This document shows, one piece after another, positions 1 to 64,000 of a stretch of 64,000 nt of DNA. The notes beneath the pieces were generated by a model, which saw only the letters and a program-made list of their open reading frames with translations, made no database searches and had not been told where the DNA came from. The stretch spans positions 62,001 to 126,000 of the forward strand of contig NZ_JAFCME010000009.1 of the NCBI RefSeq assembly GCF_018130065.1. Direction: 5' to 3'. Numbering within the stretch: the stretch's first letter is position 1; every line of letters starts with the position of its first letter. Source of the stretch: Bradyrhizobium sp. AUGA SZCCT0158 (lineage in GTDB: Bacteria; Pseudomonadota; Alphaproteobacteria; Rhizobiales; Xanthobacteraceae). The position numbers and the translations under genes were made by a program.

Positions 1-228
1 AACCGCATCGCTGGCGCGGCGATGGATGTCGGCCGGGCCCTGGACCAGATGCCGACGCCGGAACTGGCAAAGCTGCCGAACGTGATCGCGACGCCGCATA
101 TCGGCGGCCTGACGCCGCCGGCGATCGAGTACCAATCGCTGGAAACGGTGCGGCAGGTCGAGAAGATCATCGCAAGCGAGATTCCGGTCGGCGCCGTGAA
201 TGCCATCAGCTGGACGCGACGTCCTTGA
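1..228 (+). CDS. D-isomer-specific 2-hydroxyacid dehydrogenase, C-terminal part
   Basis: The left edge cuts this gene; 75 codons remain, read in frame 1 from base 1. The fragment has the end of the NAD-binding domain (IAGAAMDV, the usual 'GAALDV' strand) and the catalytic-histidine segment VIATPHIGG, with the His at about residue 33 of the fragment. Enzymes of this family reduce 2-keto acids or oxidise D-2-hydroxy acids with NAD(P). The fragment cannot show which substrate is used (phosphoglycerate, glyoxylate or other). An MFS transporter follows on the same strand after a 145-base gap that holds a palindromic repeat, so joint transcription is possible but not shown. Confidence 0.85.
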   Translation, partial: NRIAGAAMDVGRALDQMPTPELAKLPNVIATPHIGGLTPPAIEYQSLETVRQVEKIIASEIPVGAVNAISWTRRP

Positions 229-295
229 TGCCCTGCAGCATTCATGGCTGACCAGACGAGCTGGCGCTTGTATAGTTTCAAAAGCTCTTGACCCC

Positions 296-373
296 GTCAT
301 TCCGGGATGGTCCGAAGGACCAGACCCGGAATCTCGAGATTCCGGGCTCGCACTTCGTGCGCCCCGGAATGAC
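296..373. repeat. Imperfect palindromic intergenic repeat (REP-like)
   Basis: The outer arms are GTCATTCCGGG (296-306) and its complement CCCCGGAATGAC (362-373), with a second inner pair around CCGGAATCTCGAGATTCCGG. The unit looks like the REP/BIME-type repeats of Bradyrhizobium genomes. It ends directly before the ATG of the following MFS gene, so it occupies the place where a ribosome binding site would be expected. No Shine-Dalgarno motif is visible there. Confidence 0.75.
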
Positions 374-1672
374 ATGCCAATGCGCCTTCCCTTCTTTTAC
401 GGCTGGATGATCGTCGCGGTGACGTTCGTCACCATGGCGATCGGCGTCAATGCGCGGACCGCGTTCTCGTTGTTCTTTCCGCCGATCATCTCCGAATTCG
501 GCTGGGAACGCGGCGTCACCGCGGGCGCCTTCTCGTTCGGCTTCGTGGTCTCCGGCGGCGTCAGCCCATTGATCGGCCGCTTGATGGACCGCCACGGCCC
601 GCGCGCGGTGATGGAACTCGGCGTCGCCTTGATGGGCGCGGGCCTGCTGCTGGCGCCGCTGACGACGCAGCCCTGGCATCTCTATCTCACCATCGGCGTG
701 CTGGTCGGCGCGGGAAGCGTGTGTCTCGGCTATTCCGGCCAATCGCTGTTCGTACCGAACTGGTTCATTCGCCGCCGTGGCCTCGCGATGGGGCTGGCGT
801 TTGCCGGCGTCGGGATCGGTTCGGTGACCTTGCTGCCCTGGGTGCAGCATATGATCGAGCAGACCGGCTGGCGCACCGCCTGCACCGCGATGGGCATTGT
901 CGTCCTCGTCGTGTTGGCGCCGATCAATCTGTTGCTGCGGATGCGCCCCGAAGATATCGGGCTACTGCCGGATGGTGATGCCGCGCCGACGGCGACTTCA
1001 GCAAAGCCGATCTCGAACATCGTCGATCCGGTCTGGGCCGCTACCGACTGGACCTTGCGGCGTGCGCTGCGCACCGCGCGATTCTGGTGGATCTGCCTCG
1101 GCTATTTCTGCGGCCTGTACGTCTGGTACGCGGTGCAGGTGCACCAGACCAAGTTCCTGCTCGATATCGGATTCTCGGCCAACGTCGCGGTCTGGGCGCT
1201 CGGCGTGGTCAGCCTGCTCGGCATTCCCGGCCAGATCTGGCTCGGGCATCTCTCCGACCGGGTCGGACGTGAATGGATCTGGGCGATCAGCTGCCTGGGT
1301 TTTGCGATCTGCTTTGCGGCGCTGATCGGGCTGAAATTCGCGCCTGTGTTGCCGCTGGTTTATCTGATGATCGTGACCCAGGGCGTGCTCGGCTACGGCC
1401 TGACCTCTGTGATGGGCGCGGTGGTGCTCGAAATCTTCCAGGGCAAGCAATATGGCAGCATTTTCGGCACCATCATGCTGGCGGCGCTGGCCGGCGGCGC
1501 GGCCGGCCCGTGGGCGACCGGGTTTTTGTTCGACCGCTACGGCAGCTACACGCTGGCCTTTGCGATCGGCGTCGCCGTGAGCGCCTTGTCGGCGTTCGCG
1601 ATCTGGCAGGCCTCACCGCGCAAGATCCGCGCCGTCGCGGGTCAGCTGCATAAGATGCAAGGCGACGGTTAG
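374..1672 (+). CDS. MFS transporter (major facilitator superfamily)
   Basis: This 432-residue polytopic membrane protein has about 12 hydrophobic segments. The loop after the second segment carries the MFS signature GRLMDRHGPRAVM, and a related motif (GHLSDRVGRE) occurs in the second half. It is the type of family often described as oxalate/formate or monocarboxylate carriers; the substrate cannot be read from sequence. The frame is open from 200, but the protein-like sequence begins at MPMRLPFFYGW, so the start is 374 or 380. The upstream in-frame stretch is made of repeat DNA. It sits between a 2-hydroxyacid dehydrogenase and a P450/TetR pair, which suggests an organic acid or xenobiotic context (inference). 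Confidence 0.88.
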   Translation: MPMRLPFFYGWMIVAVTFVTMAIGVNARTAFSLFFPPIISEFGWERGVTAGAFSFGFVVSGGVSPLIGRLMDRHGPRAVMELGVALMGAGLLLAPLTTQPWHLYLTIGVLVGAGSVCLGYSGQSLFVPNWFIRRRGLAMGLAFAGVGIGSVTLLPWVQHMIEQTGWRTACTAMGIVVLVVLAPINLLLRMRPEDIGLLPDGDAAPTATSAKPISNIVDPVWAATDWTLRRALRTARFWWICLGYFCGLYVWYAVQVHQTKFLLDIGFSANVAVWALGVVSLLGIPGQIWLGHLSDRVGREWIWAISCLGFAICFAALIGLKFAPVLPLVYLMIVTQGVLGYGLTSVMGAVVLEIFQGKQYGSIFGTIMLAALAGGAAGPWATGFLFDRYGSYTLAFAIGVAVSALSAFAIWQASPRKIRAVAGQLHKMQGDG

Positions 1673-1677
1673 AATAT

Positions 1678-2289
1678 TTACTTGGACGCCACGCCGATCA
1701 CGCGTTCCAGATCGCTGATTGCGCGCAGAAAGCTGTCTGAGGGCGTGGTATCCGGATCGATCAGCCGATGCAGGCGGAAGCCGTCTTCCATCGCCAGAAC
1801 GATAGCCCCCCACCATGCCGGATCGAGCACCGAATCCTTGCCGCTGTTCTTCGCCGTGGTCTCGACAATGTCGGCGATCAATTTTCGGCGCGCGCGCAGC
1901 CGCTTGGCGAGTTCGGGCCGGCGCTTTTCGGCGCGCGCCACGAACAGGATCATCTCCATGTGCAGCAATGGCGAGCGGCCGAGCGGATCCTGCTGGCTGC
2001 GGTCCATGGTCTTCAGCGCGTCGATGAAATCCGGCAGGCTTTTGTGTTTCGCCAGCAGATCGTGAAGGCGCAGAATCGATTGCTCGACGTGATTCTCGAG
2101 CATGGCGATGATCAACTCGTCCTTGCTCGTGAAATTCGAATAGAATGCGCCGCGCGAGAAGCCGGCCGCGGCGGCAATGGTTTCGATGCTGGCGCCACCG
2201 ATACCTTGTTCCTCGAACACCCGCGCCGCCGCCTCGAACAGCTTGTCGCGGGTATCGTCCCTTGTCGGTCTGGTTCGCAACCTTGACAT
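1678..2289 (-). CDS. TetR/AcrR-family transcriptional regulator
   Basis: This 203-residue protein has a typical N-terminal TetR helix-turn-helix at about residues 14-60 (from KLFEAAARVFEEQG through AAAAGFSRGAFYSNF to SKDELI), followed by a helical ligand-binding domain. It is transcribed divergently from the cytochrome P450 gene, and a near-perfect 30-base palindrome lies 22 bases upstream of its start. The simplest reading is autoregulation plus control of the P450, relieved by an unknown small molecule. The gene ends 6 bases from the stop of the convergent MFS gene, leaving no room for a separate terminator. Confidence 0.92.
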   Translation of the reverse strand: MSRLRTRPTRDDTRDKLFEAAARVFEEQGIGGASIETIAAAAGFSRGAFYSNFTSKDELIIAMLENHVEQSILRLHDLLAKHKSLPDFIDALKTMDRSQQDPLGRSPLLHMEMILFVARAEKRRPELAKRLRARRKLIADIVETTAKNSGKDSVLDPAWWGAIVLAMEDGFRLHRLIDPDTTPSDSFLRAISDLERVIGVASK

Positions 2290-2310
2290 CGGCGCAATTT
2301 AGGTGAGAAT

Positions 2311-2340
2311 GCAACTCAATACAACAGTGTATCGAGTTGC
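2311..2340. promoter_or_regulatory. Palindromic operator between TetR gene and P450
   Basis: The arms are GCAACTCAATACA (2311-2323) and TGTATCGAGTTGC (2328-2340). They are complementary at 12 of 13 positions around a 4-base centre. Location in the divergent promoter region and size fit a TetR-family operator. Binding is inferred. Confidence 0.75.
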
Positions 2341-2429
2341 AGAGACCCGGATGGAAGAGCCGGCATCAGAGCATGCGATGTGCTGATAGACTAATAAAAA
2401 CTGCGGTGTGGAAACCAATCGAGGTCATC

Positions 2430-3662
2430 ATGAACGAGCACGTTCAGGCTGCGACGAGCGAACCGCTTTTCAATCCGTTGTCACCGGAATTCATCCGCAA
2501 TCCCTATCCGCACTACGCGCGGATGCGCGCCACCGATCCCGTGCATCTGACGCCGCTCGGCCTTTATGTCGCCAGCCGGCACGCCGAAGCCAGCCTGGTG
2601 ATCCGCGACAAGCGCTTTGGCAAGCAGCATGTCGAACGCACCATCCGGCGCTATGGGCCCAACATCATGGAGGAGCCGGCCTTTCGCAGCCTGGGCCTGA
2701 TGATGCTGCAGCAGGATCCACCCGACCATACCCGCCTGCGCGGGCTGGTGGTGCAGGCTTTCACCGCGCGCCGGGTCGAGGACATGCGTCCGCGCATCCA
2801 GCAAATCGTCGACGAGACGCTCGACCGGATCATCCCGCAAGGGAAGATGGACCTGATCGAGGATTTCGCCTTCCGCCTGCCGGTGACCGTCATCTGCGAC
2901 ATGCTCGGCATTCCCGAAGAGCATCGCGAGGCGTTTTACACCAGGGCGCGTGCGGGTGGCCGCATTCTCGATCCCGTGCCGTTGTCGCCGGAGGAGATCA
3001 AGCAGGCCAACGAAGGCACGATGATTTCCGAGATGTATTTCCAGCAATTGTTCGAGTTGCGGCGAAAGAACCCCGGCAACGATCTGACCACGCAGCTGGT
3101 GCAGGCGGAGGAAGACGGTCACAAGCTCTCCAATGAGGAGCTGACGGCCAACATCATCCTGCTGTTTGGCGCCGGCCATGAGACGACCGTCAACCTGATC
3201 GGCAACGGCCTGCTGGCGCTGCATCGCAATCCGGACCAATTGGCGCTGCTCAAGGCCAGGCCCGAGCTCATGACCAATGCGGTCGAGGAGTTCCTGCGCT
3301 ACGATTCCTCCGTGCAGCTGACCGGCCGGGTGGCGCTGGAAGACATCGACGACCTCGGCGGCAAGCGGATTCCGAAAGGCGAGACCGTGCTGTGCCTGCT
3401 CGGCTCGGCCAACCACGATCCGGCGGTCTATCCCGATCATCCCGAGCGTCTCGATATTACCAGACCCAATGTGAAGCCGCTGTCCTTTGGCGGGGGCATC
3501 CACTTTTGTCTCGGCGCCCAGTTGGCGCGCATCGAGGCTGAGATCGCGCTTTCCACGCTGCTGCGCCGGATTCCCGACCTGCGGCTGGATGACGCGGTGA
3601 ACCCGGAATGGCGGCCGACCTTCGTGCTCCGGGGCCTGAAGCATCTGCCGGCGAGCTGGTAA
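2430..3662 (+). CDS. Cytochrome P450
   Basis: This 410-residue soluble bacterial P450 monooxygenase contains all diagnostic motifs. They are the oxygen-binding I-helix GAGHETT (247-253), the K-helix ExxR (E287-R290), and the heme loop FGGGIHFCLG with the cysteine ligand at C360. The start at 2430 is chosen because GAGG lies 5 bases upstream and family homology begins there; the frame is open from 2337. P450s of this type need a ferredoxin and reductase, and neither is encoded nearby. The substrate is unknown. The divergent TetR gene and the shared operator suggest induction by the substrate or a related compound. Confidence 0.95.
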   Translation: MNEHVQAATSEPLFNPLSPEFIRNPYPHYARMRATDPVHLTPLGLYVASRHAEASLVIRDKRFGKQHVERTIRRYGPNIMEEPAFRSLGLMMLQQDPPDHTRLRGLVVQAFTARRVEDMRPRIQQIVDETLDRIIPQGKMDLIEDFAFRLPVTVICDMLGIPEEHREAFYTRARAGGRILDPVPLSPEEIKQANEGTMISEMYFQQLFELRRKNPGNDLTTQLVQAEEDGHKLSNEELTANIILLFGAGHETTVNLIGNGLLALHRNPDQLALLKARPELMTNAVEEFLRYDSSVQLTGRVALEDIDDLGGKRIPKGETVLCLLGSANHDPAVYPDHPERLDITRPNVKPLSFGGGIHFCLGAQLARIEAEIALSTLLRRIPDLRLDDAVNPEWRPTFVLRGLKHLPASW

Positions 3663-3833
3663 CCATATCGCCTCGACATCAACGAGGCCTCAGGTTCTGA
3701 ATAAATCGGAACCGGCGGGGCTATGGCGCTGATGCCGCTGTGACTTCGCCATACTTCTCTCTATATATTGGGCTGCTCCGGCCCTGAGTTCGCGTGGCGC
3801 GGTCTGTGCTGGAGCGGTTCATGGGGAGACACC

Positions 3834-6800
3834 GTGCAGACGACGCTGCTCGGCCTGGCAATCGCCTTTATCATTGCGCTGGTGGCCGCGCTTGTCGGGC
3901 CGTATTTCATCGACTGGAATCAATTCCGGCCGCAATTCGAGGCCGAGGCGAGCCGGATCATCGGCGCGCCGGTGCGCGTCGGCGGCAAGCTCGACGCGCG
4001 GCTGTTGCCGGCACCGTCGTTGCAGCTGCGGGCGGTAACGGTCGGCGGCGCCAACGACCTCGGCAAGGTGCGCGCCGACAAGCTCGACGTCGAATTCAGC
4101 CTGGGTTCGCTGATGCGCGGCGAAGTGCGCGCCACCGAACTTTCCATCAACGGCATGTCGCTCGATCTCGGGCTCGATCCAAAGGGCCGGATCGACTGGC
4201 CGGCCTCGACCGGAACACTCAATCCGGGCTCGCTGGCGATCGATCGGCTCAATCTCACCGGCCGGATCGCGCTGCACGACGCCGCCAGCCGCAGCACCCT
4301 CGAACTGAACGACATCGCCTTTTCCGGCGATGTGCGTTCGCTGGCGGGCTCGATCCGTGGCGACGGCAATTTCGTGCTGTTGGGCACGCGCTATCCGTTT
4401 CGAGTTTCTTCCGGCCAGACCGCCGACGGCAACGGCACCCGTGTGCATTTGAATATCGATCCCGGTCCGAAGACGCTTTCGGCCGATCTCGACGGTCTAT
4501 TGTTTTTCGAGGCGCGGGCGCCGCGCTTCGAGGGCACAATGGTATTGGCGAGTCCGCCGCGCCCAAAGGCAGACGACTTCGACACGTCGCCGCCATCCTG
4601 GCGTGTCAGCTCCCGCGTCAAGGCCGATTACTCAACCGCACGGCTTGATGCGCTCGAAGTGACGTATGGCGCGGACGAGCGCGCGCTGAAACTGGCGGGC
4701 AATGGCGACCTGCGCTTCGGCGCCGCGCCGTTGCTGCGGGCTTCGCTCGCCGCGCGCCAGCTCGATGCCGACAGATTCTTCGCCAAGGACAGCAAGGACG
4801 TTACCGCCACTGAGCCGGTCCGTGTGTTGCCGGCGGTGCGCACGCTGATGTCGGGCCTTCCGCAAGTCCCGATCGCGGCGCAGATCGGATTGGCCTCCGA
4901 ACAGGTGATGCTGGGCGGCCGTCCGTTGCAGGACATCGCGGCCGAACTGCATGGCGATGCGAAATCCTGGAGCGTACGCAAGCTGGAGTTTCGCGCGCCG
5001 GGTACGACGCGGGTCTCGCTGAGTGAGGCGATCGCCAAAGGCGCGGCGCCGGATCAGTTCAAGGCCGCGCTCAACGTCGAATCGTCGGATCCCGACGCGC
5101 TGATGACCTGGCTGCAGGGCCGCGGCGACATCGGCTTTCGCAGCCAGAAGCCGTTGCGGCTGCGCGGCGACGTCACCATCGCGCCTGATGGATTTGCCAT
5201 CGATGCGATGAAGGCCGAGATCGATGGCGGCGCCGTCGAAGGCCGTATCGCGGTGTCACACCGGCAGCCAAGCAGCGGCTCGAAGATCACGGCAGAGTTG
5301 AAGGCCGAGCGCCTCGACCTTGATGCGGCCACGGCATTGGCGCGTTCGCTGGCCGGCCCGCAGGCCGAATGGCCGGACGAAGGGCGGCTGTCACTGGATA
5401 TCGGCCGCGCTATTTCCGCCGGCCAGGAGTTGCGGCCGCTGGTGGCCAGGCTTGGTTATGGACCGAAGGCGTTTTCGCTCGACCAATTGAATATTGGTCA
5501 GCCTGACAAGGTCGCGTTGGAAGGCGTCGGCCGTTTCGATCGCTTCGCGTCGATAGGCAAGCTGGAGCTTCATTCGACGGCGTCGTCGTTTGGCCAGATC
5601 ACCGCGTTGGTGGCGCCGTTTGCGCCGTCGCTGGCTGCGCGGCTCAACGCGATGGGGGCGAGCCCGGGGCCAGCGCGCGTCAAACTCGCGCTCGAACTCA
5701 ACAAGAGCGGGGGGCAGGCCGATCATGCGAACGCGCGCGCGGTGATCGACATCGAGGCGCCGCAGCTCAAGGGGATCACCACGATCACCGCAAAGCCGGC
5801 CGTGACGGCGATCCAGGGCATCGATCTGCAGGCGCTGGGGCGCAGCGAAATCGGCATCGAGTCGAAGATGTCGTCGGGGCAGGGCCGTGCCTTGCTGGCG
5901 CTGCTGGGACTGGATCGCACGATGACCGCCGGCGACGGCCCGGCGCAATTCGAAGGCTCGGCGACGGGGGCATGGGGTGGATCGCTGCGGCTCAAGGCGA
6001 AGATCTCCGGAAAGGGTCTGGACGCCGATGCCGACGGTACGGCGGAGCCATGGGCGCAGGAGGCCAAGGGCAGTTTCTCCCTGAAAGTTCGCAGCGCCGA
6101 TTTCGGACCGTTGCTCGACCTCAAGCCGACGGACACGCTGGCACAGAATATCGGCCTGTCCTCGCGCGTGTCGCTCGCAGGCAACAAGCTCACGTTCGAC
6201 GATCTCGACAGCAGCATTGCCGGTTCACGGCTGCGCGGACACGTCGCGGTTACCCTGGGCGAGGAAAAAAATATCGAAGGCGAAATCGGTCTCGACCAAA
6301 TCGCGCTGGCGCCGGCCTTTTCGTTGGCGATGGGGGCTGCCGGACACGATGCGGCGGAGCCGCTGACCGCGGGGCTGGTCAAGGGCTGGCGCGGCAAGGT
6401 CGCATTCCAGGCATTGCGTGGCTTGCTGCCGGGCGGCAGCGAATTGCAGCCGGTGAGCGGGATTGTGAAAAGCGACGGCCAGTCGCTGACCTTCGATTCC
6501 ATCAAGGGCAAGATCGGCGGTGGCGAGGCCACGACCACGATCGATGCCAGGCAGGGCCCAAATGGCATTGCGCTGAACGCGAGCGTGCAGCTCAGTAGCG
6601 TCGATGGCACGGCGCTGCGCTATCGCAATCTCTCGATGCCCGCGGGCCGTGCGTCGCTGCAGATGGCGTTGGCAAGCCAGGGCCGCAGCGCGGCGGCGCT
6701 GACCGGCGCACTCTCCGGCAGCGGAACCGTGACGCTGGAATCCGCAAGGATTGCCGGGCTCGACCCGCGCGCCTTTGAGGTGGCGGTTCGCGCCAGCGAT

Positions 6801-7562
6801 GGCGGCCAGGCCAAGGACGATGCGCGGCTCAAGCAAATCGTCGAACCGGCGCTGCTGGCCGGCGCGCTGGCGGTCGGCTCGGCGCAAATCCCGTTCAACA
6901 TCCGGGATGGCCGGCTGCGCGTCGGCGCCACCACGCTCGACGCCAATGGTGTGCGCGCCACCGTCTCCGGCGGCTATGACATTCCGGCCGATCAGGCCGA
7001 CATCCGCGCCGCGCTGGCGCTGACGATGGTGGGGCCTGCGACCGGCCGCCCCGAAATTCAATTGTTTGCCGTGGGCACGCCCGATGCGCTCAGTCGCAGC
7101 GTCGACGTGACGGCGTTGTCGTCCTGGCTGGCGGTACGGACGATTGATCACGAAACACGAAGGCTGGATGCGATCGAGCGTGGCGAACCGCCGCCGCCGA
7201 TGCCGGCCCCGATATCGTTGCCGCCGGATGCGGCGGTGCCATTAACGCCGGAAGCGGCGTCGCCGAGCGAGGCGCTGTCGCCAGTGCCGGTGCCCGGCCG
7301 CGATCCGCGGCGGCCGCCGGCAGCCAAGCCAAAGGCCGCCACACCGCCGCGCCCACCGGCACCGATTGCGACAGCGCCCGCGCCAAATCCGCCGGCGCCG
7401 CTGGCGAGCCAGCCGCAGCTTGCACCGCTGCCGCCGCCGATCGAAGTCAGGCCGGCGCCCGGTGCTGCGCCGGTAGCCAAGCCGAGGCCGAGGCCGCCGC
7501 TGTCGCTGACACCGCAGGTCGCCAATCCGCCTCCGCAGCGGCCGGCGCTGCAGAATAACTAA
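3834..7562 (+). CDS. AsmA-family protein, very large
   Basis: This 1242-residue protein has one N-terminal membrane anchor (about residues 3-25) followed by a long beta-rich periplasmic region. The first 100 residues have the AsmA pattern (PYFIDWNQFRPQFE, then GAPVRVGGKLDARLLPAPS). The last 125 residues are extremely rich in proline and alanine. AsmA/TamB/YhdP-type proteins are bridge-like and are linked to phospholipid transport to, or assembly of, the outer membrane. The GTG at 3834 is chosen because GGGGAG lies 5 bases upstream and the anchor starts right after it; the open frame from 3768 adds only unlikely sequence. The gene is monocistronic, and its 3' end runs into a dispersed repeat. 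Confidence 0.9.
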   Translation: MQTTLLGLAIAFIIALVAALVGPYFIDWNQFRPQFEAEASRIIGAPVRVGGKLDARLLPAPSLQLRAVTVGGANDLGKVRADKLDVEFSLGSLMRGEVRATELSINGMSLDLGLDPKGRIDWPASTGTLNPGSLAIDRLNLTGRIALHDAASRSTLELNDIAFSGDVRSLAGSIRGDGNFVLLGTRYPFRVSSGQTADGNGTRVHLNIDPGPKTLSADLDGLLFFEARAPRFEGTMVLASPPRPKADDFDTSPPSWRVSSRVKADYSTARLDALEVTYGADERALKLAGNGDLRFGAAPLLRASLAARQLDADRFFAKDSKDVTATEPVRVLPAVRTLMSGLPQVPIAAQIGLASEQVMLGGRPLQDIAAELHGDAKSWSVRKLEFRAPGTTRVSLSEAIAKGAAPDQFKAALNVESSDPDALMTWLQGRGDIGFRSQKPLRLRGDVTIAPDGFAIDAMKAEIDGGAVEGRIAVSHRQPSSGSKITAELKAERLDLDAATALARSLAGPQAEWPDEGRLSLDIGRAISAGQELRPLVARLGYGPKAFSLDQLNIGQPDKVALEGVGRFDRFASIGKLELHSTASSFGQITALVAPFAPSLAARLNAMGASPGPARVKLALELNKSGGQADHANARAVIDIEAPQLKGITTITAKPAVTAIQGIDLQALGRSEIGIESKMSSGQGRALLALLGLDRTMTAGDGPAQFEGSATGAWGGSLRLKAKISGKGLDADADGTAEPWAQEAKGSFSLKVRSADFGPLLDLKPTDTLAQNIGLSSRVSLAGNKLTFDDLDSSIAGSRLRGHVAVTLGEEKNIEGEIGLDQIALAPAFSLAMGAAGHDAAEPLTAGLVKGWRGKVAFQALRGLLPGGSELQPVSGIVKSDGQSLTFDSIKGKIGGGEATTTIDARQGPNGIALNASVQLSSVDGTALRYRNLSMPAGRASLQMALASQGRSAAALTGALSGSGTVTLESARIAGLDPRAFEVAVRASDGGQAKDDARLKQIVEPALLAGALAVGSAQIPFNIRDGRLRVGATTLDANGVRATVSGGYDIPADQADIRAALALTMVGPATGRPEIQLFAVGTPDALSRSVDVTALSSWLAVRTIDHETRRLDAIERGEPPPPMPAPISLPPDAAVPLTPEAASPSEALSPVPVPGRDPRRPPAAKPKAATPPRPPAPIATAPAPNPPAPLASQPQLAPLPPPIEVRPAPGAAPVAKPRPRPPLSLTPQVANPPPQRPALQNN

Positions 7563-7564
7563 CC

Positions 7565-7660
7565 AAAGCGTTTTCAAGCGAAGTGGCTACCGGTTCGCAT
7601 AGCAATCTGTTTGCGCAGATTGCGTAGACTTATCTGCGGCAGAAAACGCGTCAAACAAGA
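7565..7660. repeat. Dispersed palindromic repeat with AAGCGTTTTC / GAAAACGCGT ends
   Basis: The arms are AAGCGTTTTC (7566-7575) and GAAAACGCGT (7642-7651), with an inner hairpin-forming insert around CAATCTG and CAGATTG. The unit fills the whole gap between the convergent AsmA and ABC-F genes. The ABC-F stop codon (7663-7665) lies 11 bases past the right arm. It could also act as a bidirectional terminator. Confidence 0.6.
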
Positions 7661-7662
7661 AT

Positions 7663-9237
7663 CTAGAGCACGATCTCGCGCTGGATCCCGAACGACTGCA
7701 AGAACGCCTGATCGTGGCTGATCACGATCAGCGCGCCGTCGAAGCCCTTCAACGCAGCTTCCAGTTCCTCGATCGAGGTGAGATCGAGGTGATTGGTCGG
7801 CTCATCCAGCAGCAGCATGAAGGGCGGTTGAGGTCTTGCAAACACGCAGGCCATTCCCGCGCGCAGCCGCTCGCCGCCGGACAGGGTGCCGGCGATTTGC
7901 AGCGCCGCGCGGTTGCGGAAGGCAAAGCGGGCGAGGGCGGCATGCGCTTCATTCGCGGTCAGCTCCGGATTGAGGCGGCGGAGATTGTCGAGGATCGATG
8001 AAGCCGGATCGAGCAGCCCGACATGCTGGTCGAGCACGGCGATGCGATCGGTCAGGCGGCGGATCTCACCGCTCGCAGGTTTCAGTTCTCCCGTGATCAG
8101 GTGGAACAGCGTGGTCTTGCCGGAGCCGTTGGCGCCGCGGATCGCGATCCGCTCAGGCCCTCGGACCTCGAACGACAGGGGGCCGAACAAACGGCGGTCC
8201 TCAAAGGACATCGTTACATCCCTGAAGGCGATGAGTTCGCGCCCGCCGGGCAGGTTGGTCTTGGGCAGGTCGATCGAAAGCGGTGTCAGGACTTCCACTT
8301 TGGCGCGGGCTTCTTCCAGCGCGTCGGTGCGGTCGCCGAGCAGGCGATCGGCAAGACGACCCTCGCGGGCGCTGCTCGCTTCCGCGATCTGCTTTTGGGC
8401 ACCCAACATTATCCTTGCCTGGCTGCCCGAGCGTGCGTAGGCGCGACCGACGCTGTCGCGGCGTGCCTTCTTCTCGCGCGCCTTCTGTACAGAGCGTTCG
8501 GTGTCGCGCAGCGCGTCCGACGCGCGCTCGAGCTCGGCTCCCGCGCGTGCCCGGGCGGTATCGCGCGCCTCGGCGAAGGTGGACCACGCGCCGCCAAACA
8601 CGGTAATGCCGACCGGCGTCAGTTCGACGATGCGGTCGACGCGATCCAGCAGCGCGCGGTCGTGGCTGGCGACGAGTGCGCCGCCCTGCCAGCGTTCGAG
8701 CAGTTGCGCCACCGCTTGCCGTCCATCGGCGTCGAGATTGTTGGTGGGCTCATCGAGCAACAACAAGTCCGGCGCCTCGATCAAGAGGCGCGCCAGCGCG
8801 ACGCGCGTTCGTTCGCCACCGCTTAGCGAGGCGATCGCACGATCCAGCGGCATCGCGGGCAGGGCGGTTTCGACCAGTGCGGTCTGCAATCTGGCTTCCA
8901 GCGTCCAGTCGGCATCCGCGGCATCGTCGAGCGAGCCCTCGCCGCGTTCGAGACGGCGCAGGCGGGCGAGGTCGCCGGCAACACCGAGCGCTTGCGCGAC
9001 CGTCTGCCGGTCATCCGCCAGCTGCGCGAGCATGCCGATCGAGCCGATGCGTTGCACGGATCCGCCGGCAGGTTCGCTCTCGCCTGCGATCAGGCGCAGC
9101 AGTGTGGATTTGCCGGAACCGTTGCGGCCGACGAGCCCCGTTCGCTCGCGCCCAAGCGCAAGCGTCAGTCCGTCGAACAGTGGCCGGCCGTCAGGTGTAT
9201 TGAGGGAAATCGAATCCAGAATGAGAAAGGCGGGCAT
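7663..9237 (-). CDS. ABC-F family ATP-binding protein
   Basis: This 524-residue protein has two ABC domains and no membrane segments. The first has Walker A GRNGSGKST (37-45), signature LSGGE (138-142) and Walker B LLLLDEPTNNLD (158-169). The second has GANGSGKTT (368-376), LSGGE (452-456) and MLLLDEPTNHLD (474-485). A charged linker of about 115 residues separates them. ABC-F proteins act on ribosomes (translation factors or antibiotic protection) rather than in transport. The start at 9237 (MPAFLILDSIS) is chosen because family homology begins there; the frame runs 40 codons further upstream into non-conserved sequence. It is divergent from the TPR protein gene. Confidence 0.92.
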   Translation of the reverse strand: MPAFLILDSISLNTPDGRPLFDGLTLALGRERTGLVGRNGSGKSTLLRLIAGESEPAGGSVQRIGSIGMLAQLADDRQTVAQALGVAGDLARLRRLERGEGSLDDAADADWTLEARLQTALVETALPAMPLDRAIASLSGGERTRVALARLLIEAPDLLLLDEPTNNLDADGRQAVAQLLERWQGGALVASHDRALLDRVDRIVELTPVGITVFGGAWSTFAEARDTARARAGAELERASDALRDTERSVQKAREKKARRDSVGRAYARSGSQARIMLGAQKQIAEASSAREGRLADRLLGDRTDALEEARAKVEVLTPLSIDLPKTNLPGGRELIAFRDVTMSFEDRRLFGPLSFEVRGPERIAIRGANGSGKTTLFHLITGELKPASGEIRRLTDRIAVLDQHVGLLDPASSILDNLRRLNPELTANEAHAALARFAFRNRAALQIAGTLSGGERLRAGMACVFARPQPPFMLLLDEPTNHLDLTSIEELEAALKGFDGALIVISHDQAFLQSFGIQREIVL

Positions 9238-9481
9238 GAAGAGCTTCCGAAATGAACAGGGATCGCGGCGCGGTGTGCATTGCGATGTCCATTGCTCTCT
9301 CCATGTGTCCGTGTGGCTGGATCGGCATTTCCTAGAAACTTGCCGGCCCGAAGGCAAGGGCGTCCTCGCCGGTCTCTCCGATTTGTGAGGAGGCTCTGAC
9401 GAAGTCGGGGAATGTACGGTGCAAGGCGGGGTTGATGGATACGGCTGGAGGAATTTCTACCCTCGAGAGCAGGAGGTGCGC

Positions 9482-10075
9482 GTGGTCAAATCCGTGATCA
9501 GGTTAGTAACACTGGCAATGCCCTTGATGGCGCTGGCCGTTGCGTCACCGCCGGTTCCAGCCTTTGCCGCCGGAGGTGGCGGCGGCGCCGATTCACCGAT
9601 GGCAACGACCCCAGCGCCGGAAACCAGGTCGGCGCCGCGGCCCGCCAGAAGCAGCACCCAAAAGGCCAAGAAGAAAGCCAAGGAAACCAGCCTCGGCGAC
9701 CCCGCCTTTATCCAGGGGTATCGTGCGGCCTATGCGACGATCTATGACCGCAACGAGTATGCCGGCGCCATCGAGCAGTTGAAGGCGCTTGGCCACGACG
9801 ACCATCCCAAGGTGGCCAATCTGATCGGCTACTCCTATCGCAAGCTCGGCGACTACAAACTGTCGCAAGCCTGGTACGAGCGCGCGCTCAAGGCGGATCC
9901 GAACCACGTGCTGACGTGGCAGTACTACGGCCTATGGCAGATCGAGCAGGGCAACCGTGATTCTGCGCAATATCATCTGAGCCGGATCGCTGCGATCTGC
10001 GGCACCGACTGCACGGAGTATCGTTCGCTCGCGGCCGCGCTTGAGAAGCCGCCCGGTTCGAGCCTCGTCTATTAA
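9482..10075 (+). CDS. Secreted tetratricopeptide-repeat protein
   Basis: This 197-residue protein has an N-terminal signal peptide of about 28 residues ending near PAFAA, then a low-complexity Gly/Pro/Lys stretch, then a TPR-like helical region (about 85-175) including YRKLGDYKLSQAWYERALK. Two cysteines near the end (CGTDC) could form a disulphide in the periplasm. The GTG at 9482 is chosen because a strong AGGAGGT lies 4 bases upstream; the open frame from 9419 places the signal peptide too far inside. The specific role is unknown. TPRs mediate protein-protein contacts. Confidence 0.85.
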   Translation: MVKSVIRLVTLAMPLMALAVASPPVPAFAAGGGGGADSPMATTPAPETRSAPRPARSSTQKAKKKAKETSLGDPAFIQGYRAAYATIYDRNEYAGAIEQLKALGHDDHPKVANLIGYSYRKLGDYKLSQAWYERALKADPNHVLTWQYYGLWQIEQGNRDSAQYHLSRIAAICGTDCTEYRSLAAALEKPPGSSLVY

Positions 10076-10153
10076 TGTGTGCGAGACGATCGCCGCGGGC
10101 GAATTCCCTTGCGAGGAACGCCTGCGGCTAGTTTGAGCCCGACGACATGCGTT

Positions 10154-10414
10154 CTAGCTCTGCGGTCTGGCCTCAGGCGCAGCTGCGGCCGCCGGCATCG
10201 CGCGGGTGCGGAAATAGTCCAGCACGAACAGACGTATCGCCGAGGACAAATTGCCCTGCTGGCGATTGCTGTCGATCTCGCCGACCAGTTCGGACAGCGT
10301 CATGTTCCGCAGGCCCGAGATTTCCTTCATGCCGTTCCAGAACGCCTCTTCGAGGCTGACGCTGGTCTTGTGGCCGGCGACCACGATCGAGCGCTTGACG
10401 ACCGGCGACTTCAT
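10154..10414 (-). CDS. Ribbon-helix-helix domain protein
   Basis: This 86-residue protein matches the RHH_4-type pattern of alphaproteobacteria: VVKRSIVVAGHKTSVSLEEAFW gives the beta strand, and MTLSELVGEID and LSSAIRLFVLDYF give the helices. RHH domains usually bind DNA as dimers. The start codon overlaps the stop of the upstream DUF4169 gene (ATGA), and GGAGA lies 6 bases upstream, so the two are translationally coupled. The frame is open to 10678, but the upstream part is the shadow of DUF4169. The target is unknown. Confidence 0.88.
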   Translation of the reverse strand: MKSPVVKRSIVVAGHKTSVSLEEAFWNGMKEISGLRNMTLSELVGEIDSNRQQGNLSSAIRLFVLDYFRTRAMPAAAAAPEARPQS

Positions 10415-10599
10415 GATGCGTCTCCGCCGTCGATGCGATGTTGATCCAGCAAGTTCCCGGCGCGATCCTTCGCCTGCTCGTCGAGCGCGCGTTCGGATTT
10501 GGTACGGCCGAACCGCGCGCGGTTGGCGTCGGCCTGCTTGGCCGAGGCTTCGCGCTCGTTGCGCTTCTTGAAGCGCTTCAGGTTGACCACGTCCCCCAT
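10411..10599 (-). CDS. DUF4169 family small basic protein
   Basis: This 62-residue, highly charged protein starts MGDVVNLKRFKK and contains RFGRTKSER, the conserved core of DUF4169. No function is established for the family. The ATG at 10599 has GGAGG about 6 bases upstream; an upstream in-frame ATG at 10614 lacks that. It overlaps the ribbon-helix-helix gene by 4 bases and appears to be the first gene of a two-gene unit. Confidence 0.82.
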   Translation of the reverse strand: MGDVVNLKRFKKRNEREASAKQADANRARFGRTKSERALDEQAKDRAGNLLDQHRIDGGDAS

Positions 10600-10820
10600 G
10601 CTCGCCTCCATCATCCGGCGACTTGAAGGTGTGAAAATCCGTTACGTATGCAAACGTGATCACGCCGCGCGCGTGCAAAATCGATCGTCATCAGAATCCC
10701 CGTGTAGCGCTCTCTGATAGCATCAATAAATAAGTTTCGCTCTGCGAAAACCAAATATTTTGTGCTCGTACCATGTGTCCGCGAGATGGCGATAGATGAG
10801 CAAACTCATTCTTTGGAGTT

Positions 10821-10834
10821 ATGATCTATATCAA
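10821..10834. promoter_or_regulatory. FNR/FixK-like box in the DUF4169-fumC gap
   Basis: ATGATCTATATCAA matches the palindromic FNR/FixK half sites TTGAT-N4-ATCAA at 9 of 10 positions. It lies in an AT-rich 273-base gap (10600-10872) in which I see no coding sequence. It is 222 bases upstream of the DUF4169 start and downstream of the fumC stop, so which transcript it would control is unclear. It could be chance. Confidence 0.35.
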
Positions 10835-10872
10835 GTCCTGCACGTCCGTAGTTTACCGGGGGCGCGCGACCA

Positions 10873-12291
10873 TTAGCCCGGGTGTGTCATCTTGTCGGGC
10901 TGGACCAGGCGATCGAACTCGGCCGCAGTAACGAACCCAAGCCGCACAGCCTCTTCTTTCAACGTGGTTCCGCGCGCATGCGCCGATTTGGCGACCTTGG
11001 CGGCGTTGTCGTAACCGATCTTGGGCGCGAGCGCCGTCACCAGCATCAGTGAACGCTCCATCAGATCGCGGATGCGCTTTTCGTCGGCGCGTATTCCCAC
11101 CACGCAATGCTCGGTGAAGGAGCGAACCACGTCCGACAACAATTGGATGGAATTCAACATACAATATGCCAGCACGGGCTTGTACACGTTCAGCTCGAAA
11201 TGGCCCTGGCTGCCGGCGACGGTCACGGCGGTCTGGTTGCCGAACACCTGGCAGCAAACCATCGTCAGCGCTTCGCATTGGGTCGGGTTGACCTTGCCCG
11301 GCATGATCGACGAACCCGGTTCGTTTTCGGGCAGGATCAATTCGCCGAGGCCGGAGCGCGGGCCCGATCCCAGAAAGCGAATATCGTTGGCGATCTTGAA
11401 CAGGCCGGTTGCCACCGAGTTGATCGCGCCGTGCACCAGCACATAGGCGTCGTTGGAAGCCAGCGCCTCAAACTTGTTGGCGGCACTCGTGAACGGCAGT
11501 TTCGTGATCTTGGCGACGTGTTTTGCGAATGTCCTTGCGAATTTCGGTTTCGAGTTGAGGCCGGTGCCGACAGCGGTGCCGCCTTGCGCCAGCGGATACA
11601 GATCCTTCACCGCCACGCGCAGCCGTGCGATGCCGCTTTCCACCTGTGCGGCGTAGCCGGAAAATTCCTGACCCAGCGTCAGCGGCGTCGCATCCTGGGT
11701 ATGGGTTCGGCCGATCTTGACGATCCCAGCGAACGCCTTTTCCTTCCTGCGCAGTTCGCGATGCAATTCGCTCAGGGCCGGGATCAGATCGTCAATAATG
11801 CGCCCGGCGGCGGCGATATGCATCGCGGTCGGGAATGAATCATTCGACGACTGGCTCATATTGACGTGATCGTTGGGATGAACCGGCTTCTTGGCGCCGA
11901 GTTCGCCGCCGAGCATCTGGTTGGCGCGGTTGCCGATCACCTCGTTGAGATTCATGTTGGTCTGGGTACCGGAACCGGTTTGCCAGACCACCAGAGGAAA
12001 ATGGTCGTCGAGCTTGCCCTCGATCACCTCGCGCGCGGCGCGGGAGATGGCGGTGGCGCGGCGCGCGTCGAGCAGGCCGAGGTCGCGGTTGGTCTGCGCG
12101 GCGGCGAGCTTGACGATGCCGAGCGCATGGACCAGCGCGGTCGGCATGCGGTCATGGCCGATACGAAAATTCTGCCGCGAGCGCTCGGTCTGCGCGCCCC
12201 AATAGCGATCGGCGGGAACGTCGATGGGCCCGAAACTGTCGGTTTCGCTGCGGGTGGACTTGGATCGCTTGGGTGTCGCTCGTCGGGCCAT
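10873..12291 (-). CDS. fumC: Fumarate hydratase, class II
   Basis: This 472-residue iron-independent fumarase interconverts fumarate and malate in the TCA cycle. The superfamily signature [13 protein letters not shown] lies at about 326-338, the GRTHTQDA block with the active-site His region at about 194-201, and [12 protein letters not shown] at about 107-118. The length is normal for class II enzymes plus a short basic N-terminal extension ([14 protein letters not shown]). The ATG at 12291 is preferred over the TTG one codon upstream. It follows sspB on the same strand after 79 bases and is probably co-transcribed with it. Confidence 0.97.
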
Positions 12292-12370
12292 CAATGAATT
12301 CCGTTACGCTTGGATGCGGAACGGTCATTCTAGCGCGCCGCGGATTTTCCCGCGCGTAGATTGTCTCCAG

Positions 12371-12898
12371 TTATTTCTTGCGGAAACGATCCAGCCGCAC
12401 CACTTCCGCGCCCTCGCTTGGCTTGGCCGGATCATCCTTGCTCTCATCCTTGCTTTCGGCGGCTGTCGCCGGTGCAGGAACGGGCAGGCTGGTAGCTGCG
12501 GGAACGGTGGGCAGATTGGCAGTGGGCGTTTCGGCGGCCTCGTCGGACGGCTCGAATTGCAGCCCGAACTTCACCGAAGGATCGAGGAAGCTCTTGATCG
12601 CCGCGAACGGAACCACCAGCCGCTCGGGAATGCCGCCGAACGACAGGCCGACCTCGAAGCGATCCTCGCTCACCACCAGATCCCAGAACTGGTGCTGCAG
12701 GATGATGGTCATCTCTTCCGGATATTGCGCCAGCAGCCGCGGCGACAGTTTGACGCCGTCGGCGGTGGACAGGAAGGTGATGAAGAAATGATGCTCGCCG
12801 GGCAGGCCGTGCTCGGCGGCGTCGGTCAGCACGCGGCGCAGCACCCCGCGCAGCGCGTCACGCGCCAGCACGTCATAACGGATGTGGTCGGTCGCCAT
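12371..12898 (-). CDS. sspB: SspB-family ClpXP adaptor (alphaproteobacterial type)
   Basis: This 175-residue protein has a conserved N-terminal substrate-binding domain of about 115 residues (HHFFITFLS, LQHQFWDLVV, FGGIPERLVVPFAAIKSF). An acidic, proline/alanine-rich linker leads to a short conserved C-terminus (EVVRLDRFRKK) that fits the ClpX-docking tail. SspB tethers ssrA-tagged polypeptides to ClpXP. The tmRNA gene that encodes the tag lies 241 bases upstream on the same strand, so tag and adaptor genes are adjacent. fumC follows downstream. Confidence 0.9.
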   Translation of the reverse strand: MATDHIRYDVLARDALRGVLRRVLTDAAEHGLPGEHHFFITFLSTADGVKLSPRLLAQYPEEMTIILQHQFWDLVVSEDRFEVGLSFGGIPERLVVPFAAIKSFLDPSVKFGLQFEPSDEAAETPTANLPTVPAATSLPVPAPATAAESKDESKDDPAKPSEGAEVVRLDRFRKK

Positions 12899-12951
12899 GG
12901 TGGTCCTGTCAGGTTGAGAAGGGTGGCGCTGCCGGTCGCCCGACTCGCCAT

Positions 12952-13134
12952 TTGACCCATGCTACCCCGGCGGCGGCCGCAGGTCAGCAGGCGTCATCGA
13001 TCGAATTTCCGGCAGCAGCGTTCCGCCGAGCGGCAAATCGCAAGAAAACCGGCAGGAAAACCGGCAGGAAAACCGGCAAGAAAACTGGCGAGAAAACTCA
13101 CAAGAAATCTCGCAGGAAAAGCGGGAGCAAATAA
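12952..13134 (+). CDS. Possible small Lys/Arg-rich protein from 12-base repeats (doubtful)
   Basis: A TTG-started frame of 60 codons has an Ala-rich half and a basic half made of repeated KKTG/RKTG units. Histone-H1-like tails of this style exist in bacteria, but the same repeat gives another basic frame (from 12959) reading PAGKPARK, as expected of any 12-base repeat. No good ribosome binding site is visible. It is antisense to the ssrA-sspB transcript. I list it because it is the only coding possibility in the gap; it may be non-coding. Confidence 0.2.
   Translation: MTHATPAAAAGQQASSIEFPAAAFRRAANRKKTGRKTGRKTGKKTGEKTHKKSRRKSGSK
13041..13124. repeat. 12-base tandem repeat, seven degenerate units
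   Basis: Units of the form CAGGAAAACCGG run from 13041. Units 1-4 are nearly identical and units 5-7 are increasingly diverged. The array lies between the 3' end of the tmRNA gene and the start of sspB. On the transcribed (minus) strand it is pyrimidine-rich. Confidence 0.8.
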
Positions 13135-13138
13135 AAGT

Positions 13139-13455
13139 GGAGGCTTCTGTTGCCAGGTGCCTCCGAACCCCGCCTAGCGGAGCTTAACCCACTAGGACTT
13201 TAGACTTGGTTTTTCAAACTGCGTTACGCAGCCTGAGCAACCGGAGCATAGTTGTCGTTTGCAACTATTGCATAGCCCGATAACGGCGGAACCATACCGA
13301 GAAAAAACACGCCCTTTACGCCCTCGTCGATCCTGTTTCGCCCCCGCCGAAACCCGCCTTCAAGGGGGTGGGCTTGGGTGGAGGCGCCGGGTACTGCCCC
13401 CGGGTCCGAATGGTTTATTGCGACGGCAATTTATTTCCATAGCCGGCGAACCGGC
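13139..13455 (-). ncRNA. ssrA: Permuted two-piece tmRNA (alpha-tmRNA)
   Basis: Read on the minus strand, the acceptor piece comes first (about 13455 to 13377). It starts with a GCCGGTTCGCCGGC hairpin and ends in CGCCTCC followed by ACC. After a spacer of about 31 bases, the coding piece starts at 13345 with GGGGGCGAAACAGG. GGGGGCG pairs with CGCCTCC into a 7-bp acceptor stem whose third pair is G-U, the alanine identity element. The tag frame (13262 down to 13224) is ANDNYAPVAQAA followed by TAA. A final hairpin occupies 13139-13164. A TATATT -10 element lies at 13467-13462; the -35 is weak. Exact ends are estimates. Confidence 0.93.
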
Positions 13456-13572
13456 ACCCCTAATATAGGGGGCAAAGGCTGAGAAAAATAGTGCCGGGAT
13501 AGGCGTGGAAAGCGCGGGAACCGGCCGAATTGGGATTGGCCCTGGCGGTGCCGCCGTTCTAGGTTTTGGACC

Positions 13573-14193
13573 ATGAAATCCCCGGCTTCGGAATCCCCGC
13601 CGGCCCCTGTCACGGCGCCGGATCTTCCTGCATCGCACCCGCCAAACCAGCCCGGTCTGCTCGAGCTGTTTGTGGCGTTCGCCAAAATGTCGCTGGCCGG
13701 CTTCGGCGGGGTGCTGGTCTGGGCTCGGCGCGGTATCGTCGACCAGCACCGCTGGATGACGGCGGAAGAATTCAATGAGACCTTCGCGCTGTGCCATTTT
13801 CTGCCGGGGCCCAATATCGTCAACCTGTCGGTCGTGTTCGGCTCGCGCTTTCGTGGCATTGCCGGCGGCATCGCGGCCTTTGCCGGGCTGGTCGGTCCGC
13901 CCATGGTGATCGCCACGATCCTCGCGGCGCTGTACGCGCGCTACGGCGAGATCGACGCGCTGCGGCGGATCCTGGCCGGCGTTTCCTGCGCGGCGGTCGG
14001 GCTTCTGATCGCGGTCGTCTTCAAAATGATGATGCCCTTGATCAAAAAGCGCGACATGGTCGGGCTCGTGATCCTGCTTGCGGTATTCATTGCCATCGGC
14101 GTGCTGCGGCTGCCGCTGCAGACGGTGCTGCTGGTGGCGGTCCCGCTCAGCCTCGGCATTACCTATTTTCTGCGCCAGCGGGTGGCCGCATGA
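13573..14193 (+). CDS. Chromate transporter, first half-size subunit
   Basis: This 206-residue membrane protein has a disordered Pro/Ala N-terminus followed by about six hydrophobic segments. It has the CHR-family pattern FAKMSLAGFGG and ALCHFLPGPNIVNLS. Short CHR proteins occur as gene pairs whose products together equal one full-length ChrA, exporting chromate with proton movement. The stop overlaps the ATG of the second half by 4 bases. The first ATG is used; it lies 117 bases past the tmRNA promoter on the other strand. Confidence 0.88.
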   Translation: MKSPASESPPAPVTAPDLPASHPPNQPGLLELFVAFAKMSLAGFGGVLVWARRGIVDQHRWMTAEEFNETFALCHFLPGPNIVNLSVVFGSRFRGIAGGIAAFAGLVGPPMVIATILAALYARYGEIDALRRILAGVSCAAVGLLIAVVFKMMMPLIKKRDMVGLVILLAVFIAIGVLRLPLQTVLLVAVPLSLGITYFLRQRVAA

Positions 14194-14723
14194 ATTCGGA
14201 GGGCAATCCGATTTCGACGCTCGTTTGGACTTTCGGATTGATGTCGCTGTTTGCGGTTGGCGGCGCGAATTCGGCCATACCCGAGATGCACCGGATCGCG
14301 GTCGACGTTCACCACTGGATGAATGACAAGCAATTCGCCGACATCTTCGCCATCTCCCAGCTCTCGCCCGGGCCGAACGTGCTGATCGTGACCCTGATCG
14401 GCTACTCCGTCGCCGGGGTGGGCGGTGCGCTGGCGGCGACGCTGGCGATGTGCGGCCCGACCGCCGTCCTTGCCTATTATGTGAGCCGCCTTTTGCAGCG
14501 GTCGAGCCAATCCCGCTGGCCCGCCATTATCCAGGCGGCCCTTGTTCCGCTTTCGATCGGCCTGATGGGCGCCAGTGGCCTGATTTTGGCGCTGAGTTCG
14601 GACCTTAGCTGGGTGGCCGGCCTGATTACGGCAGCCGCCGCGGTTCTGGCATTTGCGACGCGGCTCAATCCGGTCTGGATATTGCTGGCCGGAGGTGCTT
14701 TGGGTTTTGCTGGCGTTATCTGA
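14190..14723 (+). CDS. Chromate transporter, second half-size subunit
   Basis: This 177-residue membrane protein repeats the CHR motifs (FGLMSLFAVGG, FAISQLSPGPNVLIV), showing the internal duplication typical of ChrA, here split over two genes. The start at 14190 overlaps the previous stop (ATGA), indicating translational coupling and obligate partnership. The frame is open upstream from 13791 but there is only the shadow of the first subunit. Confidence 0.88.
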   Translation: MNSEGNPISTLVWTFGLMSLFAVGGANSAIPEMHRIAVDVHHWMNDKQFADIFAISQLSPGPNVLIVTLIGYSVAGVGGALAATLAMCGPTAVLAYYVSRLLQRSSQSRWPAIIQAALVPLSIGLMGASGLILALSSDLSWVAGLITAAAAVLAFATRLNPVWILLAGGALGFAGVI

Positions 14724-14828
14724 GGAAAATCGCTAGGCAAGACCCTGGGACTGTGCACAAACGCCATCCAATCAGAAACGCCATCCAATCAGAACGGGCG
14801 GGAAGCCCTGTCGGGGGGAGAGATATCG

Positions 14829-15329
14829 ATGAGTGATACGCCGAGCCACGCGCCGGTCAATTCCATCTTGCCGAAATGGATTCGCGGTCCGCAGGACTTT
14901 ATCGGCGGACTCGCGCTGGTGGCGATCGCGGTGTTCGCCCTGTGGGCGTCGAGCGATCTGCAGGGCATGCGGGGGTTCTCGTTCGGAGCCGGGACAGCGC
15001 CGCGCATGTTCGCCTTTCTGTTGCTTGGCCTCGGCGTTGCGGTGATGCTCGTCGGCATCGTCACCGAGGGCGCGCACCTGGCGAAATACCATTGGCGGGG
15101 CCCGCTCTTTGTATCGCTGGCGATCCTGTCCTTTGCGTTCCTGATCCGCCCGATGGGCCTGATCGTCACGGCGTTCTCGAGCTTCCTGATTTCAGCGCTG
15201 GGGACGCCGGAAACGAAATGGACGGAAACCATCATCGTCGCCGTGTGCCTGACGGCGTTCTGCAGCCTGTTGTTTCCCTACGCGCTTGGTCTGCCCTTGC
15301 AGATGCTGCCCAAATTTATGATCCGGTGA
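14829..15329 (+). CDS. Tripartite tricarboxylate transporter, small membrane subunit TctB
   Basis: This 166-residue protein has four predicted hydrophobic segments and the TctB pattern FIGGLALVAIAVFALWASSDL near the N-terminus. TctB pairs with the large subunit TctA, whose gene starts 8 bases after this stop. GGGGGAGA lies upstream of the ATG. It is the first gene of a B-A-C ordered uptake system for a carboxylate; the substrate is unknown. Confidence 0.9.
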   Translation: MSDTPSHAPVNSILPKWIRGPQDFIGGLALVAIAVFALWASSDLQGMRGFSFGAGTAPRMFAFLLLGLGVAVMLVGIVTEGAHLAKYHWRGPLFVSLAILSFAFLIRPMGLIVTAFSSFLISALGTPETKWTETIIVAVCLTAFCSLLFPYALGLPLQMLPKFMIR

Positions 15330-15336
15330 GGGTGTG

Positions 15337-16902
15337 ATGGGTGACATTTTTTCAAACCTTGGTCTCGGCTTCGGCGTCGTATTCCAGCTGGTGCAGTGGA
15401 CCCCCGCTTTTCTTGGCGGCGTATCCATTCCCATTCCCGTCAACATTCTGCTCTGCCTGATCGGTGCATTGGTCGGAACGCTGGTCGGCGTGCTGCCGGG
15501 CATCGGCACCATCGCCACGGTCGCCATGCTGCTGCCGATCACCTTCGGCCTGCCGCCGGTCGGCGCGCTGATCATGCTCGCCGGCATCTACTACGGTGCG
15601 CAATATGGCGGTTCGACCACCTCGATCCTGGTCAACATTCCGGGCGAGGCGGGCTCCGTGGTGACCGCGCTCGACGGTTTTCAGATGGCCAAGCAGGGCC
15701 GGGCAGGTCCGGCACTGGCGATCGCGGCGATCGGCTCGTTCTTTGCGGGCTGCGTCGCGACCGTTCTGATCGCGCTGCTTGGCGCGCCGCTGACCAAAAT
15801 CGCGTTGGCGTTCGGGCCCGCCGAATATTTCTCGCTGATGGTGCTCGGCCTGATCTTCGCGGTGGTACTCGCCAAGGGCTCGGTGCTGAAGGCGATCGCG
15901 ATGATCGTGTTCGGCTTGCTGCTGTCGATGGTCGGGTCCGACATCGAGACCGGTGCGTCGCGGATGGCCTTCAACATCCCCGAACTCGCGGACGGATTAG
16001 GCTTTGCCACCGTCGCGATGGGCCTGTTCGGCTTCGCCGAAATCATCCGCAATCTCGATGCGGGCGGTGAAACCGACCGCCAGCTGGTGCAGCAGAAGGT
16101 GACCGGCCTGATGCCGACCAAGAAAGACCTGATTGCTTCTGCACCTGCGATCGGGCGTGGCACGGTTCTGGGATCGATGCTCGGAATTCTGCCGGGCGGC
16201 GGTGCGACAATCGCATCGTTCGCGGCCTATACGATGGAAAAGAAGCTGTCCAAGACCCCATCGCGGTTCGGCCGCGGCGCGATCGAAGGCGTGGCGGCGC
16301 CGGAAAGCGCCAACAACGCGGCGGCGCAGACCTCGTTCATCCCGCTGTTGACGCTCGGCATTCCGCCGAACGCCGTCATGGCGCTGATGGTCGGCGCGAT
16401 GACCATTCACGGCATCGTGCCGGGACCGCAGGTGATGCAGAAGCAACCCGACCTCGTCTGGGGCATGATCGCTTCAATGTGGGTCGGCAATCTGATGCTG
16501 CTGATCATCAACCTGCCGATGGTCGGGATCTGGGTGCGGCTGTTGCGTGTGCCCTATCGGCTGATGTTCCCCTCGATCGTGGTCTTCTGCTCGATCGGCA
16601 TCTATTCGGTGAACAATGCTCCGACGGACGTCATGCTCGCCGGCGCATTCGGGCTGGTCGGATACTGGCTGATCAAGCACGATTTCGAGCCGGCGCCGCT
16701 GCTGCTCGGGATGGTGCTCGGACCGCTGATGGAAGAGAACCTGCGCCGGGCGCTTCTGATCTCGCGCGGTGACTGGTCAGTGTTCCTGACGCGTCCGCTA
16801 TCGGCGCTGTTGATGGCTATCGCTGCAGCCCTGCTGGTGCTGGCGGTGCTGCCTTCGCTACGAAAGAAGCGCGACGAGGTGTTCGTGGAGTCCGAGAACT
16901 GA
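15337..16902 (+). CDS. Tripartite tricarboxylate transporter, large permease TctA
   Basis: This 521-residue polytopic protein has about 12 hydrophobic segments. The conserved TctA blocks are GVLPGIGTIATVAMLLPITFG, YYGAQYGGSTTSILVNIPGE, and in the second half GILPGGGATIASFAAY. The ATG at 15337 is preferred to the preceding GTG at 15334 because of GAGGG just upstream. It forms the transmembrane channel with TctB and receives substrate from the periplasmic TctC protein encoded downstream. Confidence 0.95.
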   Translation: MGDIFSNLGLGFGVVFQLVQWTPAFLGGVSIPIPVNILLCLIGALVGTLVGVLPGIGTIATVAMLLPITFGLPPVGALIMLAGIYYGAQYGGSTTSILVNIPGEAGSVVTALDGFQMAKQGRAGPALAIAAIGSFFAGCVATVLIALLGAPLTKIALAFGPAEYFSLMVLGLIFAVVLAKGSVLKAIAMIVFGLLLSMVGSDIETGASRMAFNIPELADGLGFATVAMGLFGFAEIIRNLDAGGETDRQLVQQKVTGLMPTKKDLIASAPAIGRGTVLGSMLGILPGGGATIASFAAYTMEKKLSKTPSRFGRGAIEGVAAPESANNAAAQTSFIPLLTLGIPPNAVMALMVGAMTIHGIVPGPQVMQKQPDLVWGMIASMWVGNLMLLIINLPMVGIWVRLLRVPYRLMFPSIVVFCSIGIYSVNNAPTDVMLAGAFGLVGYWLIKHDFEPAPLLLGMVLGPLMEENLRRALLISRGDWSVFLTRPLSALLMAIAAALLVLAVLPSLRKKRDEVFVESEN

Positions 16903-16963
16903 CCTGCGTCGGCTCGCCACAGCCCGAAGTCGACTCGACTTCGCGCGTTATTTCGTGAAATGG

Positions 16964-16990
16964 AAATGCCGGCCGATCGGGCCGGCATTT
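16964..16990 (+). terminator. Hairpin between tctA and tctC
   Basis: AAATGCCGGCC and GGCCGGCATTT form a perfect 11-bp stem around GATCG, followed only by TGCTT, not a run of T. It may be an mRNA-stabilising or partial-termination hairpin that sets a different level for the receptor gene than for the permease genes. Confidence 0.6.
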
Positions 16991-17019
16991 GCTTCAACGG
17001 CTTTAGCTGGGAGACTTAG

Positions 17020-18006
17020 ATGAAACTATATGGTCGTCGCTCTGTGGCGGGTGGTTGCCTGGCCATCCTTGCCGGGCTGGTCGCGCTTGCCGCGCCGGCC
17101 CAGGCGCAAAACTATCCGACGCGTAGCATCACCATGATCGTGCCGTTTGCGGCGGGCGGTCCGACCGACGTGATCGCGCGCATCGTCACCGGCCATATGG
17201 CCCAGACGCTCGGCCAGGCCATCATCATCGAGAACGTGGTCGGCGCCGGCGGCACCACCGCCACGACCCGCGCGTCGAAGGCCGCCAATGACGGCTATAC
17301 GCTGATCACCGGGCATATGGGCACGCATGCGGCGTCGGTTCCGCTCTATCCCAAACTCGCCTATCATCCCGAGAAGGATTTCGAGCCGGTCGGGCTGCTC
17401 GCCGGCACGCCGATCCTGATCCTGGCGCGCAAGGATTTCGCGCCCAAGGACCTCAAGGAATTCATCACCTACGTCAAGGCGAACGAAACCAAGATCAATG
17501 CGGCGCATGCCGGCGTGGGCTCGGTCTCGAACGTGTCGTGCGAACTGCTGAACTCGGTGCTGGGGGTCAAGCCGGTCGGCGTGCCCTTCAACGGCACCGG
17601 GCCTGCGATGAACGCGCTGGTGGCCGGACAGGTCGACTACATGTGCGACCAGATCGTCAACGCCGTGCCGCAGATCAATGGCGGCACCATCAAGGCCTAT
17701 GCGATTGCGACCGCCGAGCGCAATCCGTCGCTGCCCGATGTTCCGACCACCACGGAGGCCGGCCTGCCGGCCTTCCAGGCCCAGGCGTGGAATGCGATTT
17801 TCGCGCCGAAGGGAACGCCGGCCCCGATCGTCGCCAAGCTGAACGAGGCGATCGTCAAGGCACTCGACGACGAGACCGTCAAAAAGCGCCTGCTTGAGCT
17901 CGGCAGCGTGATCCCGGGCCCCAAGGATCGCACGCCGGAAGCGCTGGCCGCGCTGGTGAAGAGCGAAATCGCGAAGTGGACGCCGGTTCTCAAGCCGGCA
18001 GGTTGA
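17020..18006 (+). CDS. Tripartite tricarboxylate transporter substrate-binding protein (Bug/TctC family)
   Basis: This 328-residue protein has a Sec signal peptide (about residues 1-30, ending AQAQ) and the Bug-family start NYPTRSITMIVPFAAGGPTD, followed by GAGGTTATTRASKA and GHMGTHAASV. It captures a carboxylate in the periplasm for the TctAB permease. GGGAGA lies upstream of the ATG. It is third in the cluster rather than first, and is separated from tctA by 117 bases that contain a strong hairpin. Confidence 0.93.
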   Translation: MKLYGRRSVAGGCLAILAGLVALAAPAQAQNYPTRSITMIVPFAAGGPTDVIARIVTGHMAQTLGQAIIIENVVGAGGTTATTRASKAANDGYTLITGHMGTHAASVPLYPKLAYHPEKDFEPVGLLAGTPILILARKDFAPKDLKEFITYVKANETKINAAHAGVGSVSNVSCELLNSVLGVKPVGVPFNGTGPAMNALVAGQVDYMCDQIVNAVPQINGGTIKAYAIATAERNPSLPDVPTTTEAGLPAFQAQAWNAIFAPKGTPAPIVAKLNEAIVKALDDETVKKRLLELGSVIPGPKDRTPEALAALVKSEIAKWTPVLKPAG

Positions 18007-18030
18007 TCAATCCGATCAAGTAGATAGGTG

Positions 18031-18060
18031 AGGGGCGGAACGCAGGTTCCGCCCCTTGTT
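18031..18060 (+). terminator. Rho-independent terminator after tctC
   Basis: AGGGGCGGAAC (18031-18041) pairs with GTTCCGCCCCT (18046-18056) around GCAG, followed by TGTTGTTT. It lies 25 bases after the tctC stop. Confidence 0.8.
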
Positions 18061-18188
18061 GTTTCACGGAAGGCGCATCATTTTTCCGGGTATAATCGGG
18101 GCGTCGCCGAATCGGCGCTGTCGATTGCCGCTTCAGGCCGCTAAATTCGCCTTCCCAAAAGCTTGCGAAACCGACGCCAAGAAGTGCC

Positions 18189-18983
18189 ATGAATCAGTAC
18201 CACGACCTGCTCGAACGGATCCTCAGCGACGGCGCGGAGAAGCACGACCGCACCGGCACCGGTACGCTGTCGATCTTCGGTCATCAGATGCGCTTCAACT
18301 TGAGCGCCGGGTTTCCGATGCTGACCACCAAGCGGCTGCCGCTGAAGGCGATCGTGCACGAATTGCTGTGGTTTCTGGCCGGCGACACCAACATCAAATA
18401 CCTCAAGGATAACGGCGTTTCGATCTGGGACGAATGGGCCGACGCCAATGGCGATCTCGGCCCGGTCTATGGTTCGCAATGGCGATCATGGCCGGCGCCC
18501 GACGGCCGCCGCATCGACCAGATTTCCAATCTCATCGACATGATCAAGCGCAACCCGGATTCGCGGCGCCTGATCGTGAGCGCGTGGAATCCGGCCGACG
18601 TCGACAAGATGGCGCTGCCGCCCTGTCACTGCCTGTTCCAGTTCTATGTCGCCAATGGCAAGCTGTCGTGCCAGCTCTATCAGCGCTCCGCCGACGTCTT
18701 CCTCGGCGTGCCCTTCAACATCGCGTCCTACGCATTGCTGACGATGATGGTGGCGCAGGTGACGGGATTGAAGGCGGGAGATTTCGTGCACTCGCTCGGC
18801 GATGCGCATCTGTATTCCAATCATCTCGAACAGGCGCGGCTGCAACTGACGCGCCCGACGCGGCCGCTGCCGGTCATGAAGATCAATCCTGACGTCAAGG
18901 ACATCTTCGCGTTCCGTTACGAGGACTTCGTGCTCGAAGGCTACGATCCGCACCCGCATATCAAGGCTGCGGTCGCGGTGTGA
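18189..18983 (+). CDS. thyA: Thymidylate synthase
   Basis: This 264-residue enzyme converts dUMP and methylene-tetrahydrofolate to dTMP and dihydrofolate. The active-site motif PPCHC has its nucleophile at C146, and the dUMP-binding blocks [24 protein letters not shown] and DAHLYSNH are intact. The length matches E. coli ThyA. Dihydrofolate reductase, which recycles the product, is encoded two genes downstream on the same strand. A TATAAT hexamer at 18091-18096 may be the -10 of its promoter. Confidence 0.98.
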
Positions 18984-18991
18984 GCGATTGA

Positions 18992-19477
18992 ATGGCCCTT
19001 GCTATCCGCCGCGCACGTCCCGATGAAGCCGGGCTTGTCTTGTCCCTGGTTCGCGAACTCGCCGAGTACGAAAAGCTGCTTCACGAGGTCGAGGCCACCG
19101 AAGCTGACATCGACGCCGCGCTGTTCGGCAGCCATCCGCGGCTGTTTTGCGAGATTGCGGAATGGGAGGGGGAGCCGGCCGGCTTCGCGGTCTGGTTCGT
19201 CAATTTCTCAACGTTCAGCGGCCGGTCCGGCATCTATCTTGAGGATCTGTTCGTCCGGCCGGCGCAGCGCGGCAAAGGCATCGGCAACGCGCTGCTGTCG
19301 CAGCTTGCGAAGCAATGTGTGGCCAACGGCTGGTCGCGCTTGCAATGGTCGGTACTGGACTGGAATACGCCGTCGATCGAATTCTACAAATCGCTGGGTG
19401 CAGTCATGATGGACGAGTGGACGGTATGCCGGGTGAGCGGTCCGGCGCTGACGGCGCTGGCGCGGGGCGCGCGCTGA
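18992..19477 (+). CDS. GNAT-family N-acetyltransferase
   Basis: This 161-residue protein has the acetyl-CoA loop VRPAQRGKGIGNALL (about 91-105) and an SLGA motif following ASIEFYK-like sequence, typical of diamine/polyamine-type GNATs (FAVWFVNFSTFSG, GIYLEDLFV). It starts 8 bases after the thyA stop and its stop overlaps the start of folA by one base, so it sits inside the thyA-folA unit. The substrate is unproven; spermidine/spermine or a small amine is suggested by family resemblance only. Confidence 0.88.
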   Translation: MALAIRRARPDEAGLVLSLVRELAEYEKLLHEVEATEADIDAALFGSHPRLFCEIAEWEGEPAGFAVWFVNFSTFSGRSGIYLEDLFVRPAQRGKGIGNALLSQLAKQCVANGWSRLQWSVLDWNTPSIEFYKSLGAVMMDEWTVCRVSGPALTALARGAR

Positions 19478-20004
19478 TGGAGATCGTCCTCGTGGTCGCG
19501 GTCGCCGAGAACGGCGTGATCGGCGCCGATGGCGCCATCCCGTGGCGGCTGAAATCCGACATGCAGCGGTTAAAGGCGATGACGATGGGAAAGCCGATCG
19601 TGATGGGCCGCAAGACCTTCCAGTCGTTTCCGCGCCGGCCACTCCCAGGGCGGACCAACATCGTGGTGACGCGCGATGCCGCCTACCGCGCGGAGGGCGC
19701 CGTGGTCACCACTTCCCTTGCCGACGCCGAGGCGATCGCCACCGGCGATGCGCTGCGACGTTTCGCCACTGAGATCGCGATCATCGGCGGCGCGGAAATC
19801 TACGCGCATTGGATCGATCGTGCCGATCGGCTGGAAATCACCGAGGTGCATGCCCGGCCCGACGGCGACACGCGTTTCGCCGCAATTGCGGCTTCGGACT
19901 GGGAAGAGGTCGCGCGCGTGCGGAATCCGGCCGGACCCGACGACAGCGCCGAGTTCTCCTATGTGACATTTCGTCGGCGCGGCACGCGTCAATTGTCGCA
20001 TTAA
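19477..20004 (+). CDS. folA: Dihydrofolate reductase
   Basis: This 175-residue enzyme reduces dihydrofolate with NADPH. Typical motifs are visible: GVIGADGAIPWRL with the Trp of the active-site loop, GKPIVMGRKTFQSFPRRPLPGRTN, and IIGGAEIYA. The ATG at 19477 overlaps the GNAT stop (TGATG). The open frame begins at 19315, but that part is a shadow of the acetyltransferase. With thyA it closes the thymidylate cycle within 2 kb. Confidence 0.96.
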   Translation: MEIVLVVAVAENGVIGADGAIPWRLKSDMQRLKAMTMGKPIVMGRKTFQSFPRRPLPGRTNIVVTRDAAYRAEGAVVTTSLADAEAIATGDALRRFATEIAIIGGAEIYAHWIDRADRLEITEVHARPDGDTRFAAIAASDWEEVARVRNPAGPDDSAEFSYVTFRRRGTRQLSH

Positions 20005-20073
20005 CCTCGCTAGCCAATGTTTGCATTGACAATTATGGCCCCAATCATAGCTGTTTCAGATCATAAGCTTGCG

Positions 20074-20102
20074 TTGTAAGGGCCCGGGCGGTCCCCTATA
20101 AA
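20074..20102 (+). promoter_or_regulatory. Possible promoter of the hflK-hflC unit
   Basis: TTGTAA (20074-20079) and TATAAA (20097-20102) are separated by 17 bases, 72 bases upstream of the hflK start in the folA-hflK gap. The fit to a sigma-70-type promoter is reasonable; not proven. Confidence 0.45.
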
Positions 20103-20173
20103 GCCGGTCGGACATGCGAGGCCGGGCATTTTGCCCAATCAGGCGGACCCGGGCCCGCGGAGGAGACTTTAAT

Positions 20174-21319
20174 ATGCCGTGGAAGAATCAAGGCGGGGGC
20201 CCGTGGGGCTCGGGTCCGAAGGGACCGTGGGGCAACGGACCTCAATCGGTTGGACCACGCCCGCCCGATCTCGAGGACCTTCTGCGCCGCGGCCAGGACA
20301 AGCTGCAGAATCTTCTGCCCGGCGGCCATTTCAGCGGCATGGGCATCGCACTGGTTCTGATCGGCGCGCTGGCGATCTGGTTCCTGTCGGGCTTCTTCCG
20401 CGTTCAGTCGGAAGAACTCGGCGTGATCCTGCGCTTCGGCAAGCACATCAAGACCGTGCAGCCCGGCCTGAACTACCATCTGCCGTATCCGATCGAGACC
20501 GTGCTGCTGCCGAAGGCGCTGCGCGTTTCCACTATCTCGATCGGCATGACGCTGATCAGCGATCCGAGCGGGCGCGGCCGCACCATGCGCGACGTGCCGG
20601 AAGAAAGCCTGATGCTGACCGGCGACGAGAACATCGTCGACGTCGATTTCACGGTGCTGTGGCGGATCAAGCCGGACGGCGTCGGCAATTTCCTCTTCAA
20701 CATCCAGAACCCCGAAGGCACCGTGAAGGCGGTCGCCGAAAGCGCGATGCGCGAAGTGATCGGCCGTTCCAACATCCAGCCGATCCTGACCGGTGCCCGC
20801 ACCACCACGGAAGCCGGCGTGCAGGAGCTGATGCAGAAGACGCTCGACAATTACGGTTCGGGCGTCCAGATCACACAGGTACAGATGCAGAAGGTCGATC
20901 CGCCCGCGCAGGTGATCGACGCGTTCCGCGACGTGCAGGCCGCCCGCGCCGACCTCGAGCGTCTGCAGAACGAAGCGCAGACTTACGCCAACCGCGTCGT
21001 TCCGGACGCTCGCGGCCGCGCCGCACAGATCCTGCAGGTCGCCGAAGGTTACAAGGAACAGGCGGTCGCCGAGGCCAAGGGCCAGAGCGCGCGCTTCCTG
21101 AAGGTCTATGACGAATACAACAAGGCGAAAGACGTGACGCGGCAGCGGATTTACCTGGAGACAATGGAACGTATCCTCGCCAATGCCGAGAAGCTCGTCT
21201 ATGACGGCGGCCCGAATGGACAGAACATGGTGCCGTATCTGCCGCTCAACGAGTTGTCGCCGCGGCGAACGCCGACGCCGCCCGCCACCGGTCAGCAGCA
21301 GCAGGGAGGCAACCGATGA
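20174..21319 (+). CDS. hflK: FtsH protease activity modulator HflK
   Basis: This 381-residue membrane protein of the SPFH/band-7 family has a glycine/proline-rich N-terminus (PWGSGPKGPWGNGPQ), one transmembrane segment (about 57-78), the band-7 domain (about 80-260) and a coiled-coil C-terminal part. HflK and HflC form a large periplasm-facing cage around the FtsH protease. GGAGA lies upstream of the ATG at 20174. The stop overlaps the hflC start by 4 bases, as expected for subunits made in equal amounts. Confidence 0.95.
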   Translation: MPWKNQGGGPWGSGPKGPWGNGPQSVGPRPPDLEDLLRRGQDKLQNLLPGGHFSGMGIALVLIGALAIWFLSGFFRVQSEELGVILRFGKHIKTVQPGLNYHLPYPIETVLLPKALRVSTISIGMTLISDPSGRGRTMRDVPEESLMLTGDENIVDVDFTVLWRIKPDGVGNFLFNIQNPEGTVKAVAESAMREVIGRSNIQPILTGARTTTEAGVQELMQKTLDNYGSGVQITQVQMQKVDPPAQVIDAFRDVQAARADLERLQNEAQTYANRVVPDARGRAAQILQVAEGYKEQAVAEAKGQSARFLKVYDEYNKAKDVTRQRIYLETMERILANAEKLVYDGGPNGQNMVPYLPLNELSPRRTPTPPATGQQQQGGNR

Positions 21320-22224
21320 GGTCTCCCGTCACAGGCATTGTCCTCCTGATCTCGCTGTTCGTCGTCGTCATCTTCGGCTACAGCTCCGTCTTCACCGTCG
21401 ACCAGACCCAGCAAGTGCTGGTGGTGCGGCTCGGTGAACCGATCCGCGTCGTCACCGAACCGGGCCTGAACTTCAAGGCGCCGTTCATCGACACCGTCAT
21501 CTCGATCGACAAGCGCATCCTCGATCTGGAAAATCCGTCGCAGGAAGTGATCGCTTCGGACCAGAAGCGGCTGGTGGTCGACGCCTTCGCCCGCTACCGC
21601 ATCAAGAACGCGCTGCGCTTCTATCAGAGCATCGGCTCGATCCAGGCCGCCAACGTCCAGCTCACCACGTTGCTGAACGCGGCGCTGCGCCGCGTGCTGG
21701 GCGAGGTCTCCTTCATCACGGTGGTGCGCGACGAGCGCGAAGCCCTGATGCTGCGTATTCGCGAACAACTCGACAAGGAAGCCGACGGTTACGGCATCCA
21801 GGTGGTCGACGTGCGAATCCGCCGCGCCGATCTGCCGGAGCAGAACAGCCAGGCGGTCTATCAGCGCATGCAGACCGAGCGCGCGCGCGAGGCCGCCGAG
21901 TTCCGCGCCCAGGGCGGACAGAAGGCGCAGGAGATCAGGTCGAAGGCCGATCGTGAGGCGACCGTCATCATCGCGGAAGCCAATTCGACGTCCGAACAGA
22001 CGCGTGGTGCCGGCGACGCCGAGCGCAACCGGCTGTTCGCCGAGGCCTATGGCAAGGATCCCGACTTCTTCGCCTTCTACCGCTCGATGTCGGCCTATGA
22101 GACCGGGCTTCGCAGCAACGACACCCGCTTCCTGTTGCGGCCGGATTCGGAGTTCTTCCGCTTCTTCGCCAATTCGGCCGGCCACCCGCCAGCCGCCCCC
22201 GCGCCAGCCACGCCGAAGCAATAG
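21316..22224 (+). CDS. hflC: FtsH protease activity modulator HflC
   Basis: This 302-residue SPFH protein has an N-terminal membrane anchor (about 5-25), then the band-7 domain (VDQTQQVLVVRLGEP, PGLNFKAPF) and a coiled coil with ERAREAAEFRAQGG. It is the partner of HflK. The ATG is fused to the hflK stop (ATGA). It ends in a proline/alanine tail. The envelope quality-control genes DUF2065 and degP follow on the same strand. Confidence 0.96.
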   Translation: MRSPVTGIVLLISLFVVVIFGYSSVFTVDQTQQVLVVRLGEPIRVVTEPGLNFKAPFIDTVISIDKRILDLENPSQEVIASDQKRLVVDAFARYRIKNALRFYQSIGSIQAANVQLTTLLNAALRRVLGEVSFITVVRDEREALMLRIREQLDKEADGYGIQVVDVRIRRADLPEQNSQAVYQRMQTERAREAAEFRAQGGQKAQEIRSKADREATVIIAEANSTSEQTRGAGDAERNRLFAEAYGKDPDFFAFYRSMSAYETGLRSNDTRFLLRPDSEFFRFFANSAGHPPAAPAPATPKQ

Positions 22225-22316
22225 CTCTCGGCCGGCCAACACCATATCAGGCGAAGCGGACCCCGCTTCGCCTGCGACAAAAGCAAGAACTGCGTTCAGC
22301 GGGAGGTTGCCATCCG

Positions 22317-22517
22317 ATGAGGTCCATAGCGTTTGCCGACTTCCTCATCGGCCTGGGAATCCTGTTTGTGCTGGAAGGCCTGATGTTCGCGGCAAGCCCG
22401 GCCTGGATGCGCCGGGCGATGAAGAGCGCGATGACGACGCCGGACAACATTCTGCGCGTGGTGGGCATCGGATCGGCGGTCGTGGGCCTGCTCCTGATCT
22501 GGCTGGTTCGCCGCTAG
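22317..22517 (+). CDS. DUF2065 small membrane protein
   Basis: This 66-residue protein has two hydrophobic segments (about 5-24 and 46-62) and the DUF2065 pattern FLIGLGILFVLEGLMFAASP with MRR in between. Proteins of this family are commonly encoded next to hflC; the function is not established. GGGAGG lies 10 bases upstream of the ATG. Confidence 0.85.
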   Translation: MRSIAFADFLIGLGILFVLEGLMFAASPAWMRRAMKSAMTTPDNILRVVGIGSAVVGLLLIWLVRR

Positions 22518-22677
22518 CGCCGGCTGTGCCGACCTTGGCAAATCGTCTGCGGAATCAACGAAATCGTGAGCCGCCGATGGCCGGTTTTTCGCCGAAATGC
22601 CCGGTTCAAATGCTTGCGCCTCAGACCCGTTCGGGCGCACTGTGGACCCCAAATCGACCCGCTGGAGAGAAGCTGAC

Positions 22678-24195
22678 ATGACCGGAGCCAGACCCGCTTT
22701 GAGCCGTCGCCTGCGCATGATGGGGGCTGCGATTTCACTCGGCGCCGCCGGCGCTCTGGCTTCAGCGCCGGCTTTTGCGCGGGGCCCGGACGGCATCGCC
22801 GACATCGCTGAAAAGGTGATCGACGCCGTCGTCAATATCTCGACCTCGCAGAACGTCGAGGCCAAGGGTGGTGGTGGTGGCGGCGACCGGCAGGCCACGC
22901 CGCAATTGCCGCCGGGTTCGCCGTTCGAGGAATTCTTCGACGACTTCTTCAAGAACCGGCGCGGCGGCGCTCCCAAGGGCGGCGAGCGAAGCGAGATGCA
23001 GCCGCGCAAGACCAATTCGCTCGGCTCCGGTTTCATCATCGATACCGCTGGCGTCGTCGTCACCAATAATCACGTCATCGCGGATGCCGACGAGATCAAC
23101 ATCATCATGAACGACGGCACCAAGATCAGGGCCGAACTGGTCGGTGTCGATAAGAAGACCGATATCGCGGTGCTGAAATTCAAGCCGGTGAAGCCGCTGG
23201 TCGCGGTCAAGTTCGGCGAGTCCGACAAACTGCGTCTCGGCGAATGGGTGATTGCGATCGGCAATCCCTTCAGCCTCGGCGGCTCGGTGACGGCCGGCAT
23301 CGTCTCGGCGCGCAACCGCGATATCAGCCAGGGGCCCTACGACAGCTACATCCAGACCGACGCCTCCATCAACCGCGGCAATTCCGGCGGTCCGCTGTTC
23401 AACCTCGAGGGCGAAGTGGTCGGCGTCAACACGCTGATCATCTCGCCGACCGGCGGTTCGATCGGCCTCGGCTTTGCAGTACCTTCGAAGACCGTGATCG
23501 GCGTGGTCAATCAGCTCCGGGAATTCGGCGAGCTGCGCCGCGGCTGGCTCGGCGTACGCATCCAGCAGGTCACCGACGAGATCGCCGAAAGCCTCAACAT
23601 CAAGCCGGCGCGCGGCGCGCTGGTCGCCGGCATCGACGACAAGGGCCCGGCCAAGCCCGCCGGGATCGAGCCCGGCGACGTCGTGGTCAAGTTCGACGGC
23701 AAGGACGTCAAGGATCCGAAGGACCTGTCGCGGGTGGTCGCCGACACCGCGGTCGGCAAGGAAGTCGAAGTCGTCGTCATCCGCAAGGGCGCGGAGGAAA
23801 CCAAGAAGGTGACGCTCGGCCGGCTCGAGGATAACGAGAAGGTGCAGCAGGCCGCCGCCAAGTCGAAGGACGAGCCTGCCGCCGAGAAGCCGGTCACGCA
23901 GAAGGTGCTCGGTCTCGACCTGGCCGCGCTGAGCAAGGATCTGCGCGGCAAGTACAAGATCAAGGACAGCGTCAAGGGCGTGGTCATCACCGGCGTCGAC
24001 AACGCGTCCGATGCCGCCGAGAAGCGGCTGTCCGCCGGCGACGTCATCGTCGAAGTGGCGCAGGAGGCGGTGACGAACACCGCCGACGTCAAGAAGCGGG
24101 TCGATCAGATCAAGAAGGACGGGCGTAAGTCGGTCCTGCTGATGGTTGCCAACGGCGAAGGCGAACTGCGCTTCGTGCCGCTGCTCGTTCAGTAG
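22678..24195 (+). CDS. degP: Periplasmic serine protease/chaperone, Do family
   Basis: This 505-residue protein has a signal peptide (about 1-35), a trypsin-like domain with catalytic triad H132 (TNNHVIAD), D162 (KTDIAVLK) and S236 (GNSGGPLF), then two PDZ domains (about 295-385 and 410-500). It degrades or refolds misfolded envelope proteins. The long LQ-like loop contains a glycine run (GGGGGGD). The ATG at 22678 places the signal peptide at the N-terminus; the frame is open from 22597. It is grouped with hflKC and DUF2065 in a proteostasis cluster. Confidence 0.96.
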   Translation: MTGARPALSRRLRMMGAAISLGAAGALASAPAFARGPDGIADIAEKVIDAVVNISTSQNVEAKGGGGGGDRQATPQLPPGSPFEEFFDDFFKNRRGGAPKGGERSEMQPRKTNSLGSGFIIDTAGVVVTNNHVIADADEINIIMNDGTKIRAELVGVDKKTDIAVLKFKPVKPLVAVKFGESDKLRLGEWVIAIGNPFSLGGSVTAGIVSARNRDISQGPYDSYIQTDASINRGNSGGPLFNLEGEVVGVNTLIISPTGGSIGLGFAVPSKTVIGVVNQLREFGELRRGWLGVRIQQVTDEIAESLNIKPARGALVAGIDDKGPAKPAGIEPGDVVVKFDGKDVKDPKDLSRVVADTAVGKEVEVVVIRKGAEETKKVTLGRLEDNEKVQQAAAKSKDEPAAEKPVTQKVLGLDLAALSKDLRGKYKIKDSVKGVVITGVDNASDAAEKRLSAGDVIVEVAQEAVTNTADVKKRVDQIKKDGRKSVLLMVANGEGELRFVPLLVQ

Positions 24196-24231
24196 GAAGC
24201 TTGGAACCGGCGGCGCTTTTCGCTGCCGTTC

Positions 24232-24252
24232 GCCGGCCTTTCTTGGGCCGGC
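24232..24252 (+). terminator. Hairpin downstream of degP
   Basis: GCCGGCC (24232-24238) and GGCCGGC (24246-24252) form a 7-bp stem 36 bases after the degP stop. It has no clear T tract, so termination is uncertain. Confidence 0.4.
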
Positions 24253-24417
24253 TGTGTTGGCGGGCGGTGTCTCGACCGGCCGCCTGACAGCAAATCCAAT
24301 CAAGCCAAATCCGATCAAGCGATGACCCGACCCCGTGGCAGGCGTGCGCAAGCACCCTGCGTCACGTCGCGCCTACCCGTGTCCAATGTCGATTAATTGC
24401 TTCCTTGGACGGGGGCC

Positions 24418-24735
24418 ATGGCCGACGATCCGCATCTCGGAAAACGGCGGGATCACCTCAACGCCCGACTGGCGGTGGCGCAGATGCTGGGGACGCGCTC
24501 GGTCACCGAACGGCTGCATCGCCTACTGATTTTCTGTTGCGGATACATGGCATCCGCAAAGGCCAAACGCCAGACCGCGCTGAAGAAGAACCGGCGACGG
24601 ATCGGTCGAGGACATCAAGGCATGGTGGACGCCATCTCGGCCAATCGCATGGAACCGGCAATCGATAAGATCTTTGCGCTCGCCCTTATGGAGCGCGGCG
24701 CGCATTTCGGCAAAGTGGCGATCGCTATTGGATGA
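24418..24735 (+). CDS. Hypothetical small basic protein
   Basis: A frame of 105 codons from ATG 24418 is rich in Arg and Lys (KAKRQTALKKNRRRIGRG). It has one short hydrophobic stretch (LLIFCCGYMAS) but no recognised domain. No convincing ribosome binding site is seen and the base composition is a little lower in GC than neighbours. It may be a real orphan or a chance frame. Bases 24736-25035 that follow hold no gene I can support. Confidence 0.3.
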   Translation: MADDPHLGKRRDHLNARLAVAQMLGTRSVTERLHRLLIFCCGYMASAKAKRQTALKKNRRRIGRGHQGMVDAISANRMEPAIDKIFALALMERGAHFGKVAIAIG

Positions 24736-25035
24736 ACCGCCGCATACCAAAAATGGCAGCATCTGGCCACATGCAACTCTTGGTGTTCCAGCAATTGCTT
24801 CCGTTGCCATTAAGCTTTAAATTCACGCTATTCGCCTCGTCGAAAGAACGGGCGCCGCCTGGCGCTCGCGAGAGCTGAACGGGATTTACAACCGAGCTGG
24901 GTTTGCCGCCTCGCCGAAAGCGGGCCCGCCCCAAAAGATGACGCGACGCGTAGACCGGCTGTGAGCGAGACCACTAGCGCGAGAACGATGCCGACCGCGC
25001 GGGAACGGCAGCGAGCAGGTGGATGAAAATGAACA

Positions 25036-26091
25036 ATGACCGAAGACAAGAGCAAACTGCTGAGATCGCTTACGATCGATCGCAGCGCCGGCAAGGCGGA
25101 GCGATCGGGCAGCCGTTGGTTGCCGATCTCATTGGTGATTATCATCTGCGTCGTCGGATTCGCCGCCTTTGCCGCATTCGAGTTCCACAGGCAGGACCCG
25201 ACCAAAGAGGGCGCATCGCGCACCGCACAGCAGCCCGTCGCACAAGCGCAGGCGCCACAGCAGCCGCCAACGAATAGCAAGGCGACCGGCAGCCTGGCGG
25301 CCTCCGGCTATGTGGTGGCGCGCCGCAAGGCGACCGTTGCCGCCGAGATCACCGGCAAGGTGGTCGAAGTGTTCATCGACGAAGGCATGACAGTGACCGA
25401 GGGGCAGGTCGTCGCGCGGCTCGACAGCGTGCTTGCTGAACGGGACTATGAGCTGGCCCGCTCGCGCGCCGAGACGGCCAATGCGGCGATCGCCGCGATC
25501 GCCGCCGATCTGGAGGACGCGACCCGGATCATGACGCGCGTGCAAACACTCTCGCAGAAGAATTTTGCGACCGAGGCCGATCTGACCAAGGCGCAGGCCC
25601 GGGTCGGCGTGCTCAACGCGCAAATGCGCCAGGCGCAGTCGCAATTCGAGACCGCCAAGATCGACGCCAGGCGCAGCGCCTCGATGCTCGACAAGCATCA
25701 GATCAGGGCGCCTTTCGCCGGTGTCGTCATCGACCGCAGCGCACAGCCCGGCGAGATGATTTCGCCGATGTCGGTGGGTGGCTACACGCGGACCGGCATC
25801 TGCACCATCGTCGACATGGATTCAATCGAGATCGAAGTCGACGTCAATGAGGCCTTCATCGGCCGGGTCGTCGCCGGAGGCGCCGTGAACGCGATGCTGG
25901 ATGCGTATCCGGACTGGACGATTCCCGCCTCGGTGATTGCCATAGTGCCGACGGCGAACCGCGAGAAGGCCACGGTGAAGGTTCGAATCCGCTTCGACAA
26001 GAAGGATCCGCGCATCCTGCCCGACATGGCGGTGAAAGTGAATTTCCTGGCCGATGTGAAGGACGCCACCAAGACCACCGCCGCGAACTAG
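25036..26091 (+). CDS. HlyD/MacA-type periplasmic adaptor of an ABC exporter
   Basis: This 351-residue protein has one N-terminal membrane segment (about 28-48), then the biotinyl-lipoyl-like halves (SGYVVARRKATVAAEITGKV and IRAPFAGVVIDRSAQPGE) flanking a coiled-coil hairpin (about 135-215), then a beta-barrel domain. It is the membrane fusion protein of the tripartite or MacAB-like system encoded by the next three genes. No outer-membrane TolC-like gene is in the window. The start is the first ATG of the frame, with a weak ribosome site. Confidence 0.9.
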   Translation: MTEDKSKLLRSLTIDRSAGKAERSGSRWLPISLVIIICVVGFAAFAAFEFHRQDPTKEGASRTAQQPVAQAQAPQQPPTNSKATGSLAASGYVVARRKATVAAEITGKVVEVFIDEGMTVTEGQVVARLDSVLAERDYELARSRAETANAAIAAIAADLEDATRIMTRVQTLSQKNFATEADLTKAQARVGVLNAQMRQAQSQFETAKIDARRSASMLDKHQIRAPFAGVVIDRSAQPGEMISPMSVGGYTRTGICTIVDMDSIEIEVDVNEAFIGRVVAGGAVNAMLDAYPDWTIPASVIAIVPTANREKATVKVRIRFDKKDPRILPDMAVKVNFLADVKDATKTTAAN

Positions 26092-26123
26092 CTTCCGGCC
26101 GGAAACCTTGAGAGGAGAAAAGC

Positions 26124-26822
26124 GTGACAGCCGAGCATCCGATGGTTCGTCTTACCGGCGTAGCCAAGCGTTTCACCAAGGGCAAGGAAACAATCTCGAT
26201 CTTCGACCATCTCGATCTTGCGATTCCGCGCGGCGACTTCATCGCCGTCATGGGACCGTCCGGTTCGGGCAAGACGACGCTGCTAAATTTGCTCGGGGGT
26301 ATCGATCGCGTCGACGCCGGCGAAATTTCGGTTGCGGACCAGCGCATCGATGGTCTCTCCGAAGGTGAACTCGCCGCCTGGAGGGCCGCCAATATCGGCT
26401 TCATCTTCCAATTCTACAATCTGATGCCGATGCTGACCGCGGCGCAGAACGTTGAACTGCCGTTGTTGCTCACCAGGTTGAACCGCAAGGATCGCGCCGC
26501 GCGCGTTCACACCGCACTGTCCGTGGTTGGACTCGCCGATCGGGTCAAGCATCGTCCGCGCGAAATGTCGGGCGGCCAGCAGCAGCGCGTGGCGATTGCA
26601 CGCGCGATTGTCTCGGATCCAAACCTGTTGCTGTGCGACGAACCGACCGGCGACCTCGACCGGCAATCCGCCGACGAGATCCTTTCAATCCTGCAATTGC
26701 TGAATGGCGAACTCGGCAAGACCATCGTGATGGTAACGCACGATCCGGCGGCGGCCAACTATGCCAAGCGCGTCCTGCATCTCGACAAGGGCCGCTTCGT
26801 CGAACGGGAGCTCGCCGCGTGA
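26124..26822 (+). CDS. ABC transporter ATPase, MacB/LolD type
   Basis: This 232-residue ATPase has Walker [10 protein letters not shown], signature [14 protein letters not shown] and Walker [13 protein letters not shown], the typical form for ATPases that drive FtsX-like (type VII, mechanotransmission) permeases. It starts at GTG with GAGGAG about 9 bases upstream. The stop (TGA 26820-26822) overlaps the GTG start of the first permease, implying coupled translation. Confidence 0.94.
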
Positions 26823-27979
26823 ACGACTTCGACCTGGTCCGGAAAAACCTGTTCCGCCGCAAATTGCGCGCCAGCCTGATGATCGTGTCGATCCTGATCG
26901 CCTTCATGATCTTCGGCGTGCTCGCTGGATTCTACCGCGCCTTCACCGCCGGCGAAGATGCCGCCGCCGCGGACCGCATGATCACCGTCAACAAGATCAA
27001 CTTCACCCAGCCGCTGCCGATCGCCTACTATAATCGGGTGCGGGCGGTGGAAGGCGTGCGGCAGGTGACCTTCGCCAACTGGTTCGGCGGCTACTATCAG
27101 GACCCGAAGAATTTCCTGATGTCGCTGGCGATCGAGCCGAGCACCTATTTCGACGTGTACCGCAGCGAATTCGAAGTTCCGCCCGAACAGCTTCAAGCCT
27201 TCATGCGAGATCGCGGCAGCGCGGTGGTCGGCGAAAGCCTGGCGCAGAAGTGGGGCTGGAAGATCGGCGATCGCATCCCCGTTGCGAGCAATATTTTCAG
27301 CCAGAAGAGCGGCGGGCATACCTGGGATCTCACCATTGCCGGCATCGTCAAGGGCAAGGCCGAGCACGTCGACACCAACTTCCTGCTGTTTCAATACGCC
27401 TACTTCGACGAGACCCGCTCGTTCGGCAAGGACACCATCGGCTGGATGATCCTTCAGACCACCTCTCCCGAAAGCAACCCTCGCGTAGCAAAGACGATCG
27501 ACGCGATGTTCGCCAATTCTACCGCCGAGACCTCGACCGACACCGAAAAGGCCTTCGGCAAGGCGTTCGCGGCCCAGTTCGGCAACATCGCGCTGATCGT
27601 ATTGCTGGTTGTGGGTGCCGCCTTCGTCACCATCCTGATGATCGTCGGCAATACCATGGCGCTGTCGATCCGGGAGCGCACCCGCGAGATCGGCGTGCTG
27701 AAGACGCTCGGCTTTTCGGGCCCGCGGATCCTTGGGATGGTGCTCGGCGAATCCGTATTGCTGGCGCTGCTCGGCGGAATTCCCGGGCTGGCGATTGCGG
27801 CGCTGATCGCCATGGCCCTGCGCTCGAGCCTCTCCAACATCGCGCCCGCTTTTGCCGTGTCGCCGACCATCATCATGCAGGGCCTGGCGTTGATGATTGC
27901 GCTCGGGCTGATCACGGGGATCATTCCGGCGCTCAACGCCATGCGGCTCAAAATTGCAACCGCGCTTGGACGGGGATAG
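26819..27979 (+). CDS. ABC transporter permease, FtsX/MacB family (first)
   Basis: This 386-residue protein has one N-terminal transmembrane segment (about 20-42), a large periplasmic domain (about 43-260) and three C-terminal segments. The cytoplasmic coupling motif is ERTREIGVLKTLGFS. The GTG at 26819 overlaps the ATPase stop (GTGA). The upstream open frame (from 26633) is the ATPase shadow. It pairs with the second, only distantly similar permease to give a heterodimer rather than a MacB homodimer (inference). Confidence 0.92.
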   Translation: MNDFDLVRKNLFRRKLRASLMIVSILIAFMIFGVLAGFYRAFTAGEDAAAADRMITVNKINFTQPLPIAYYNRVRAVEGVRQVTFANWFGGYYQDPKNFLMSLAIEPSTYFDVYRSEFEVPPEQLQAFMRDRGSAVVGESLAQKWGWKIGDRIPVASNIFSQKSGGHTWDLTIAGIVKGKAEHVDTNFLLFQYAYFDETRSFGKDTIGWMILQTTSPESNPRVAKTIDAMFANSTAETSTDTEKAFGKAFAAQFGNIALIVLLVVGAAFVTILMIVGNTMALSIRERTREIGVLKTLGFSGPRILGMVLGESVLLALLGGIPGLAIAALIAMALRSSLSNIAPAFAVSPTIIMQGLALMIALGLITGIIPALNAMRLKIATALGRG

Positions 27980-27981
27980 AC

Positions 27982-29172
27982 ATGCGTTCGCTCTGGCTTC
28001 AGGTGGCCGCCGTCACAGCCATCAACCTCAGGAGCATAGCGCAGCGGCGCTGGCTCTCGCTCTCGACGGTGATCGCGATCGCGTTGGTGGTGATCGTCCT
28101 GCTCGCGTTCCTGGCGATGGCCAACGGGTTCCAGCGCACCATCGCGGGATCCGGAGCCGATGACATCGCAATCGTGCTGCGGGCCGGCTCGCAGGCCGAA
28201 ATCAACAGTACCGTGAGCCGCGATCAGGTACGGCTGATCGAGGACGGTCCCGGCATCGCGCGCGGCAGCGACGGCAAGCCCCTGATCTCGCCGGAGCTCT
28301 ATCTGGTGGTCGACGGCATCAAACGCTCGACCGGGACCAAGGCCAACTTGCCGCTGCGCGGGATCGGGGAACAGGGCGCCGCGCTGCGCAACGGCATCAC
28401 CGTCACCGCAGGCCGCATGTTCAACCGGGGCAGCAACGAGGTGGTGGTCGGCAAGGCCCTGCTGCGGGAATTCGAGGGATTCGACCTCGGCAGCACCGTG
28501 GCTTTCGGCGCCACGCGCTGGACCGTGGTCGGCGTGTTCGACGCCGGCGGCAGCGTGTTCGAATCCGAGATTTGGGCCGATCTCAACGTGGTGCAGAGCC
28601 TGTTCAATCGCAACAATATCGTCCAGATCGTGCGCGCGCGCCTCACCGGGCCGGCCGCCCTCAATGAGCTCAAAACCTATAGCGACAACGATCCGCGGCT
28701 GAAGCTCGATGTCAAATCCGAAGCAGCTTACTTCGCGGAACAGGCCTCGCAGACCTCCGATTTGATTCAGAAACTTGGCTGGCCGCTGGCGATCGCGATG
28801 GCGCTGGGCGCGGTCGCCGGCGCGCTCAACACGATGTATTCGTCGGTTGCCAGCCGCGCGACGGAAATCGCAACGCTGCGCGCCATCGGCTTCGGTGGTT
28901 TTCCTGCGTTCGTCGGGACGCTCGCCGAATCGCTGGTGCTCGCCGTCATAGGCGGCTTGCTCGGCGCCGCCGCCACTTATCTGATTTTCGACGGCGTCAC
29001 GGCGTCCACCCTTGGCGGGAACTTCACCCAGGTGGTGTTCGACTTCAAGCTCAGTCCCCGGCTGATCGCCGAGGGGGTTGGGCTGGCGCTGATCGTGGGC
29101 CTGATCGGCGGACTGTTTCCGGCCCTGCGGGCCGCGCGATTGCCGATCGTCGAAGGCCTGTACGCGCACTAG
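27982..29172 (+). CDS. ABC transporter permease, FtsX/MacB family (second)
   Basis: This 396-residue protein has the same topology as the preceding gene: one N-terminal segment, a large extracytoplasmic domain, and three C-terminal segments. Its coupling motif is SRATEIATLRAIGFGG. It starts 3 bases after the first permease stop. Four genes (adaptor, ATPase, two permeases) form one unit. Such systems move lipids, lipoproteins, peptides or antibiotics across the envelope; no cargo can be inferred. Confidence 0.92.
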   Translation: MRSLWLQVAAVTAINLRSIAQRRWLSLSTVIAIALVVIVLLAFLAMANGFQRTIAGSGADDIAIVLRAGSQAEINSTVSRDQVRLIEDGPGIARGSDGKPLISPELYLVVDGIKRSTGTKANLPLRGIGEQGAALRNGITVTAGRMFNRGSNEVVVGKALLREFEGFDLGSTVAFGATRWTVVGVFDAGGSVFESEIWADLNVVQSLFNRNNIVQIVRARLTGPAALNELKTYSDNDPRLKLDVKSEAAYFAEQASQTSDLIQKLGWPLAIAMALGAVAGALNTMYSSVASRATEIATLRAIGFGGFPAFVGTLAESLVLAVIGGLLGAAATYLIFDGVTASTLGGNFTQVVFDFKLSPRLIAEGVGLALIVGLIGGLFPALRAARLPIVEGLYAH

Positions 29173-29295
29173 GGCAGCCCCATTCTTACTTTGCATGGGG
29201 TTGTTTTCGCGATTTTGTGTCGAGCCGCCGCACCAGCGCGAGCGTGTCGTCACGAACAAGCAATTAAATGCTTTGTGTCCAGGTGCGTCGGTGGT

Positions 29296-30189
29296 TCACG
29301 CCGTCACGAATTCATCGCGCCGATAGCCCTGCGCATACAGCAATGCCGTGAGATCGCCGTGATCGATCCGGGCCGCGGCGGCCGCCGCCACCGCCGGCTT
29401 GGCGTGATAGGCGACGCCGAGGCCGGCGGCCTCGATCATGCCGAGATCGTTGGCGCCGTCGCCGGTCACCAGCGTGTCGATGTCGTCGAGATCAAAGGAC
29501 TCGGTGAGTTCGACCAGCGTCGCGAGTTTGGTGGCGCGGCCCAGGATCGGCTCGATGACTTCGCCCGTGAGCTTGCCGCCCGATACCTTCAATTCGTTGG
29601 CGCGGTTTTCCTGGAATCCGATCATCGCGGCGACCGCATGGGTGAACAGCGTAAAGCCGCCCGAGATCAGGCAGGTGTAGGCGCCGTTGGCGCGCATGGT
29701 CATGACCAGTTCGCGGCCGCCCGGCGTCGCCGTGATGCGCTTTTTCAGCACTTCATCGACCACGCCGACCGGCATGTCTTTCAGCAGCGCGACGCGCTCG
29801 CGCAGCGCCGGCTCGAACTCGATCTCGCCGCGCATCGCGCGCTCGGTAATCGCGGCGACGTGCGCCTTCAGTCCGGCAAAATCGGCCAGTTCGTCGATGC
29901 ATTCCTGGCCGATCATGGTGGAATCCATGTCGGCGAGAAAAAGCTTCTTGCGCCGGAAGGCGGCAGGCTGCACCACAATGTCGATCGGCAGGTCGCCGCG
30001 CGCCCGGCGCAGGCGCGCTTCGATCGCCTTGATATCCTCGCTGCCCGTGAAGGGGATATCGACCGCGACTTCGTCGAACAGCCATTGAGCCGTGCCGGGC
30101 GAGGGCAGGACGGCCAGCGCGCCGTCGACGATGGTGGAGTCGAGCGCGGGGTTGACGGGATTGCAGATGAGCGTGGCGACGAGGGACAT
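29296..30189 (-). CDS. serB: Phosphoserine phosphatase
   Basis: This 297-residue HAD-superfamily enzyme performs the last step of serine synthesis. Motif [14 protein letters not shown] has the nucleophile D87 and D89, motif II is ISGGFT, and motif IV is [10 protein letters not shown] roughly 80-residue N-terminal ACT-like region precedes the catalytic part, as in other SerB proteins. The start ATG at 30189 shares bases with the divergent miaA start (CATG). Upstream codons to 30315 are the miaA shadow. Confidence 0.95.
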
Positions 30190-31117
30190 GCAGGCGAATT
30201 CGCGTTTGGGGAATAAGGCCGTGCTTATCGCAGGGCCGACCGCCAGCGGCAAGTCGGCGCTGGCCCTTGAGCTGGCGCAAAAAACCGGCGGCGTCGTCAT
30301 CAACACCGATTCCATGCAGGTCTATCGCGATCTCCGTGTCATCACGGCCCGCCCGACGCCCGCCGAAGAGGCGCAGGCGCCGCATTGGCTCTATGGCCAT
30401 GTTGATGCCGCCGTGAATTTTTCCGCCGGCGCGTGGGTCGCGGACGCCGCCAAGATGCTGTCGGAAGCACAATCCGCAAAACGGCTGCCGATCTTCGTCG
30501 GCGGTTCCGGCCTCTATTTCAAGGCGCTGACGCGCGGCCTGTCGGCGGTGCCGCCAATCCCGGCCGAAGTGCGTGACAGCGTGCGCGCGCGGCTGGAGCG
30601 CGATGGCGTCGAGGCGCTGCACGCCGAACTGGCGCAGCGCGATCCGGTAACGGCGGAACGCCTGAAACCGCGCGACCGCGCCCGCGTCGCGCGGGCGCTC
30701 GAGGTGGTCGAGGCGACCGGCCGCGCGCTGACCGACTGGCACCGCGAAGGTCTGCCGCCGCTGCTGCCGCAAGGCGAATTTCACGCGCTATTTCTGGCGC
30801 CCGAGCGCGACCAGCTCTATGCCCGGATCGACGCGCGGTTCGATGCGATGCTGGCAGCAGGTGCATTGGAGGAGGTGGCCGCGCTCGCCGCCCGACACCT
30901 CGACCCGCTGCTGCCGGCGATGAAGGCCCATGGCGTGCCGGCGCTGATCCGGCATTTGAAGGGCGAGATCAGCCAAGCGGAGGCCGCCGAGACCGGCCGC
31001 GCCGACACCCGCCACTACGCCAAGCGGCAGTTCACCTGGTTCCGGCACCAATTGCCGGAATTTGAGTGGGTGGCGCCAGGGGCGGCGCGGGGGTGGGTGG
31101 ACCAGATCCCTGTCTAG
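30188..31117 (+). CDS. miaA: tRNA dimethylallyltransferase
   Basis: This 309-residue enzyme isopentenylates A37 of tRNAs reading UNN codons. The P-loop is GPTASGKS (16-23), followed by [11 protein letters not shown] and the DxxQ-type substrate region, with [16 protein letters not shown] in the middle and the C-terminal [12 protein letters not shown] block. The start at 30188 is chosen from homology. The only purine run (GAGGG) is just 2 bases upstream, so an in-frame alternative (ATG 30167, inside serB) cannot be excluded. Starts of miaA and serB overlap. Confidence 0.93.
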
Positions 31118-31119
31118 GC

Positions 31120-31184
31120 CGTCATGCCCGGGCTTGTCCCGGCCATCCACGTCTTTGCCGCAAGGAGGCAAGACCTGGATGACG
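31120..31184. repeat. REP-like palindromic repeat after miaA
   Basis: CGTCATGCCCGGGCTTG starts 2 bases after the miaA stop. CATCCACGTCTTTGCC is mirrored by GGCAAGACCTGGATG, giving a long imperfect hairpin. It probably serves as the miaA terminator. Confidence 0.7.
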
Positions 31185-31280
31185 AGGAGTGGTTTGCATG
31201 GCAGGGAACAGCAAATTCGCACTCGCCGAACAGCCGGAACCCCGTTACACTGCCTTAATCGGGCTGAATGCGTCCTTCCC

Positions 31281-31308
31281 TTGACTTCCAGGGTCCGGTC
31301 GCTATAAC
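31281..31308 (+). promoter_or_regulatory. Promoter of the ilv leader/ilvB operon
   Basis: TTGACT (31281-31286) and TATAAC (31303-31308) are separated by 16 bases, 32 bases upstream of the leader peptide ATG. This is a good sigma-70-type match. Confidence 0.65.
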
Positions 31309-31340
31309 CCGCGTAATCTTCGGGAAGTCTGGGCCGTCTG

Positions 31341-31406
31341 ATGCGTAATATTATTACCAAACTCCTTATCGTAGTCGTACCCTGGCGCACCGCCCGGGAT
31401 GGCTGA
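31341..31406 (+). CDS. Branched-chain amino acid leader peptide (attenuator)
   Basis: The 21-codon frame encodes MRNIITKLLIVVVPWR and five further residues, then TGA. Eight of the ten residues 4-13 are Ile, Leu or Val, far above chance, and the frame is followed by competing RNA hairpins and an intrinsic terminator before ilvB. Ribosome stalling at these codons when charged branched-chain tRNAs are scarce would favour read-through into ilvB. The peptide has no role other than control. The ribosome site is weak (GGGAAG, 13 bases away). Confidence 0.85.
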   Translation: MRNIITKLLIVVVPWRTARDG

Positions 31407-31431
31407 GGCCATCCAGTTGCAGGCGGTGTGC
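31385..31431 (+). promoter_or_regulatory. Leader RNA pause/antiterminator structures
   Basis: GCGCACCGCC (31385-31394) pairs with GGCGGTGTGC (31422-31431), enclosing an inner hairpin GGATGGC-TGAG-GCCATCC (31397-31414). Alternatively GAGGCC (31405-31410) can pair with GGCCTC (31436-31441), which would break the downstream terminator stem. This is the switch expected of translation-coupled attenuation. Confidence 0.6.
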
Positions 31432-31433
31432 AT

Positions 31434-31456
31434 AGGGCCTCTGGGGCCCTTTTTTA
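31434..31456 (+). terminator. Attenuator terminator before ilvB
   Basis: AGGGCC (31434-31439) pairs with GGCCCT (31445-31450) around TCTGG, followed by a run of six T. It ends 68 bases before the ilvB start. Confidence 0.85.
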
Positions 31457-31523
31457 TTTCCCAAATCCAAGCCGACGAAGCCGCGCAGACACTGCGCATC
31501 CGGAGCAAGCCAAGGAAAACGTC

Positions 31524-33299
31524 ATGACCGACAAGAGCCACGATCCGAACCAGATGACCGGTGCCGCGATGATCGTGCGCGCGCTCATCGATCATGGCGT
31601 CCAGCATTTGTTCGGCTATCCCGGCGGTGCGGTGCTTCCGATCTATGACGAGATCTTCCAGCAGAGCGAGGTCGAGCACATCCTGGTGCGGCACGAGCAG
31701 GGCGCCGGACACGCCGCCGAAGGCTATGCGCGCTCGACCGGCAAGCCGGGCGTCGTGCTGGTGACTTCCGGCCCCGGCGCCACCAATATGGTGACGCCGC
31801 TGACGGACGCGCTGATGGATTCGATTCCGCTGGTCTGCATCACCGGGCAGGTGCCGACGCATTTGATCGGCAATGATGCGTTCCAGGAATGCGACACCGT
31901 CGGGATCACGCGGCCCTGCACCAAGCACAATTGGCTGGTGCGCGACGTCAACGATCTCGCGAAAGTGCTGCACGAGGCGTTCTACGTCGCCACGACCGGC
32001 CGTCCCGGTCCCGTCGTGGTCGACGTGCCAAAGGACGTGCAGTTCGCGACCGGCACCTATCATCCGCCGCGCAAGTCCGACGTGCATGTTTCCTACACGC
32101 CGCGGGTCAAGGGTGATGCGACGCAGATCCGCAAGGCCGTGGCGCTGCTCGCCGGCGCAAGGCGCCCGGTGATCTATAGCGGCGGTGGCGTCATCAATTC
32201 CGGACGCGAAGCCTCGAAATTGCTGCGCGAACTGGTCGAAGTCACCGGCTTTCCGATCACGTCGACCCTGATGGGGCTCGGCGCCTATCCCGCGACCGGC
32301 AAGAATTGGCTCGGCATGCTCGGCATGCACGGTACCTATGAATCCAACATGGCGATGCATGATTGCGACGTCATGCTGTGCGTCGGCGCGCGCTTCGACG
32401 ACCGCATCACCGGCCGCACCGACGCGTTCTCGCCGGGCTCGAAGAAGATCCACATCGACATCGATCCGTCCTCGATCAACAAGAACATCCATGTCGACGT
32501 GCCGATCATCGGCGACTGCGGCAACGTGCTCGGCGACCTGTTGCAGGTGTTCAAGGCGGAAGCGAAAAAACCTGATATCAAGGCGTGGTGGCAGGAGATC
32601 GCCGTATGGCGGGCGCGCAATTCGCTCGCCTACCGGAAGAACAGCGAAGTCATCCTGCCGCAGTACGCCATCGAGCGGCTGTTCGAGGCGACGCGCGGGC
32701 ACGACACCTACATCACGACCGAAGTCGGTCAGCACCAGATGTGGGCGGCGCAGTTCTTCGGCTTCGAGGAGCCGCACCGCTGGATGACCTCGGGCGGCCT
32801 CGGCACCATGGGCTACGGGCTGCCGGCCGCGCTCGGCGTCCAGGTCGCGCATCCCGACAGCCTCGTGATCGATATCGCGGGCGATGCCTCGGTGCAGATG
32901 ACGATGCAGGAGATGTCGACGGCGGTACAGTTTGAACTGCCGATCAAGATCTTCATTCTGAACAACCAGTACATGGGCATGGTGAGGCAGTGGCAGCAGC
33001 TGCTGCACGGCAACCGGCTGTCGCATTCCTATTCGGAGGCGCTGCCGGATTTCGTCAAGCTCGCGGACGCGTTCGGCTGCGTCGGCCTGCAGGCGATCAA
33101 GCCCGGCGATCTCGACGGTGCGCTCAAGGAAATGATCTCAATCAAGCGCCCGGTGCTGTTCGATTGCCGCGTCGCGGCGCTGGAAAATTGCTTCCCGATG
33201 ATTCCGTCCGGCAAGGCGCACAATGAAATGCTGTTGCCGGCGGAAGCGACCGACGAAGCGACCGCGGCCGCCTTCGCCGGCGGCAAGGCGCTGGTGTGA
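31524..33299 (+). CDS. ilvB: Acetolactate synthase, large catalytic subunit
   Basis: This 591-residue thiamine-diphosphate enzyme makes acetolactate or acetohydroxybutyrate, the first common step to Val, Leu and Ile. The catalytic Glu region is VRHEQGAGHAAEGYARSTGK, the FAD-binding region includes GMHGTYESNMAM, and the ThDP motif is GDASVQM...NN. The start at 31524 has AAGGA 7 bases upstream; the frame is open from 31428 across the attenuator. The stop overlaps the GTG start of the next gene. Expression is expected to be governed by the leader peptide. Confidence 0.97.
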   Translation: MTDKSHDPNQMTGAAMIVRALIDHGVQHLFGYPGGAVLPIYDEIFQQSEVEHILVRHEQGAGHAAEGYARSTGKPGVVLVTSGPGATNMVTPLTDALMDSIPLVCITGQVPTHLIGNDAFQECDTVGITRPCTKHNWLVRDVNDLAKVLHEAFYVATTGRPGPVVVDVPKDVQFATGTYHPPRKSDVHVSYTPRVKGDATQIRKAVALLAGARRPVIYSGGGVINSGREASKLLRELVEVTGFPITSTLMGLGAYPATGKNWLGMLGMHGTYESNMAMHDCDVMLCVGARFDDRITGRTDAFSPGSKKIHIDIDPSSINKNIHVDVPIIGDCGNVLGDLLQVFKAEAKKPDIKAWWQEIAVWRARNSLAYRKNSEVILPQYAIERLFEATRGHDTYITTEVGQHQMWAAQFFGFEEPHRWMTSGGLGTMGYGLPAALGVQVAHPDSLVIDIAGDASVQMTMQEMSTAVQFELPIKIFILNNQYMGMVRQWQQLLHGNRLSHSYSEALPDFVKLADAFGCVGLQAIKPGDLDGALKEMISIKRPVLFDCRVAALENCFPMIPSGKAHNEMLLPAEATDEATAAAFAGGKALV

Positions 33300-34291
33300 C
33301 GGCGATGTTTGATCTGGGGCAACTCGAGCGCGCGCACAGGATCGTCGGGGCAGCGATGCCGCCGACGCCGGCGCATGCGTGGCCGCTGCTGGCGCAGCGG
33401 CTCGGGGCTGACGTGGTCGTCAAGCACGAGAACCACACCCCGATCGGCGCCTTCAAGGTGCGGGGCGGGCTGGTCTATGTCGAGCGGCTGCAACGCGAGC
33501 GGGCGCAGACGTCAGGAATTATCTCGGCGACCCGCGGCAATCACGGCCAGAGTCTCGCCTTCGCCGCGCGCCGTTTCGGCGTGCCGGCGACGATCTATGT
33601 GCCGCATGGCAATTCGCTCGAGAAAAACCAGTCGATGCGCGCTCTCGGCGCCAACCTCGTCGAGCATGGCGAGGATTTTCAGTCCGCCCGCGAAGAATGC
33701 GAGCGTCACGCCGAACGCGAGGGTCTCGAGCTGGTGCCGTCGTTCCACCGCGACCTCGTGATGGGCGTTGCCACCTACGCGCTGGAATTGCTGCGCGCCG
33801 CTGATGATATCGATGTCCTCTATGTGCCGATCGGGCAGGGCTCCGGCATCTGCGGCTGCATCCTGGCGCGTGATCTGCTCGGGCTGAAGACTGACATCGT
33901 CGGCGTGCAGTCGACGGAGGCGCCGTCCTATGCGCTGTCGTTCGCTGCCGGCACCGTGGTGAAGACCAACAGCAGCAACACGCTGGCTGACGGCATGGCG
34001 ACCCGCGTCCCCGACGCCGAGGCGCTGGCGATCATTCGCGACGGCGCCTCGCACATCGTGCAGGTGACCGACGACGAAATCGCCGATGCGGTGCGGGCCT
34101 ACTGGACCGATACCCACAATCTCGCCGAGGGCGCCGGCGCTGCCGCGCTTGCTGCAGCCCTGCAGGAGAAACCGAAGCTCCGCGGCAAGCGGGTCGGGCT
34201 GATCCTGTCCGGCGGCAATATCGATTTCGATCTGTTCTGGAAATGGGTCGCCCGCAACGAAAATGTCACCGCCGCCAAGGCACTGGCGTAG
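33296..34291 (+). CDS. Threonine dehydratase-like PLP enzyme, embedded between ilvB and ilvN
   Basis: This protein of about 331 residues has fold type II PLP motifs: the Schiff-base Lys K54 in GAFKVRGG, the RGNHGQSLAFAA loop and the C-terminal LSGGN. It lacks the C-terminal regulatory (ACT-like) domain of biosynthetic IlvA, so it resembles catabolic threonine/serine dehydratases. Supply of 2-ketobutyrate to IlvBN for isoleucine is the natural reading of its position. The GTG at 33296 overlaps the ilvB stop; ATG 33305 is the alternative start. Family members include hydroxyaspartate dehydratases and racemases, so the exact reaction is unproven. Confidence 0.82.
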   Translation: MTAMFDLGQLERAHRIVGAAMPPTPAHAWPLLAQRLGADVVVKHENHTPIGAFKVRGGLVYVERLQRERAQTSGIISATRGNHGQSLAFAARRFGVPATIYVPHGNSLEKNQSMRALGANLVEHGEDFQSAREECERHAEREGLELVPSFHRDLVMGVATYALELLRAADDIDVLYVPIGQGSGICGCILARDLLGLKTDIVGVQSTEAPSYALSFAAGTVVKTNSSNTLADGMATRVPDAEALAIIRDGASHIVQVTDDEIADAVRAYWTDTHNLAEGAGAAALAAALQEKPKLRGKRVGLILSGGNIDFDLFWKWVARNENVTAAKALA

Positions 34292-34310
34292 CCAAGATTT
34301 GGGAACGACA

Positions 34311-34853
34311 ATGAACCAGCCCGCATCCGCCTACTTCCTCGAAGAGCGCCACGATCCGACCGAGTCGCACACGCTCTCGGTGCTCGTGCAGAACGAGCCG
34401 GGCGTGCTCGCGCGCGTGATCGGGCTGTTCTCCGGCCGCGGCTACAACATCGAAAGCCTCACCGTCTCCGAGACCGAGAGCCAGAAACATCTCTCCCGCA
34501 TCACCATTGTCACGACGGGCACGCCGATGGTGATCGAGCAGATCAAGCACCAGCTCGACCGCATGGTTCCGGTCTATCGCGTCGTCGACATGACGCTGAC
34601 CGGCCGCTCGATCGAGCGCGAGCTCGCCATGGTCAAGGTGCGCGGCGGCGGCGACAACCGCGTCGAGGCGCTGCGGCTGGCTGACGCGTTCCGCGCCCGC
34701 GTGATCGACGCGACCACCGAAAGCTTCGTGTTCGAGATCACCGGCAATTCCGCCAAGGTCAGTCAATTCATCGACCTGATGCGACCGATCGGCCTTGTCG
34801 AAGTGTCGCGCACCGGCGTTGCCGCGATCGGACGCGGGCCTGAGGGGATGTGA
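34311..34853 (+). CDS. ilvN: Acetolactate synthase, small regulatory subunit
   Basis: This 180-residue protein has an N-terminal ACT domain (LSVLVQNEPGVLARVIGLFSG, about 24-44) and the C-terminal small-subunit domain (ERELAMVKV). It activates IlvB and confers valine feedback. It begins 19 bases after the dehydratase-like gene and ends 3 bases before the methyltransferase start, so it is inside a tight operon. Confidence 0.96.
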   Translation: MNQPASAYFLEERHDPTESHTLSVLVQNEPGVLARVIGLFSGRGYNIESLTVSETESQKHLSRITIVTTGTPMVIEQIKHQLDRMVPVYRVVDMTLTGRSIERELAMVKVRGGGDNRVEALRLADAFRARVIDATTESFVFEITGNSAKVSQFIDLMRPIGLVEVSRTGVAAIGRGPEGM

Positions 34854-34856
34854 ACC

Positions 34857-35555
34857 ATGCTGGCGCGCGACTGGTATTACAATCAACGGCGGCAACTCGG
34901 GCTCGATTCCGCGGTCGCCTCGATCTACGACCGGCATGACGACAGCGACATCCGCGCCCGCGCGGCGCTGACCATGCTTGGCGTCCAAAGCGGCTGGCGG
35001 GTGGCCGATATCGGCTGCGGCAACGGCGTATTGGCCGTCGAAGCGGCGCTGATGGGCGCCGAGGTCGATGCCATCGACATCTCGCCGGCGATGCTGGCGC
35101 TCGCCAACATCCAGGCGCGCGACCGCAAGGTCGCGGTCCGTACCCAGCCGGCGGGCATGTTGAGCTTCGCCTACCAGCCGAATTCCTACGACCTGATCGT
35201 CAGCGAGTTCACGCTGCATCATCTGCCGGATTTCTGGAAGGCGGTGGCGCTGGCGCGGATCCATGCCGCGCTGAAGCCCGGCGCGAATTTCTACCTGCGC
35301 GACATCGTCTTTGTCAGCATGCCCGACGGCGTCGATCGCGACGTCGAGGCGTGGGCGGATTTCTCGATCAAGAACCACGATTTCGAGCGCGAGAGCGTGG
35401 TCACCCATATGCGCGATGAATATTCGACCTTCGGCTGGGTGATCGAACGCCTGCTGACCGATGTCGGCTTCACGCTGGAATCGGTCGATTACCACGCGCC
35501 GCTGCACGGCACGTATCTTTTGCGCAAACCGAAGCCGGACCACCAACAGAGCTAG
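34857..35555 (+). CDS. Class I SAM-dependent methyltransferase
   Basis: This 232-residue protein has the SAM-binding motif I VADIGCGNGVLAVEAALMG (about 50-68), the acidic motif II region VDAIDISPAML and the post-I block YDLIVSEFTLHHLPDFWKA. The substrate is unknown. It is embedded in the ilv operon with 3- and 6-base gaps on either side, an odd location for a methyltransferase with no obvious role in branched-chain synthesis. Confidence 0.88.
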   Translation: MLARDWYYNQRRQLGLDSAVASIYDRHDDSDIRARAALTMLGVQSGWRVADIGCGNGVLAVEAALMGAEVDAIDISPAMLALANIQARDRKVAVRTQPAGMLSFAYQPNSYDLIVSEFTLHHLPDFWKAVALARIHAALKPGANFYLRDIVFVSMPDGVDRDVEAWADFSIKNHDFERESVVTHMRDEYSTFGWVIERLLTDVGFTLESVDYHAPLHGTYLLRKPKPDHQQS

Positions 35556-35561
35556 AAAAAA

Positions 35562-36452
35562 ATGAAACCGGCTGATGTCTGCATCGCCGTCCTGGTAGCG
35601 GTGATCTGGGGGCTTGCCTTTGTCGCAAGCCGGATCGCGCTCAACGAATTTTCGCCGGAGCTGATGACGACGCTGCGCTTTGCGATCGCCGCGCTGCCGT
35701 GCCTGTTCGTGAAGAAGCCCGATGTGTCCTGGCCATTGTTGATCGCGATCAGTTTTACGCTGTTTCTCGGCCAGTTCCTGTCCCAGGCGTTTGCCATCGC
35801 CGATGGCGTGCCGGTCGGCTTGTCCAGCGTGATCGTGCAAAGCCAGGCGCTGTTCACCATCGGCTTTGCGGCGCTGCTGTTCAGCGAACTGCCGTCACGC
35901 ACGCAGACCATCGGCATCGCGATCGCCACGCTTGGTCTTTTGATGATCTGCGGCACCGTCGGCTATGATTTCAGCATCGCGGCGTTCGCCATTCTGACGA
36001 TCTCGCCGCTCAGCTTTGCGGCCGGCAATCTGCTGCTGCGGCGGGCGCAGGATGTGCGGATGTTCGACCTGTTCGCGTGGCTGTGCCTCGCCGCCGCCAT
36101 TCCGCTGTCCGCGCTGACGTTGGTCAGCAACGGACCGCAGCCGACCTGGCAGGCGCTCTCGCACATGTCGCTGACCGGACTCGTCTGCGTGCTGGCGCTC
36201 GGCCTGATCTCCACCAGCGTCGCCTACTGGCTGTGGGGCCGGCTGCTGCGCGATTATCCCGCAGCACAGGTGGTGCCGTTCGCGCTGCTGGTGCCGTTCG
36301 TGGGATCCGCCGCTTCCAGTGTCGTGTTCGGCGAAACCTTTGGGCCGCTGCGGCTTGCCGGCATGATCACCGTGGTCGGCGGCATCGCCATCATGCTGCT
36401 GGCGAAACGTTCGCAAACCTCATCAAAAACAGTTCTGCCAAAGATCGCGTGA
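35562..36452 (+). CDS. EamA/DMT-family transporter
   Basis: This 296-residue protein has ten hydrophobic segments in two EamA repeats (start VCIAVLVAVIWGLAFVASR; second half LVCVLALGLISTSVAYWLWG). Members export amino acids and metabolites. It sits between the ilv-embedded methyltransferase and a LysE-type exporter with gaps of 6 and 7 bases, so export of an operon-related metabolite is a reasonable inference. Confidence 0.9.
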   Translation: MKPADVCIAVLVAVIWGLAFVASRIALNEFSPELMTTLRFAIAALPCLFVKKPDVSWPLLIAISFTLFLGQFLSQAFAIADGVPVGLSSVIVQSQALFTIGFAALLFSELPSRTQTIGIAIATLGLLMICGTVGYDFSIAAFAILTISPLSFAAGNLLLRRAQDVRMFDLFAWLCLAAAIPLSALTLVSNGPQPTWQALSHMSLTGLVCVLALGLISTSVAYWLWGRLLRDYPAAQVVPFALLVPFVGSAASSVVFGETFGPLRLAGMITVVGGIAIMLLAKRSQTSSKTVLPKIA

Positions 36453-36459
36453 GGCCACC

Positions 36460-37062
36460 ATGTCACATTCGCTGCTGATCGCCTTCGTGCTGTTCGCCAC
36501 CGTGATGTTCTTCACGCCGGGCCCGAACAACATCATGCTGCTTTCCTCGGGGCTGACTTACGGGTTCCGCCCGACCATCCCGCATATCGCCGGGATCACG
36601 GTCGGCTTTGCCTTCATGGTCGGCGCGGTCGGGCTTGGCCTTGGCACCATTTTCATCGCCTATCCGGTGCTGCAGACGATCCTGAAATATGCCGGCGTCG
36701 TTTACCTGATCTATCTTGCCGCCGCGATCGCGATGTCCGGTCCGGTTTCGGCCGACCAGGACAACCGCCGCGGGCCGATGACCTTCTGGGGCGCGGCCAT
36801 GTTCCAATGGGTCAACGCCAAGGGCTGGGTCATGGTGATCGGCACCATCACGGCCTATGCGGCGATCGCGGCCTATCCCTGGAACATCGCGATCCAGGTC
36901 GTCCTGAGCCTGTTGCTGGGGGTGCTTTCGTGCACCGCCTGGGCCCTGTTCGGCAGCGCGCTGCGGCCGGTCCTGACCTCGCCGAGGGCCGTGCGGGCCT
37001 TCAATATCGTGATGGCGTTGCTGCTGCTGGCCTCGCTCTACCCGGTCTTCATGGACGCATGA
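36460..37062 (+). CDS. LysE/RhtB-family amino acid exporter
   Basis: This 200-residue protein has six hydrophobic segments and the LysE signature FFTPGPNNIMLLSSGLTYGF at about 18-37. GAGG lies 5 bases upstream of the ATG. Family members export Lys, Thr, homoserine or branched-chain amino acids. It is the last gene of the tight block; ilvC follows after 146 bases. Confidence 0.92.
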   Translation: MSHSLLIAFVLFATVMFFTPGPNNIMLLSSGLTYGFRPTIPHIAGITVGFAFMVGAVGLGLGTIFIAYPVLQTILKYAGVVYLIYLAAAIAMSGPVSADQDNRRGPMTFWGAAMFQWVNAKGWVMVIGTITAYAAIAAYPWNIAIQVVLSLLLGVLSCTAWALFGSALRPVLTSPRAVRAFNIVMALLLLASLYPVFMDA

Positions 37063-37157
37063 TGCCGCACCGCGCCATGCAGAAACGGGTTTCCCCTGAA
37101 GCGGAAAATGCTCTAGACAACGCCGGAAATTCGCGGGCGACCGGCGCTCCATCTTAA

Positions 37158-38228
<1,071 letters not shown>

Positions 38229-38254
38229 TCGATCTGTTGGATCGGAATGGAATC

Positions 38255-38281
38255 GGGCCGCGCATTGCGCGGCCCTTTTTC
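38255..38281 (+). terminator. Rho-independent terminator after ilvC
   Basis: GGGCCGCGC (38255-38263) pairs with GCGCGGCCC (38267-38275) around ATT, followed by six T. Confidence 0.92.
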
Positions 38282-38293
38282 ATTCATGGGATC

Positions 38294-38380
38294 GTAGGGT
38301 GGGCAAAGCGAAGCGTGCCCACCATTAGGATTTCGGTTTAGATGGTGGGCACGGCGCAAGAGCGCCTTTGCCCACCCTAC
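38294..38380. repeat. Long palindromic repeat (GTAGGGTGGGC ... GCCCACCCTAC)
   Basis: Two arms of about 32 bases (from GTAGGGTGGGCAAAGCG at 38294 and ending CTTTGCCCACCCTAC at 38380) flank a short centre. An inner GTGCCCACCAT / ATGGTGGGCAC pair completes a nearly continuous hairpin. The right arm supplies the stop codon of the DUF2336 gene (38377-38379). Confidence 0.85.
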
Positions 38381-39516
38381 AGACCGGCGTCGCCTCGGGC
38401 ACGCGCCGCACCAGATTGGGCATCGTGCGGCTGCTTCTCGATCCGGTTGTGCAACTGCCAGAAGCGCACGGTGCGCTGGGCGGTTTCCATCGACAGTTTC
38501 CTGTAGTCCCGCTCGGCAACGGCCAACGTCTGTTCGTCGATCTTCAGCTTCACCGGGCGGTTGCGCAGGATGCTCTCGACCGTCGGCCAGTTCAGCCGGG
38601 CTGACCGGCAGGGAATCAGGATGAGGTCGGAGCGGGGCCCTTCGATCAGGCGGGCCATCATTTCGGCCGGCACGTCGTTGAGGACCGCGAGCGAGACCAT
38701 GACCTCGTCGAATTTTTTGCTCTCGGCGAAACCATAGACCGCCGCGTCGTCCAGCTCTTTCAATTCCATCATCAGCCTGACCAGTTCTTCGGCCACGCGG
38801 AAGTCGCGTCCGGACGGAGGTCCCTCGCGCACGATGTCTTCGATCACCCGCCGGATCTCTTCCTGGAGTGCGGGGGGCGCAAGGGCCAACAGCCGGGTGC
38901 GAACGGCGTCCTTGGCGCGGCGCAGCAGGTCGCGCAGGAACTTGACGGGAAGATCGAGGCGCAGGCCGAGGATCTCGACCAGTTCGTCGTCAGATTCGGA
39001 ATGGGCCACCATGCCGGAATAGCCGGCTTCGGAGAACCGCGCGGTTGCGTTCTTCGCCAGCCTGCGAATGACCTTGGTTTGGCCGCGATCGACGATCACG
39101 TCGGTGACAGCCTCCGGCAAATTGTCGCGCGCCGAAATTGCGAGCAGATGGTCCTGCCCCTTGCTGCTGGCGATCTCGACCAGCGCTTCGACGCTGATGC
39201 GGCTGGAATGGGTGAGCACCTCGCCGGCGACCGCGATTTCATCGTCCCATGCGAGGTATTGAATGACCTCGAACGGCGCATAGTCGAGCGGTGCCAGCCG
39301 CTTGCTGAGCTCGGTTCTCGCCCGTGTCTCGACGCGAGCGATCAAGAGGCAGAGCACGTCGTCAAACACCTTGACCTGGTCTTCGCTGAGGCGTTCGCCG
39401 TCATTGAGGAAGAGATCGGTGACCTGACGCAGGGTTTCGACGCGCCGGGCTGGCGATCCACCCCTTACGGCATCTTCGAGTTCGGCGATAATCGAGTGAG
39501 CCGGCTGTTGCGCCAT
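38377..39516 (-). CDS. DUF2336 domain protein
   Basis: This 379-residue, mostly helical protein has HEAT-like repeats. Recognisable DUF2336 features are the N-terminal LNDGERLSEDQVKVFDDVL, LLIARVETRARTELSKRLAPLD and the repeated hydrophobic helices up to about residue 250. The family is common and multicopy in alphaproteobacteria and has no firmly established activity. The stop codon is provided by the arm of a palindromic repeat, so the last residues (RARGDAGL) may be newly acquired. Confidence 0.85.
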   Translation of the reverse strand: MAQQPAHSIIAELEDAVRGGSPARRVETLRQVTDLFLNDGERLSEDQVKVFDDVLCLLIARVETRARTELSKRLAPLDYAPFEVIQYLAWDDEIAVAGEVLTHSSRISVEALVEIASSKGQDHLLAISARDNLPEAVTDVIVDRGQTKVIRRLAKNATARFSEAGYSGMVAHSESDDELVEILGLRLDLPVKFLRDLLRRAKDAVRTRLLALAPPALQEEIRRVIEDIVREGPPSGRDFRVAEELVRLMMELKELDDAAVYGFAESKKFDEVMVSLAVLNDVPAEMMARLIEGPRSDLILIPCRSARLNWPTVESILRNRPVKLKIDEQTLAVAERDYRKLSMETAQRTVRFWQLHNRIEKQPHDAQSGAARARGDAGL

Positions 39517-40086
39517 TGTGGCGGCCTGTTTGTTGTTTCAACTTCAGCACGCACAATGGCGAGCGCGGTCTTTCGCGAGCGTTAAGGCGAAAGCCCGTAG
39601 AAATGCGGAACGACAGCACTGAAAACAGGCAATTGCGAAATTCGCAACCATTGTCGCGAATTCGCCGCAGAACATTGTCCGCTTTGCATTCCCGATTGCT
39701 TTACCACGCACGCGACGCTGCATGCCGTTATATTGCGCCGTGATCAGCGCCTAACCGCCGACATTCGCATGATTTGCGCCGTTTCCGGTGTTTTCACCGG
39801 CGGCTATCCTCCCCAGGCCTCTGCGGAAAAACCCGCAGGCGAAGCGCTCCGACAACAGGCCATCAAGCCCTGGTCCGCCGTCGAGCAGGCGGTCCATGCG
39901 CGCGCGGCGCTAAGGATTTTTTCACGATGAATTCTGTTAACGCTGCCGGACTGCGTTCCTCAACCCCTCCTGCAAGAACGGAGCGCACGCACCCCGTCGT
40001 GACGGGAATTTTGGCCGCCGCCGCCGCGCATTGCACTTCTCTCGATCCGGATTACATCAACCCCGCCTCACGGAGGGGAGACAATC
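39517..40086. other. 570-base gap without supported gene
   Basis: Two plus-strand frames (from 39733 and 39774) run through here, but they have no recognisable domain or ribosome site, and one continues far into the SDR gene in the wrong frame. A small hairpin (GCCTCTGCGG/CCGCAGGC) lies near 39819. The stretch presumably holds the divergent promoters of DUF2336 and the SDR gene. Confidence 0.5.
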
Positions 40087-40938
40087 ATGAGATCCGTCGT
40101 CATTACCGGTGCATCCACCGGGATCGGCTGGGCTGCCGCGAAACTGCTGCTCGATCGTGGCTTTCGCGTGTTCGGCAGTGTGCGCAAGCAGGCCGACGCG
40201 GACCGCCTCAGGGCTGAGTTCGGCGACAGTTTCGCGCCGCTTCGGTTCGACGTCACCGACGAGGCCGCGGTGCTGGCCGCCGCGCGCGAGGTGCGCACCC
40301 AATTGAATGGCGAAACGCTCGCGGGCCTCGTCAACAATGCCGGCATCGCGGTGGCGGGTCCCGTGCTTGAACTCGCGGCCGACGAATTCCGCCGCCAGAT
40401 GGAGGTCAATGTGATCGGGCCGGTTATCGCGACGCAGGCGTTCGGCCCGCTGCTCGGCGCCGATCCGGCACTGAAGGGACCAAAGGGGCGCGTCGTCATG
40501 ATCTCCTCGGTCTCGGGGAAAAATGGCGCCCCGATGACGTCGGCCTATGCCGCCTCCAAGCACGCGATCGAGGGACTGTCGGAGAGCCTGCGCCGCGAAT
40601 TGATGCTGTTCGGGATCGACGTCATCATCATCGCGCCCGGCGCGGTAAAAACGCCGATCTGGAGCAAGGCCGAGGAAGTCGACATATCCGGCTACAAGAA
40701 CTCGCCGTTCTTTCCATCGTTGCAGAAGGTCCGCGCCTACATGCTGCAGCTTGGTTCGATCGGATTGCCCGCGGAGAAAATCGCCGCGAAGATCTTCGAC
40801 GCGCTGACGCTGCCAAATCCCAAGGTCCGCTATTCGATCGTGCCCGATCCGCTTCAGGTGCTGGCGGCGGCGCTGCTGCCCAAGCGTACCGTCGACAAGA
40901 TCATCGCCAGGCGCCTCGGCCTGACGCCGCAGGCATGA
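40087..40938 (+). CDS. Short-chain dehydrogenase/reductase
   Basis: This 283-residue SDR has the NAD(P)-binding TGASTGIG (7-14), the NNAG motif (83-86), and catalytic S140-Y154-K158 (YAASK). GGAGGGGAG lies upstream of the ATG. Classical SDRs oxidise or reduce alcohols, steroids or sugars; the substrate is unknown. A GTG-started 79-codon gene follows 7 bases later and is probably co-transcribed. Confidence 0.93.
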   Translation: MRSVVITGASTGIGWAAAKLLLDRGFRVFGSVRKQADADRLRAEFGDSFAPLRFDVTDEAAVLAAAREVRTQLNGETLAGLVNNAGIAVAGPVLELAADEFRRQMEVNVIGPVIATQAFGPLLGADPALKGPKGRVVMISSVSGKNGAPMTSAYAASKHAIEGLSESLRRELMLFGIDVIIIAPGAVKTPIWSKAEEVDISGYKNSPFFPSLQKVRAYMLQLGSIGLPAEKIAAKIFDALTLPNPKVRYSIVPDPLQVLAAALLPKRTVDKIIARRLGLTPQA

Positions 40939-40945
40939 CGACGCG

Positions 40946-41185
40946 GTGACAGAAACAATCGGCAAGACCAACGCGGAACTGACCGAACTCGTCAACGAGG
41001 CGCTTGGCGATCAACCGGGATGCGAAACGGCGCGCATCACCGGTCTTCAACCGGTGCCGGGCGTCCGCGGCGGCCGCAACTGGGAAATCCCGAGCGTCGC
41101 GCTCGGCGACAGCCTGATCAGCGACGTCGATCGCGCCGTGATCACGATTCATCGCCGATTGGGCCGCACGTTTCATCTGATCTGA
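40946..41185 (+). CDS. Conserved-looking small protein
   Basis: This 79-residue protein starts at GTG, 7 bases after the SDR stop. It reads as a compact globular protein (NAELTELVNEALGDQPGCE, then WEIPSVALGD) with no membrane segment. I do not recognise the family. It overlaps no other gene and is convergent with the ferric-reductase-like gene. Confidence 0.6.
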   Translation: MTETIGKTNAELTELVNEALGDQPGCETARITGLQPVPGVRGGRNWEIPSVALGDSLISDVDRAVITIHRRLGRTFHLI

Positions 41186-41218
41186 TATCGCCGTACAAGC
41201 GCGCAGGCGGTGCGGCCG

Positions 41219-41839
41219 TCATCCCGCCTGCGTGCGCGGCGTTCGCGCTGCGGCCATGCTGATCATCCGCAAGGCAAACACCGCCAGCAGCGGGATCAGG
41301 AACAGCGCGTATAGCGGCATGTCGGGAATTCGCTTGCCGAACGAGACCGCGAACTGAAACAGCAGATAATAACCGCCGATCAGATGCAGCCTGCGCCAGG
41401 CGCTCGCGCCGAGGGCCTTGGCTGACCGATCGAATGACGTTGCCGTCATCGCGATGATGACGGCATAGCCGATGCCACCGAAAATGTAGGAGGCGGGCGA
41501 GGTCGCGGCCGCATAGCCCGCGGGATCCATCATTGCGAAGGCGGCGATCGCAATCGCATGAATGCCGTGCGAGGCAGCGAAGGTCACGCCGAGGTAACGG
41601 CGGTTGCGGCGCTGCCATCGCGTCCAGGCATTGGGCCAGAGCCGCGCCAGCGCGGCGGCGCTGAAGGCGAGACAAAAGAACAGCAGCGAGGTCCGCGCCG
41701 TGAAGCGGATCACCATGCGCACGCCATCGACCTCGAATTGCCGCATGCCGGCAATCCAGACGCTAAGCGCGAGCAGGGTCAGCGCCAGCACGGCAAACAG
41801 CCGCCAGCCCTCGAACCAGTTTTGACGACTTTCCGACAT
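41219..41839 (-). CDS. Ferric-reductase-like transmembrane protein
   Basis: This 206-residue integral membrane protein has six to seven hydrophobic segments and paired histidines (FAASHGIHAIAI and WRRLHLIGGYYLL) arranged as in ferric-reductase-like or MsrQ-like heme membrane domains. No soluble flavin domain is fused. It is divergent from a TetR regulator, and two matching operator-like palindromes lie between them, the nearer one 22 bases upstream of this start. Likely a regulated heme-b membrane electron carrier. Confidence 0.8.
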   Translation of the reverse strand: MSESRQNWFEGWRLFAVLALTLLALSVWIAGMRQFEVDGVRMVIRFTARTSLLFFCLAFSAAALARLWPNAWTRWQRRNRRYLGVTFAASHGIHAIAIAAFAMMDPAGYAAATSPASYIFGGIGYAVIIAMTATSFDRSAKALGASAWRRLHLIGGYYLLFQFAVSFGKRIPDMPLYALFLIPLLAVFALRMISMAAARTPRTQAG

Positions 41840-41860
41840 CGCGCGCTCCGCTGCAGGTAA

Positions 41861-41879
41861 ATGTAATCACCAGTTACAT
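41861..41879. promoter_or_regulatory. TetR-type operator, copy 1
   Basis: ATGTAATCACCAGTTACAT is an inverted repeat ATGTAA/TTACAT with a 7-base centre. The same TGTAA-N7-TTACA format recurs 43 bases away. Confidence 0.7.
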
Positions 41880-41904
41880 ATGCGCGTCACGCATCGTCAA
41901 TCCG

Positions 41905-41921
41905 TGTAATCGATGCTTACA
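41905..41921. promoter_or_regulatory. TetR-type operator, copy 2
   Basis: TGTAATCGATGCTTACA has the same half sites and spacing as copy 1. The centres are 43 bases apart, about four helical turns. It lies 30 bases upstream of the TetR start. Confidence 0.7.
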
Positions 41922-41950
41922 TTCACAAGGGGGTGATGTTAGGAGAGACG

Positions 41951-42649
41951 ATGCGTTCCTCGGCCAAGCCTCCGTCCGCCAAACTGCCGGCTAGGCCGCG
42001 CCGCCCCGCGGCGCGCGCGCCGGCGCCAAAGCCCTATCATCATGGCGATCTGCGCCGGGTCCTGATCGACGCCGCGCTGCAACTGGTCGGCGAGGGCGGT
42101 CCTGACGCGGTCAGTGTCCGCGAGGCCGCCCGCCGCGCCGGGGTGTCGCCGGGGGCGCCGTTCCGGCATTTTCCCAGCCGCGACGCCCTCATGAACGCGG
42201 TCGCCGAGGAGGCGCAGCGCAGGTTCCGGGCCGAGATCGAAGCGGCGCTGGCCGAGGCACCGGCCAACAATCCTTTGGGCCGGTTCCGCTGCCTGGGGCT
42301 TGCTTACCTGCGCTGGGCGATGAAGAACCCGACCCATTTCGAGATCATTTCCAGCCGCCGTTTTTTTGATCATGACAAGACGGCCGGCGTCTCGCAGGAC
42401 AATGCCGAACTGATCGACCTTGCCGAACGCACGCTGGCGGAGGCGTTTGCACAGGGGCAATTGCGCTCGGCGGACCTGAAACAGGTGCAGATCGCCGGCC
42501 GGGCGCTGGTCTATGGCTTCGCCCGGATGAATATCGACGGTCATTTTCCGCGCTGGGGCGTCGCCGGCGCGGATGCCGAGCGAACCGCCGAAGCTATCCT
42601 CGATCTCTTCATCGAAGGAATCGCCAAAGTTCCCAGCAAATCCGCTTGA
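41951..42649 (+). CDS. TetR-family regulator with long basic N-terminus
   Basis: This 232-residue protein has about 30 residues of Pro/Ala/Arg-rich leader, then a TetR helix-turn-helix (about 40-85: YHHGDLRRVLIDAALQLV, VREAARRAGVSPGAPFRHF). The ligand domain is of the WHG type (FRCLGLAYLRWAMKNPTHFEI). The start at 41951 is chosen for AGGAGAG just upstream; GTG 41933 is also in frame. It probably represses itself and the divergent ferric-reductase-like gene through the two palindromes. Confidence 0.9.
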   Translation: MRSSAKPPSAKLPARPRRPAARAPAPKPYHHGDLRRVLIDAALQLVGEGGPDAVSVREAARRAGVSPGAPFRHFPSRDALMNAVAEEAQRRFRAEIEAALAEAPANNPLGRFRCLGLAYLRWAMKNPTHFEIISSRRFFDHDKTAGVSQDNAELIDLAERTLAEAFAQGQLRSADLKQVQIAGRALVYGFARMNIDGHFPRWGVAGADAERTAEAILDLFIEGIAKVPSKSA

Positions 42650-42794
42650 TGCGTTTGAGGAGCTTTCCGCCGCGCGTCCCTCAGGAAGCCGGAACCGGCA
42701 ATCTCGCCGCGCGTTGACAAGGCGCGGCAAGGCGTTCCGCCACCGTTCGCTGCTGCACAATTTAAAGACTGCATCCTGAACCGGGAGGACGCCC

Positions 42795-42977
42795 GTGGTC
42801 AGAGAAGGTCCTGCGCAACCCGCACCACCGCCAAAAGAATCCTATCCCGCCGACAAGGCGCGGGGCGCCGAGGTGATCCTCAATACGCCGCTGAGAAAGT
42901 GGATCTTCTTTGGCGGGCTTATCGGCGCGATTCTGCTGGTGCTCGTCCTGAGCCTTGTTCGTCTCGGAAGCGGCTAA
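42795..42977 (+). CDS. Small single-span membrane protein
   Basis: This 60-residue protein starts at GTG with GGGAGG 8 bases upstream. It has a soluble Pro-rich N-terminal half and one hydrophobic segment (about 36-56, WIFFGGLIGAILLVLVLSLV). No family recognised. It is followed 11 bases later by a small secreted protein gene on the same strand. Confidence 0.6.
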   Translation: MVREGPAQPAPPPKESYPADKARGAEVILNTPLRKWIFFGGLIGAILLVLVLSLVRLGSG

Positions 42978-42988
42978 CGGAGACTGCC

Positions 42989-43231
42989 ATGAAACGAAGC
43001 CTGTTCTGCGCGATCTTCGTGCTGACCCTAAACGGTGCCGGTCTCGCCCAGCCGGCGCGAAACGCCCCCGCATTCTACGTCGTGCTGAACTCGCTGACGA
43101 AGACCTGCACGGTGGTCGACAAGACCCCTCGCACCGATACACCCAACATCACGGTGGCCAGCGACACGATCTACAAAACGCGAGCCGAGGCGGAAACCGC
43201 GGTCAAGACGCTGAAGCCATGCAACCAATAG
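42989..43231 (+). CDS. Small secreted protein
   Basis: This 80-residue protein has a signal peptide (MKRSLFCAIFVLTLNGAGLA, about 1-20). The mature part has two cysteines (LTKTCTVVDKTP and the C-terminal LKPCNQ), likely a disulphide. The spacing of KTCTVVD...KTRAEAE...ALK-type sequence resembles small alphaproteobacterial periplasmic proteins of unknown role. CGGAGA lies upstream of the ATG. Confidence 0.65.
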   Translation: MKRSLFCAIFVLTLNGAGLAQPARNAPAFYVVLNSLTKTCTVVDKTPRTDTPNITVASDTIYKTRAEAETAVKTLKPCNQ

Positions 43232-43261
43232 AGCGGCATCCGCAACGCATCAGTCCGCCGG

Positions 43262-43957
43262 TTACTTCTTGAGAGGCCCGAGCAGCCTTTCGTAATGCGT
43301 CTTGACCGAACCGTAGCATTCGCAGGCACTCGCCTGCAGTGCTACTGCATCCACGATCTGGATCTTGCCGCGGGCATATTTGATCAGACCCGTCTCCTGC
43401 AATGTCCTGGCCACCGCGGTCACACTCGTTCGTCTGACACCCAGCATCTCACCGAGATATTCCTGCGTGAACGGCAGGTAGTCACTATCGGACAAATCTC
43501 TCGCGCGCAGCAACCAGCGGCAGAACCGCGCTTCCACCTGGTGCGTGGCAAAACATGCCGCGGATTGCTGGGCCTAGGCGTAGACCGTTTGTTCGTGCCG
43601 CATGAGCAGGGCAAGCAGTTTTGGGCTTTGCATGGCGACCGATTTCAGGGCTTCGATGTCGCATACGACAATTTCACCGCTGAGCTGAATGATGCCGCGG
43701 CTCACCGCGATCTTCCCGTCAAGCGCTGCGGAAGCACCCACCACACCGTCCTTGCCGATCATGGCCGCTTCGACCATTTCGCCGGTCGAAAGCGTGATCA
43801 CGAGCGACACCACGGCGCTGGTCGGAAAGTAGACATGGCGGATTCGCTGGTTCGCCTCGAACAACACCCGGTGCTGGTCGAATTGTGCGGCCTTCAAATG
43901 CGGACCGAGAAGTTTCATGTCGGACGGCGGGAAAAGGCTGAGCAATTGATTGTTCAT
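43262..43957 (-). pseudogene. Crp/Fnr-family regulator interrupted by an amber codon
   Basis: Two consecutive frames in the same register code for one Crp/Fnr protein. Codons 1-127 are the cyclic-nucleotide-binding-like domain (HVYFPTSAVVSLVITLSTGE). The remainder, after a TAG at 43574-43576, gives the connecting helix and winged helix (LPFTQEYLGEMLGVRRTSVTAVARTLQETGLIKY) and a CECYG tail. The TAG sits in ACGCCTAGGCCCAGCAA, where family members have Gln, so CAG to TAG is the simplest change. AGGAG lies 8 bases before ATG 43957. Either a recent loss or a suppressed or read-through codon. Confidence 0.85.
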
Positions 43958-44056
43958 GAAATGCGCTCCTGCTGACAGGCGGGAGCGCGAACTACTCTCA
44001 GCTATCGGTGCCTTCGCGGGATACCCGATAATTGCCGGACGGTACGTCAACTACCG

Positions 44057-44086
44057 GACATAGTAAGGAAATAATCCCACTATGTC
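44057..44086. promoter_or_regulatory. Inverted repeat upstream of the broken Crp/Fnr gene
   Basis: GACATAGT (44057-44064) and ACTATGTC (44079-44086) are perfect complements with a 14-base spacer, 100 bases upstream of the start. It could be an autoregulatory site or part of the promoter of the divergent small genes. Confidence 0.45.
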
Positions 44087-44233
44087 GGATAGCGGACAGA
44101 CGCCCGAGCTCATTCGGCGAACGATCCGGACAGGATTACAACGGGCTCGGGAACCTTAGGATGCCGCTTGGCGCGCCGGGACGAGCAGGGCCCTATCAAA
44201 CTCAGCCGGCGAGATATGCATGAAGGAAGGATC

Positions 44234-44458
44234 ATGTCCAAAATGCCGGACGTCCCCCTTTCCTCGATCGAACGCCCGTGCTGCGGCAGGTGCCTCACCC
44301 GGATGATGCTGGCCCGATTAGCGCCTCTGCCTGACGGGTCGGAGGAGCGGACTTTCGAATGCCCGAAATGCAACGCGATCGAGACCATGACGGTTGCCGA
44401 CCCGCTGAAATCGGAAGCCGTCGTGCGGCTGACGACCAATGTCCGGCCGCCGGTTTGA
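44234..44458 (+). CDS. Zinc-ribbon mini-protein (first paralogue)
   Basis: This 74-residue protein has two CxxC knuckles (C17-C20 in CCGRC and C43-C46 in FECPKC) spaced as in a zinc ribbon. GAAGGA lies upstream of the ATG. A second protein with the same layout ([17 protein letters not shown]) is encoded about 350 bases away on the other strand. Probably a response or nucleic-acid-binding small protein; function unknown. Confidence 0.7.
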   Translation: MSKMPDVPLSSIERPCCGRCLTRMMLARLAPLPDGSEERTFECPKCNAIETMTVADPLKSEAVVRLTTNVRPPV

Positions 44459-44471
44459 TGAAGACCTGAGC

Positions 44472-44573
44472 TTGACGGAGATCGCGATCCGGGTCGCGGG
44501 CGCCTCGGCGTGGACCATCGTGATCGCCGTCTCGATATTCTTCGCGATCCTGTTTTTCCTCGGGGCGGGCTGA
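44472..44573 (+). CDS. Candidate tiny membrane protein
   Basis: A 33-codon frame from TTG reads TEIAIRVAGASAWTIVIAV and continues as one hydrophobic helix ending FLGAG. It starts 13 bases after the zinc-ribbon stop. Single-span peptides of this size are plausible, but the TTG start and weak ribosome site make it tentative. Confidence 0.35.
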   Translation: MTEIAIRVAGASAWTIVIAVSIFFAILFFLGAG

Positions 44574-44603
44574 CGTTTTCTGTGGCTGACGGTCTGGCTT
44601 GGC

Positions 44604-44798
44604 TCAGGTCTTCGGTGGCCGGCCCCGCTTCGCAAACAGCATGCCCCGCATGTCCACGGCGTTTTGCAGAATGCCGGCGCGTTTCATCGCCTCGGTGCGC
44701 TCCGGGCCGGGGGCCATGGTGCGGGCTGCTTCAAGCGCTGCCAGCGCTTCGGTTTCGAGATCGAGCTTGGGGCGGGGATTCTTGATCGGTCTGGCCAT
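44604..44798 (-). CDS. Small Ala/Arg-rich protein, unknown
   Basis: This 64-residue protein (MARPIKNPRPKLDLETEALAALEAARTM at the start, ending in the AT-hook-like AKRGRPPKT) starts 4 bases after the stop of the upstream zinc-ribbon gene on the same strand, so the two form a unit. The RGRPPK tail resembles DNA minor-groove-binding motifs. No family assigned. Confidence 0.6.
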   Translation of the reverse strand: MARPIKNPRPKLDLETEALAALEAARTMAPGPERTEAMKRAGILQNAVDMRGMLFAKRGRPPKT

Positions 44799-44802
44799 GG
44801 AT

Positions 44803-45093
44803 CTAACGCTTCGGCTGGGTTTTGGTCGGATTATCGAAGACCGGGCCTGGCGCGGCTTCCTGCGGGGGCAACCGTCCCGGCTCGCGAACTGTCCCATCCA
44901 CGGCCGTCGTATCCAGCGGGTCGATCGCCTCGATCCTGGTTTCGGCGTGGGCGCATTTCGGGCATTGATAATTTCGATGCTCGAAACCTTCCGGTCCCGC
45001 CGACACGGCAACCGTTACCATCCGCGTTTGGCAGTCAGGGCAGCGCGGACGGTGGATCGGGAATAGCTCTGGATCAGCTCTGGTCCTCGGCAT
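44803..45093 (-). CDS. Zinc-ribbon mini-protein (second paralogue)
   Basis: This 96-residue protein has CxxC knuckles at C18-C21 (CPDC) and C44-C47 (CPKC), followed by a Pro-rich tail. It resembles the product of 44234-44458 in layout (RPxC..C.TRM, 20-odd residues, then xxQ/EPKC-like knuckle and ET). The ATG at 45093 is chosen over 45144 because homology to the paralogue begins there. Confidence 0.7.
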
Positions 45094-45268
45094 GCCCAAA
45101 AATACCGCCGTCCAGAAACGGTTGTCTGTCTGATATCTGACCAAAAAGTCACGAAAATCAGGTTTCGCCCGTGACGGTCCTCCGCCTTTGGTAGGAGCTG
45201 GCCTGAAGTCAGTGGCGAGGCCGACGATTCACTAAAGCTTTGTGTCGCAACGGCAAATTCATTGCGTG

Positions 45269-45298
45269 TTCATGACGTTTACACTACGTTTTCATGAC
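45269..45298. promoter_or_regulatory. Direct TTCATGAC repeats upstream of the sulfatase-like pair
   Basis: TTCATGAC occurs at 45269-45276 and 45291-45298, 22 bases apart (two helical turns) and flanked by CGTG and ACACG in mirror orientation. It lies 89 bases upstream of the first sulfatase-like gene, in the 293-base gap 45094-45386 that holds no other feature I can support. It has some resemblance to TGTCAT-type Pho boxes on the minus strand; weak evidence. Confidence 0.35.
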
Positions 45299-45386
45299 AC
45301 GATCCAGGTTCCGGCTGCGTCGTGCGTCTCCTGGCCGTCGCCAGCCAAGGCATTTGCATTGCGCCGGGTAGTGTTGCGTCCCGCCC

Positions 45387-47099
45387 ATGGCGCCCGCGCC
45401 AAACCCAGGTTCCTCTGCCACCGCTGCGGTTACCGCCGGCATTGCCGCGATCGGCATTTGGCGGCTGTCGGCCGTCGCCGCACCGCATATGGCCGCGCTG
45501 GCGATCATGCTGCAGACAGAGGCCGATTTCGGCTCGCGCCTGTGCTTCGCACTGTCCTGGGGCATCCTGAACTTGCTGTTCATCGCCCTGCTGCGCCGGC
45601 CCGCGCTGTCGGGCGCGCTGTCGCTGACTCTGGTGGTGGTGCTGGTGCTGCTGTCGCGCCTCAAGCACGACGTGGTGCAAATGACCGCGAACTTCGTCGA
45701 TCTGATGGTGATCGATCGCGACAGTGCGGCATTCCTGTTTACGATCTTTCCGAACCTGCGCTGGTCGGTGATCTCGGCGGGCCTTGTGACGATCCCGCTG
45801 ATGTATGCGCTGTGGTGGCTCGATCCGTTCCGGATTCGCCGGTTGCCGGCGCTGGCGGGAATGCTCGCCTGCCTTGCCGCGCTCACCGGATACGCCTTTG
45901 CCTGGCCGGACGATGCCTGGCGCGGCTACTATCCCGACGGCTATCTGTCCAAATTCGCCCGTTCCGGAGTTACCGCGGTCTCGGATTTCGTCAACTACGG
46001 CTTCATGGAGTCCGATGCCGTCGCCGCCGGTCGCCTCAAGCTGCCGCTGGTGGATTCATGCGCCCCGGCGGGGCGGCGGCCGCACATCATCATGGTCCAT
46101 GATGAGTCGAGCTTCGACATTCGCCAGGCACAGGGCGTCAAGGTTCCGGCGGGCTACGGCAGCCATTTCGACTCCTTCGACGGCAAGGCGCGCAAGTTTG
46201 TGGCCGAAAGCAGCGGCGGGGCGAGCTGGTTCACCGAATACAATGTGCTGGCCGGGCTTTCGTCGCGCTCGTTCGGCCGCTTTTCCTACTTCGTGACCCG
46301 CATCGCAGCGGGTCGCGTCGAGCGCGGCTTGCCGCTGGCGCTGCGCCGCTGCGGTTATAGCACGACCTCGCTCTATCCCGCCCACGGCGCGTTCATGAGC
46401 GCCCGCGGCTTCCACACCACCACCGGCATCCAGAAATTCTACGATGCACGCGATCTCGGCGCCAAGGGCATCGAGCCCGACAGCTTCTTCTATGACAAGG
46501 CGCTGAACCTGCTGTCGCAGAACGCAGCATTGAACCCGCAGTTCATTTTCGTCTATCTCGCCGCCAATCATTTCCCATGGGAGACGCCGTTTCGTGCGGA
46601 CCTGACGCCATCCTGGTCGAAGCCCGGCAACGCGCCCGCGGTCGATGAATATGTGCGGCGGCAGACCATGAGCGCCAACGACTATTCGGCGTTCGTCGCC
46701 GGCTTGAAGAAGAAATTCCCGGCGCAGCCATTCCTGATCGTGCGCTATGGCGACCATCAGCCCGAATTCTCGTCGCACGTTCTCGATCCCGGGATTGACG
46801 AGACCGCCGCCGGCAAGAAATTCGAGAGTTACGATCCACGCTATTTCACCACCTATTATGCGATCGATGCCATCAACTTCGAACCGGTCAAGAGCCCTGC
46901 GGTGATGGAGACCGTCGACGCGGCCTATCTGCCGCTGGTGGTCCAGGAGGCCGCCGGCATCCCGCTCGATCCCTCCTTTTCGGAGCAGAAGAGCATCATG
47001 CTGCGCTGCAAGGGCGTGTTCTATGCTTGCAAGGGCGGCGCGGAAGCCCGACGCTTCAACCGGCTCCTGATCGACGCCGGTTACGTGAAAAACCTCTAG
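45387..47099 (+). CDS. Sulfatase/LTA-synthase-like membrane enzyme (first of tandem pair)
   Basis: This 570-residue protein has about five N-terminal membrane segments (residues 12-172), then a periplasmic alkaline-phosphatase-superfamily domain. The metal/nucleophile motif is RPHIIMVHDESSFDI (231-245), followed by LAANHFPW and RYGDHQPE, the usual late metal-binding His/Asp block. Relatives transfer phosphoglycerol or phosphoethanolamine to glycans or lipids, or hydrolyse such esters; the exact reaction is unknown. No strong ribosome site precedes ATG 45387. A paralogue follows 17 bases after the stop. Confidence 0.85.
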   Translation: MAPAPNPGSSATAAVTAGIAAIGIWRLSAVAAPHMAALAIMLQTEADFGSRLCFALSWGILNLLFIALLRRPALSGALSLTLVVVLVLLSRLKHDVVQMTANFVDLMVIDRDSAAFLFTIFPNLRWSVISAGLVTIPLMYALWWLDPFRIRRLPALAGMLACLAALTGYAFAWPDDAWRGYYPDGYLSKFARSGVTAVSDFVNYGFMESDAVAAGRLKLPLVDSCAPAGRRPHIIMVHDESSFDIRQAQGVKVPAGYGSHFDSFDGKARKFVAESSGGASWFTEYNVLAGLSSRSFGRFSYFVTRIAAGRVERGLPLALRRCGYSTTSLYPAHGAFMSARGFHTTTGIQKFYDARDLGAKGIEPDSFFYDKALNLLSQNAALNPQFIFVYLAANHFPWETPFRADLTPSWSKPGNAPAVDEYVRRQTMSANDYSAFVAGLKKKFPAQPFLIVRYGDHQPEFSSHVLDPGIDETAAGKKFESYDPRYFTTYYAIDAINFEPVKSPAVMETVDAAYLPLVVQEAAGIPLDPSFSEQKSIMLRCKGVFYACKGGAEARRFNRLLIDAGYVKNL

Positions 47100-47116
47100 C
47101 AACAAGGGAGGGCAGC

Positions 47117-48868
47117 ATTCCAGCCTCCGCCAAACCTGCAGCAAGCCGGACCGGCGATACGGCATCGCGCGGGGTCTGGTTCTATGCCGGCGTCGGCGTG
47201 GTGGCCGCGTTGCATCTGGCGGCCCTGGCTGTCCTGTTCAGCACGGAATACGGATTCGTTGGGATCACGCTCGCGCTGCTGGCGTGGGTTTTTGTGAATT
47301 GCCTGTTGCTGCTGGTGCTGCGGCGGCCCGGCGTCGCCGCGGCGCTGGCGCTGGTTTTGGTGGTGCTGCTGATCGTGCTGTCGCGCTTCAAGTTCGACAT
47401 TCTGCAGCTATCTCTGACCTTCCTCGATTTCCTGATCGTCGATCGCGATACGCTTTCGTTCCTGCTCTCGGTGTTTCCACAGCTGCGGACGCAGCTGATC
47501 GTGGCGGCGGTGATTGCCGTTCCACTGCTGTGGGCGATCTGGCGCGCCGATCCGCTTCGTGCAGCTCGCGGCCCGGTGCTGGCGGTTCTTGCCGCCACGA
47601 CCGTGTCGATGTCGGCGATATCGGTCGCTGCGCCCGAGCAGCCCTGGGAGCCGTTCCAGGGCATCAATCATATTTCCAACCTCGCGCGCTCGGGCGTGGT
47701 CGCGGTGTCGCGGCTGGCCTCGACCGGATGGATCGAGGCCGATCCGCCGGCGAGCGGTTCGCTTGGCCTGGCCCCGGGAGCGCACGCCACAGCCCGGCCG
47801 GCGCTGCCGCCAGACGAAAAATGCGATACCACTGCCAAGCGCCCGCACATCATCATGCTGCTCGACGAGTCGAGTTTCGACATCACCGCAGCACCCGGCG
47901 TCAAGGTTCCGCCAGGCTATTCCGACTACTTCAAGTCCGCTGACGGCAAGCGACGGACCATGATCGCGGAGGCGACGGGCGGCCCGACCTGGTACACCGA
48001 GTTCAATGTGCTGACCGGCATGTCGGCGAAATCGTTCGGCGATCTGAAGTTCTACGTCACGAGGATCACCGCGAACCGCATCGAGCGTGGCCTGCCGCAA
48101 GCGCTGCAGCGCTGCGGTTACAAGACCGTCTCGCTCTATCCGACCTATGGCGACTTCCTCAGCGCGCGGGCGTTCCAGAAGGGTGTCGGCGTCGAGCGCT
48201 TTATCGACATGGCCGACATGGGCGTCGATGAGGACATGCAGCCCGACAAGTTCTACTTCGATCAGGCCTTGAAGGCGTTTGCTGACGAGCAAGCGTCGCA
48301 GTCGCCGGTCTTCATGTTCGTGTATCTCACGGCCAATCATTTTCCCTGGACCAGCGTCTACCGGCCCGATCTGACGCCGGACTGGAAGCCGCCGGGAAAT
48401 ACGCCGGAGATCGACGAGTATATTCGCCGCCAGAGCATGACGGCAAAGGACTACCGCGATTTCACCGAACGGCTGGCGCGCGACTATCCGGACCAGTCGT
48501 TCCTGGTGCTGCGCTTCGGCGATCATCAACCGGCAATCTCGCAGAAACTGCTCGAGCCCGGCATCGACCGGAAACTGCTGGGGCAACGTCTGATGAGCGC
48601 GGATCCGCGCTACTTCTCGACCTACTATGCGCTGGATGGAATCAACTTCCAGCCGCCGGATCTGTCGTCGGCCCTCGCAACCCTCGATGCCGCCTACATT
48701 CCGCTCGTCATCCAGGACGCGGCCGGCGTTCCGCTCGATCCGTCGTTCAGGGAGCAGAAGAGCATCATGCTGCGCTGCAAGGGCGTGTTCTACGCCTGCA
48801 AGGACGGCGCCGAAGCCAGGCGCTTCAACCGCCTCCTGATCGACGCCGGCCTGGTGCGGGGGCTGTAA
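47117..48868 (+). CDS. Sulfatase/LTA-synthase-like membrane enzyme (second of pair, ATT start)
   Basis: This protein of about 583 residues has the same architecture as its neighbour: five membrane segments (about 15-175), then RPHIIMLLDESSFDI, LTANHFPW and RFGDHQPA. In frame there is no ATG, GTG or TTG between the stop of the first gene and the first membrane segment. ATT at 47117 has GGGAGG 4-5 bases upstream, exactly where a start codon belongs. The alternatives are TTG 47027, deep inside the first gene, or a GTG within the first membrane segment. A tandem duplicate; the C-terminal 30 codons are almost identical in DNA. Confidence 0.83.
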   Translation: MPASAKPAASRTGDTASRGVWFYAGVGVVAALHLAALAVLFSTEYGFVGITLALLAWVFVNCLLLLVLRRPGVAAALALVLVVLLIVLSRFKFDILQLSLTFLDFLIVDRDTLSFLLSVFPQLRTQLIVAAVIAVPLLWAIWRADPLRAARGPVLAVLAATTVSMSAISVAAPEQPWEPFQGINHISNLARSGVVAVSRLASTGWIEADPPASGSLGLAPGAHATARPALPPDEKCDTTAKRPHIIMLLDESSFDITAAPGVKVPPGYSDYFKSADGKRRTMIAEATGGPTWYTEFNVLTGMSAKSFGDLKFYVTRITANRIERGLPQALQRCGYKTVSLYPTYGDFLSARAFQKGVGVERFIDMADMGVDEDMQPDKFYFDQALKAFADEQASQSPVFMFVYLTANHFPWTSVYRPDLTPDWKPPGNTPEIDEYIRRQSMTAKDYRDFTERLARDYPDQSFLVLRFGDHQPAISQKLLEPGIDRKLLGQRLMSADPRYFSTYYALDGINFQPPDLSSALATLDAAYIPLVIQDAAGVPLDPSFREQKSIMLRCKGVFYACKDGAEARRFNRLLIDAGLVRGL

Positions 48869-48876
48869 TCTGAACG

Positions 48877-49015
48877 CTCCGTGTCCCGGACGCGGTGCAG
48901 CGTTCTTTACGCTGCTCCGCAGAGCCGGGACCCATGGCGATAGGCGCGATTAGAATGTGGGCCCCGGCTCTGCAGCGCACCGCAAGCGCGCTGCGCTGCG
49001 TCCGGGGGCACGGAG
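48877..49015. repeat. Palindromic repeat (CTCCGTG ... CACGGAG)
   Basis: The outer arms CTCCGTG (48877-48883) and CACGGAG (49009-49015) continue inward as TCCCGGACGCGGTGCAGCG against CGCTGCGTCCGGGGG. There is an inner hairpin around GCAGAGCCGGG / CCCGGCTCTGC. It fills the gap between convergent genes. Confidence 0.75.
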
Positions 49016-49052
49016 ACCCTGGCGAAACTTCTCACGTTCGTGGCAGCGCTGT

Positions 49053-49985
49053 TCATTTCTTCTTCACGGCGGCAAGGATCCGGTCGGCTTCCACGCGCCA
49101 GTCGGCGCTCCGGGCAAACGCGTCCGTGCCTTTCGCGCCGAACAGGCCTTCGTCGGCGAGATCGGCGATAAAGGCCTGGCGTTCCGCGGTGCCTTCCGCC
49201 GACCATGGCGTGAGCCCGGCCTCGCGCACGGTTTCAGCCACCTCGCGAACCTCCTCGCTTCGGCGGCGGCCATGCTCGATCACGCGCTGGAAGAAATAGG
49301 CGCCCTGTTTTTCCCAGTCGATGCCGGGAAAGGTCTCTGTGAGCGACGCCAGCACCGCGTCCTCGACGCCATAGGCGCGCGCGGTGGTAAAACTCTCGAT
49401 CACCATCGCTTCCAGGCCCTTGATCATCACGCTGCGGCACATCTTGACCGCCGAAGCGACGCCCAATTCCCGGCTTGCCACCTTGGCGTCGAAGCCGAGT
49501 TGCACCAGCAACGGCGCGAGCGCCTCGGCACCGGCGCCGCCGAGCAGCAAGGGCACCTTGATGCGGTACGGCGGGATCGAGGTCATCACGGCGCCTTCGA
49601 CATAGCGGCCGCCCTTGCCGTCGATCAGGCCGGCGGCGCGCTGCTTGGCGCCCGGCGATGCCGAATTGAAATCGAGGAACCAGACGTCCTGCCTCACGGC
49701 CGGCGCGCAAGCCTGTGCGACCGGGACAGCCTGGCTCGCGGTGACGGCGGAAACGATGAAATCGGCAGTCGCGGCGAGATCGGCATGGGAGGCCGCAAGC
49801 GCGACGCCATGCGCGAAAGCATGATCGCGCAAGGCGGAGCCTGTCTGATCGCTGCGCAGCTTGATATCGTAGGCCGCGACCTTCACGTCCTGTTTGCGCA
49901 GGTCCTCGGCGAGAATGCGACCCACCTCGCCATAGCCGACGAGGCCTACGTTCCACTGTCTTGGGTCGGTCGATACAACGGTCAT
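49053..49985 (-). CDS. NAD(P)-dependent dehydrogenase with DUF1932-type C-terminus
   Basis: This 310-residue protein has an N-terminal Rossmann motif (GLVGYGEVGRI) of the 6-phosphogluconate/hydroxyisobutyrate dehydrogenase superfamily and a helical C-terminal domain (SRELGVASAVKMCRSVMIKGLEAMV) of the DUF1932 type. The conserved K in the AVKMCRS helix is the likely catalytic residue. ATG 49985 is preferred because AGGAG lies 9 bases upstream; ATG 49994 would overlap that site. It is last in a minus-strand run behind an ABC transporter and a hydrolase. Confidence 0.85.
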   Translation of the reverse strand: MTVVSTDPRQWNVGLVGYGEVGRILAEDLRKQDVKVAAYDIKLRSDQTGSALRDHAFAHGVALAASHADLAATADFIVSAVTASQAVPVAQACAPAVRQDVWFLDFNSASPGAKQRAAGLIDGKGGRYVEGAVMTSIPPYRIKVPLLLGGAGAEALAPLLVQLGFDAKVASRELGVASAVKMCRSVMIKGLEAMVIESFTTARAYGVEDAVLASLTETFPGIDWEKQGAYFFQRVIEHGRRRSEEVREVAETVREAGLTPWSAEGTAERQAFIADLADEGLFGAKGTDAFARSADWRVEADRILAAVKKK

Positions 49986-50002
49986 TTGAGACATTCTCCT
50001 GA

Positions 50003-50932
50003 CTAAGGCTTCAATACGGCTGCAAAGAACGCAATCGCGCGCGCGATCGCGTCGCGGGTCGCGGACGCATTGGCGGCGTCGCTCTGGCGCGAGGGACTGG
50101 GATCGTCGAAACCATGCGCCGCATCGGGATAGAGCTGGAACTGGATGTCGCCGCCGATCGCGCGGCTCTTGGCGACGAAATCGGCGCAGCGCCGCGGCGA
50201 GACTTCCTCATCGGCCGATCCATGCAACACGCGCACCGGCGCGTAGGGTTTGATGCCGTCGGCGAACTGCCCTTTCAGGCCGCAGCCGGGGTAGAATGCC
50301 AGGGCGGCCCGGAAGCCGGTTGCGGGCGTCGGCGCTGTGATACCCGGCGCGGATGCTGACATCGTGGCGAGTGTGGCGCTGCCGCCGTTGGACCAGCCCT
50401 GCAGCGCGACCCGATCGGCGATCACATCGTTGCGTGTCCGCAGGTAAGCCAGTGCGCCATAGGCGTCGAGCGGGCGAATGGTGATTTCATTCAATTCATC
50501 CGGCCGGGAATCGTAGCTGAAACGGGGAAAACCGGTTGGATAGCCGCGAGGACCAAAACCATCGACCAGGATGGAGAGATAGCCTTGCCGGGCCCAGATG
50601 TGTCCCCATTGCTGGTTGCGTTTGGAAAGCGTCGAGGCGTCGTATTTGCCGTTGGCGGCCGAGGAATAGACGCCGGTGCGGCCATGCATCATCACCACCG
50701 CCGGCATGCGCGCCGCATGCGACCCTTCCGGCCTGAAGACATAACCAACCAGCGTCGTCCGCCCGTCGGCGCTAGCAAAGGTGACGCGCGCGGGTAGGGA
50801 TGCTGCGGTGGCAACGGTCGTTCCGGATATCAGTACCGACATCGCAGCGATACCCACGGCAGGCAGTACGAGCGAGCGCGAAAAATTCAAGTCGCGGTTC
50901 CATGTGAGCCGGAACACCTTAGCGCAGGTCAC
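50003..50932 (-). CDS. Secreted dienelactone hydrolase-like alpha/beta hydrolase
   Basis: This protein of about 309 residues has a signal peptide-like N-terminus (LVLPAVGIAAMSVLISG, cleavage near ATAA). The alpha/beta hydrolase triad is visible: nucleophile elbow GWSNGGS, acid in HGSADEEVSP and His in DAAHGFDD. GTG at 50932 directly follows the stop of the ABC permease-receptor gene; GTG 50917 is an alternative start. Substrate unknown. Position in one unit with an osmoprotectant-type transporter suggests processing of an imported ester or lactone (inference). Confidence 0.85.
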   Translation of the reverse strand: MTCAKVFRLTWNRDLNFSRSLVLPAVGIAAMSVLISGTTVATAASLPARVTFASADGRTTLVGYVFRPEGSHAARMPAVVMMHGRTGVYSSAANGKYDASTLSKRNQQWGHIWARQGYLSILVDGFGPRGYPTGFPRFSYDSRPDELNEITIRPLDAYGALAYLRTRNDVIADRVALQGWSNGGSATLATMSASAPGITAPTPATGFRAALAFYPGCGLKGQFADGIKPYAPVRVLHGSADEEVSPRRCADFVAKSRAIGGDIQFQLYPDAAHGFDDPSPSRQSDAANASATRDAIARAIAFFAAVLKP

Positions 50933-52492
50933 CTATTTCGTCCCGATCTTCTCCCACAGCCACTTCGCCACCGCATCGGGCGATGAAGTCGCGTCGTTGC
51001 CCGAGGCGCGCAGATTGGCCTCGCGCATCACGGCGATATCGATCTTGCCGAGCAGCGGCTGCAGCGCTGCCCGCAACGCCGCATCGCCGACGCGCTTGGG
51101 GGCAAGCAGCACCATCGCATCATAAGGCGGGATCGCGTGCCTGGGATCGGCGAGCACCACCAGATCGTATTTCGCGATCAGTCCGTCGCTGGTGTAACCC
51201 GCGATTACATCGACTTCGCCGGAAGCTGCCGCCGCATACATGAAGTCCGGCTGCATCTGCCGCTGCGCGCGGAACGACAGCCCATAGGCCTTTTTCAGCC
51301 CGGCCCATTCCGGCCTTGAAAAGAACTCGTAGTCCGCGGCCATCGACATTCCGGCCGCGTGCGGCGCCAGATCGGCGATGCTGCGGATGCCGAGTTGCTC
51401 GGCCCGCTTGCGCGGCATCACCAGCGCATAGGCGTTCTCAAAACCGAGTTCGCCGAGCAGCGTGATGTTCTGCTTGGCGAGCATGGTCTTTAGCTCGTCG
51501 AGCACCTCCTGGCGCGGCCTGATATCGCTGCGCTGGAACTGATTGGCCCACAGCGTGCCGGAATAATCGACATAGAGGTCGATATCGTTGGCGGCCAGCG
51601 CCCCGAAGATCACGTTCGAGCCGAGGCCTTCGCGCGAACTGGCGGAGAGACCGGCGGCCCTCAGCCGCTGCGCCATCAGCGCCGACAGAACATACTGTTC
51701 GGCAAAGGTCTTGGCGCCGATGACATAGTTGGTTTGCGAGCGCGTCATGGCGGGCACCAGCGTCGCCGCGACCAGCACCGCGATGCCGGCGCCGCCAAGC
51801 ATGGCGCGCACGCGGCTCCGGTTGCGCAAGCCGTTCTCGATCAGCGCCAGCAATTGATCGACGGTCAGCGCGAGCACTGCGGCCGACAGGCAGCCGAACA
51901 GCACGAACACCCAGTTCTGGGTCTGCAACCCCGCGAAGATGTAGTTGCCGAGGCTGGTCTGGCCGATCGGCGTCGACAGCGTCGCGGTGCCGATCACCCA
52001 GACCGCCGCGGTGCGGATGCCCGCCATCATGACCGGCAATGCCAGCGGCAGTTCCACCGTGAACAGCGACTGCCGCGGCGTCATGCCGACGCCCTGTGCG
52101 GCTTCGAGGATCGCGGCATCGACGCCCTGCAGGCCGGTGATGGTGTTGCGCAGCACCGGCAGCATCGAATACAGCGCCAGCGCCAGCACGGCGGGGAGGA
52201 AGCCGAAGGCGGAAAATCCAAATCCGAACCACGACAGCGACACCGCCGCGAGCGCCAGCAGCAACGGATAGAACAGCGCCAGCAGCGCCAGCCCCGGCAC
52301 GGTCTGCACGATGCTGGCAAGCCCGAGCAGCGCGCCGCGCAGTGCTCGACGATTGCGTGCCGCAATCGCGAGGGGCAGGCTGACCGCGAGCCCCAACGCC
52401 AGCGCGGTCAAGCTGACGCGGACATGGTTGCCGAGATAATCGGGCAGATGCCCGAGCGCCTCGCTCCAGCGCGGATCGGCGAACAGGTTCAT
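50933..52492 (-). CDS. ABC transporter permease fused to substrate-binding domain (osmoprotectant type)
   Basis: This 519-residue protein is a fusion. Residues 1-215 form a binding-protein-dependent permease with six membrane segments (EAA-like loop GVDAAILEAAQGVGMTPRQ), and residues 245-519 an OpuAC-type receptor (YVIGAKTFAEQYVLSALMAQ, NDIDLYVDYSGTLW). Glycine betaine/choline-type systems with this fusion exist. ATG 52492 overlaps the ATPase stop by 4 bases. The tethered receptor would need no free periplasmic binding protein. Confidence 0.92.
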   Translation of the reverse strand: MNLFADPRWSEALGHLPDYLGNHVRVSLTALALGLAVSLPLAIAARNRRALRGALLGLASIVQTVPGLALLALFYPLLLALAAVSLSWFGFGFSAFGFLPAVLALALYSMLPVLRNTITGLQGVDAAILEAAQGVGMTPRQSLFTVELPLALPVMMAGIRTAAVWVIGTATLSTPIGQTSLGNYIFAGLQTQNWVFVLFGCLSAAVLALTVDQLLALIENGLRNRSRVRAMLGGAGIAVLVAATLVPAMTRSQTNYVIGAKTFAEQYVLSALMAQRLRAAGLSASSREGLGSNVIFGALAANDIDLYVDYSGTLWANQFQRSDIRPRQEVLDELKTMLAKQNITLLGELGFENAYALVMPRKRAEQLGIRSIADLAPHAAGMSMAADYEFFSRPEWAGLKKAYGLSFRAQRQMQPDFMYAAAASGEVDVIAGYTSDGLIAKYDLVVLADPRHAIPPYDAMVLLAPKRVGDAALRAALQPLLGKIDIAVMREANLRASGNDATSSPDAVAKWLWEKIGTK

Positions 52493-53289
52493 GCCGCGCC
52501 ATCCCGCGGCAGCAGCGCGCCGAGCCGTTCCGCCTGCCGCCGCGGCGTGCGCAGCAACTCGCCGACGTAAGCGTCGCCGCTATCAGAGAGTTCGGCGGGC
52601 GTGCCTTGGGCCAGAAGCCGTCCGCCGCGCATGATAGCGATGCGGTCGGCGAGCAGAATGGCCTCGGTCATGTCATGGGTGATCATGACCGTGGTCAGCC
52701 CGAGCCTGCGGTGCAATTCGCGATAATCGTCGCCGAGCGCGTCCCGGGTGAGGGGATCGAGCGCGCCGAACGGTTCGTCCATCAGCACGATGCGCGGTTT
52801 CGCCGCAAGGGCCCGCGCCACGCCGACGCGCTGGCGCTGGCCGCCGGACAATTCATGCGGCAGCCGGTCGCGATGCTGCGCGCGGTCGAGCCGCACCAGA
52901 TCGACCAATTCGTCGACCCGCGCCGCGATTTCGTCCGCAGGCCAGCCGAGCAGCTTTGGCGTGATGCCGATATTGCCGGCGACGGATAGATGCGGAAACA
53001 GTCCGCCGCTCTGGAACACGTAGCCGATCCGCCGGCGCAGACCGATCGGGTCGAGATTGCGGACGTCTTGGCCTTCCACCGTGATGTGGCCCTCTTCGGC
53101 GTCGATCAGCCGGTTGGCCAGCCGCAGCAGCGTGGTCTTGCCTGACCCGGAGCCGCCGACAACGGCGAGGAACTCACCCTCGGCGACATCGAGCGAGACG
53201 TCGTCGACCGCCACCACGCGGCCCGCGCCCCGGCCACCGTCGAAGGTCTTGCCGACATGGGCGTAGGAGATGAGGGACGCGGCGGGCAT
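52489..53289 (-). CDS. ABC transporter ATPase (osmoprotectant/ProV-OpuCA type)
   Basis: This 266-residue ATPase has Walker A GGSGSGKTT, signature LSGGQRQRVGVARALA and Walker B IVLMDEPFGALD. It lacks CBS domains. The start at 53289 is where homology begins; the frame is open to 53391. It is translationally coupled to the permease-receptor fusion and is the first gene of a four-gene minus-strand run. Confidence 0.93.
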   Translation of the reverse strand: MPAASLISYAHVGKTFDGGRGAGRVVAVDDVSLDVAEGEFLAVVGGSGSGKTTLLRLANRLIDAEEGHITVEGQDVRNLDPIGLRRRIGYVFQSGGLFPHLSVAGNIGITPKLLGWPADEIAARVDELVDLVRLDRAQHRDRLPHELSGGQRQRVGVARALAAKPRIVLMDEPFGALDPLTRDALGDDYRELHRRLGLTTVMITHDMTEAILLADRIAIMRGGRLLAQGTPAELSDSGDAYVGELLRTPRRQAERLGALLPRDGAA

Positions 53290-53431
53290 TCGGCGTGGGT
53301 TCTCTGCAAGGGAAACGGCGCTAGCCGAACAATCGGCCAATCGTGAGCCGGGTGCCAACCTTTTTCTGCCGCCGGCACGCGGTAACGCCATTCGATGGCC
53401 CGTCGGCCGGCAGGCCCGTGAGGTGACGCGG

Positions 53432-54571
53432 TCAGTCCTTCGGGATCATCGCCGAGGCCATAAACGCTGCGACGGCAGCGGAATATTCCGCCAGTCCCTC
53501 ATGACTGAAATGCATATCGTTACCTCCCCAATAGAAGCGGTCGGGGCGCGATCCGGACCGCTTCTTCAGTGCGTCGGTGGCATTGAAGAAAAGAAAGCTG
53601 TTGGCGACGCAAATCTTTTGTACCGAAGAGCTGACGAGATTGTTCCACAGGCGGCCCTTGGCGTCGGGTCTGAGGTGCTGGAGATGCGGATGAGAGATGA
53701 ACAGCACGCGGCTGCCGTCCCCAGTGTAATCCTTCAGCACCTCAGCCAGCTCCTGCAGATTGGTCCTGAAACTTGCGAGCGGCGCTGCATATTTTCGTTC
53801 GAGATCGCTGTCCTGGTCCTGGGAATAGGAAAACAGGGTGAAGTCCGATCGGTTCTTCTCGACCACCGCCGGCATATGGACAAAGGAATGCCAAAGCCTC
53901 GCCGCAAACCGCATCAGGTACAAGGGATGCTTGCGGGCCTCCATCAGGCCGACACTGCATTCGCGTCCAATGGGTGAAGCCTTGACGCCGACATTTTGTC
54001 CGCGTTCGTTGCGGACAATCAGTCCGCGGTACCGGGCGAAGTCGTCGTACAGATCGGTTTCGTCCACGTCGACCACGATATAATCGGGACGCAGCACCGG
54101 CAGCAGCTTCTTGGCCTGCGGCACGAAGATGGCCGGGGAATACGAAGTATATCCGGCATTGTAAGTCTTCAGGCAGGTACCGCGCTCTGTCTTGAAGTAT
54201 TTTGCAACGTGATACGGCAGCGTGTTCTTGTCGTCGTAGCCTTCCATAAAGGAATCGCCGAGGAACAGGACCGAAACCGGGTTTTCGCACTCGGCCTGCT
54301 GTGCCGTATCGGCGGTGATCCGGATGCCGTTCGCGTCAAACGATCGCTTGTAGCTGAAGCCGGTCGAGTCGCCGTAGATGCACAGATTCTGGTCTTGCGG
54401 TGTGGGCTGATGGTTCACCACGTCGGATTGCCAGTTCAAATTGACGCTGGCCATTTCGAGATCGTACAGGGGACCGAAATATTGCTGCAGCCGAAACCCA
54501 ATCTCAAAGATCACGGCCCACGTGATGACCAGCAGTAGCGCCGATCCGACGAGGTGAAACCCCCGCTTCAT
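53432..54571 (-). CDS. SGNH/GDSL-hydrolase-like membrane-anchored protein
   Basis: This 379-residue protein has an N-terminal membrane anchor (about 8-27), then an SGNH-type domain. Block I is LFLGDSFMEGYDD (nucleophile Ser), the middle has VVDVDETDLYDD, and block V is NDMHFSHEG giving the catalytic D and H. Such proteins are esterases or O-acetyl transfer/removal factors for envelope polysaccharides. GGAGA lies 6 bases upstream of the ATG. It is monocistronic; its upstream 239 bases contain no other supported feature. Confidence 0.8.
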   Translation of the reverse strand: MKRGFHLVGSALLLVITWAVIFEIGFRLQQYFGPLYDLEMASVNLNWQSDVVNHQPTPQDQNLCIYGDSTGFSYKRSFDANGIRITADTAQQAECENPVSVLFLGDSFMEGYDDKNTLPYHVAKYFKTERGTCLKTYNAGYTSYSPAIFVPQAKKLLPVLRPDYIVVDVDETDLYDDFARYRGLIVRNERGQNVGVKASPIGRECSVGLMEARKHPLYLMRFAARLWHSFVHMPAVVEKNRSDFTLFSYSQDQDSDLERKYAAPLASFRTNLQELAEVLKDYTGDGSRVLFISHPHLQHLRPDAKGRLWNNLVSSSVQKICVANSFLFFNATDALKKRSGSRPDRFYWGGNDMHFSHEGLAEYSAAVAAFMASAMIPKD

Positions 54572-54810
54572 TGAACGTCTCCGGTATGAATTCCGAACAG
54601 ATCAGTAGATACCCAAATTCGTTGCATGGCGATGGGTCTGTCGATTGGTGCTCACCAAAGCAGACCGGTCAAGCCGGCAAAACGGGTCGTGATCGGGGTG
54701 GCGGCCCGGCCTCTAGCAATGGCAATAAGCTCCATTACCACGTTGCGGTACCGCGTTGAACTTATCGTTCGTAACCGCTAAGGCATGACCCAAATTGGGG
54801 AGGGGACGGA

Positions 54811-55635
54811 GTGGATACGGTACAGCCTACGGCGGTCGCGCTTGATGAGGCGACGGTGGCATTCCGCCTGGCCGACGCACGGGTCTATACGGCCGTGGAA
54901 AAGGCCCGGCTTTCGGTCGCGCATGGCGAGTTCGTCGCCATCGTAGGTCCCACCGGATGTGGGAAATCGACGCTGCTCAACGTCGCTGCCGGCCTGTTGA
55001 AGCCGGCCGCGGGCGCGGTGCGGATTTTCGACCAGCCGCTCACCGGGCTCAATCGGGACGCCGGTTATCTGTTTCAGGCCGATGCGCTGTTTCCCTGGAA
55101 GACCGCGATCGACAATGTCGCCATTGGCCTCGAGATCAAGGGCGCGCCGCGGGCGATGGCGCTGGAGCGCGCCCAGGGCTGGTTGACGTCGGTCGGGCTC
55201 GGCGCGTTCGGCAACCGCTATCCTCATATGCTGTCCGGCGGGCAGCGCAAGCGCGTCGGGCTCGCGCAGGTGCTGATCCGGGATCCCAAGATCCTGCTGA
55301 TGGACGAGCCGTTCGGGCCGCTCGATGCCCAAACCCGCCAGATCATGGGCAATCTCTTGCTGGAACTATGGACCGCCGACCGCAAGGCGGTGTTGTTCGT
55401 GACCCACGATCTCGAAGAGGCGATCGCGCTGGCCGACCGCGTGGTGATCATGTCGGCGGGACCCGGCGCGCGCATCATCGGCGACTGGAAGGTGACCCTG
55501 CCGCGCCCGCGCGACATCTCGGAAGTGCGGATGGAGAAACAGTTCCACGAGTTGCACCGGGAAATCTGGAGCGTGCTGAAGGATGAAGTGATGAAGGGTT
55601 ACGCGCAGTCTTCGCAAGCGGCGGAGGCCTCCTGA
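54811..55635 (+). CDS. ABC transporter ATPase (NitT/TauT type)
   Basis: This 274-residue ATPase has Walker A GPTGCGKST, LSGGQRKRVGLAQVL and Walker B ILLMDEPFGPLD. The GTG start has GGGGAGGGG upstream. Close to nitrate/sulfonate/taurine/hydroxymethylpyrimidine-type ATPases. The stop overlaps the permease ATG by one base. The matching binding protein is probably the gene at 58622, 2.2 kb downstream. Confidence 0.92.
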   Translation: MDTVQPTAVALDEATVAFRLADARVYTAVEKARLSVAHGEFVAIVGPTGCGKSTLLNVAAGLLKPAAGAVRIFDQPLTGLNRDAGYLFQADALFPWKTAIDNVAIGLEIKGAPRAMALERAQGWLTSVGLGAFGNRYPHMLSGGQRKRVGLAQVLIRDPKILLMDEPFGPLDAQTRQIMGNLLLELWTADRKAVLFVTHDLEEAIALADRVVIMSAGPGARIIGDWKVTLPRPRDISEVRMEKQFHELHREIWSVLKDEVMKGYAQSSQAAEAS

Positions 55636-56420
55636 TGTCCCGCCTGACGCTGCTGTTCTGGCAATTGATGGTCGCCGTGGTCGCGCTCTCGCTGTGGCAG
55701 TTCTTTGCCACCGTGCCGGTGTTCGGCCGCATGTTGCTGCCGCCGTTTTTCTTCTCGACCCCGGTCGATGTCGCCAGCCAGATATACAAATGGTTCGCGA
55801 CCGGCGTGATCTGGAAGCATCTGATGATCACGCTGTGGGAGTCGGTCCTGGCCTTCGTGATCGGTTCGGTCGGCGGCGTGCTGGTCGGATTCTGGTTCGC
55901 ACGCCAGCCCCGCGTCGCCGCGGTGTTCGATCCCTATGTCAAGATGATGAACGCGTTGCCGCGCGTGGTGCTGGCGCCGATCTTCGCGCTGTGGCTCGGG
56001 CTCGGCATCTGGTCCAAGGTCGCGCTCGGCGTGACGTTGGTGTTCTTTATCGTGTTCTTCAACGTCTATCAGGGCGTCAAGGAGGTCAGCACCACCGTGC
56101 TCGATAACGGCCGCATGCTCGGCATGAGCGAACGGCAGTTGACGCGGCATGTGTACTGGCCCTCGGCGCTGTCGTGGATGTTTTCCTCGCTGCATACCGC
56201 GGTCGGTTTCGCGGTGGTCGGCGCCGTTGTCGGCGAGTATCTGGGATCGGCGGCCGGCCTCGGCTATCTGATCCAGCAGGCCGAGGGCGTGTTCGACGTC
56301 GGCGCTGTCTTCGCCGGCATGTTCGTGCTGTCGGCCTTCGTGATCGTGATCGATTTCGGCGTGACGCTGGTCGAGCGACGGCTCCTGGTATGGCGGCCGG
56401 CGCCCGTGGCGCGGGATTGA
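55635..56420 (+). CDS. ABC transporter permease (NitT/TauT type)
   Basis: This 261-residue permease has six hydrophobic segments and the cytoplasmic loop VLDNGRMLGMSERQLTRHVYWPSAL, the EAA-type ATPase-coupling motif. ATG overlaps the ATPase stop (TGATG). It works with the preceding ATPase. Confidence 0.92.
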   Translation: MSRLTLLFWQLMVAVVALSLWQFFATVPVFGRMLLPPFFFSTPVDVASQIYKWFATGVIWKHLMITLWESVLAFVIGSVGGVLVGFWFARQPRVAAVFDPYVKMMNALPRVVLAPIFALWLGLGIWSKVALGVTLVFFIVFFNVYQGVKEVSTTVLDNGRMLGMSERQLTRHVYWPSALSWMFSSLHTAVGFAVVGAVVGEYLGSAAGLGYLIQQAEGVFDVGAVFAGMFVLSAFVIVIDFGVTLVERRLLVWRPAPVARD

Positions 56421-56500
56421 TCGACGCCGTCGGAGGCCGCGGCCTTGTTACAGACGTCTGCTTAAATTGTTACTCGCCTTCGGCGAGCAAACTGACGCAT

Positions 56501-56534
56501 GATCAAGCCGCGCCGCCCCATGCGCGGCTTGATC
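56501..56534. repeat. Perfect 13-base inverted repeat upstream of MFS gene
   Basis: GATCAAGCCGCGC (56501-56513) and GCGCGGCTTGATC (56522-56534) are perfect complements with an 8-base loop. A smaller hairpin CTCGCC-TTC-GGCGAG precedes it at 56474-56488. Either a terminator of the ABC genes or an operator for the following MFS gene. Confidence 0.6.
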
Positions 56535-56555
56535 GGCGCGACCGCCCGAAAGCAA

Positions 56556-57800
56556 ATGATCCCCGCACAGGACGCAGGCCAATCCGATGAGACCTTGCTG
56601 CGCTATGCCGGTTGGCGTGTCGTGCTCGCGTGTTTCCTCATGGCGCTGTTTCTGTTCGGCTTTGGCCTTTACGGTCATGGCGTCTATCTGGCCGAACTGC
56701 AGCGTCTGAACGGCTGGCCGGCGGCCCTGATCTCGGGCGCGAGCACGCTGTCGCTCCTGCTTGCCAACATATTCGCGACCTTTACCAACGAACTCGTGTC
56801 CCGGCTGGGTGCCAGGCGGCTGGTCTTGCTCGGAATTGCCGCGCTGGCGACGTCGACGACGCTGCTCGCGTTCGCGGCCGCGCCGTGGCAGCTCTATATC
56901 GCTTTCGCCCTGATGTCGCTTGGATGGATCGGGATGGGGACGATCGTGAGCGCGACCATCGTAAGCCTCTGGTTCGTCCGCCGCCGCGGTCTCGCGATCA
57001 GCCTGGCCTTCACGGGCGCCAGTTTTAGCGGCGTCATCGTGACGCCCTCACTGGTATATTTGATCGAACGGTTCGGCTTTGCCGCCGCGATGCTGACCGG
57101 AACAGCGGTCATGGTCGCCGTTCTCGTACCTGTCACGCTCGCCTTTATAGGCCCGCCATCGGCCGGAGGTCCGGCTGATCCGCTGCGTGCCGAAATGCCT
57201 TCTGTCCCGAGTGATATTTCGCGCGCAACGCTTGTCCGCCGCGTCGCGTTCTGGACCATCTCGATCCCGTTTGCACTGGCGCTCGTGGCCCAGATCGGAT
57301 TTATCGTGCACCAGATCGCCATGCTCGAGCCGAAGATCGGCCGCGCCAATGCCGGTCTGGCGGTTTCGGTGATGACATTCACGGCGATCGCCGGCCGCTT
57401 TGGCCTCGGCATGGTCGTCGACCGGTTCGATCCGCGGCGCGTCACCGCTATCTCGATCGTCAGTCAGGCGGCGGCACTCCTGAGCATCCTGCATTTCGAT
57501 GCGATTCCGATCGTACTGGCTGCCTGCGCAGTATTCGGCTTTTCGGTCGGCAATCTCATCACACTGCCGCCGCTCATCATGCACCGCGAGTTCAGTGCGG
57601 CGAGCTTTGTCGTCGTCATGGGGCTGTCGAATGCGATCAGCGGAACCGTTGGCTCATTGGGGCCCGCCTTTCTCGGCGTCGTTCAGAGCTGGAGCGGTGG
57701 GTACGAGACGCCGACTGCGCTCTGCATCGCGCTACAGCTGATCGCAGCGGTGATCGTGCTCCAGCGCGGGTCGAGCAGGTCGGTTGAGGCGCCGGGGTAG
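56556..57800 (+). CDS. MFS transporter
   Basis: This protein of about 414 residues has 12 hydrophobic segments and MFS loop features (SRLGARRLVLLG; VDRFDPRRVTAI). The open frame begins at 56499, but its first 19 codons are made of the inverted repeat, so ATG 56556 (MIPAQDAGQSDE) is preferred; no strong ribosome site helps the decision. Substrate unknown. It separates the NitT/TauT ATPase-permease pair from the likely receptor gene. Confidence 0.87.
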   Translation: MIPAQDAGQSDETLLRYAGWRVVLACFLMALFLFGFGLYGHGVYLAELQRLNGWPAALISGASTLSLLLANIFATFTNELVSRLGARRLVLLGIAALATSTTLLAFAAAPWQLYIAFALMSLGWIGMGTIVSATIVSLWFVRRRGLAISLAFTGASFSGVIVTPSLVYLIERFGFAAAMLTGTAVMVAVLVPVTLAFIGPPSAGGPADPLRAEMPSVPSDISRATLVRRVAFWTISIPFALALVAQIGFIVHQIAMLEPKIGRANAGLAVSVMTFTAIAGRFGLGMVVDRFDPRRVTAISIVSQAAALLSILHFDAIPIVLAACAVFGFSVGNLITLPPLIMHREFSAASFVVVMGLSNAISGTVGSLGPAFLGVVQSWSGGYETPTALCIALQLIAAVIVLQRGSSRSVEAPG

Positions 57801-57810
57801 GGTCTCTCTC

Positions 57811-57951
57811 GTCGTCCCGGCCTTGGGCTCAGATGCGCAATTGCGCATCGGGGGCCCCATACCGCGTGATCTCTCGATTGAGGGACATCTGGCTGACGCC
57901 TTCCGCCAAACGAAAGTCGGTGGCTATGGGTCCGGCGTTCGCCGGGACGAC
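57811..57951. repeat. Palindromic repeat (GTCGTCCCGG ... CCGGGACGAC)
   Basis: Outer arms 57811-57820 and 57942-57951 are perfect complements. Inside lies the 16-base palindrome ATGCGCAATTGCGCAT (57833-57848). It fills the gap between convergent MFS and cupin genes. Confidence 0.75.
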
Positions 57952-57961
57952 GGTGATACCG

Positions 57962-58411
57962 TCAGTTCAGAATCTTCGTATCGTCGGGCGCCTGCGGCGG
58001 GGTCTTGATCGCGATCGCCTTGATGGTGCGGCCGACAGGCTTGGTGCCGCCATGCGGGGTGCCTTTGGGGATGACGACGAGGTCGCCAGGCTTCACCGTT
58101 ACTTCCTTGTCGCCAAGCCAGATCGTTCCGGTGCCTTCGAGGATGAACTGAATCTCGTTGGCGTTGGCATGCAGATGCTTCGGCGGGCTGCCATCCTGGA
58201 TCGCGATGGTCACGCCATCCGCGGAGACCAGCATTTTGTTGCGCATGCCGCCGGCGTTGAGAGGAGACAGCTTGTCCCCTTCGAGATCGCCGGTCGAGAT
58301 GACCTGCGCAGTGATGTTTTCGGCGGCAAGGGCAGGGCGCAGCAGATGCGTGACGCCGCAGCCGGTGGCAAAGGCGGTGGCGATCGACAAGGTGATGGCG
58401 ATGCGATTCAT
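57962..58411 (-). CDS. Secreted cupin-domain protein
   Basis: This 149-residue protein has a signal peptide (about 1-29, ending ALAA) and a single cupin barrel with metal ligands H79, H81 and E86 (KHLHANANEIQFILEG) and a second-motif His in PKGTPHGG. GGAGG lies 8 bases upstream. Function unknown; a periplasmic metal-binding cupin. It is divergent from the ABC receptor gene. Confidence 0.85.
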   Translation of the reverse strand: MNRIAITLSIATAFATGCGVTHLLRPALAAENITAQVISTGDLEGDKLSPLNAGGMRNKMLVSADGVTIAIQDGSPPKHLHANANEIQFILEGTGTIWLGDKEVTVKPGDLVVIPKGTPHGGTKPVGRTIKAIAIKTPPQAPDDTKILN

Positions 58412-58621
58412 GGGTAGTCCTCCCCGGTTGTATTTTCTTGTCAGGCGATGCTACGCCGCGACGGCGGTATTCGCCAGCGCGACGAAAAACCACGCATCTG
58501 CGATGGAATAAATCGCAGCGAGCGGCACAGCATTGCAATAATGGCCTCGCATTGTCGCCAAAGCCGCCTTCTCAAGGCCTGTGCACTGCATTATCCTGTC
58601 GGCAACCCATCGGAGGAAACC

Positions 58622-59650
58622 ATGAAGAAAATTGTTGGCCGGCTGGCCGGGGCGCTGCTGGCGCTGGTGCTGACCTCAGGCTTTGCCGCAGCGCAAAGCA
58701 AGGTCACCATCGCGATCGGCGGCGGCTCCTGCCTGTGCTATTTGCCGACGGTGCTGGCCAGGCAGCTCGGTGAATACGAGAAGGCCGGCCTTGCCGTCGA
58801 GCTGGTCGATCTCAAGGGCGGCTCGGATGCACTCAAGGCCGTGCTCGGCGGCAGCGCCGACGTGGTGTCCGGCTATTTCGACCATTGCGTCAATCTGGCG
58901 GCCAAGAAGCAGGAACTGGTGTCGTTCGTGGTCTATGACCGCTATCCGGGGCTGGTGCTTGTCGTGTCGCCCTCGCACAACAAGGAAATCAACTCGATCA
59001 AGGATCTCGCCGGCAAGAAGGTCGGCGTCAGCGCGCCGGGGTCCTCGACCGACTTCTTCCTGAAATATCTGCTCAAGAAGAACGGCCTCGATCCGACCAG
59101 CGCCTCTGTCATCGGCGTCGGCCTTGGCGCCACCGCCGTCGCGGCGATGCAGCAGGGTCAGATCGACGCGGCCGTGATGCTGGATCCGTCGGTCACGGTG
59201 CTGCAGGGCAGCTATCCCGACCTCAAGATCCTCAGCGACACCCGTACGCAAAAGGATACGCTCGCAGTGTTCGGCGGCGAATATCCGGGCGGCTCGCTCT
59301 ACACAACGGCGGCATGGATCAAATCCCACGAGAAGGAAGTGCAGGCTTTGACCACGGCGATCGTCAACACGCTGGCCTGGATTCACTCCCATTCGCCGGA
59401 AGAGATCATGGCGAAAATGCCGGAAGAAATCGTCGGCAAGAACAAGGAGCTGTATCTGGCGGCGCTGAAGAACACGATCCCGATGTATTCGTTGAACGGC
59501 AAGATGGACCCGAAGGGCGCGGATGCGGTGCTGGCGGTGTTCAGCGAGGGCTCGCCCGAGGTGGCAAAAGCCAACATCGACGTCACCAAGACCTACACCA
59601 ACAAATATGTCGATCAGGTCAAGAAGACGACGGGATCGAGCACCAAATAA
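58622..59650 (+). CDS. ABC transporter substrate-binding protein (NitT/TauT/SsuA type)
   Basis: This 342-residue protein has a Sec signal peptide (1-25, ending AAAQ) and the NMT1/SsuA-type core (YLPTVLARQLGEYEKAGLAVELVDLKGGSDALKAVLGGSADVV). GGAGGAAAC directly precedes the ATG at 58622. It probably feeds the ATPase-permease pair at 54811-56420. The frame is open from 58448 but the upstream part lacks a start signal. Confidence 0.92.
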   Translation: MKKIVGRLAGALLALVLTSGFAAAQSKVTIAIGGGSCLCYLPTVLARQLGEYEKAGLAVELVDLKGGSDALKAVLGGSADVVSGYFDHCVNLAAKKQELVSFVVYDRYPGLVLVVSPSHNKEINSIKDLAGKKVGVSAPGSSTDFFLKYLLKKNGLDPTSASVIGVGLGATAVAAMQQGQIDAAVMLDPSVTVLQGSYPDLKILSDTRTQKDTLAVFGGEYPGGSLYTTAAWIKSHEKEVQALTTAIVNTLAWIHSHSPEEIMAKMPEEIVGKNKELYLAALKNTIPMYSLNGKMDPKGADAVLAVFSEGSPEVAKANIDVTKTYTNKYVDQVKKTTGSSTK

Positions 59651-59693
59651 CACGTGAAGTCGTGCGTGACGCAATGCTGGAAGTGATCTGGCG

Positions 59694-60404
59694 ATGAATG
59701 GCACGACGGCACCGGTCATTCATCGCGTTACCTCGCTCGATCTGCCGGTCGAATCCTGGTCCTGGCCGTTCGCCGCCGCGCGGCGGGCGGAGATCGATGC
59801 GCATTTTGCAGAGGCGCAGCGCGACACTCCGCAACTGTGGAACGGGCGTGTGCTGCTCGGGCGCCATCCGGTCTTTGCCGGCAGTCACCTCACGGCCGGC
59901 TATTTCGAGACTGATTTCGCGAGCTTCCTGGCCTGGCGTGACTGGGGCTTTCCGGACCGGGACGTGTTCAACGGTTTTGGGATGGGCGCGCTGCGCTGCG
60001 CCGACGGCGCGTTCGTGCTCGGCGAGATGGGCCAGCACACCTCCAACGCCGGACGAATCTATTTTCCGTCAGGCACGCCCGACCTCGACGACGTCAGGGA
60101 TGGCGCGCTCGACATATCCGGCAGCGTGGCGCGCGAGCTCGAGGAAGAAACCGGCCTTGGGCCGGGGGAATACAGGAGCGATCCGGATTGGCATTGCGTC
60201 TACACCGGCCCGGCGCTGGCAATGATCCGGCTGTTGCACGTCGATATGTCGGGCGAGGCATTGCGCAGCCGGATCGAGGCCAATCTCGCCTTGCAGCAAT
60301 CGCCTGAATTGTCGGCCATTCATCTGGTGCGCGGAACGCGCGATCTCACCGACGCGATGCCACGCTTCGTGACGGAGTTCATCGAGGCGCAGTTTACGGC
60401 GTAA
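59694..60404 (+). CDS. NUDIX hydrolase
   Basis: This 236-residue protein has the Nudix helix core VARELEEETGLG (REuxEExGu) at about 143-154, preceded by the GTPDLDD strand. It is larger than minimal MutT, with an N-terminal extension of about 95 residues. Nudix enzymes cleave nucleoside diphosphates linked to other groups; substrate unknown. It follows the receptor gene after 43 bases on the same strand. Confidence 0.83.
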   Translation: MNGTTAPVIHRVTSLDLPVESWSWPFAAARRAEIDAHFAEAQRDTPQLWNGRVLLGRHPVFAGSHLTAGYFETDFASFLAWRDWGFPDRDVFNGFGMGALRCADGAFVLGEMGQHTSNAGRIYFPSGTPDLDDVRDGALDISGSVARELEEETGLGPGEYRSDPDWHCVYTGPALAMIRLLHVDMSGEALRSRIEANLALQQSPELSAIHLVRGTRDLTDAMPRFVTEFIEAQFTA

Positions 60405-60430
60405 CTGGGATAGGGGTCGAGCGCTTCGTG

Positions 60431-61258
60431 TTACGACACATGGCGTTTTCGCTTTTTGTTGGCGCCCGCCTTCTTGACGATCGCTGTTTTCGTCGGCGTG
60501 CTTGCGCCCGTGCCGGCCAATCGTCGTTCGGCGGCGGTTGCCGTCTTGCGGTTCGACAGTTTGAATTTGGTGTAGCCAAGCACCCGCTCCATCGCGATCC
60601 GCGCCTTCTCGGCATCGCCGCTCTCGATCGCGCGTGCGGCCGCGGCATGATTAGGCAGATTGTCCCGGAACCAGCCGGCGCTGCCTATCGCGACAATGAA
60701 GACCGTGCTCAGGATGGTGTCGATGGCGCCGCGAAAGCCCTGCAGCACCGGGTTGTGGGTGGCGTCGAGGATCGCGAGATGAAACGCCTTGTCCGCGGCG
60801 ATGGTGCTGGCCTGGTCCTGCGCGGTTTCCATCGCGGCCAAGGCCGCATTGATCCGCCAGCGGTCGTTCTTGGTGGCGCGCTCGGCGGCGAGCGCGGCGG
60901 CCGCCGGCTCGATGATCGAGCGGACTTCCTGGATTGCCAGCAGAAGATCGCGGCCCGGCTCGTCCTTGCCGACCAGCCAGCTCAAGACGTCGCGGTCGAG
61001 CAGGCTCCATTCACTGCGCGGCAGCACGTGGGTGCCATGCCGGGGGCGGACGCTGACCAGTCCTTTTGCGGCGAGCGTCTTGATGGCCTCCCGCACCACG
61101 CCGCGCCCGACGCCGAAGCGGGTTTCGAGATCCGGCTCCGGCGGCAGGGCCGCTCCGACCGGAATGCGATCCTGCGCAATTTCGCGGCCGAGTGTCGTCA
61201 ACACGTTGCGAATGCGCCCCGGCTTGACACGCTTGTCGGCGATCCCCCGCTTGGTCAC
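60431..61258 (-). CDS. GntR/FadR-family transcriptional regulator
   Basis: This 275-residue regulator has an N-terminal winged helix (about 14-80: GREIAQDRIPVGAALPPEPDLETRFGVGRGVVREAIKTLAAKGLVSVRPRHGTHV) and an FCD effector domain (about 100-230). The C-terminal tail is very basic (KKAGANKKRKRH). The GTG start has AAGGAG 6 bases upstream. It is divergent from an amino acid-type ABC operon; a perfect inverted repeat in the gap is the likely operator. FadR-type effectors are organic acids, sugar acids or acyl-CoA. Confidence 0.92.
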   Translation of the reverse strand: MTKRGIADKRVKPGRIRNVLTTLGREIAQDRIPVGAALPPEPDLETRFGVGRGVVREAIKTLAAKGLVSVRPRHGTHVLPRSEWSLLDRDVLSWLVGKDEPGRDLLLAIQEVRSIIEPAAAALAAERATKNDRWRINAALAAMETAQDQASTIAADKAFHLAILDATHNPVLQGFRGAIDTILSTVFIVAIGSAGWFRDNLPNHAAAARAIESGDAEKARIAMERVLGYTKFKLSNRKTATAAERRLAGTGASTPTKTAIVKKAGANKKRKRHVS

Positions 61259-61291
61259 CTCCTTCTCCTTTTGACTTAGAGGATTTGCGAT

Positions 61292-61320
61292 TTGCTAGCA
61301 TGGGTGATGTATGCTAGCAA
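61292..61320. promoter_or_regulatory. GntR/FadR operator candidate
   Basis: TTGCTAGCAT (61292-61301) and ATGCTAGCAA (61311-61320) are perfect complements with a 9-base spacer, 34 bases upstream of the regulator start. Each arm contains the self-complementary GCTAGC. Confidence 0.72.
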
Positions 61321-61347
61321 TCATCCGATGTTTAACATCCGATGATT
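61319..61347. promoter_or_regulatory. Second inverted repeat abutting the GntR operator
   Basis: AATCATCCGATGTT and AACATCCGATGATT are complementary at 13 of 14 positions around one central base. It directly overlaps the end of the first inverted repeat. A third, smaller pair (CCGAGGT 61390-61396 and ACCTCGG 61411-61417) lies further toward the ABC operon. The remaining bases to 61514 hold no other feature. Confidence 0.6.
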
Positions 61348-61514
61348 GTGGGGTTGCGCGCATCGGTTGCGTTGCAGTTGGTATGAGTGCCGAGGTGCCG
61401 CGACAGTGTAACCTCGGTTATTGCCTTGACATCACGCGGCGCTACCCGTGTGATGGCGAAAAAGACAAGACAAAAAACAAAAAGGTGCATCGCACCATAT
61501 ATAGGGAGGATTTG

Positions 61515-62825
61515 ATGCCGGGGCATAAGGTTGCGCGCCTGTTTGTCGGGCTGTCCGCCGCAATCGCGGTGCTGGGAATGGCGGTTGGCGCCGAGGCCCA
61601 GGAAAAGAAGATCAAGATCGGCGTGATCTACGACCTGACCGGCCCGCTCGCCGGCGGCGGTTCCGAGCTGCAATACACCGGCGCCAAGATCATGCTGGAC
61701 CATTTCAGCAAGACCGGCGTCGAAGGCTACAAGATCGAGGCGGTTTACGCCGACGCGCAGAGCAAGCCCGATGTCGCCATCAACGAGGCGATCCGCCTCG
61801 TCGAGCAGGAAAAGGTCGACATGCTGCTCGGCTTCTTCTCGTCGGCGCAGTGCGTGCCGGTGGCCGCCCGTGTCGAGCAGCTGAAGAAGTTCATGTGGAT
61901 CACCACCTGCATTTCCTCGGCGGTGCTTGCCGACAAGAACTTCAAATACGTCTTCCGTCCGCAGGCCAGCGGCGATCAGTTCGGCCTGATGACGATGGAT
62001 TTCATCGCCCAGAACTCCAAGGAGAAATTCGGCAAGGAGCCGAAAGACCTGCGGGTTGCGATCATCCATGAGGACGGCGCCTATGGCGTCGATGTGTCGA
62101 AGGGCAACGAGGCGGGCGCCAGAAAGGCCGGCTTCAACGTCGTCCTGAAGGAGGGCTATGCTGCCACCGCGCCGGATCTTTCCGCGCTCGTCACCAAGCT
62201 GAAGCGCGGCCGGCCCGACGTGATCTTCCACACCGGCTACAACCCGGACATCACGCTGCTGCTGCGCCAGGCGCGCGAGCAGGGCCTGAAGTTCGGCGCG
62301 CTGGTCGGTCATGGCGCGGGCTATGGCGTCTACGAGAAGCTGAAGGAAGGGCTCGGCGGCGACGTCAATTACGTCTTCAACACCGACCCGATCTCGATCT
62401 GGCTTGCCAACCAGAAGTCGATGGATCCGAAGCTGCCGCCGATCATCAAGATGGTGGGCGAGGAGTTCGACAAGGCCAAGCCCGGTGTCGCCATCCGTTC
62501 CGCCCATGTCGGCATGGCCGCGTCCAACACCTACGTCTTCATGACCGAGGTGCTGCCGCGCGCGATCAAGAAATATGGCGGCGTCGATCCCGAGGCGTTG
62601 CGTAAGGCCTCGCTCGAAGTCGATTTGCCGGAAGGCGGCACCATGCTCGGCTTCGGCGTCAAGTTCTACGGCGAGGGCCAGCAGATGGCGGGCCAGAACG
62701 AGCGCTCGTTCCCGGTGGTGATCCAGTATGTCGACGACAAGTCGTATGTGGTGTGGCCGAAGAGCCAGGCGCAACGCGAGGCCGTGTTGCCCCTGCCGAA
62801 GGGCACCACGTTCAGCAGCCAGTAG
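61515..62825 (+). CDS. ABC transporter substrate-binding protein (branched-chain amino acid/HAAT type)
   Basis: This 436-residue protein has a signal peptide (about 1-28, ending EAQ) and the LivK-type periplasmic-binding fold (IKIGVIYDLTGPLAGGGSELQYTGAKI; VAIIHEDGAYG). AGGGAGG 5 bases upstream decides for ATG 61515 over upstream in-frame codons. In this family the ligand may be an amino acid, aromatic acid, amide or urea, so 'branched-chain' is only a family label. It is first in an operon with two ATPases. Confidence 0.93.
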   Translation: MPGHKVARLFVGLSAAIAVLGMAVGAEAQEKKIKIGVIYDLTGPLAGGGSELQYTGAKIMLDHFSKTGVEGYKIEAVYADAQSKPDVAINEAIRLVEQEKVDMLLGFFSSAQCVPVAARVEQLKKFMWITTCISSAVLADKNFKYVFRPQASGDQFGLMTMDFIAQNSKEKFGKEPKDLRVAIIHEDGAYGVDVSKGNEAGARKAGFNVVLKEGYAATAPDLSALVTKLKRGRPDVIFHTGYNPDITLLLRQAREQGLKFGALVGHGAGYGVYEKLKEGLGGDVNYVFNTDPISIWLANQKSMDPKLPPIIKMVGEEFDKAKPGVAIRSAHVGMAASNTYVFMTEVLPRAIKKYGGVDPEALRKASLEVDLPEGGTMLGFGVKFYGEGQQMAGQNERSFPVVIQYVDDKSYVVWPKSQAQREAVLPLPKGTTFSSQ

Positions 62826-62843
62826 GTTAGCGGAGTATCTGGG

Positions 62844-63611
62844 GTGCTGACGGTGAACGGGTTGGTGAAGCGCTTCGGCGGCTTCACCGCGGTCAACAAC
62901 GTGTCGTTCCGGGTCGAGCAGGGCGAGATTCTCGGCCTGATCGGGCCGAACGGTTCCGGCAAGAGCACGATCTTCAACATGCTGTCGGGCACGCTGGTCC
63001 CGACCGCCGGCTCGATTCTGTTCGACGGCGCGGAGATCGCGGGCGTCGCGCCGCATCGCATCATCAACCGTGGCATCGGCCGCACCTTCCAGATCCCGCG
63101 GCCGTTTCACCGGCTCAGCATCTTCGAAAACGTGGCGCTGGCCGGTTACTACGGCCAGGGCCGCCACAGCCGCGCCAAGGCCAATGAGGCTGCCGAAAAG
63201 GCGCTTCATATGGTCGGCCTGACCACCGATCGCCATGCCACTGTCGACGGCCTCGGGGCCGCCGGCCTGAAGAAGCTCGAGCTTGCGAAAGCGCTGGCGA
63301 CCGGACCGAAACTTCTGCTCGCCGACGAAAGCCTCGGCGGCCTCGACGAGAAAGAGATGGATGCTGCGGCGGACATGCTGCGCAAGATCCGCGACGAACT
63401 CGGCATCACCATCATATGGGTCGAGCACATCATGGGCGTGTTGATGCGGGTGGTGGATCGCGTCATGGTGCTCGATCATGGCGAGAAGATTTCCGAAGGC
63501 TTGCCGAGTGCGGTGTCGAGCGATCCCCGCGTGATCGAGGTCTATCTCGGCACCGATGCGGATTCGACTCTGGCCGCGGCCGGGGAAGCGCGCCGGCGGG
63601 CAGGGGACTAG
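62844..63611 (+). CDS. ABC transporter ATPase, LivG type
   Basis: This 255-residue ATPase has a normal Walker A GPNGSGKST and the LivG-specific GRTFQIPRPFHRLSIFENV region. The signature region reads DGLGAAGLKKLELAKALA instead of the usual LSxGQ-type sequence, and Walker B ends LLLADESLGGLD rather than DEPxAGL. The switch His (WVEHIMG) is present. It starts at GTG, 18 bases after the receptor gene. Permease genes (LivH/LivM) are not in the window and may lie beyond the right edge. Confidence 0.9.
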   Translation: MLTVNGLVKRFGGFTAVNNVSFRVEQGEILGLIGPNGSGKSTIFNMLSGTLVPTAGSILFDGAEIAGVAPHRIINRGIGRTFQIPRPFHRLSIFENVALAGYYGQGRHSRAKANEAAEKALHMVGLTTDRHATVDGLGAAGLKKLELAKALATGPKLLLADESLGGLDEKEMDAAADMLRKIRDELGITIIWVEHIMGVLMRVVDRVMVLDHGEKISEGLPSAVSSDPRVIEVYLGTDADSTLAAAGEARRRAGD

Positions 63612-63613
63612 GC

Positions 63614-64000
63614 ATGCTCGAATTGAAATCGGTCGATGCGGGTTACGGCACTTTCCAGGCGTTGTTCGGCGTCAGCCTCGACGTCAAGGCGGGCGAGGCG
63701 GTCGGCGTGATCGGCCCTAACGGCGCCGGCAAGACCACGCTGATGCGGGTGATTTCCGGCCTGATCCGGCCCACCAGAGGTTCGATCTCGATGGAAGGCA
63801 CCGACGTGCTGGCGACGCCGGCGCATCGCATCGTCAGCCTCGGCATCGCCCATGTGCCGGAAAACCGCCGGCTGTTTCCGCGGCTCACGGTCGACGACAA
63901 TCTGAAGATGGGCGCCTACATGGAGGGCGCCCGCGCCAAATATGCCGAGCGGCTGGAATTCGTGTTCGACCTGTTTCCGCGCATGAAGGAACGCCGCAGC
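63614..64000 (+). CDS. ABC transporter ATPase, LivF type (partial)
   Basis: The gene starts 2 bases after the LivG stop and is cut by the right edge after 129 codons. Visible are Walker A GPNGAGKTT (about 37-45) and the LivF-type VPENRRLFPRLTVDDNLKMGAY block. It is the second ATPase of the uptake system. Confidence 0.92.
   Translation, partial: MLELKSVDAGYGTFQALFGVSLDVKAGEAVGVIGPNGAGKTTLMRVISGLIRPTRGSISMEGTDVLATPAHRIVSLGIAHVPENRRLFPRLTVDDNLKMGAYMEGARAKYAERLEFVFDLFPRMKERRS

Follow-up and report, generated by a model that had tools for sequence, protein, structure and literature searches.

Does the DNA between miaA and ilvB in Bradyrhizobium sp. AUGA SZCCT0158 hold an attenuator that adjusts acetolactate synthase to the supply of isoleucine, leucine and valine, and how would such an element work? 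We addressed this question in a window of 64,000 nucleotides (the whole stretch of DNA that was analysed, to which all positions refer) and by comparison with related genomes. On the plus strand, the miaA frame (NCBIfam TIGR00174) ends at 31117 and is followed, before ilvB, by a gap of 406 bases that holds a promoter, a frame of 21 codons, a long hairpin and an intrinsic terminator. All four were found where a sequence-only reading of this DNA had placed them, and they are conserved in relatives.

Organization of the ilvB leader

The promoter (31281-31308, plus strand), read from the sequence, is composed of a -35 element TTGACT (31281-31286), a spacer of 16 nt and a -10 element TATAAC (31303-31308). 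A strict sigma-70 scan of 30900-31800 called no promoter; it requires T at the last -10 position and therefore misses the one at 31281. The same scan found none between the terminator and ilvB, which is weak evidence, as the promoter at 31281 was missed likewise. Transcription is predicted to start about 7 nt past the -10 element, giving a short 5' untranslated stretch (31315-31340, plus strand) with the block AATCTTCGGGAAG, and the leader peptide ilvL follows at 31341-31406 on the same strand (ATG at 31341, stop codon TGA at 31404-31406). It has 21 codons, reads MRNIITKLLIVVVPWRTARDG and has homologous leaders in relatives. Translation bears out the first observation made on it, that 8 of its residues 4-13 are Ile, Leu or Val: the regulatory run ATT ATT ACC AAA CTC CTT ATC GTA GTC GTA (31350-31379, plus strand) holds 8 such codons in 10. 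Uncommon codons are used in part of this run, GTA being two of the three Val codons (3% in six genes of the window) and ATT two of the three Ile codons (8%). Over the 146 leaders described below, GTG is the most frequent Val codon (176), followed by GTA (148), so that the use of rare codons is not uniform.

The outer stem begins 5 nt past the end of the last Val codon. Its 5' arm GCGCACCGCC (31385-31394) and 3' arm GGCGGTGTGC (31422-31431), both on the plus strand, are supported by the fold, by compensatory change and by the swap test presented below. They enclose an inner hairpin, GGATGGC-TGAG-GCCATCC (31397-31414, plus strand), which carries the leader stop codon TGA in its loop and whose arms covary in the swap test; the long stem as a whole spans 31385-31431. 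The terminator with six T that had been noticed before ilvB was recovered both in the sequence and by a scan (AGGGCCT-CTG-GGGCCCT plus six T, 31434-31455, plus strand), and its arms are conserved as pairs. Taken by itself, the fold energy of 31313-31456 is unremarkable (z -1.13; 31 of 200 shuffles fold equally well), and it is through conservation, not through fold energy alone, that the feature rises above chance.

The proposed regulated gene is ilvB, encoding the large subunit of acetolactate synthase (31524-33299, plus strand; NCBIfam NF006581, 1189.7 bits, and Pfam). The small-subunit gene ilvN/ilvH lies further downstream (34311-34853, plus strand; NF008864, 230.1 bits). Between the two is a threonine dehydratase-like gene (33296-34291, plus strand; NF004771, 543.5 bits), with a GTG start and a 4-base overlap with the end of ilvB.

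Conservation of the leader before ilvB

We compared the window with 80 named ilvB loci (the best 80 of at least 591), which makes a set of 81. The nearest named relative by IlvB among the matches listed is Bradyrhizobium retamae (96% identity). A script that looked for an I/L/V-rich frame 15-75 nt upstream of a hairpin-plus-T terminator found a leader and terminator in 70 of the 81 loci, or 69 after removal of one chance frame (L080). The leader is also present by eye in L063, L074 and L078, and the sequence of L066 stops too early to judge. Relatives that keep ilvB without the leader, which the sequence-only reading had named as evidence against itself, do exist: by eye no leader was seen in 7 of the 81 loci (L069, L070, L075, L076, L077, L079 and L080), all of them distant (70-74% IlvB identity). 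One further locus, L029, has a decayed copy before ilvB (at about 1539-1589) in which the frame survives but both the 3' arm of the outer stem and the 5' arm of the terminator have been lost. The genome G023 has the leader before two ilvB homologs (L082, L112), the second of which is 63% identical to the IlvB of the window.

Within the genus, a 190-base query gave a DNA match in all 80 genomes (E 0.01 or better). A set of 83 leaders was assembled from 70 of these 80 genomes together with L002-L013 and L158 (duplicates kept; 65 distinct). Leaders of this genus and nearest-relative set mostly read MRNIIT.LLI.VVP, and at least 76 of the 83 have TTGAC[A/T]-16-TAT located 30-32 nt upstream of the leader start. 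The 5' block at 31315-31327, mostly AACCTTTGGGAAG in relatives, is nearly invariant in the 83 leaders and complementary to 31456-31466.

A wider set of 146 leaders was obtained after one locus with unequal flanks (L109) had been removed from 78 fetched loci; removal of duplicates and stemless rows left 142 leaders for geometry and 141 for the swap test. With one and the same frame chooser, 143 of the 146 leaders show at least four I/L/V in 7 codons; the figure is 12.9% for shuffled copies, and 3 of the 146 reverse strands qualify. As these controls stay low, the I/L/V run is no artefact of the choice of frame. The stricter count of at least four in 6 codons holds for 139 of the 142 distinct leaders.

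A promoter score of 9 or more was reached by 83 of the 146 leaders. The distance from the end of the -10 element to the leader start is 6-10 nt in 46 of them, 27-38 nt in 36, the group into which the window leader falls, and 15 nt in one. The spacing of 6-10 nt predicts a leaderless leader frame in Rhizobiaceae and others. In L016, L024, L054 and other Rhizobiaceae-type loci, about 8 nt separate the end of the -10 element from the leader ATG, and the predicted leaderless ORF resembles S. meliloti trpL as the consulted parts of the literature describe it.

Stems, stop codon and codon geometry

Which parts of the leader RNA are under selection was examined in an alignment (A1) of 39 of the 146 leaders. 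In the outer stem, 98.0% of the cells are standard pairs, 63 cells are double-changed and the covariation score is 0.529, each value being matched by none of 500 shuffles; both sides have changed in 6 of 9 pairs, a count that 84 of the 500 shuffles reach too. The terminator is paired in 94.5% of cells (0 of 500 shuffles), in a region where the alignment is imperfect, and its three double-changed pairs are no excess over shuffles.

We also used an alignment-free swap test, in which the pairing of a leader's own arm is compared with that of other leaders' arms (141 leaders, 21 segment pairs); it ignores relatedness, and its z values are comparative. Only three pairs of segments stand out strongly, namely the outer stem (z -23.9), the inner hairpin (z -24.1) and the terminator (z -16.0). 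The pair 'pre1 x upj' (z -5.1) is interpreted as a lengthening of the outer stem, and a weak signal (z -2.5 each) is given by seg2 x t3 and by in5 x post. Pairing of the 5' block, CTTTGGGAA, with TTTCCC[A/G]AA past the T-run in the genus was considered and discarded: complementarity is strong (-10.4 kcal/mol vs -7.2 kcal/mol in shuffles), but there is no covariation (swap z -0.2) and the partner lies beyond the termination point.

The position of the stems relative to the codons is conserved as well. The last I/L/V codon ends 4-5 nt ahead of the outer stem in 111 of the 142 distinct leaders. In 131 of 146 leaders, the stop codon overlaps or adjoins a hairpin loop of the predicted fold, for which the expectation at a random position is 0.22. 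With the front edge of the ribosome taken 16 nt past the P-site base, a ribosome on the last Val codon would cover part of the outer-stem 5' arm, and one at the stop codon would sit within the inner hairpin. The check proposed with the sequence-only reading, conservation of the Ile/Leu/Val codons and of two alternative stems by compensatory change, had a divided outcome: the codons and the outer stem are conserved, whereas the antiterminator stem is not.

A model for attenuation and its weak point

Taken together, these comparisons lead us to regard the element before ilvB as a cis-acting, ribosome-mediated transcription attenuator, a reading to which we assign a probability of roughly 0.86, and one that very probably would let the cell raise acetolactate synthase upon shortage of isoleucine, leucine or valine. 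We infer transcription, translation, termination, stalling and readthrough of the leader from sequence comparison. RNA polymerase would start just upstream of the short leader frame. When Ile-, Leu- and Val-tRNA are ample, the ribosome would translate as far as the stop codon, which the inner hairpin carries in its loop, and then depart; the long hairpin could then re-form and the polymerase would halt at the terminator, leaving a leader RNA of about 140 nt. When Ile-, Leu- or Val-tRNA is uncharged, the ribosome would stall on the codon run, the last Val codon of which is 4-5 nt from the outer stem. Its front edge would cover the 5' arm, the outer stem would stay open and the polymerase would read into ilvB.

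Several defining properties of an attenuator were found: a short I/L/V-rich frame (by predicted translation), an intrinsic terminator between the leader and the first gene (by predicted termination) and a stem that overlaps leader codons and could be opened by a stalled ribosome (by compensatory change and the 4-5 nt spacing). A conserved antiterminator exclusive with the terminator was found neither among 13 combinations of segments nor in the helix proposed earlier. Since no antiterminator pairing is conserved, we do not claim membership of the classical three-stem class, only an attenuator-like working. The original claim of ribosome-mediated attenuation therefore stands as regards the codon run, the stem and its spacing, the position of the stop codon and the terminator, all of which are conserved, and is not supported as regards its antiterminator.

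The search for a switch covered both conservation and predicted folding. In the swap test, none of the 13 pairings tried between an upstream segment and a terminator arm stands out (z -2.5 to +4.6), and upstream pairing with the terminator 5' arm is somewhat avoided (z +4.6). Neither the upstream sequence (best duplex per leader, mean z +0.79) nor segment 2 (mean z +0.94) is more complementary to the terminator 5' arm than shuffled sequence is. Duplex, segment-2 and swap tests alike give no sign of selection for pairing of this arm with upstream sequence.

At equilibrium, folding favours the terminator wherever, with few exceptions, the ribosome is placed: its mean probability of formation over 69 leaders is 0.92 at the lowest regulatory stall, 0.95 with a ribosome at the stop codon and 0.88 without a ribosome; without a ribosome it is 0.07 in the window and 0.01 in L002. 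Before the terminator 3' arm has been made, the probability that the 5' arm is paired upstream is 0.50 for a stall at the last regulatory codon and 0.23 for one two codons upstream; it is 0.46 when there is no ribosome and 0.50 when one sits at the stop codon. The rise from 0.23 to 0.50 as the stall opens the stem ends at the stop-codon value, and scans of ribosome position showed no clear switch in terminator probability or in nascent 5'-arm pairing.

The link from an open outer stem to readthrough is thus the weak point of the proposed mechanism, and conservation does not support it. Three explanations would fit: a competing structure that varies between lineages (CCC/GGG in the genus being one candidate), a kinetic competitor, or a stem with a further role in the terminated RNA.

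In another reading, the cis attenuator would at the same time be a trans-acting RNA (or peptide), as in S. meliloti rnTrpL/peTrpL. The terminated leader is predicted to be a compact, strongly paired RNA, the stems are conserved without a conserved antiterminator, the Rfam family that it matches is filed as an sRNA, and the consulted part of PMC10117765 provides a precedent in the same order. The peptide, on the other hand, varies apart from the codon run and the part that encodes the stem. We regard such a double role as unlikely, though worth keeping in view.

A lineage-specific antiterminator formed by extension of the outer stem appears improbable. It would pair the CCC of Pro codon 14 (31380-31382) with the GGG of the terminator 5' arm (31435-31437), a pairing that belongs to the minimum free energy fold of the window. 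Leaving out L228, which was misread (T-run in the terminator loop), 82 of the 83 leaders could be counted: CCC is present in 79, and the pair beside it is A/T in 61 leaders and T/A in three (the window, L161 and L185). However, this flanking pair is broken in the remaining leaders (e.g. A/A in 8 and A/C in 3), no such pairing was seen outside the group, and the exchange from A/T to T/A may be one event. Judging from the positions, moreover, with the ribosome stalled on Val 11-13, the CCC would be covered and the terminator favoured, which is the wrong sign.

The helix of the sequence-only reading, 31405-31410 with 31436-31441, would make the element a classical three-state attenuator, and we consider this very improbable. 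The complement GAGGCC/GGCCTC is perfect over 6 bp in the window, with a duplex of -13.0 kcal/mol vs -11.1 kcal/mol for the terminator. However, its cells are paired no more often than in shuffles (54.9% and 55.0%, on an alignment of uncertain quality in the loop), the 6-base complement is exact in 13 leaders of the 83-leader set, and the swap test gives z -1.5.

The leader belongs to the Rfam family Atu_C8

At gathering thresholds, the only Rfam match in the whole window is an alphaproteobacterial (permuted) tmRNA (13136-13494, minus strand), a side observation. With relaxed thresholds, the leader matches RF02502, Atu_C8, at 31349-31465 on the plus strand (34.5 bits, E 2.3e-5, under the gathering score of 50). 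This match stands out from three other relaxed-threshold matches (E 3 to 6), which look like chance. Below the cut-off as it is, homology is supported by shared position, stems and leader frame.

Of 150 genomes of the order, 77 contain a match to the RNA model, at 79 places scoring 30-120 bits (22 genomes above the cut-off); none of 14 controls does. The 77 genomes are a lower bound, as two genus genomes without a match to the RNA model (G035, G112) do have the DNA match. Among the 78 places fetched, the 79th being the window itself, 77 are followed on the same strand by an ilvB/ilvI homolog, after a gap of 1-142 nt (median 49). Conversely, a cmscan of 20 named ilvB loci brought 15 to the gathering score (73-124 bits), each on the leader, including 121 bits in Agrobacterium (L054). 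As the places precede ilvB/ilvI and the cmscan matches fall on the leader, the Atu_C8 family corresponds to the ilv leader. From this sequence evidence, Atu_C8, although filed as an sRNA gene, is the acetolactate synthase leader in those Hyphomicrobiales genomes that were examined, an identification new here.

The RF02502 entry files the family as a Rhizobiales sRNA gene, and its description line names neither ilvB nor a leader peptide. A statement equating Atu_C8 with an ilv leader was not found in the literature searched, and may exist in print. According to the consulted part of a later survey (PMC3738593), thirty-two sRNAs of Wilms 2012 look like parts of long 5' UTRs.

That Atu_C8 is a stand-alone, trans-acting sRNA gene placed by chance upstream of ilvB, with the terminator as the end of the sRNA, is scarcely credible: it has for it the type 'Gene; sRNA' of RF02502, stems clearly under selection where no antiterminator is, and S. 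meliloti rnTrpL as a precedent for trans action by an attenuator RNA (consulted part of PMC10117765), but the matches are not independent of context, as the 77 of 78 places directly before ilvB/ilvI show, the 121-bit Agrobacterium match ends 53 nt upstream of ilvB, and all 77 leaders (L109 excluded) have at least three I/L/V in 7 codons, in a frame picked for I/L/V, with the stop codon inside the match.

At class level, RF02502 was found in 4 of 190 genomes, including the genome of the window and one of the same order; the two outside the order are G332, where the match precedes a transporter gene, and G317. The G317 match (L193/L194) was rejected as a chance palindrome. In the order of G332, 7 of 36 genomes have a match, and none of those at L190 and L254-L259 lies before ilvB.

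A sister branch before a Bcr/CflA-type transporter

Two RF02502 matches, L086 from the order search and L190, the best match at class level, precede a gene for a Bcr/CflA-type MFS transporter. Their transporters score 217.1 and 212.8 bits with TIGR00710 (cut-off 200.9) and are 65% identical to each other. In further TIGR00710 scans, L235 (208.6 bits) and L261 (221.9 bits) pass and L265 (193.6 bits) is slightly under the cut-off. Loci of this transporter branch number 13 in the family of G127 and 5 in the order of G332, in addition to L086 and L190; six other fetched RF02502 matches in the family of G127 precede ilvB.

Starting from the transporter, 6 of the 8 best matches in the order carry a sister leader (L260, L261, L264-L267). 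Sister leaders occur in 26 of the 28 loci examined; 20 of the 26 were found through the RNA model, so that 6 of 8 is the fairer rate. None was seen by eye in the 22 weaker transporter matches (L268-L289) of the 30 listed. The loci with a sister leader are L086, L190, L235-L242, L244-L246, L248, L252, L254-L258, L260, L261 and L264-L267, from several families of Alphaproteobacteria.

The sister leaders have the same hairpin and terminator, and their peptides end in ...VVVGRRMGTAA or ...AVVVRDWRMGR. With a frame picked for Val content, at least three Val in 5 codons were found in 21 of 27 rows, and Val makes up 89 of 119 I/L/V residues. The outer stem is kept (swap z -8.2; 27 rows, one chance row included). 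For some rows, the innermost start codon was taken; the frame of L263 is a chance frame, L262 has no frame and the stem of L266 is misplaced.

The plain reading of these sequences is that the transporter branch would sense a shortage of valine. Alternatively, the ribosome may be stalled by an inhibitor; ribosome-stalling control of efflux genes has precedents in the consulted parts of the literature. It is tempting to suggest, tentatively and with the odds rather against it, that Atu_C8 as a whole is not a set of stand-alone sRNAs, and could be a family of attenuators with two branches. The ilvB/ilvI branch would combine Ile/Leu/Val codons with a protector hairpin whose loop holds the stop codon, would have no fixed antiterminator, and would leave behind a stable leader RNA with a possible action in trans. 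The Bcr/CflA branch would mostly carry Val-Val-Val, and its transporter would be tied to the supply of valine or branched-chain amino acids, or be a pump induced by ribosome stalling.

Implications

What is new here is the re-filing of Atu_C8 as an ilv leader and the transporter branch; the lack of a conserved antiterminator is worth retaining beside them. For the Hyphomicrobiales genomes covered, the re-filing settles an annotation: reads that RNA-seq assigns to the 'sRNA' would measure termination within the ilv leader. The leader ORF is also a small gene that frame lists overlook. The element raises the question of how attenuation works with a strongly conserved protector stem and no conserved antiterminator, and the sister branch offers a functional lead, valine-linked control, for the Bcr/CflA-type transporter.

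Comparison with known attenuators

In the trp and ilv attenuators of E. coli, codons for the end product in the leader are combined with a pause stem and a terminator. These three elements are common to both systems. In contrast to E. coli, no conserved 2:3 antiterminator was detected here, and the stop codon occupies an inner-hairpin loop.

Closer to the window in taxonomy are the systems of S. meliloti. The consulted parts of PMC10117765 and PMC7298713 describe rnTrpL/peTrpL as an attenuator-derived RNA with a leaderless leader ORF, a feature that many relatives are predicted to share; it differs in that it concerns tryptophan and that a trans function has been described for rnTrpL (PMC10117765). 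A cis-regulatory element of S. meliloti ilvIH is listed in Table 3 of PMC2573895, citing Vitreschak 2004. It shares with the element of the window the order Hyphomicrobiales and a place upstream of an acetolactate synthase gene, and is likened to it by position. Sinorhizobium saheli (L042) has the leader at 119 bits with RF02502.

For Caulobacter crescentus, attenuation of ilvBN was reported by Tarleton, Malakooti and Ely 1994, as cited in PMC4117421. According to the consulted part of that source, the Caulobacter leader, likened by description, also belongs to an alphaproteobacterium and to the same operon, with tandem Ile and Val codons and a terminator before ilvBN. The remark of the sequence-only reading that leader-peptide control of this operon is less often annotated in alphaproteobacteria does not make the element unusual there, in view of the Caulobacter ilvBN and S. 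meliloti ilvIH precedents and of an RNA model that matches at least 77 of the 150 genomes searched in the order. This kind of attenuator is already known in Alphaproteobacteria, and the element before ilvB in Bradyrhizobium is a further case of it.
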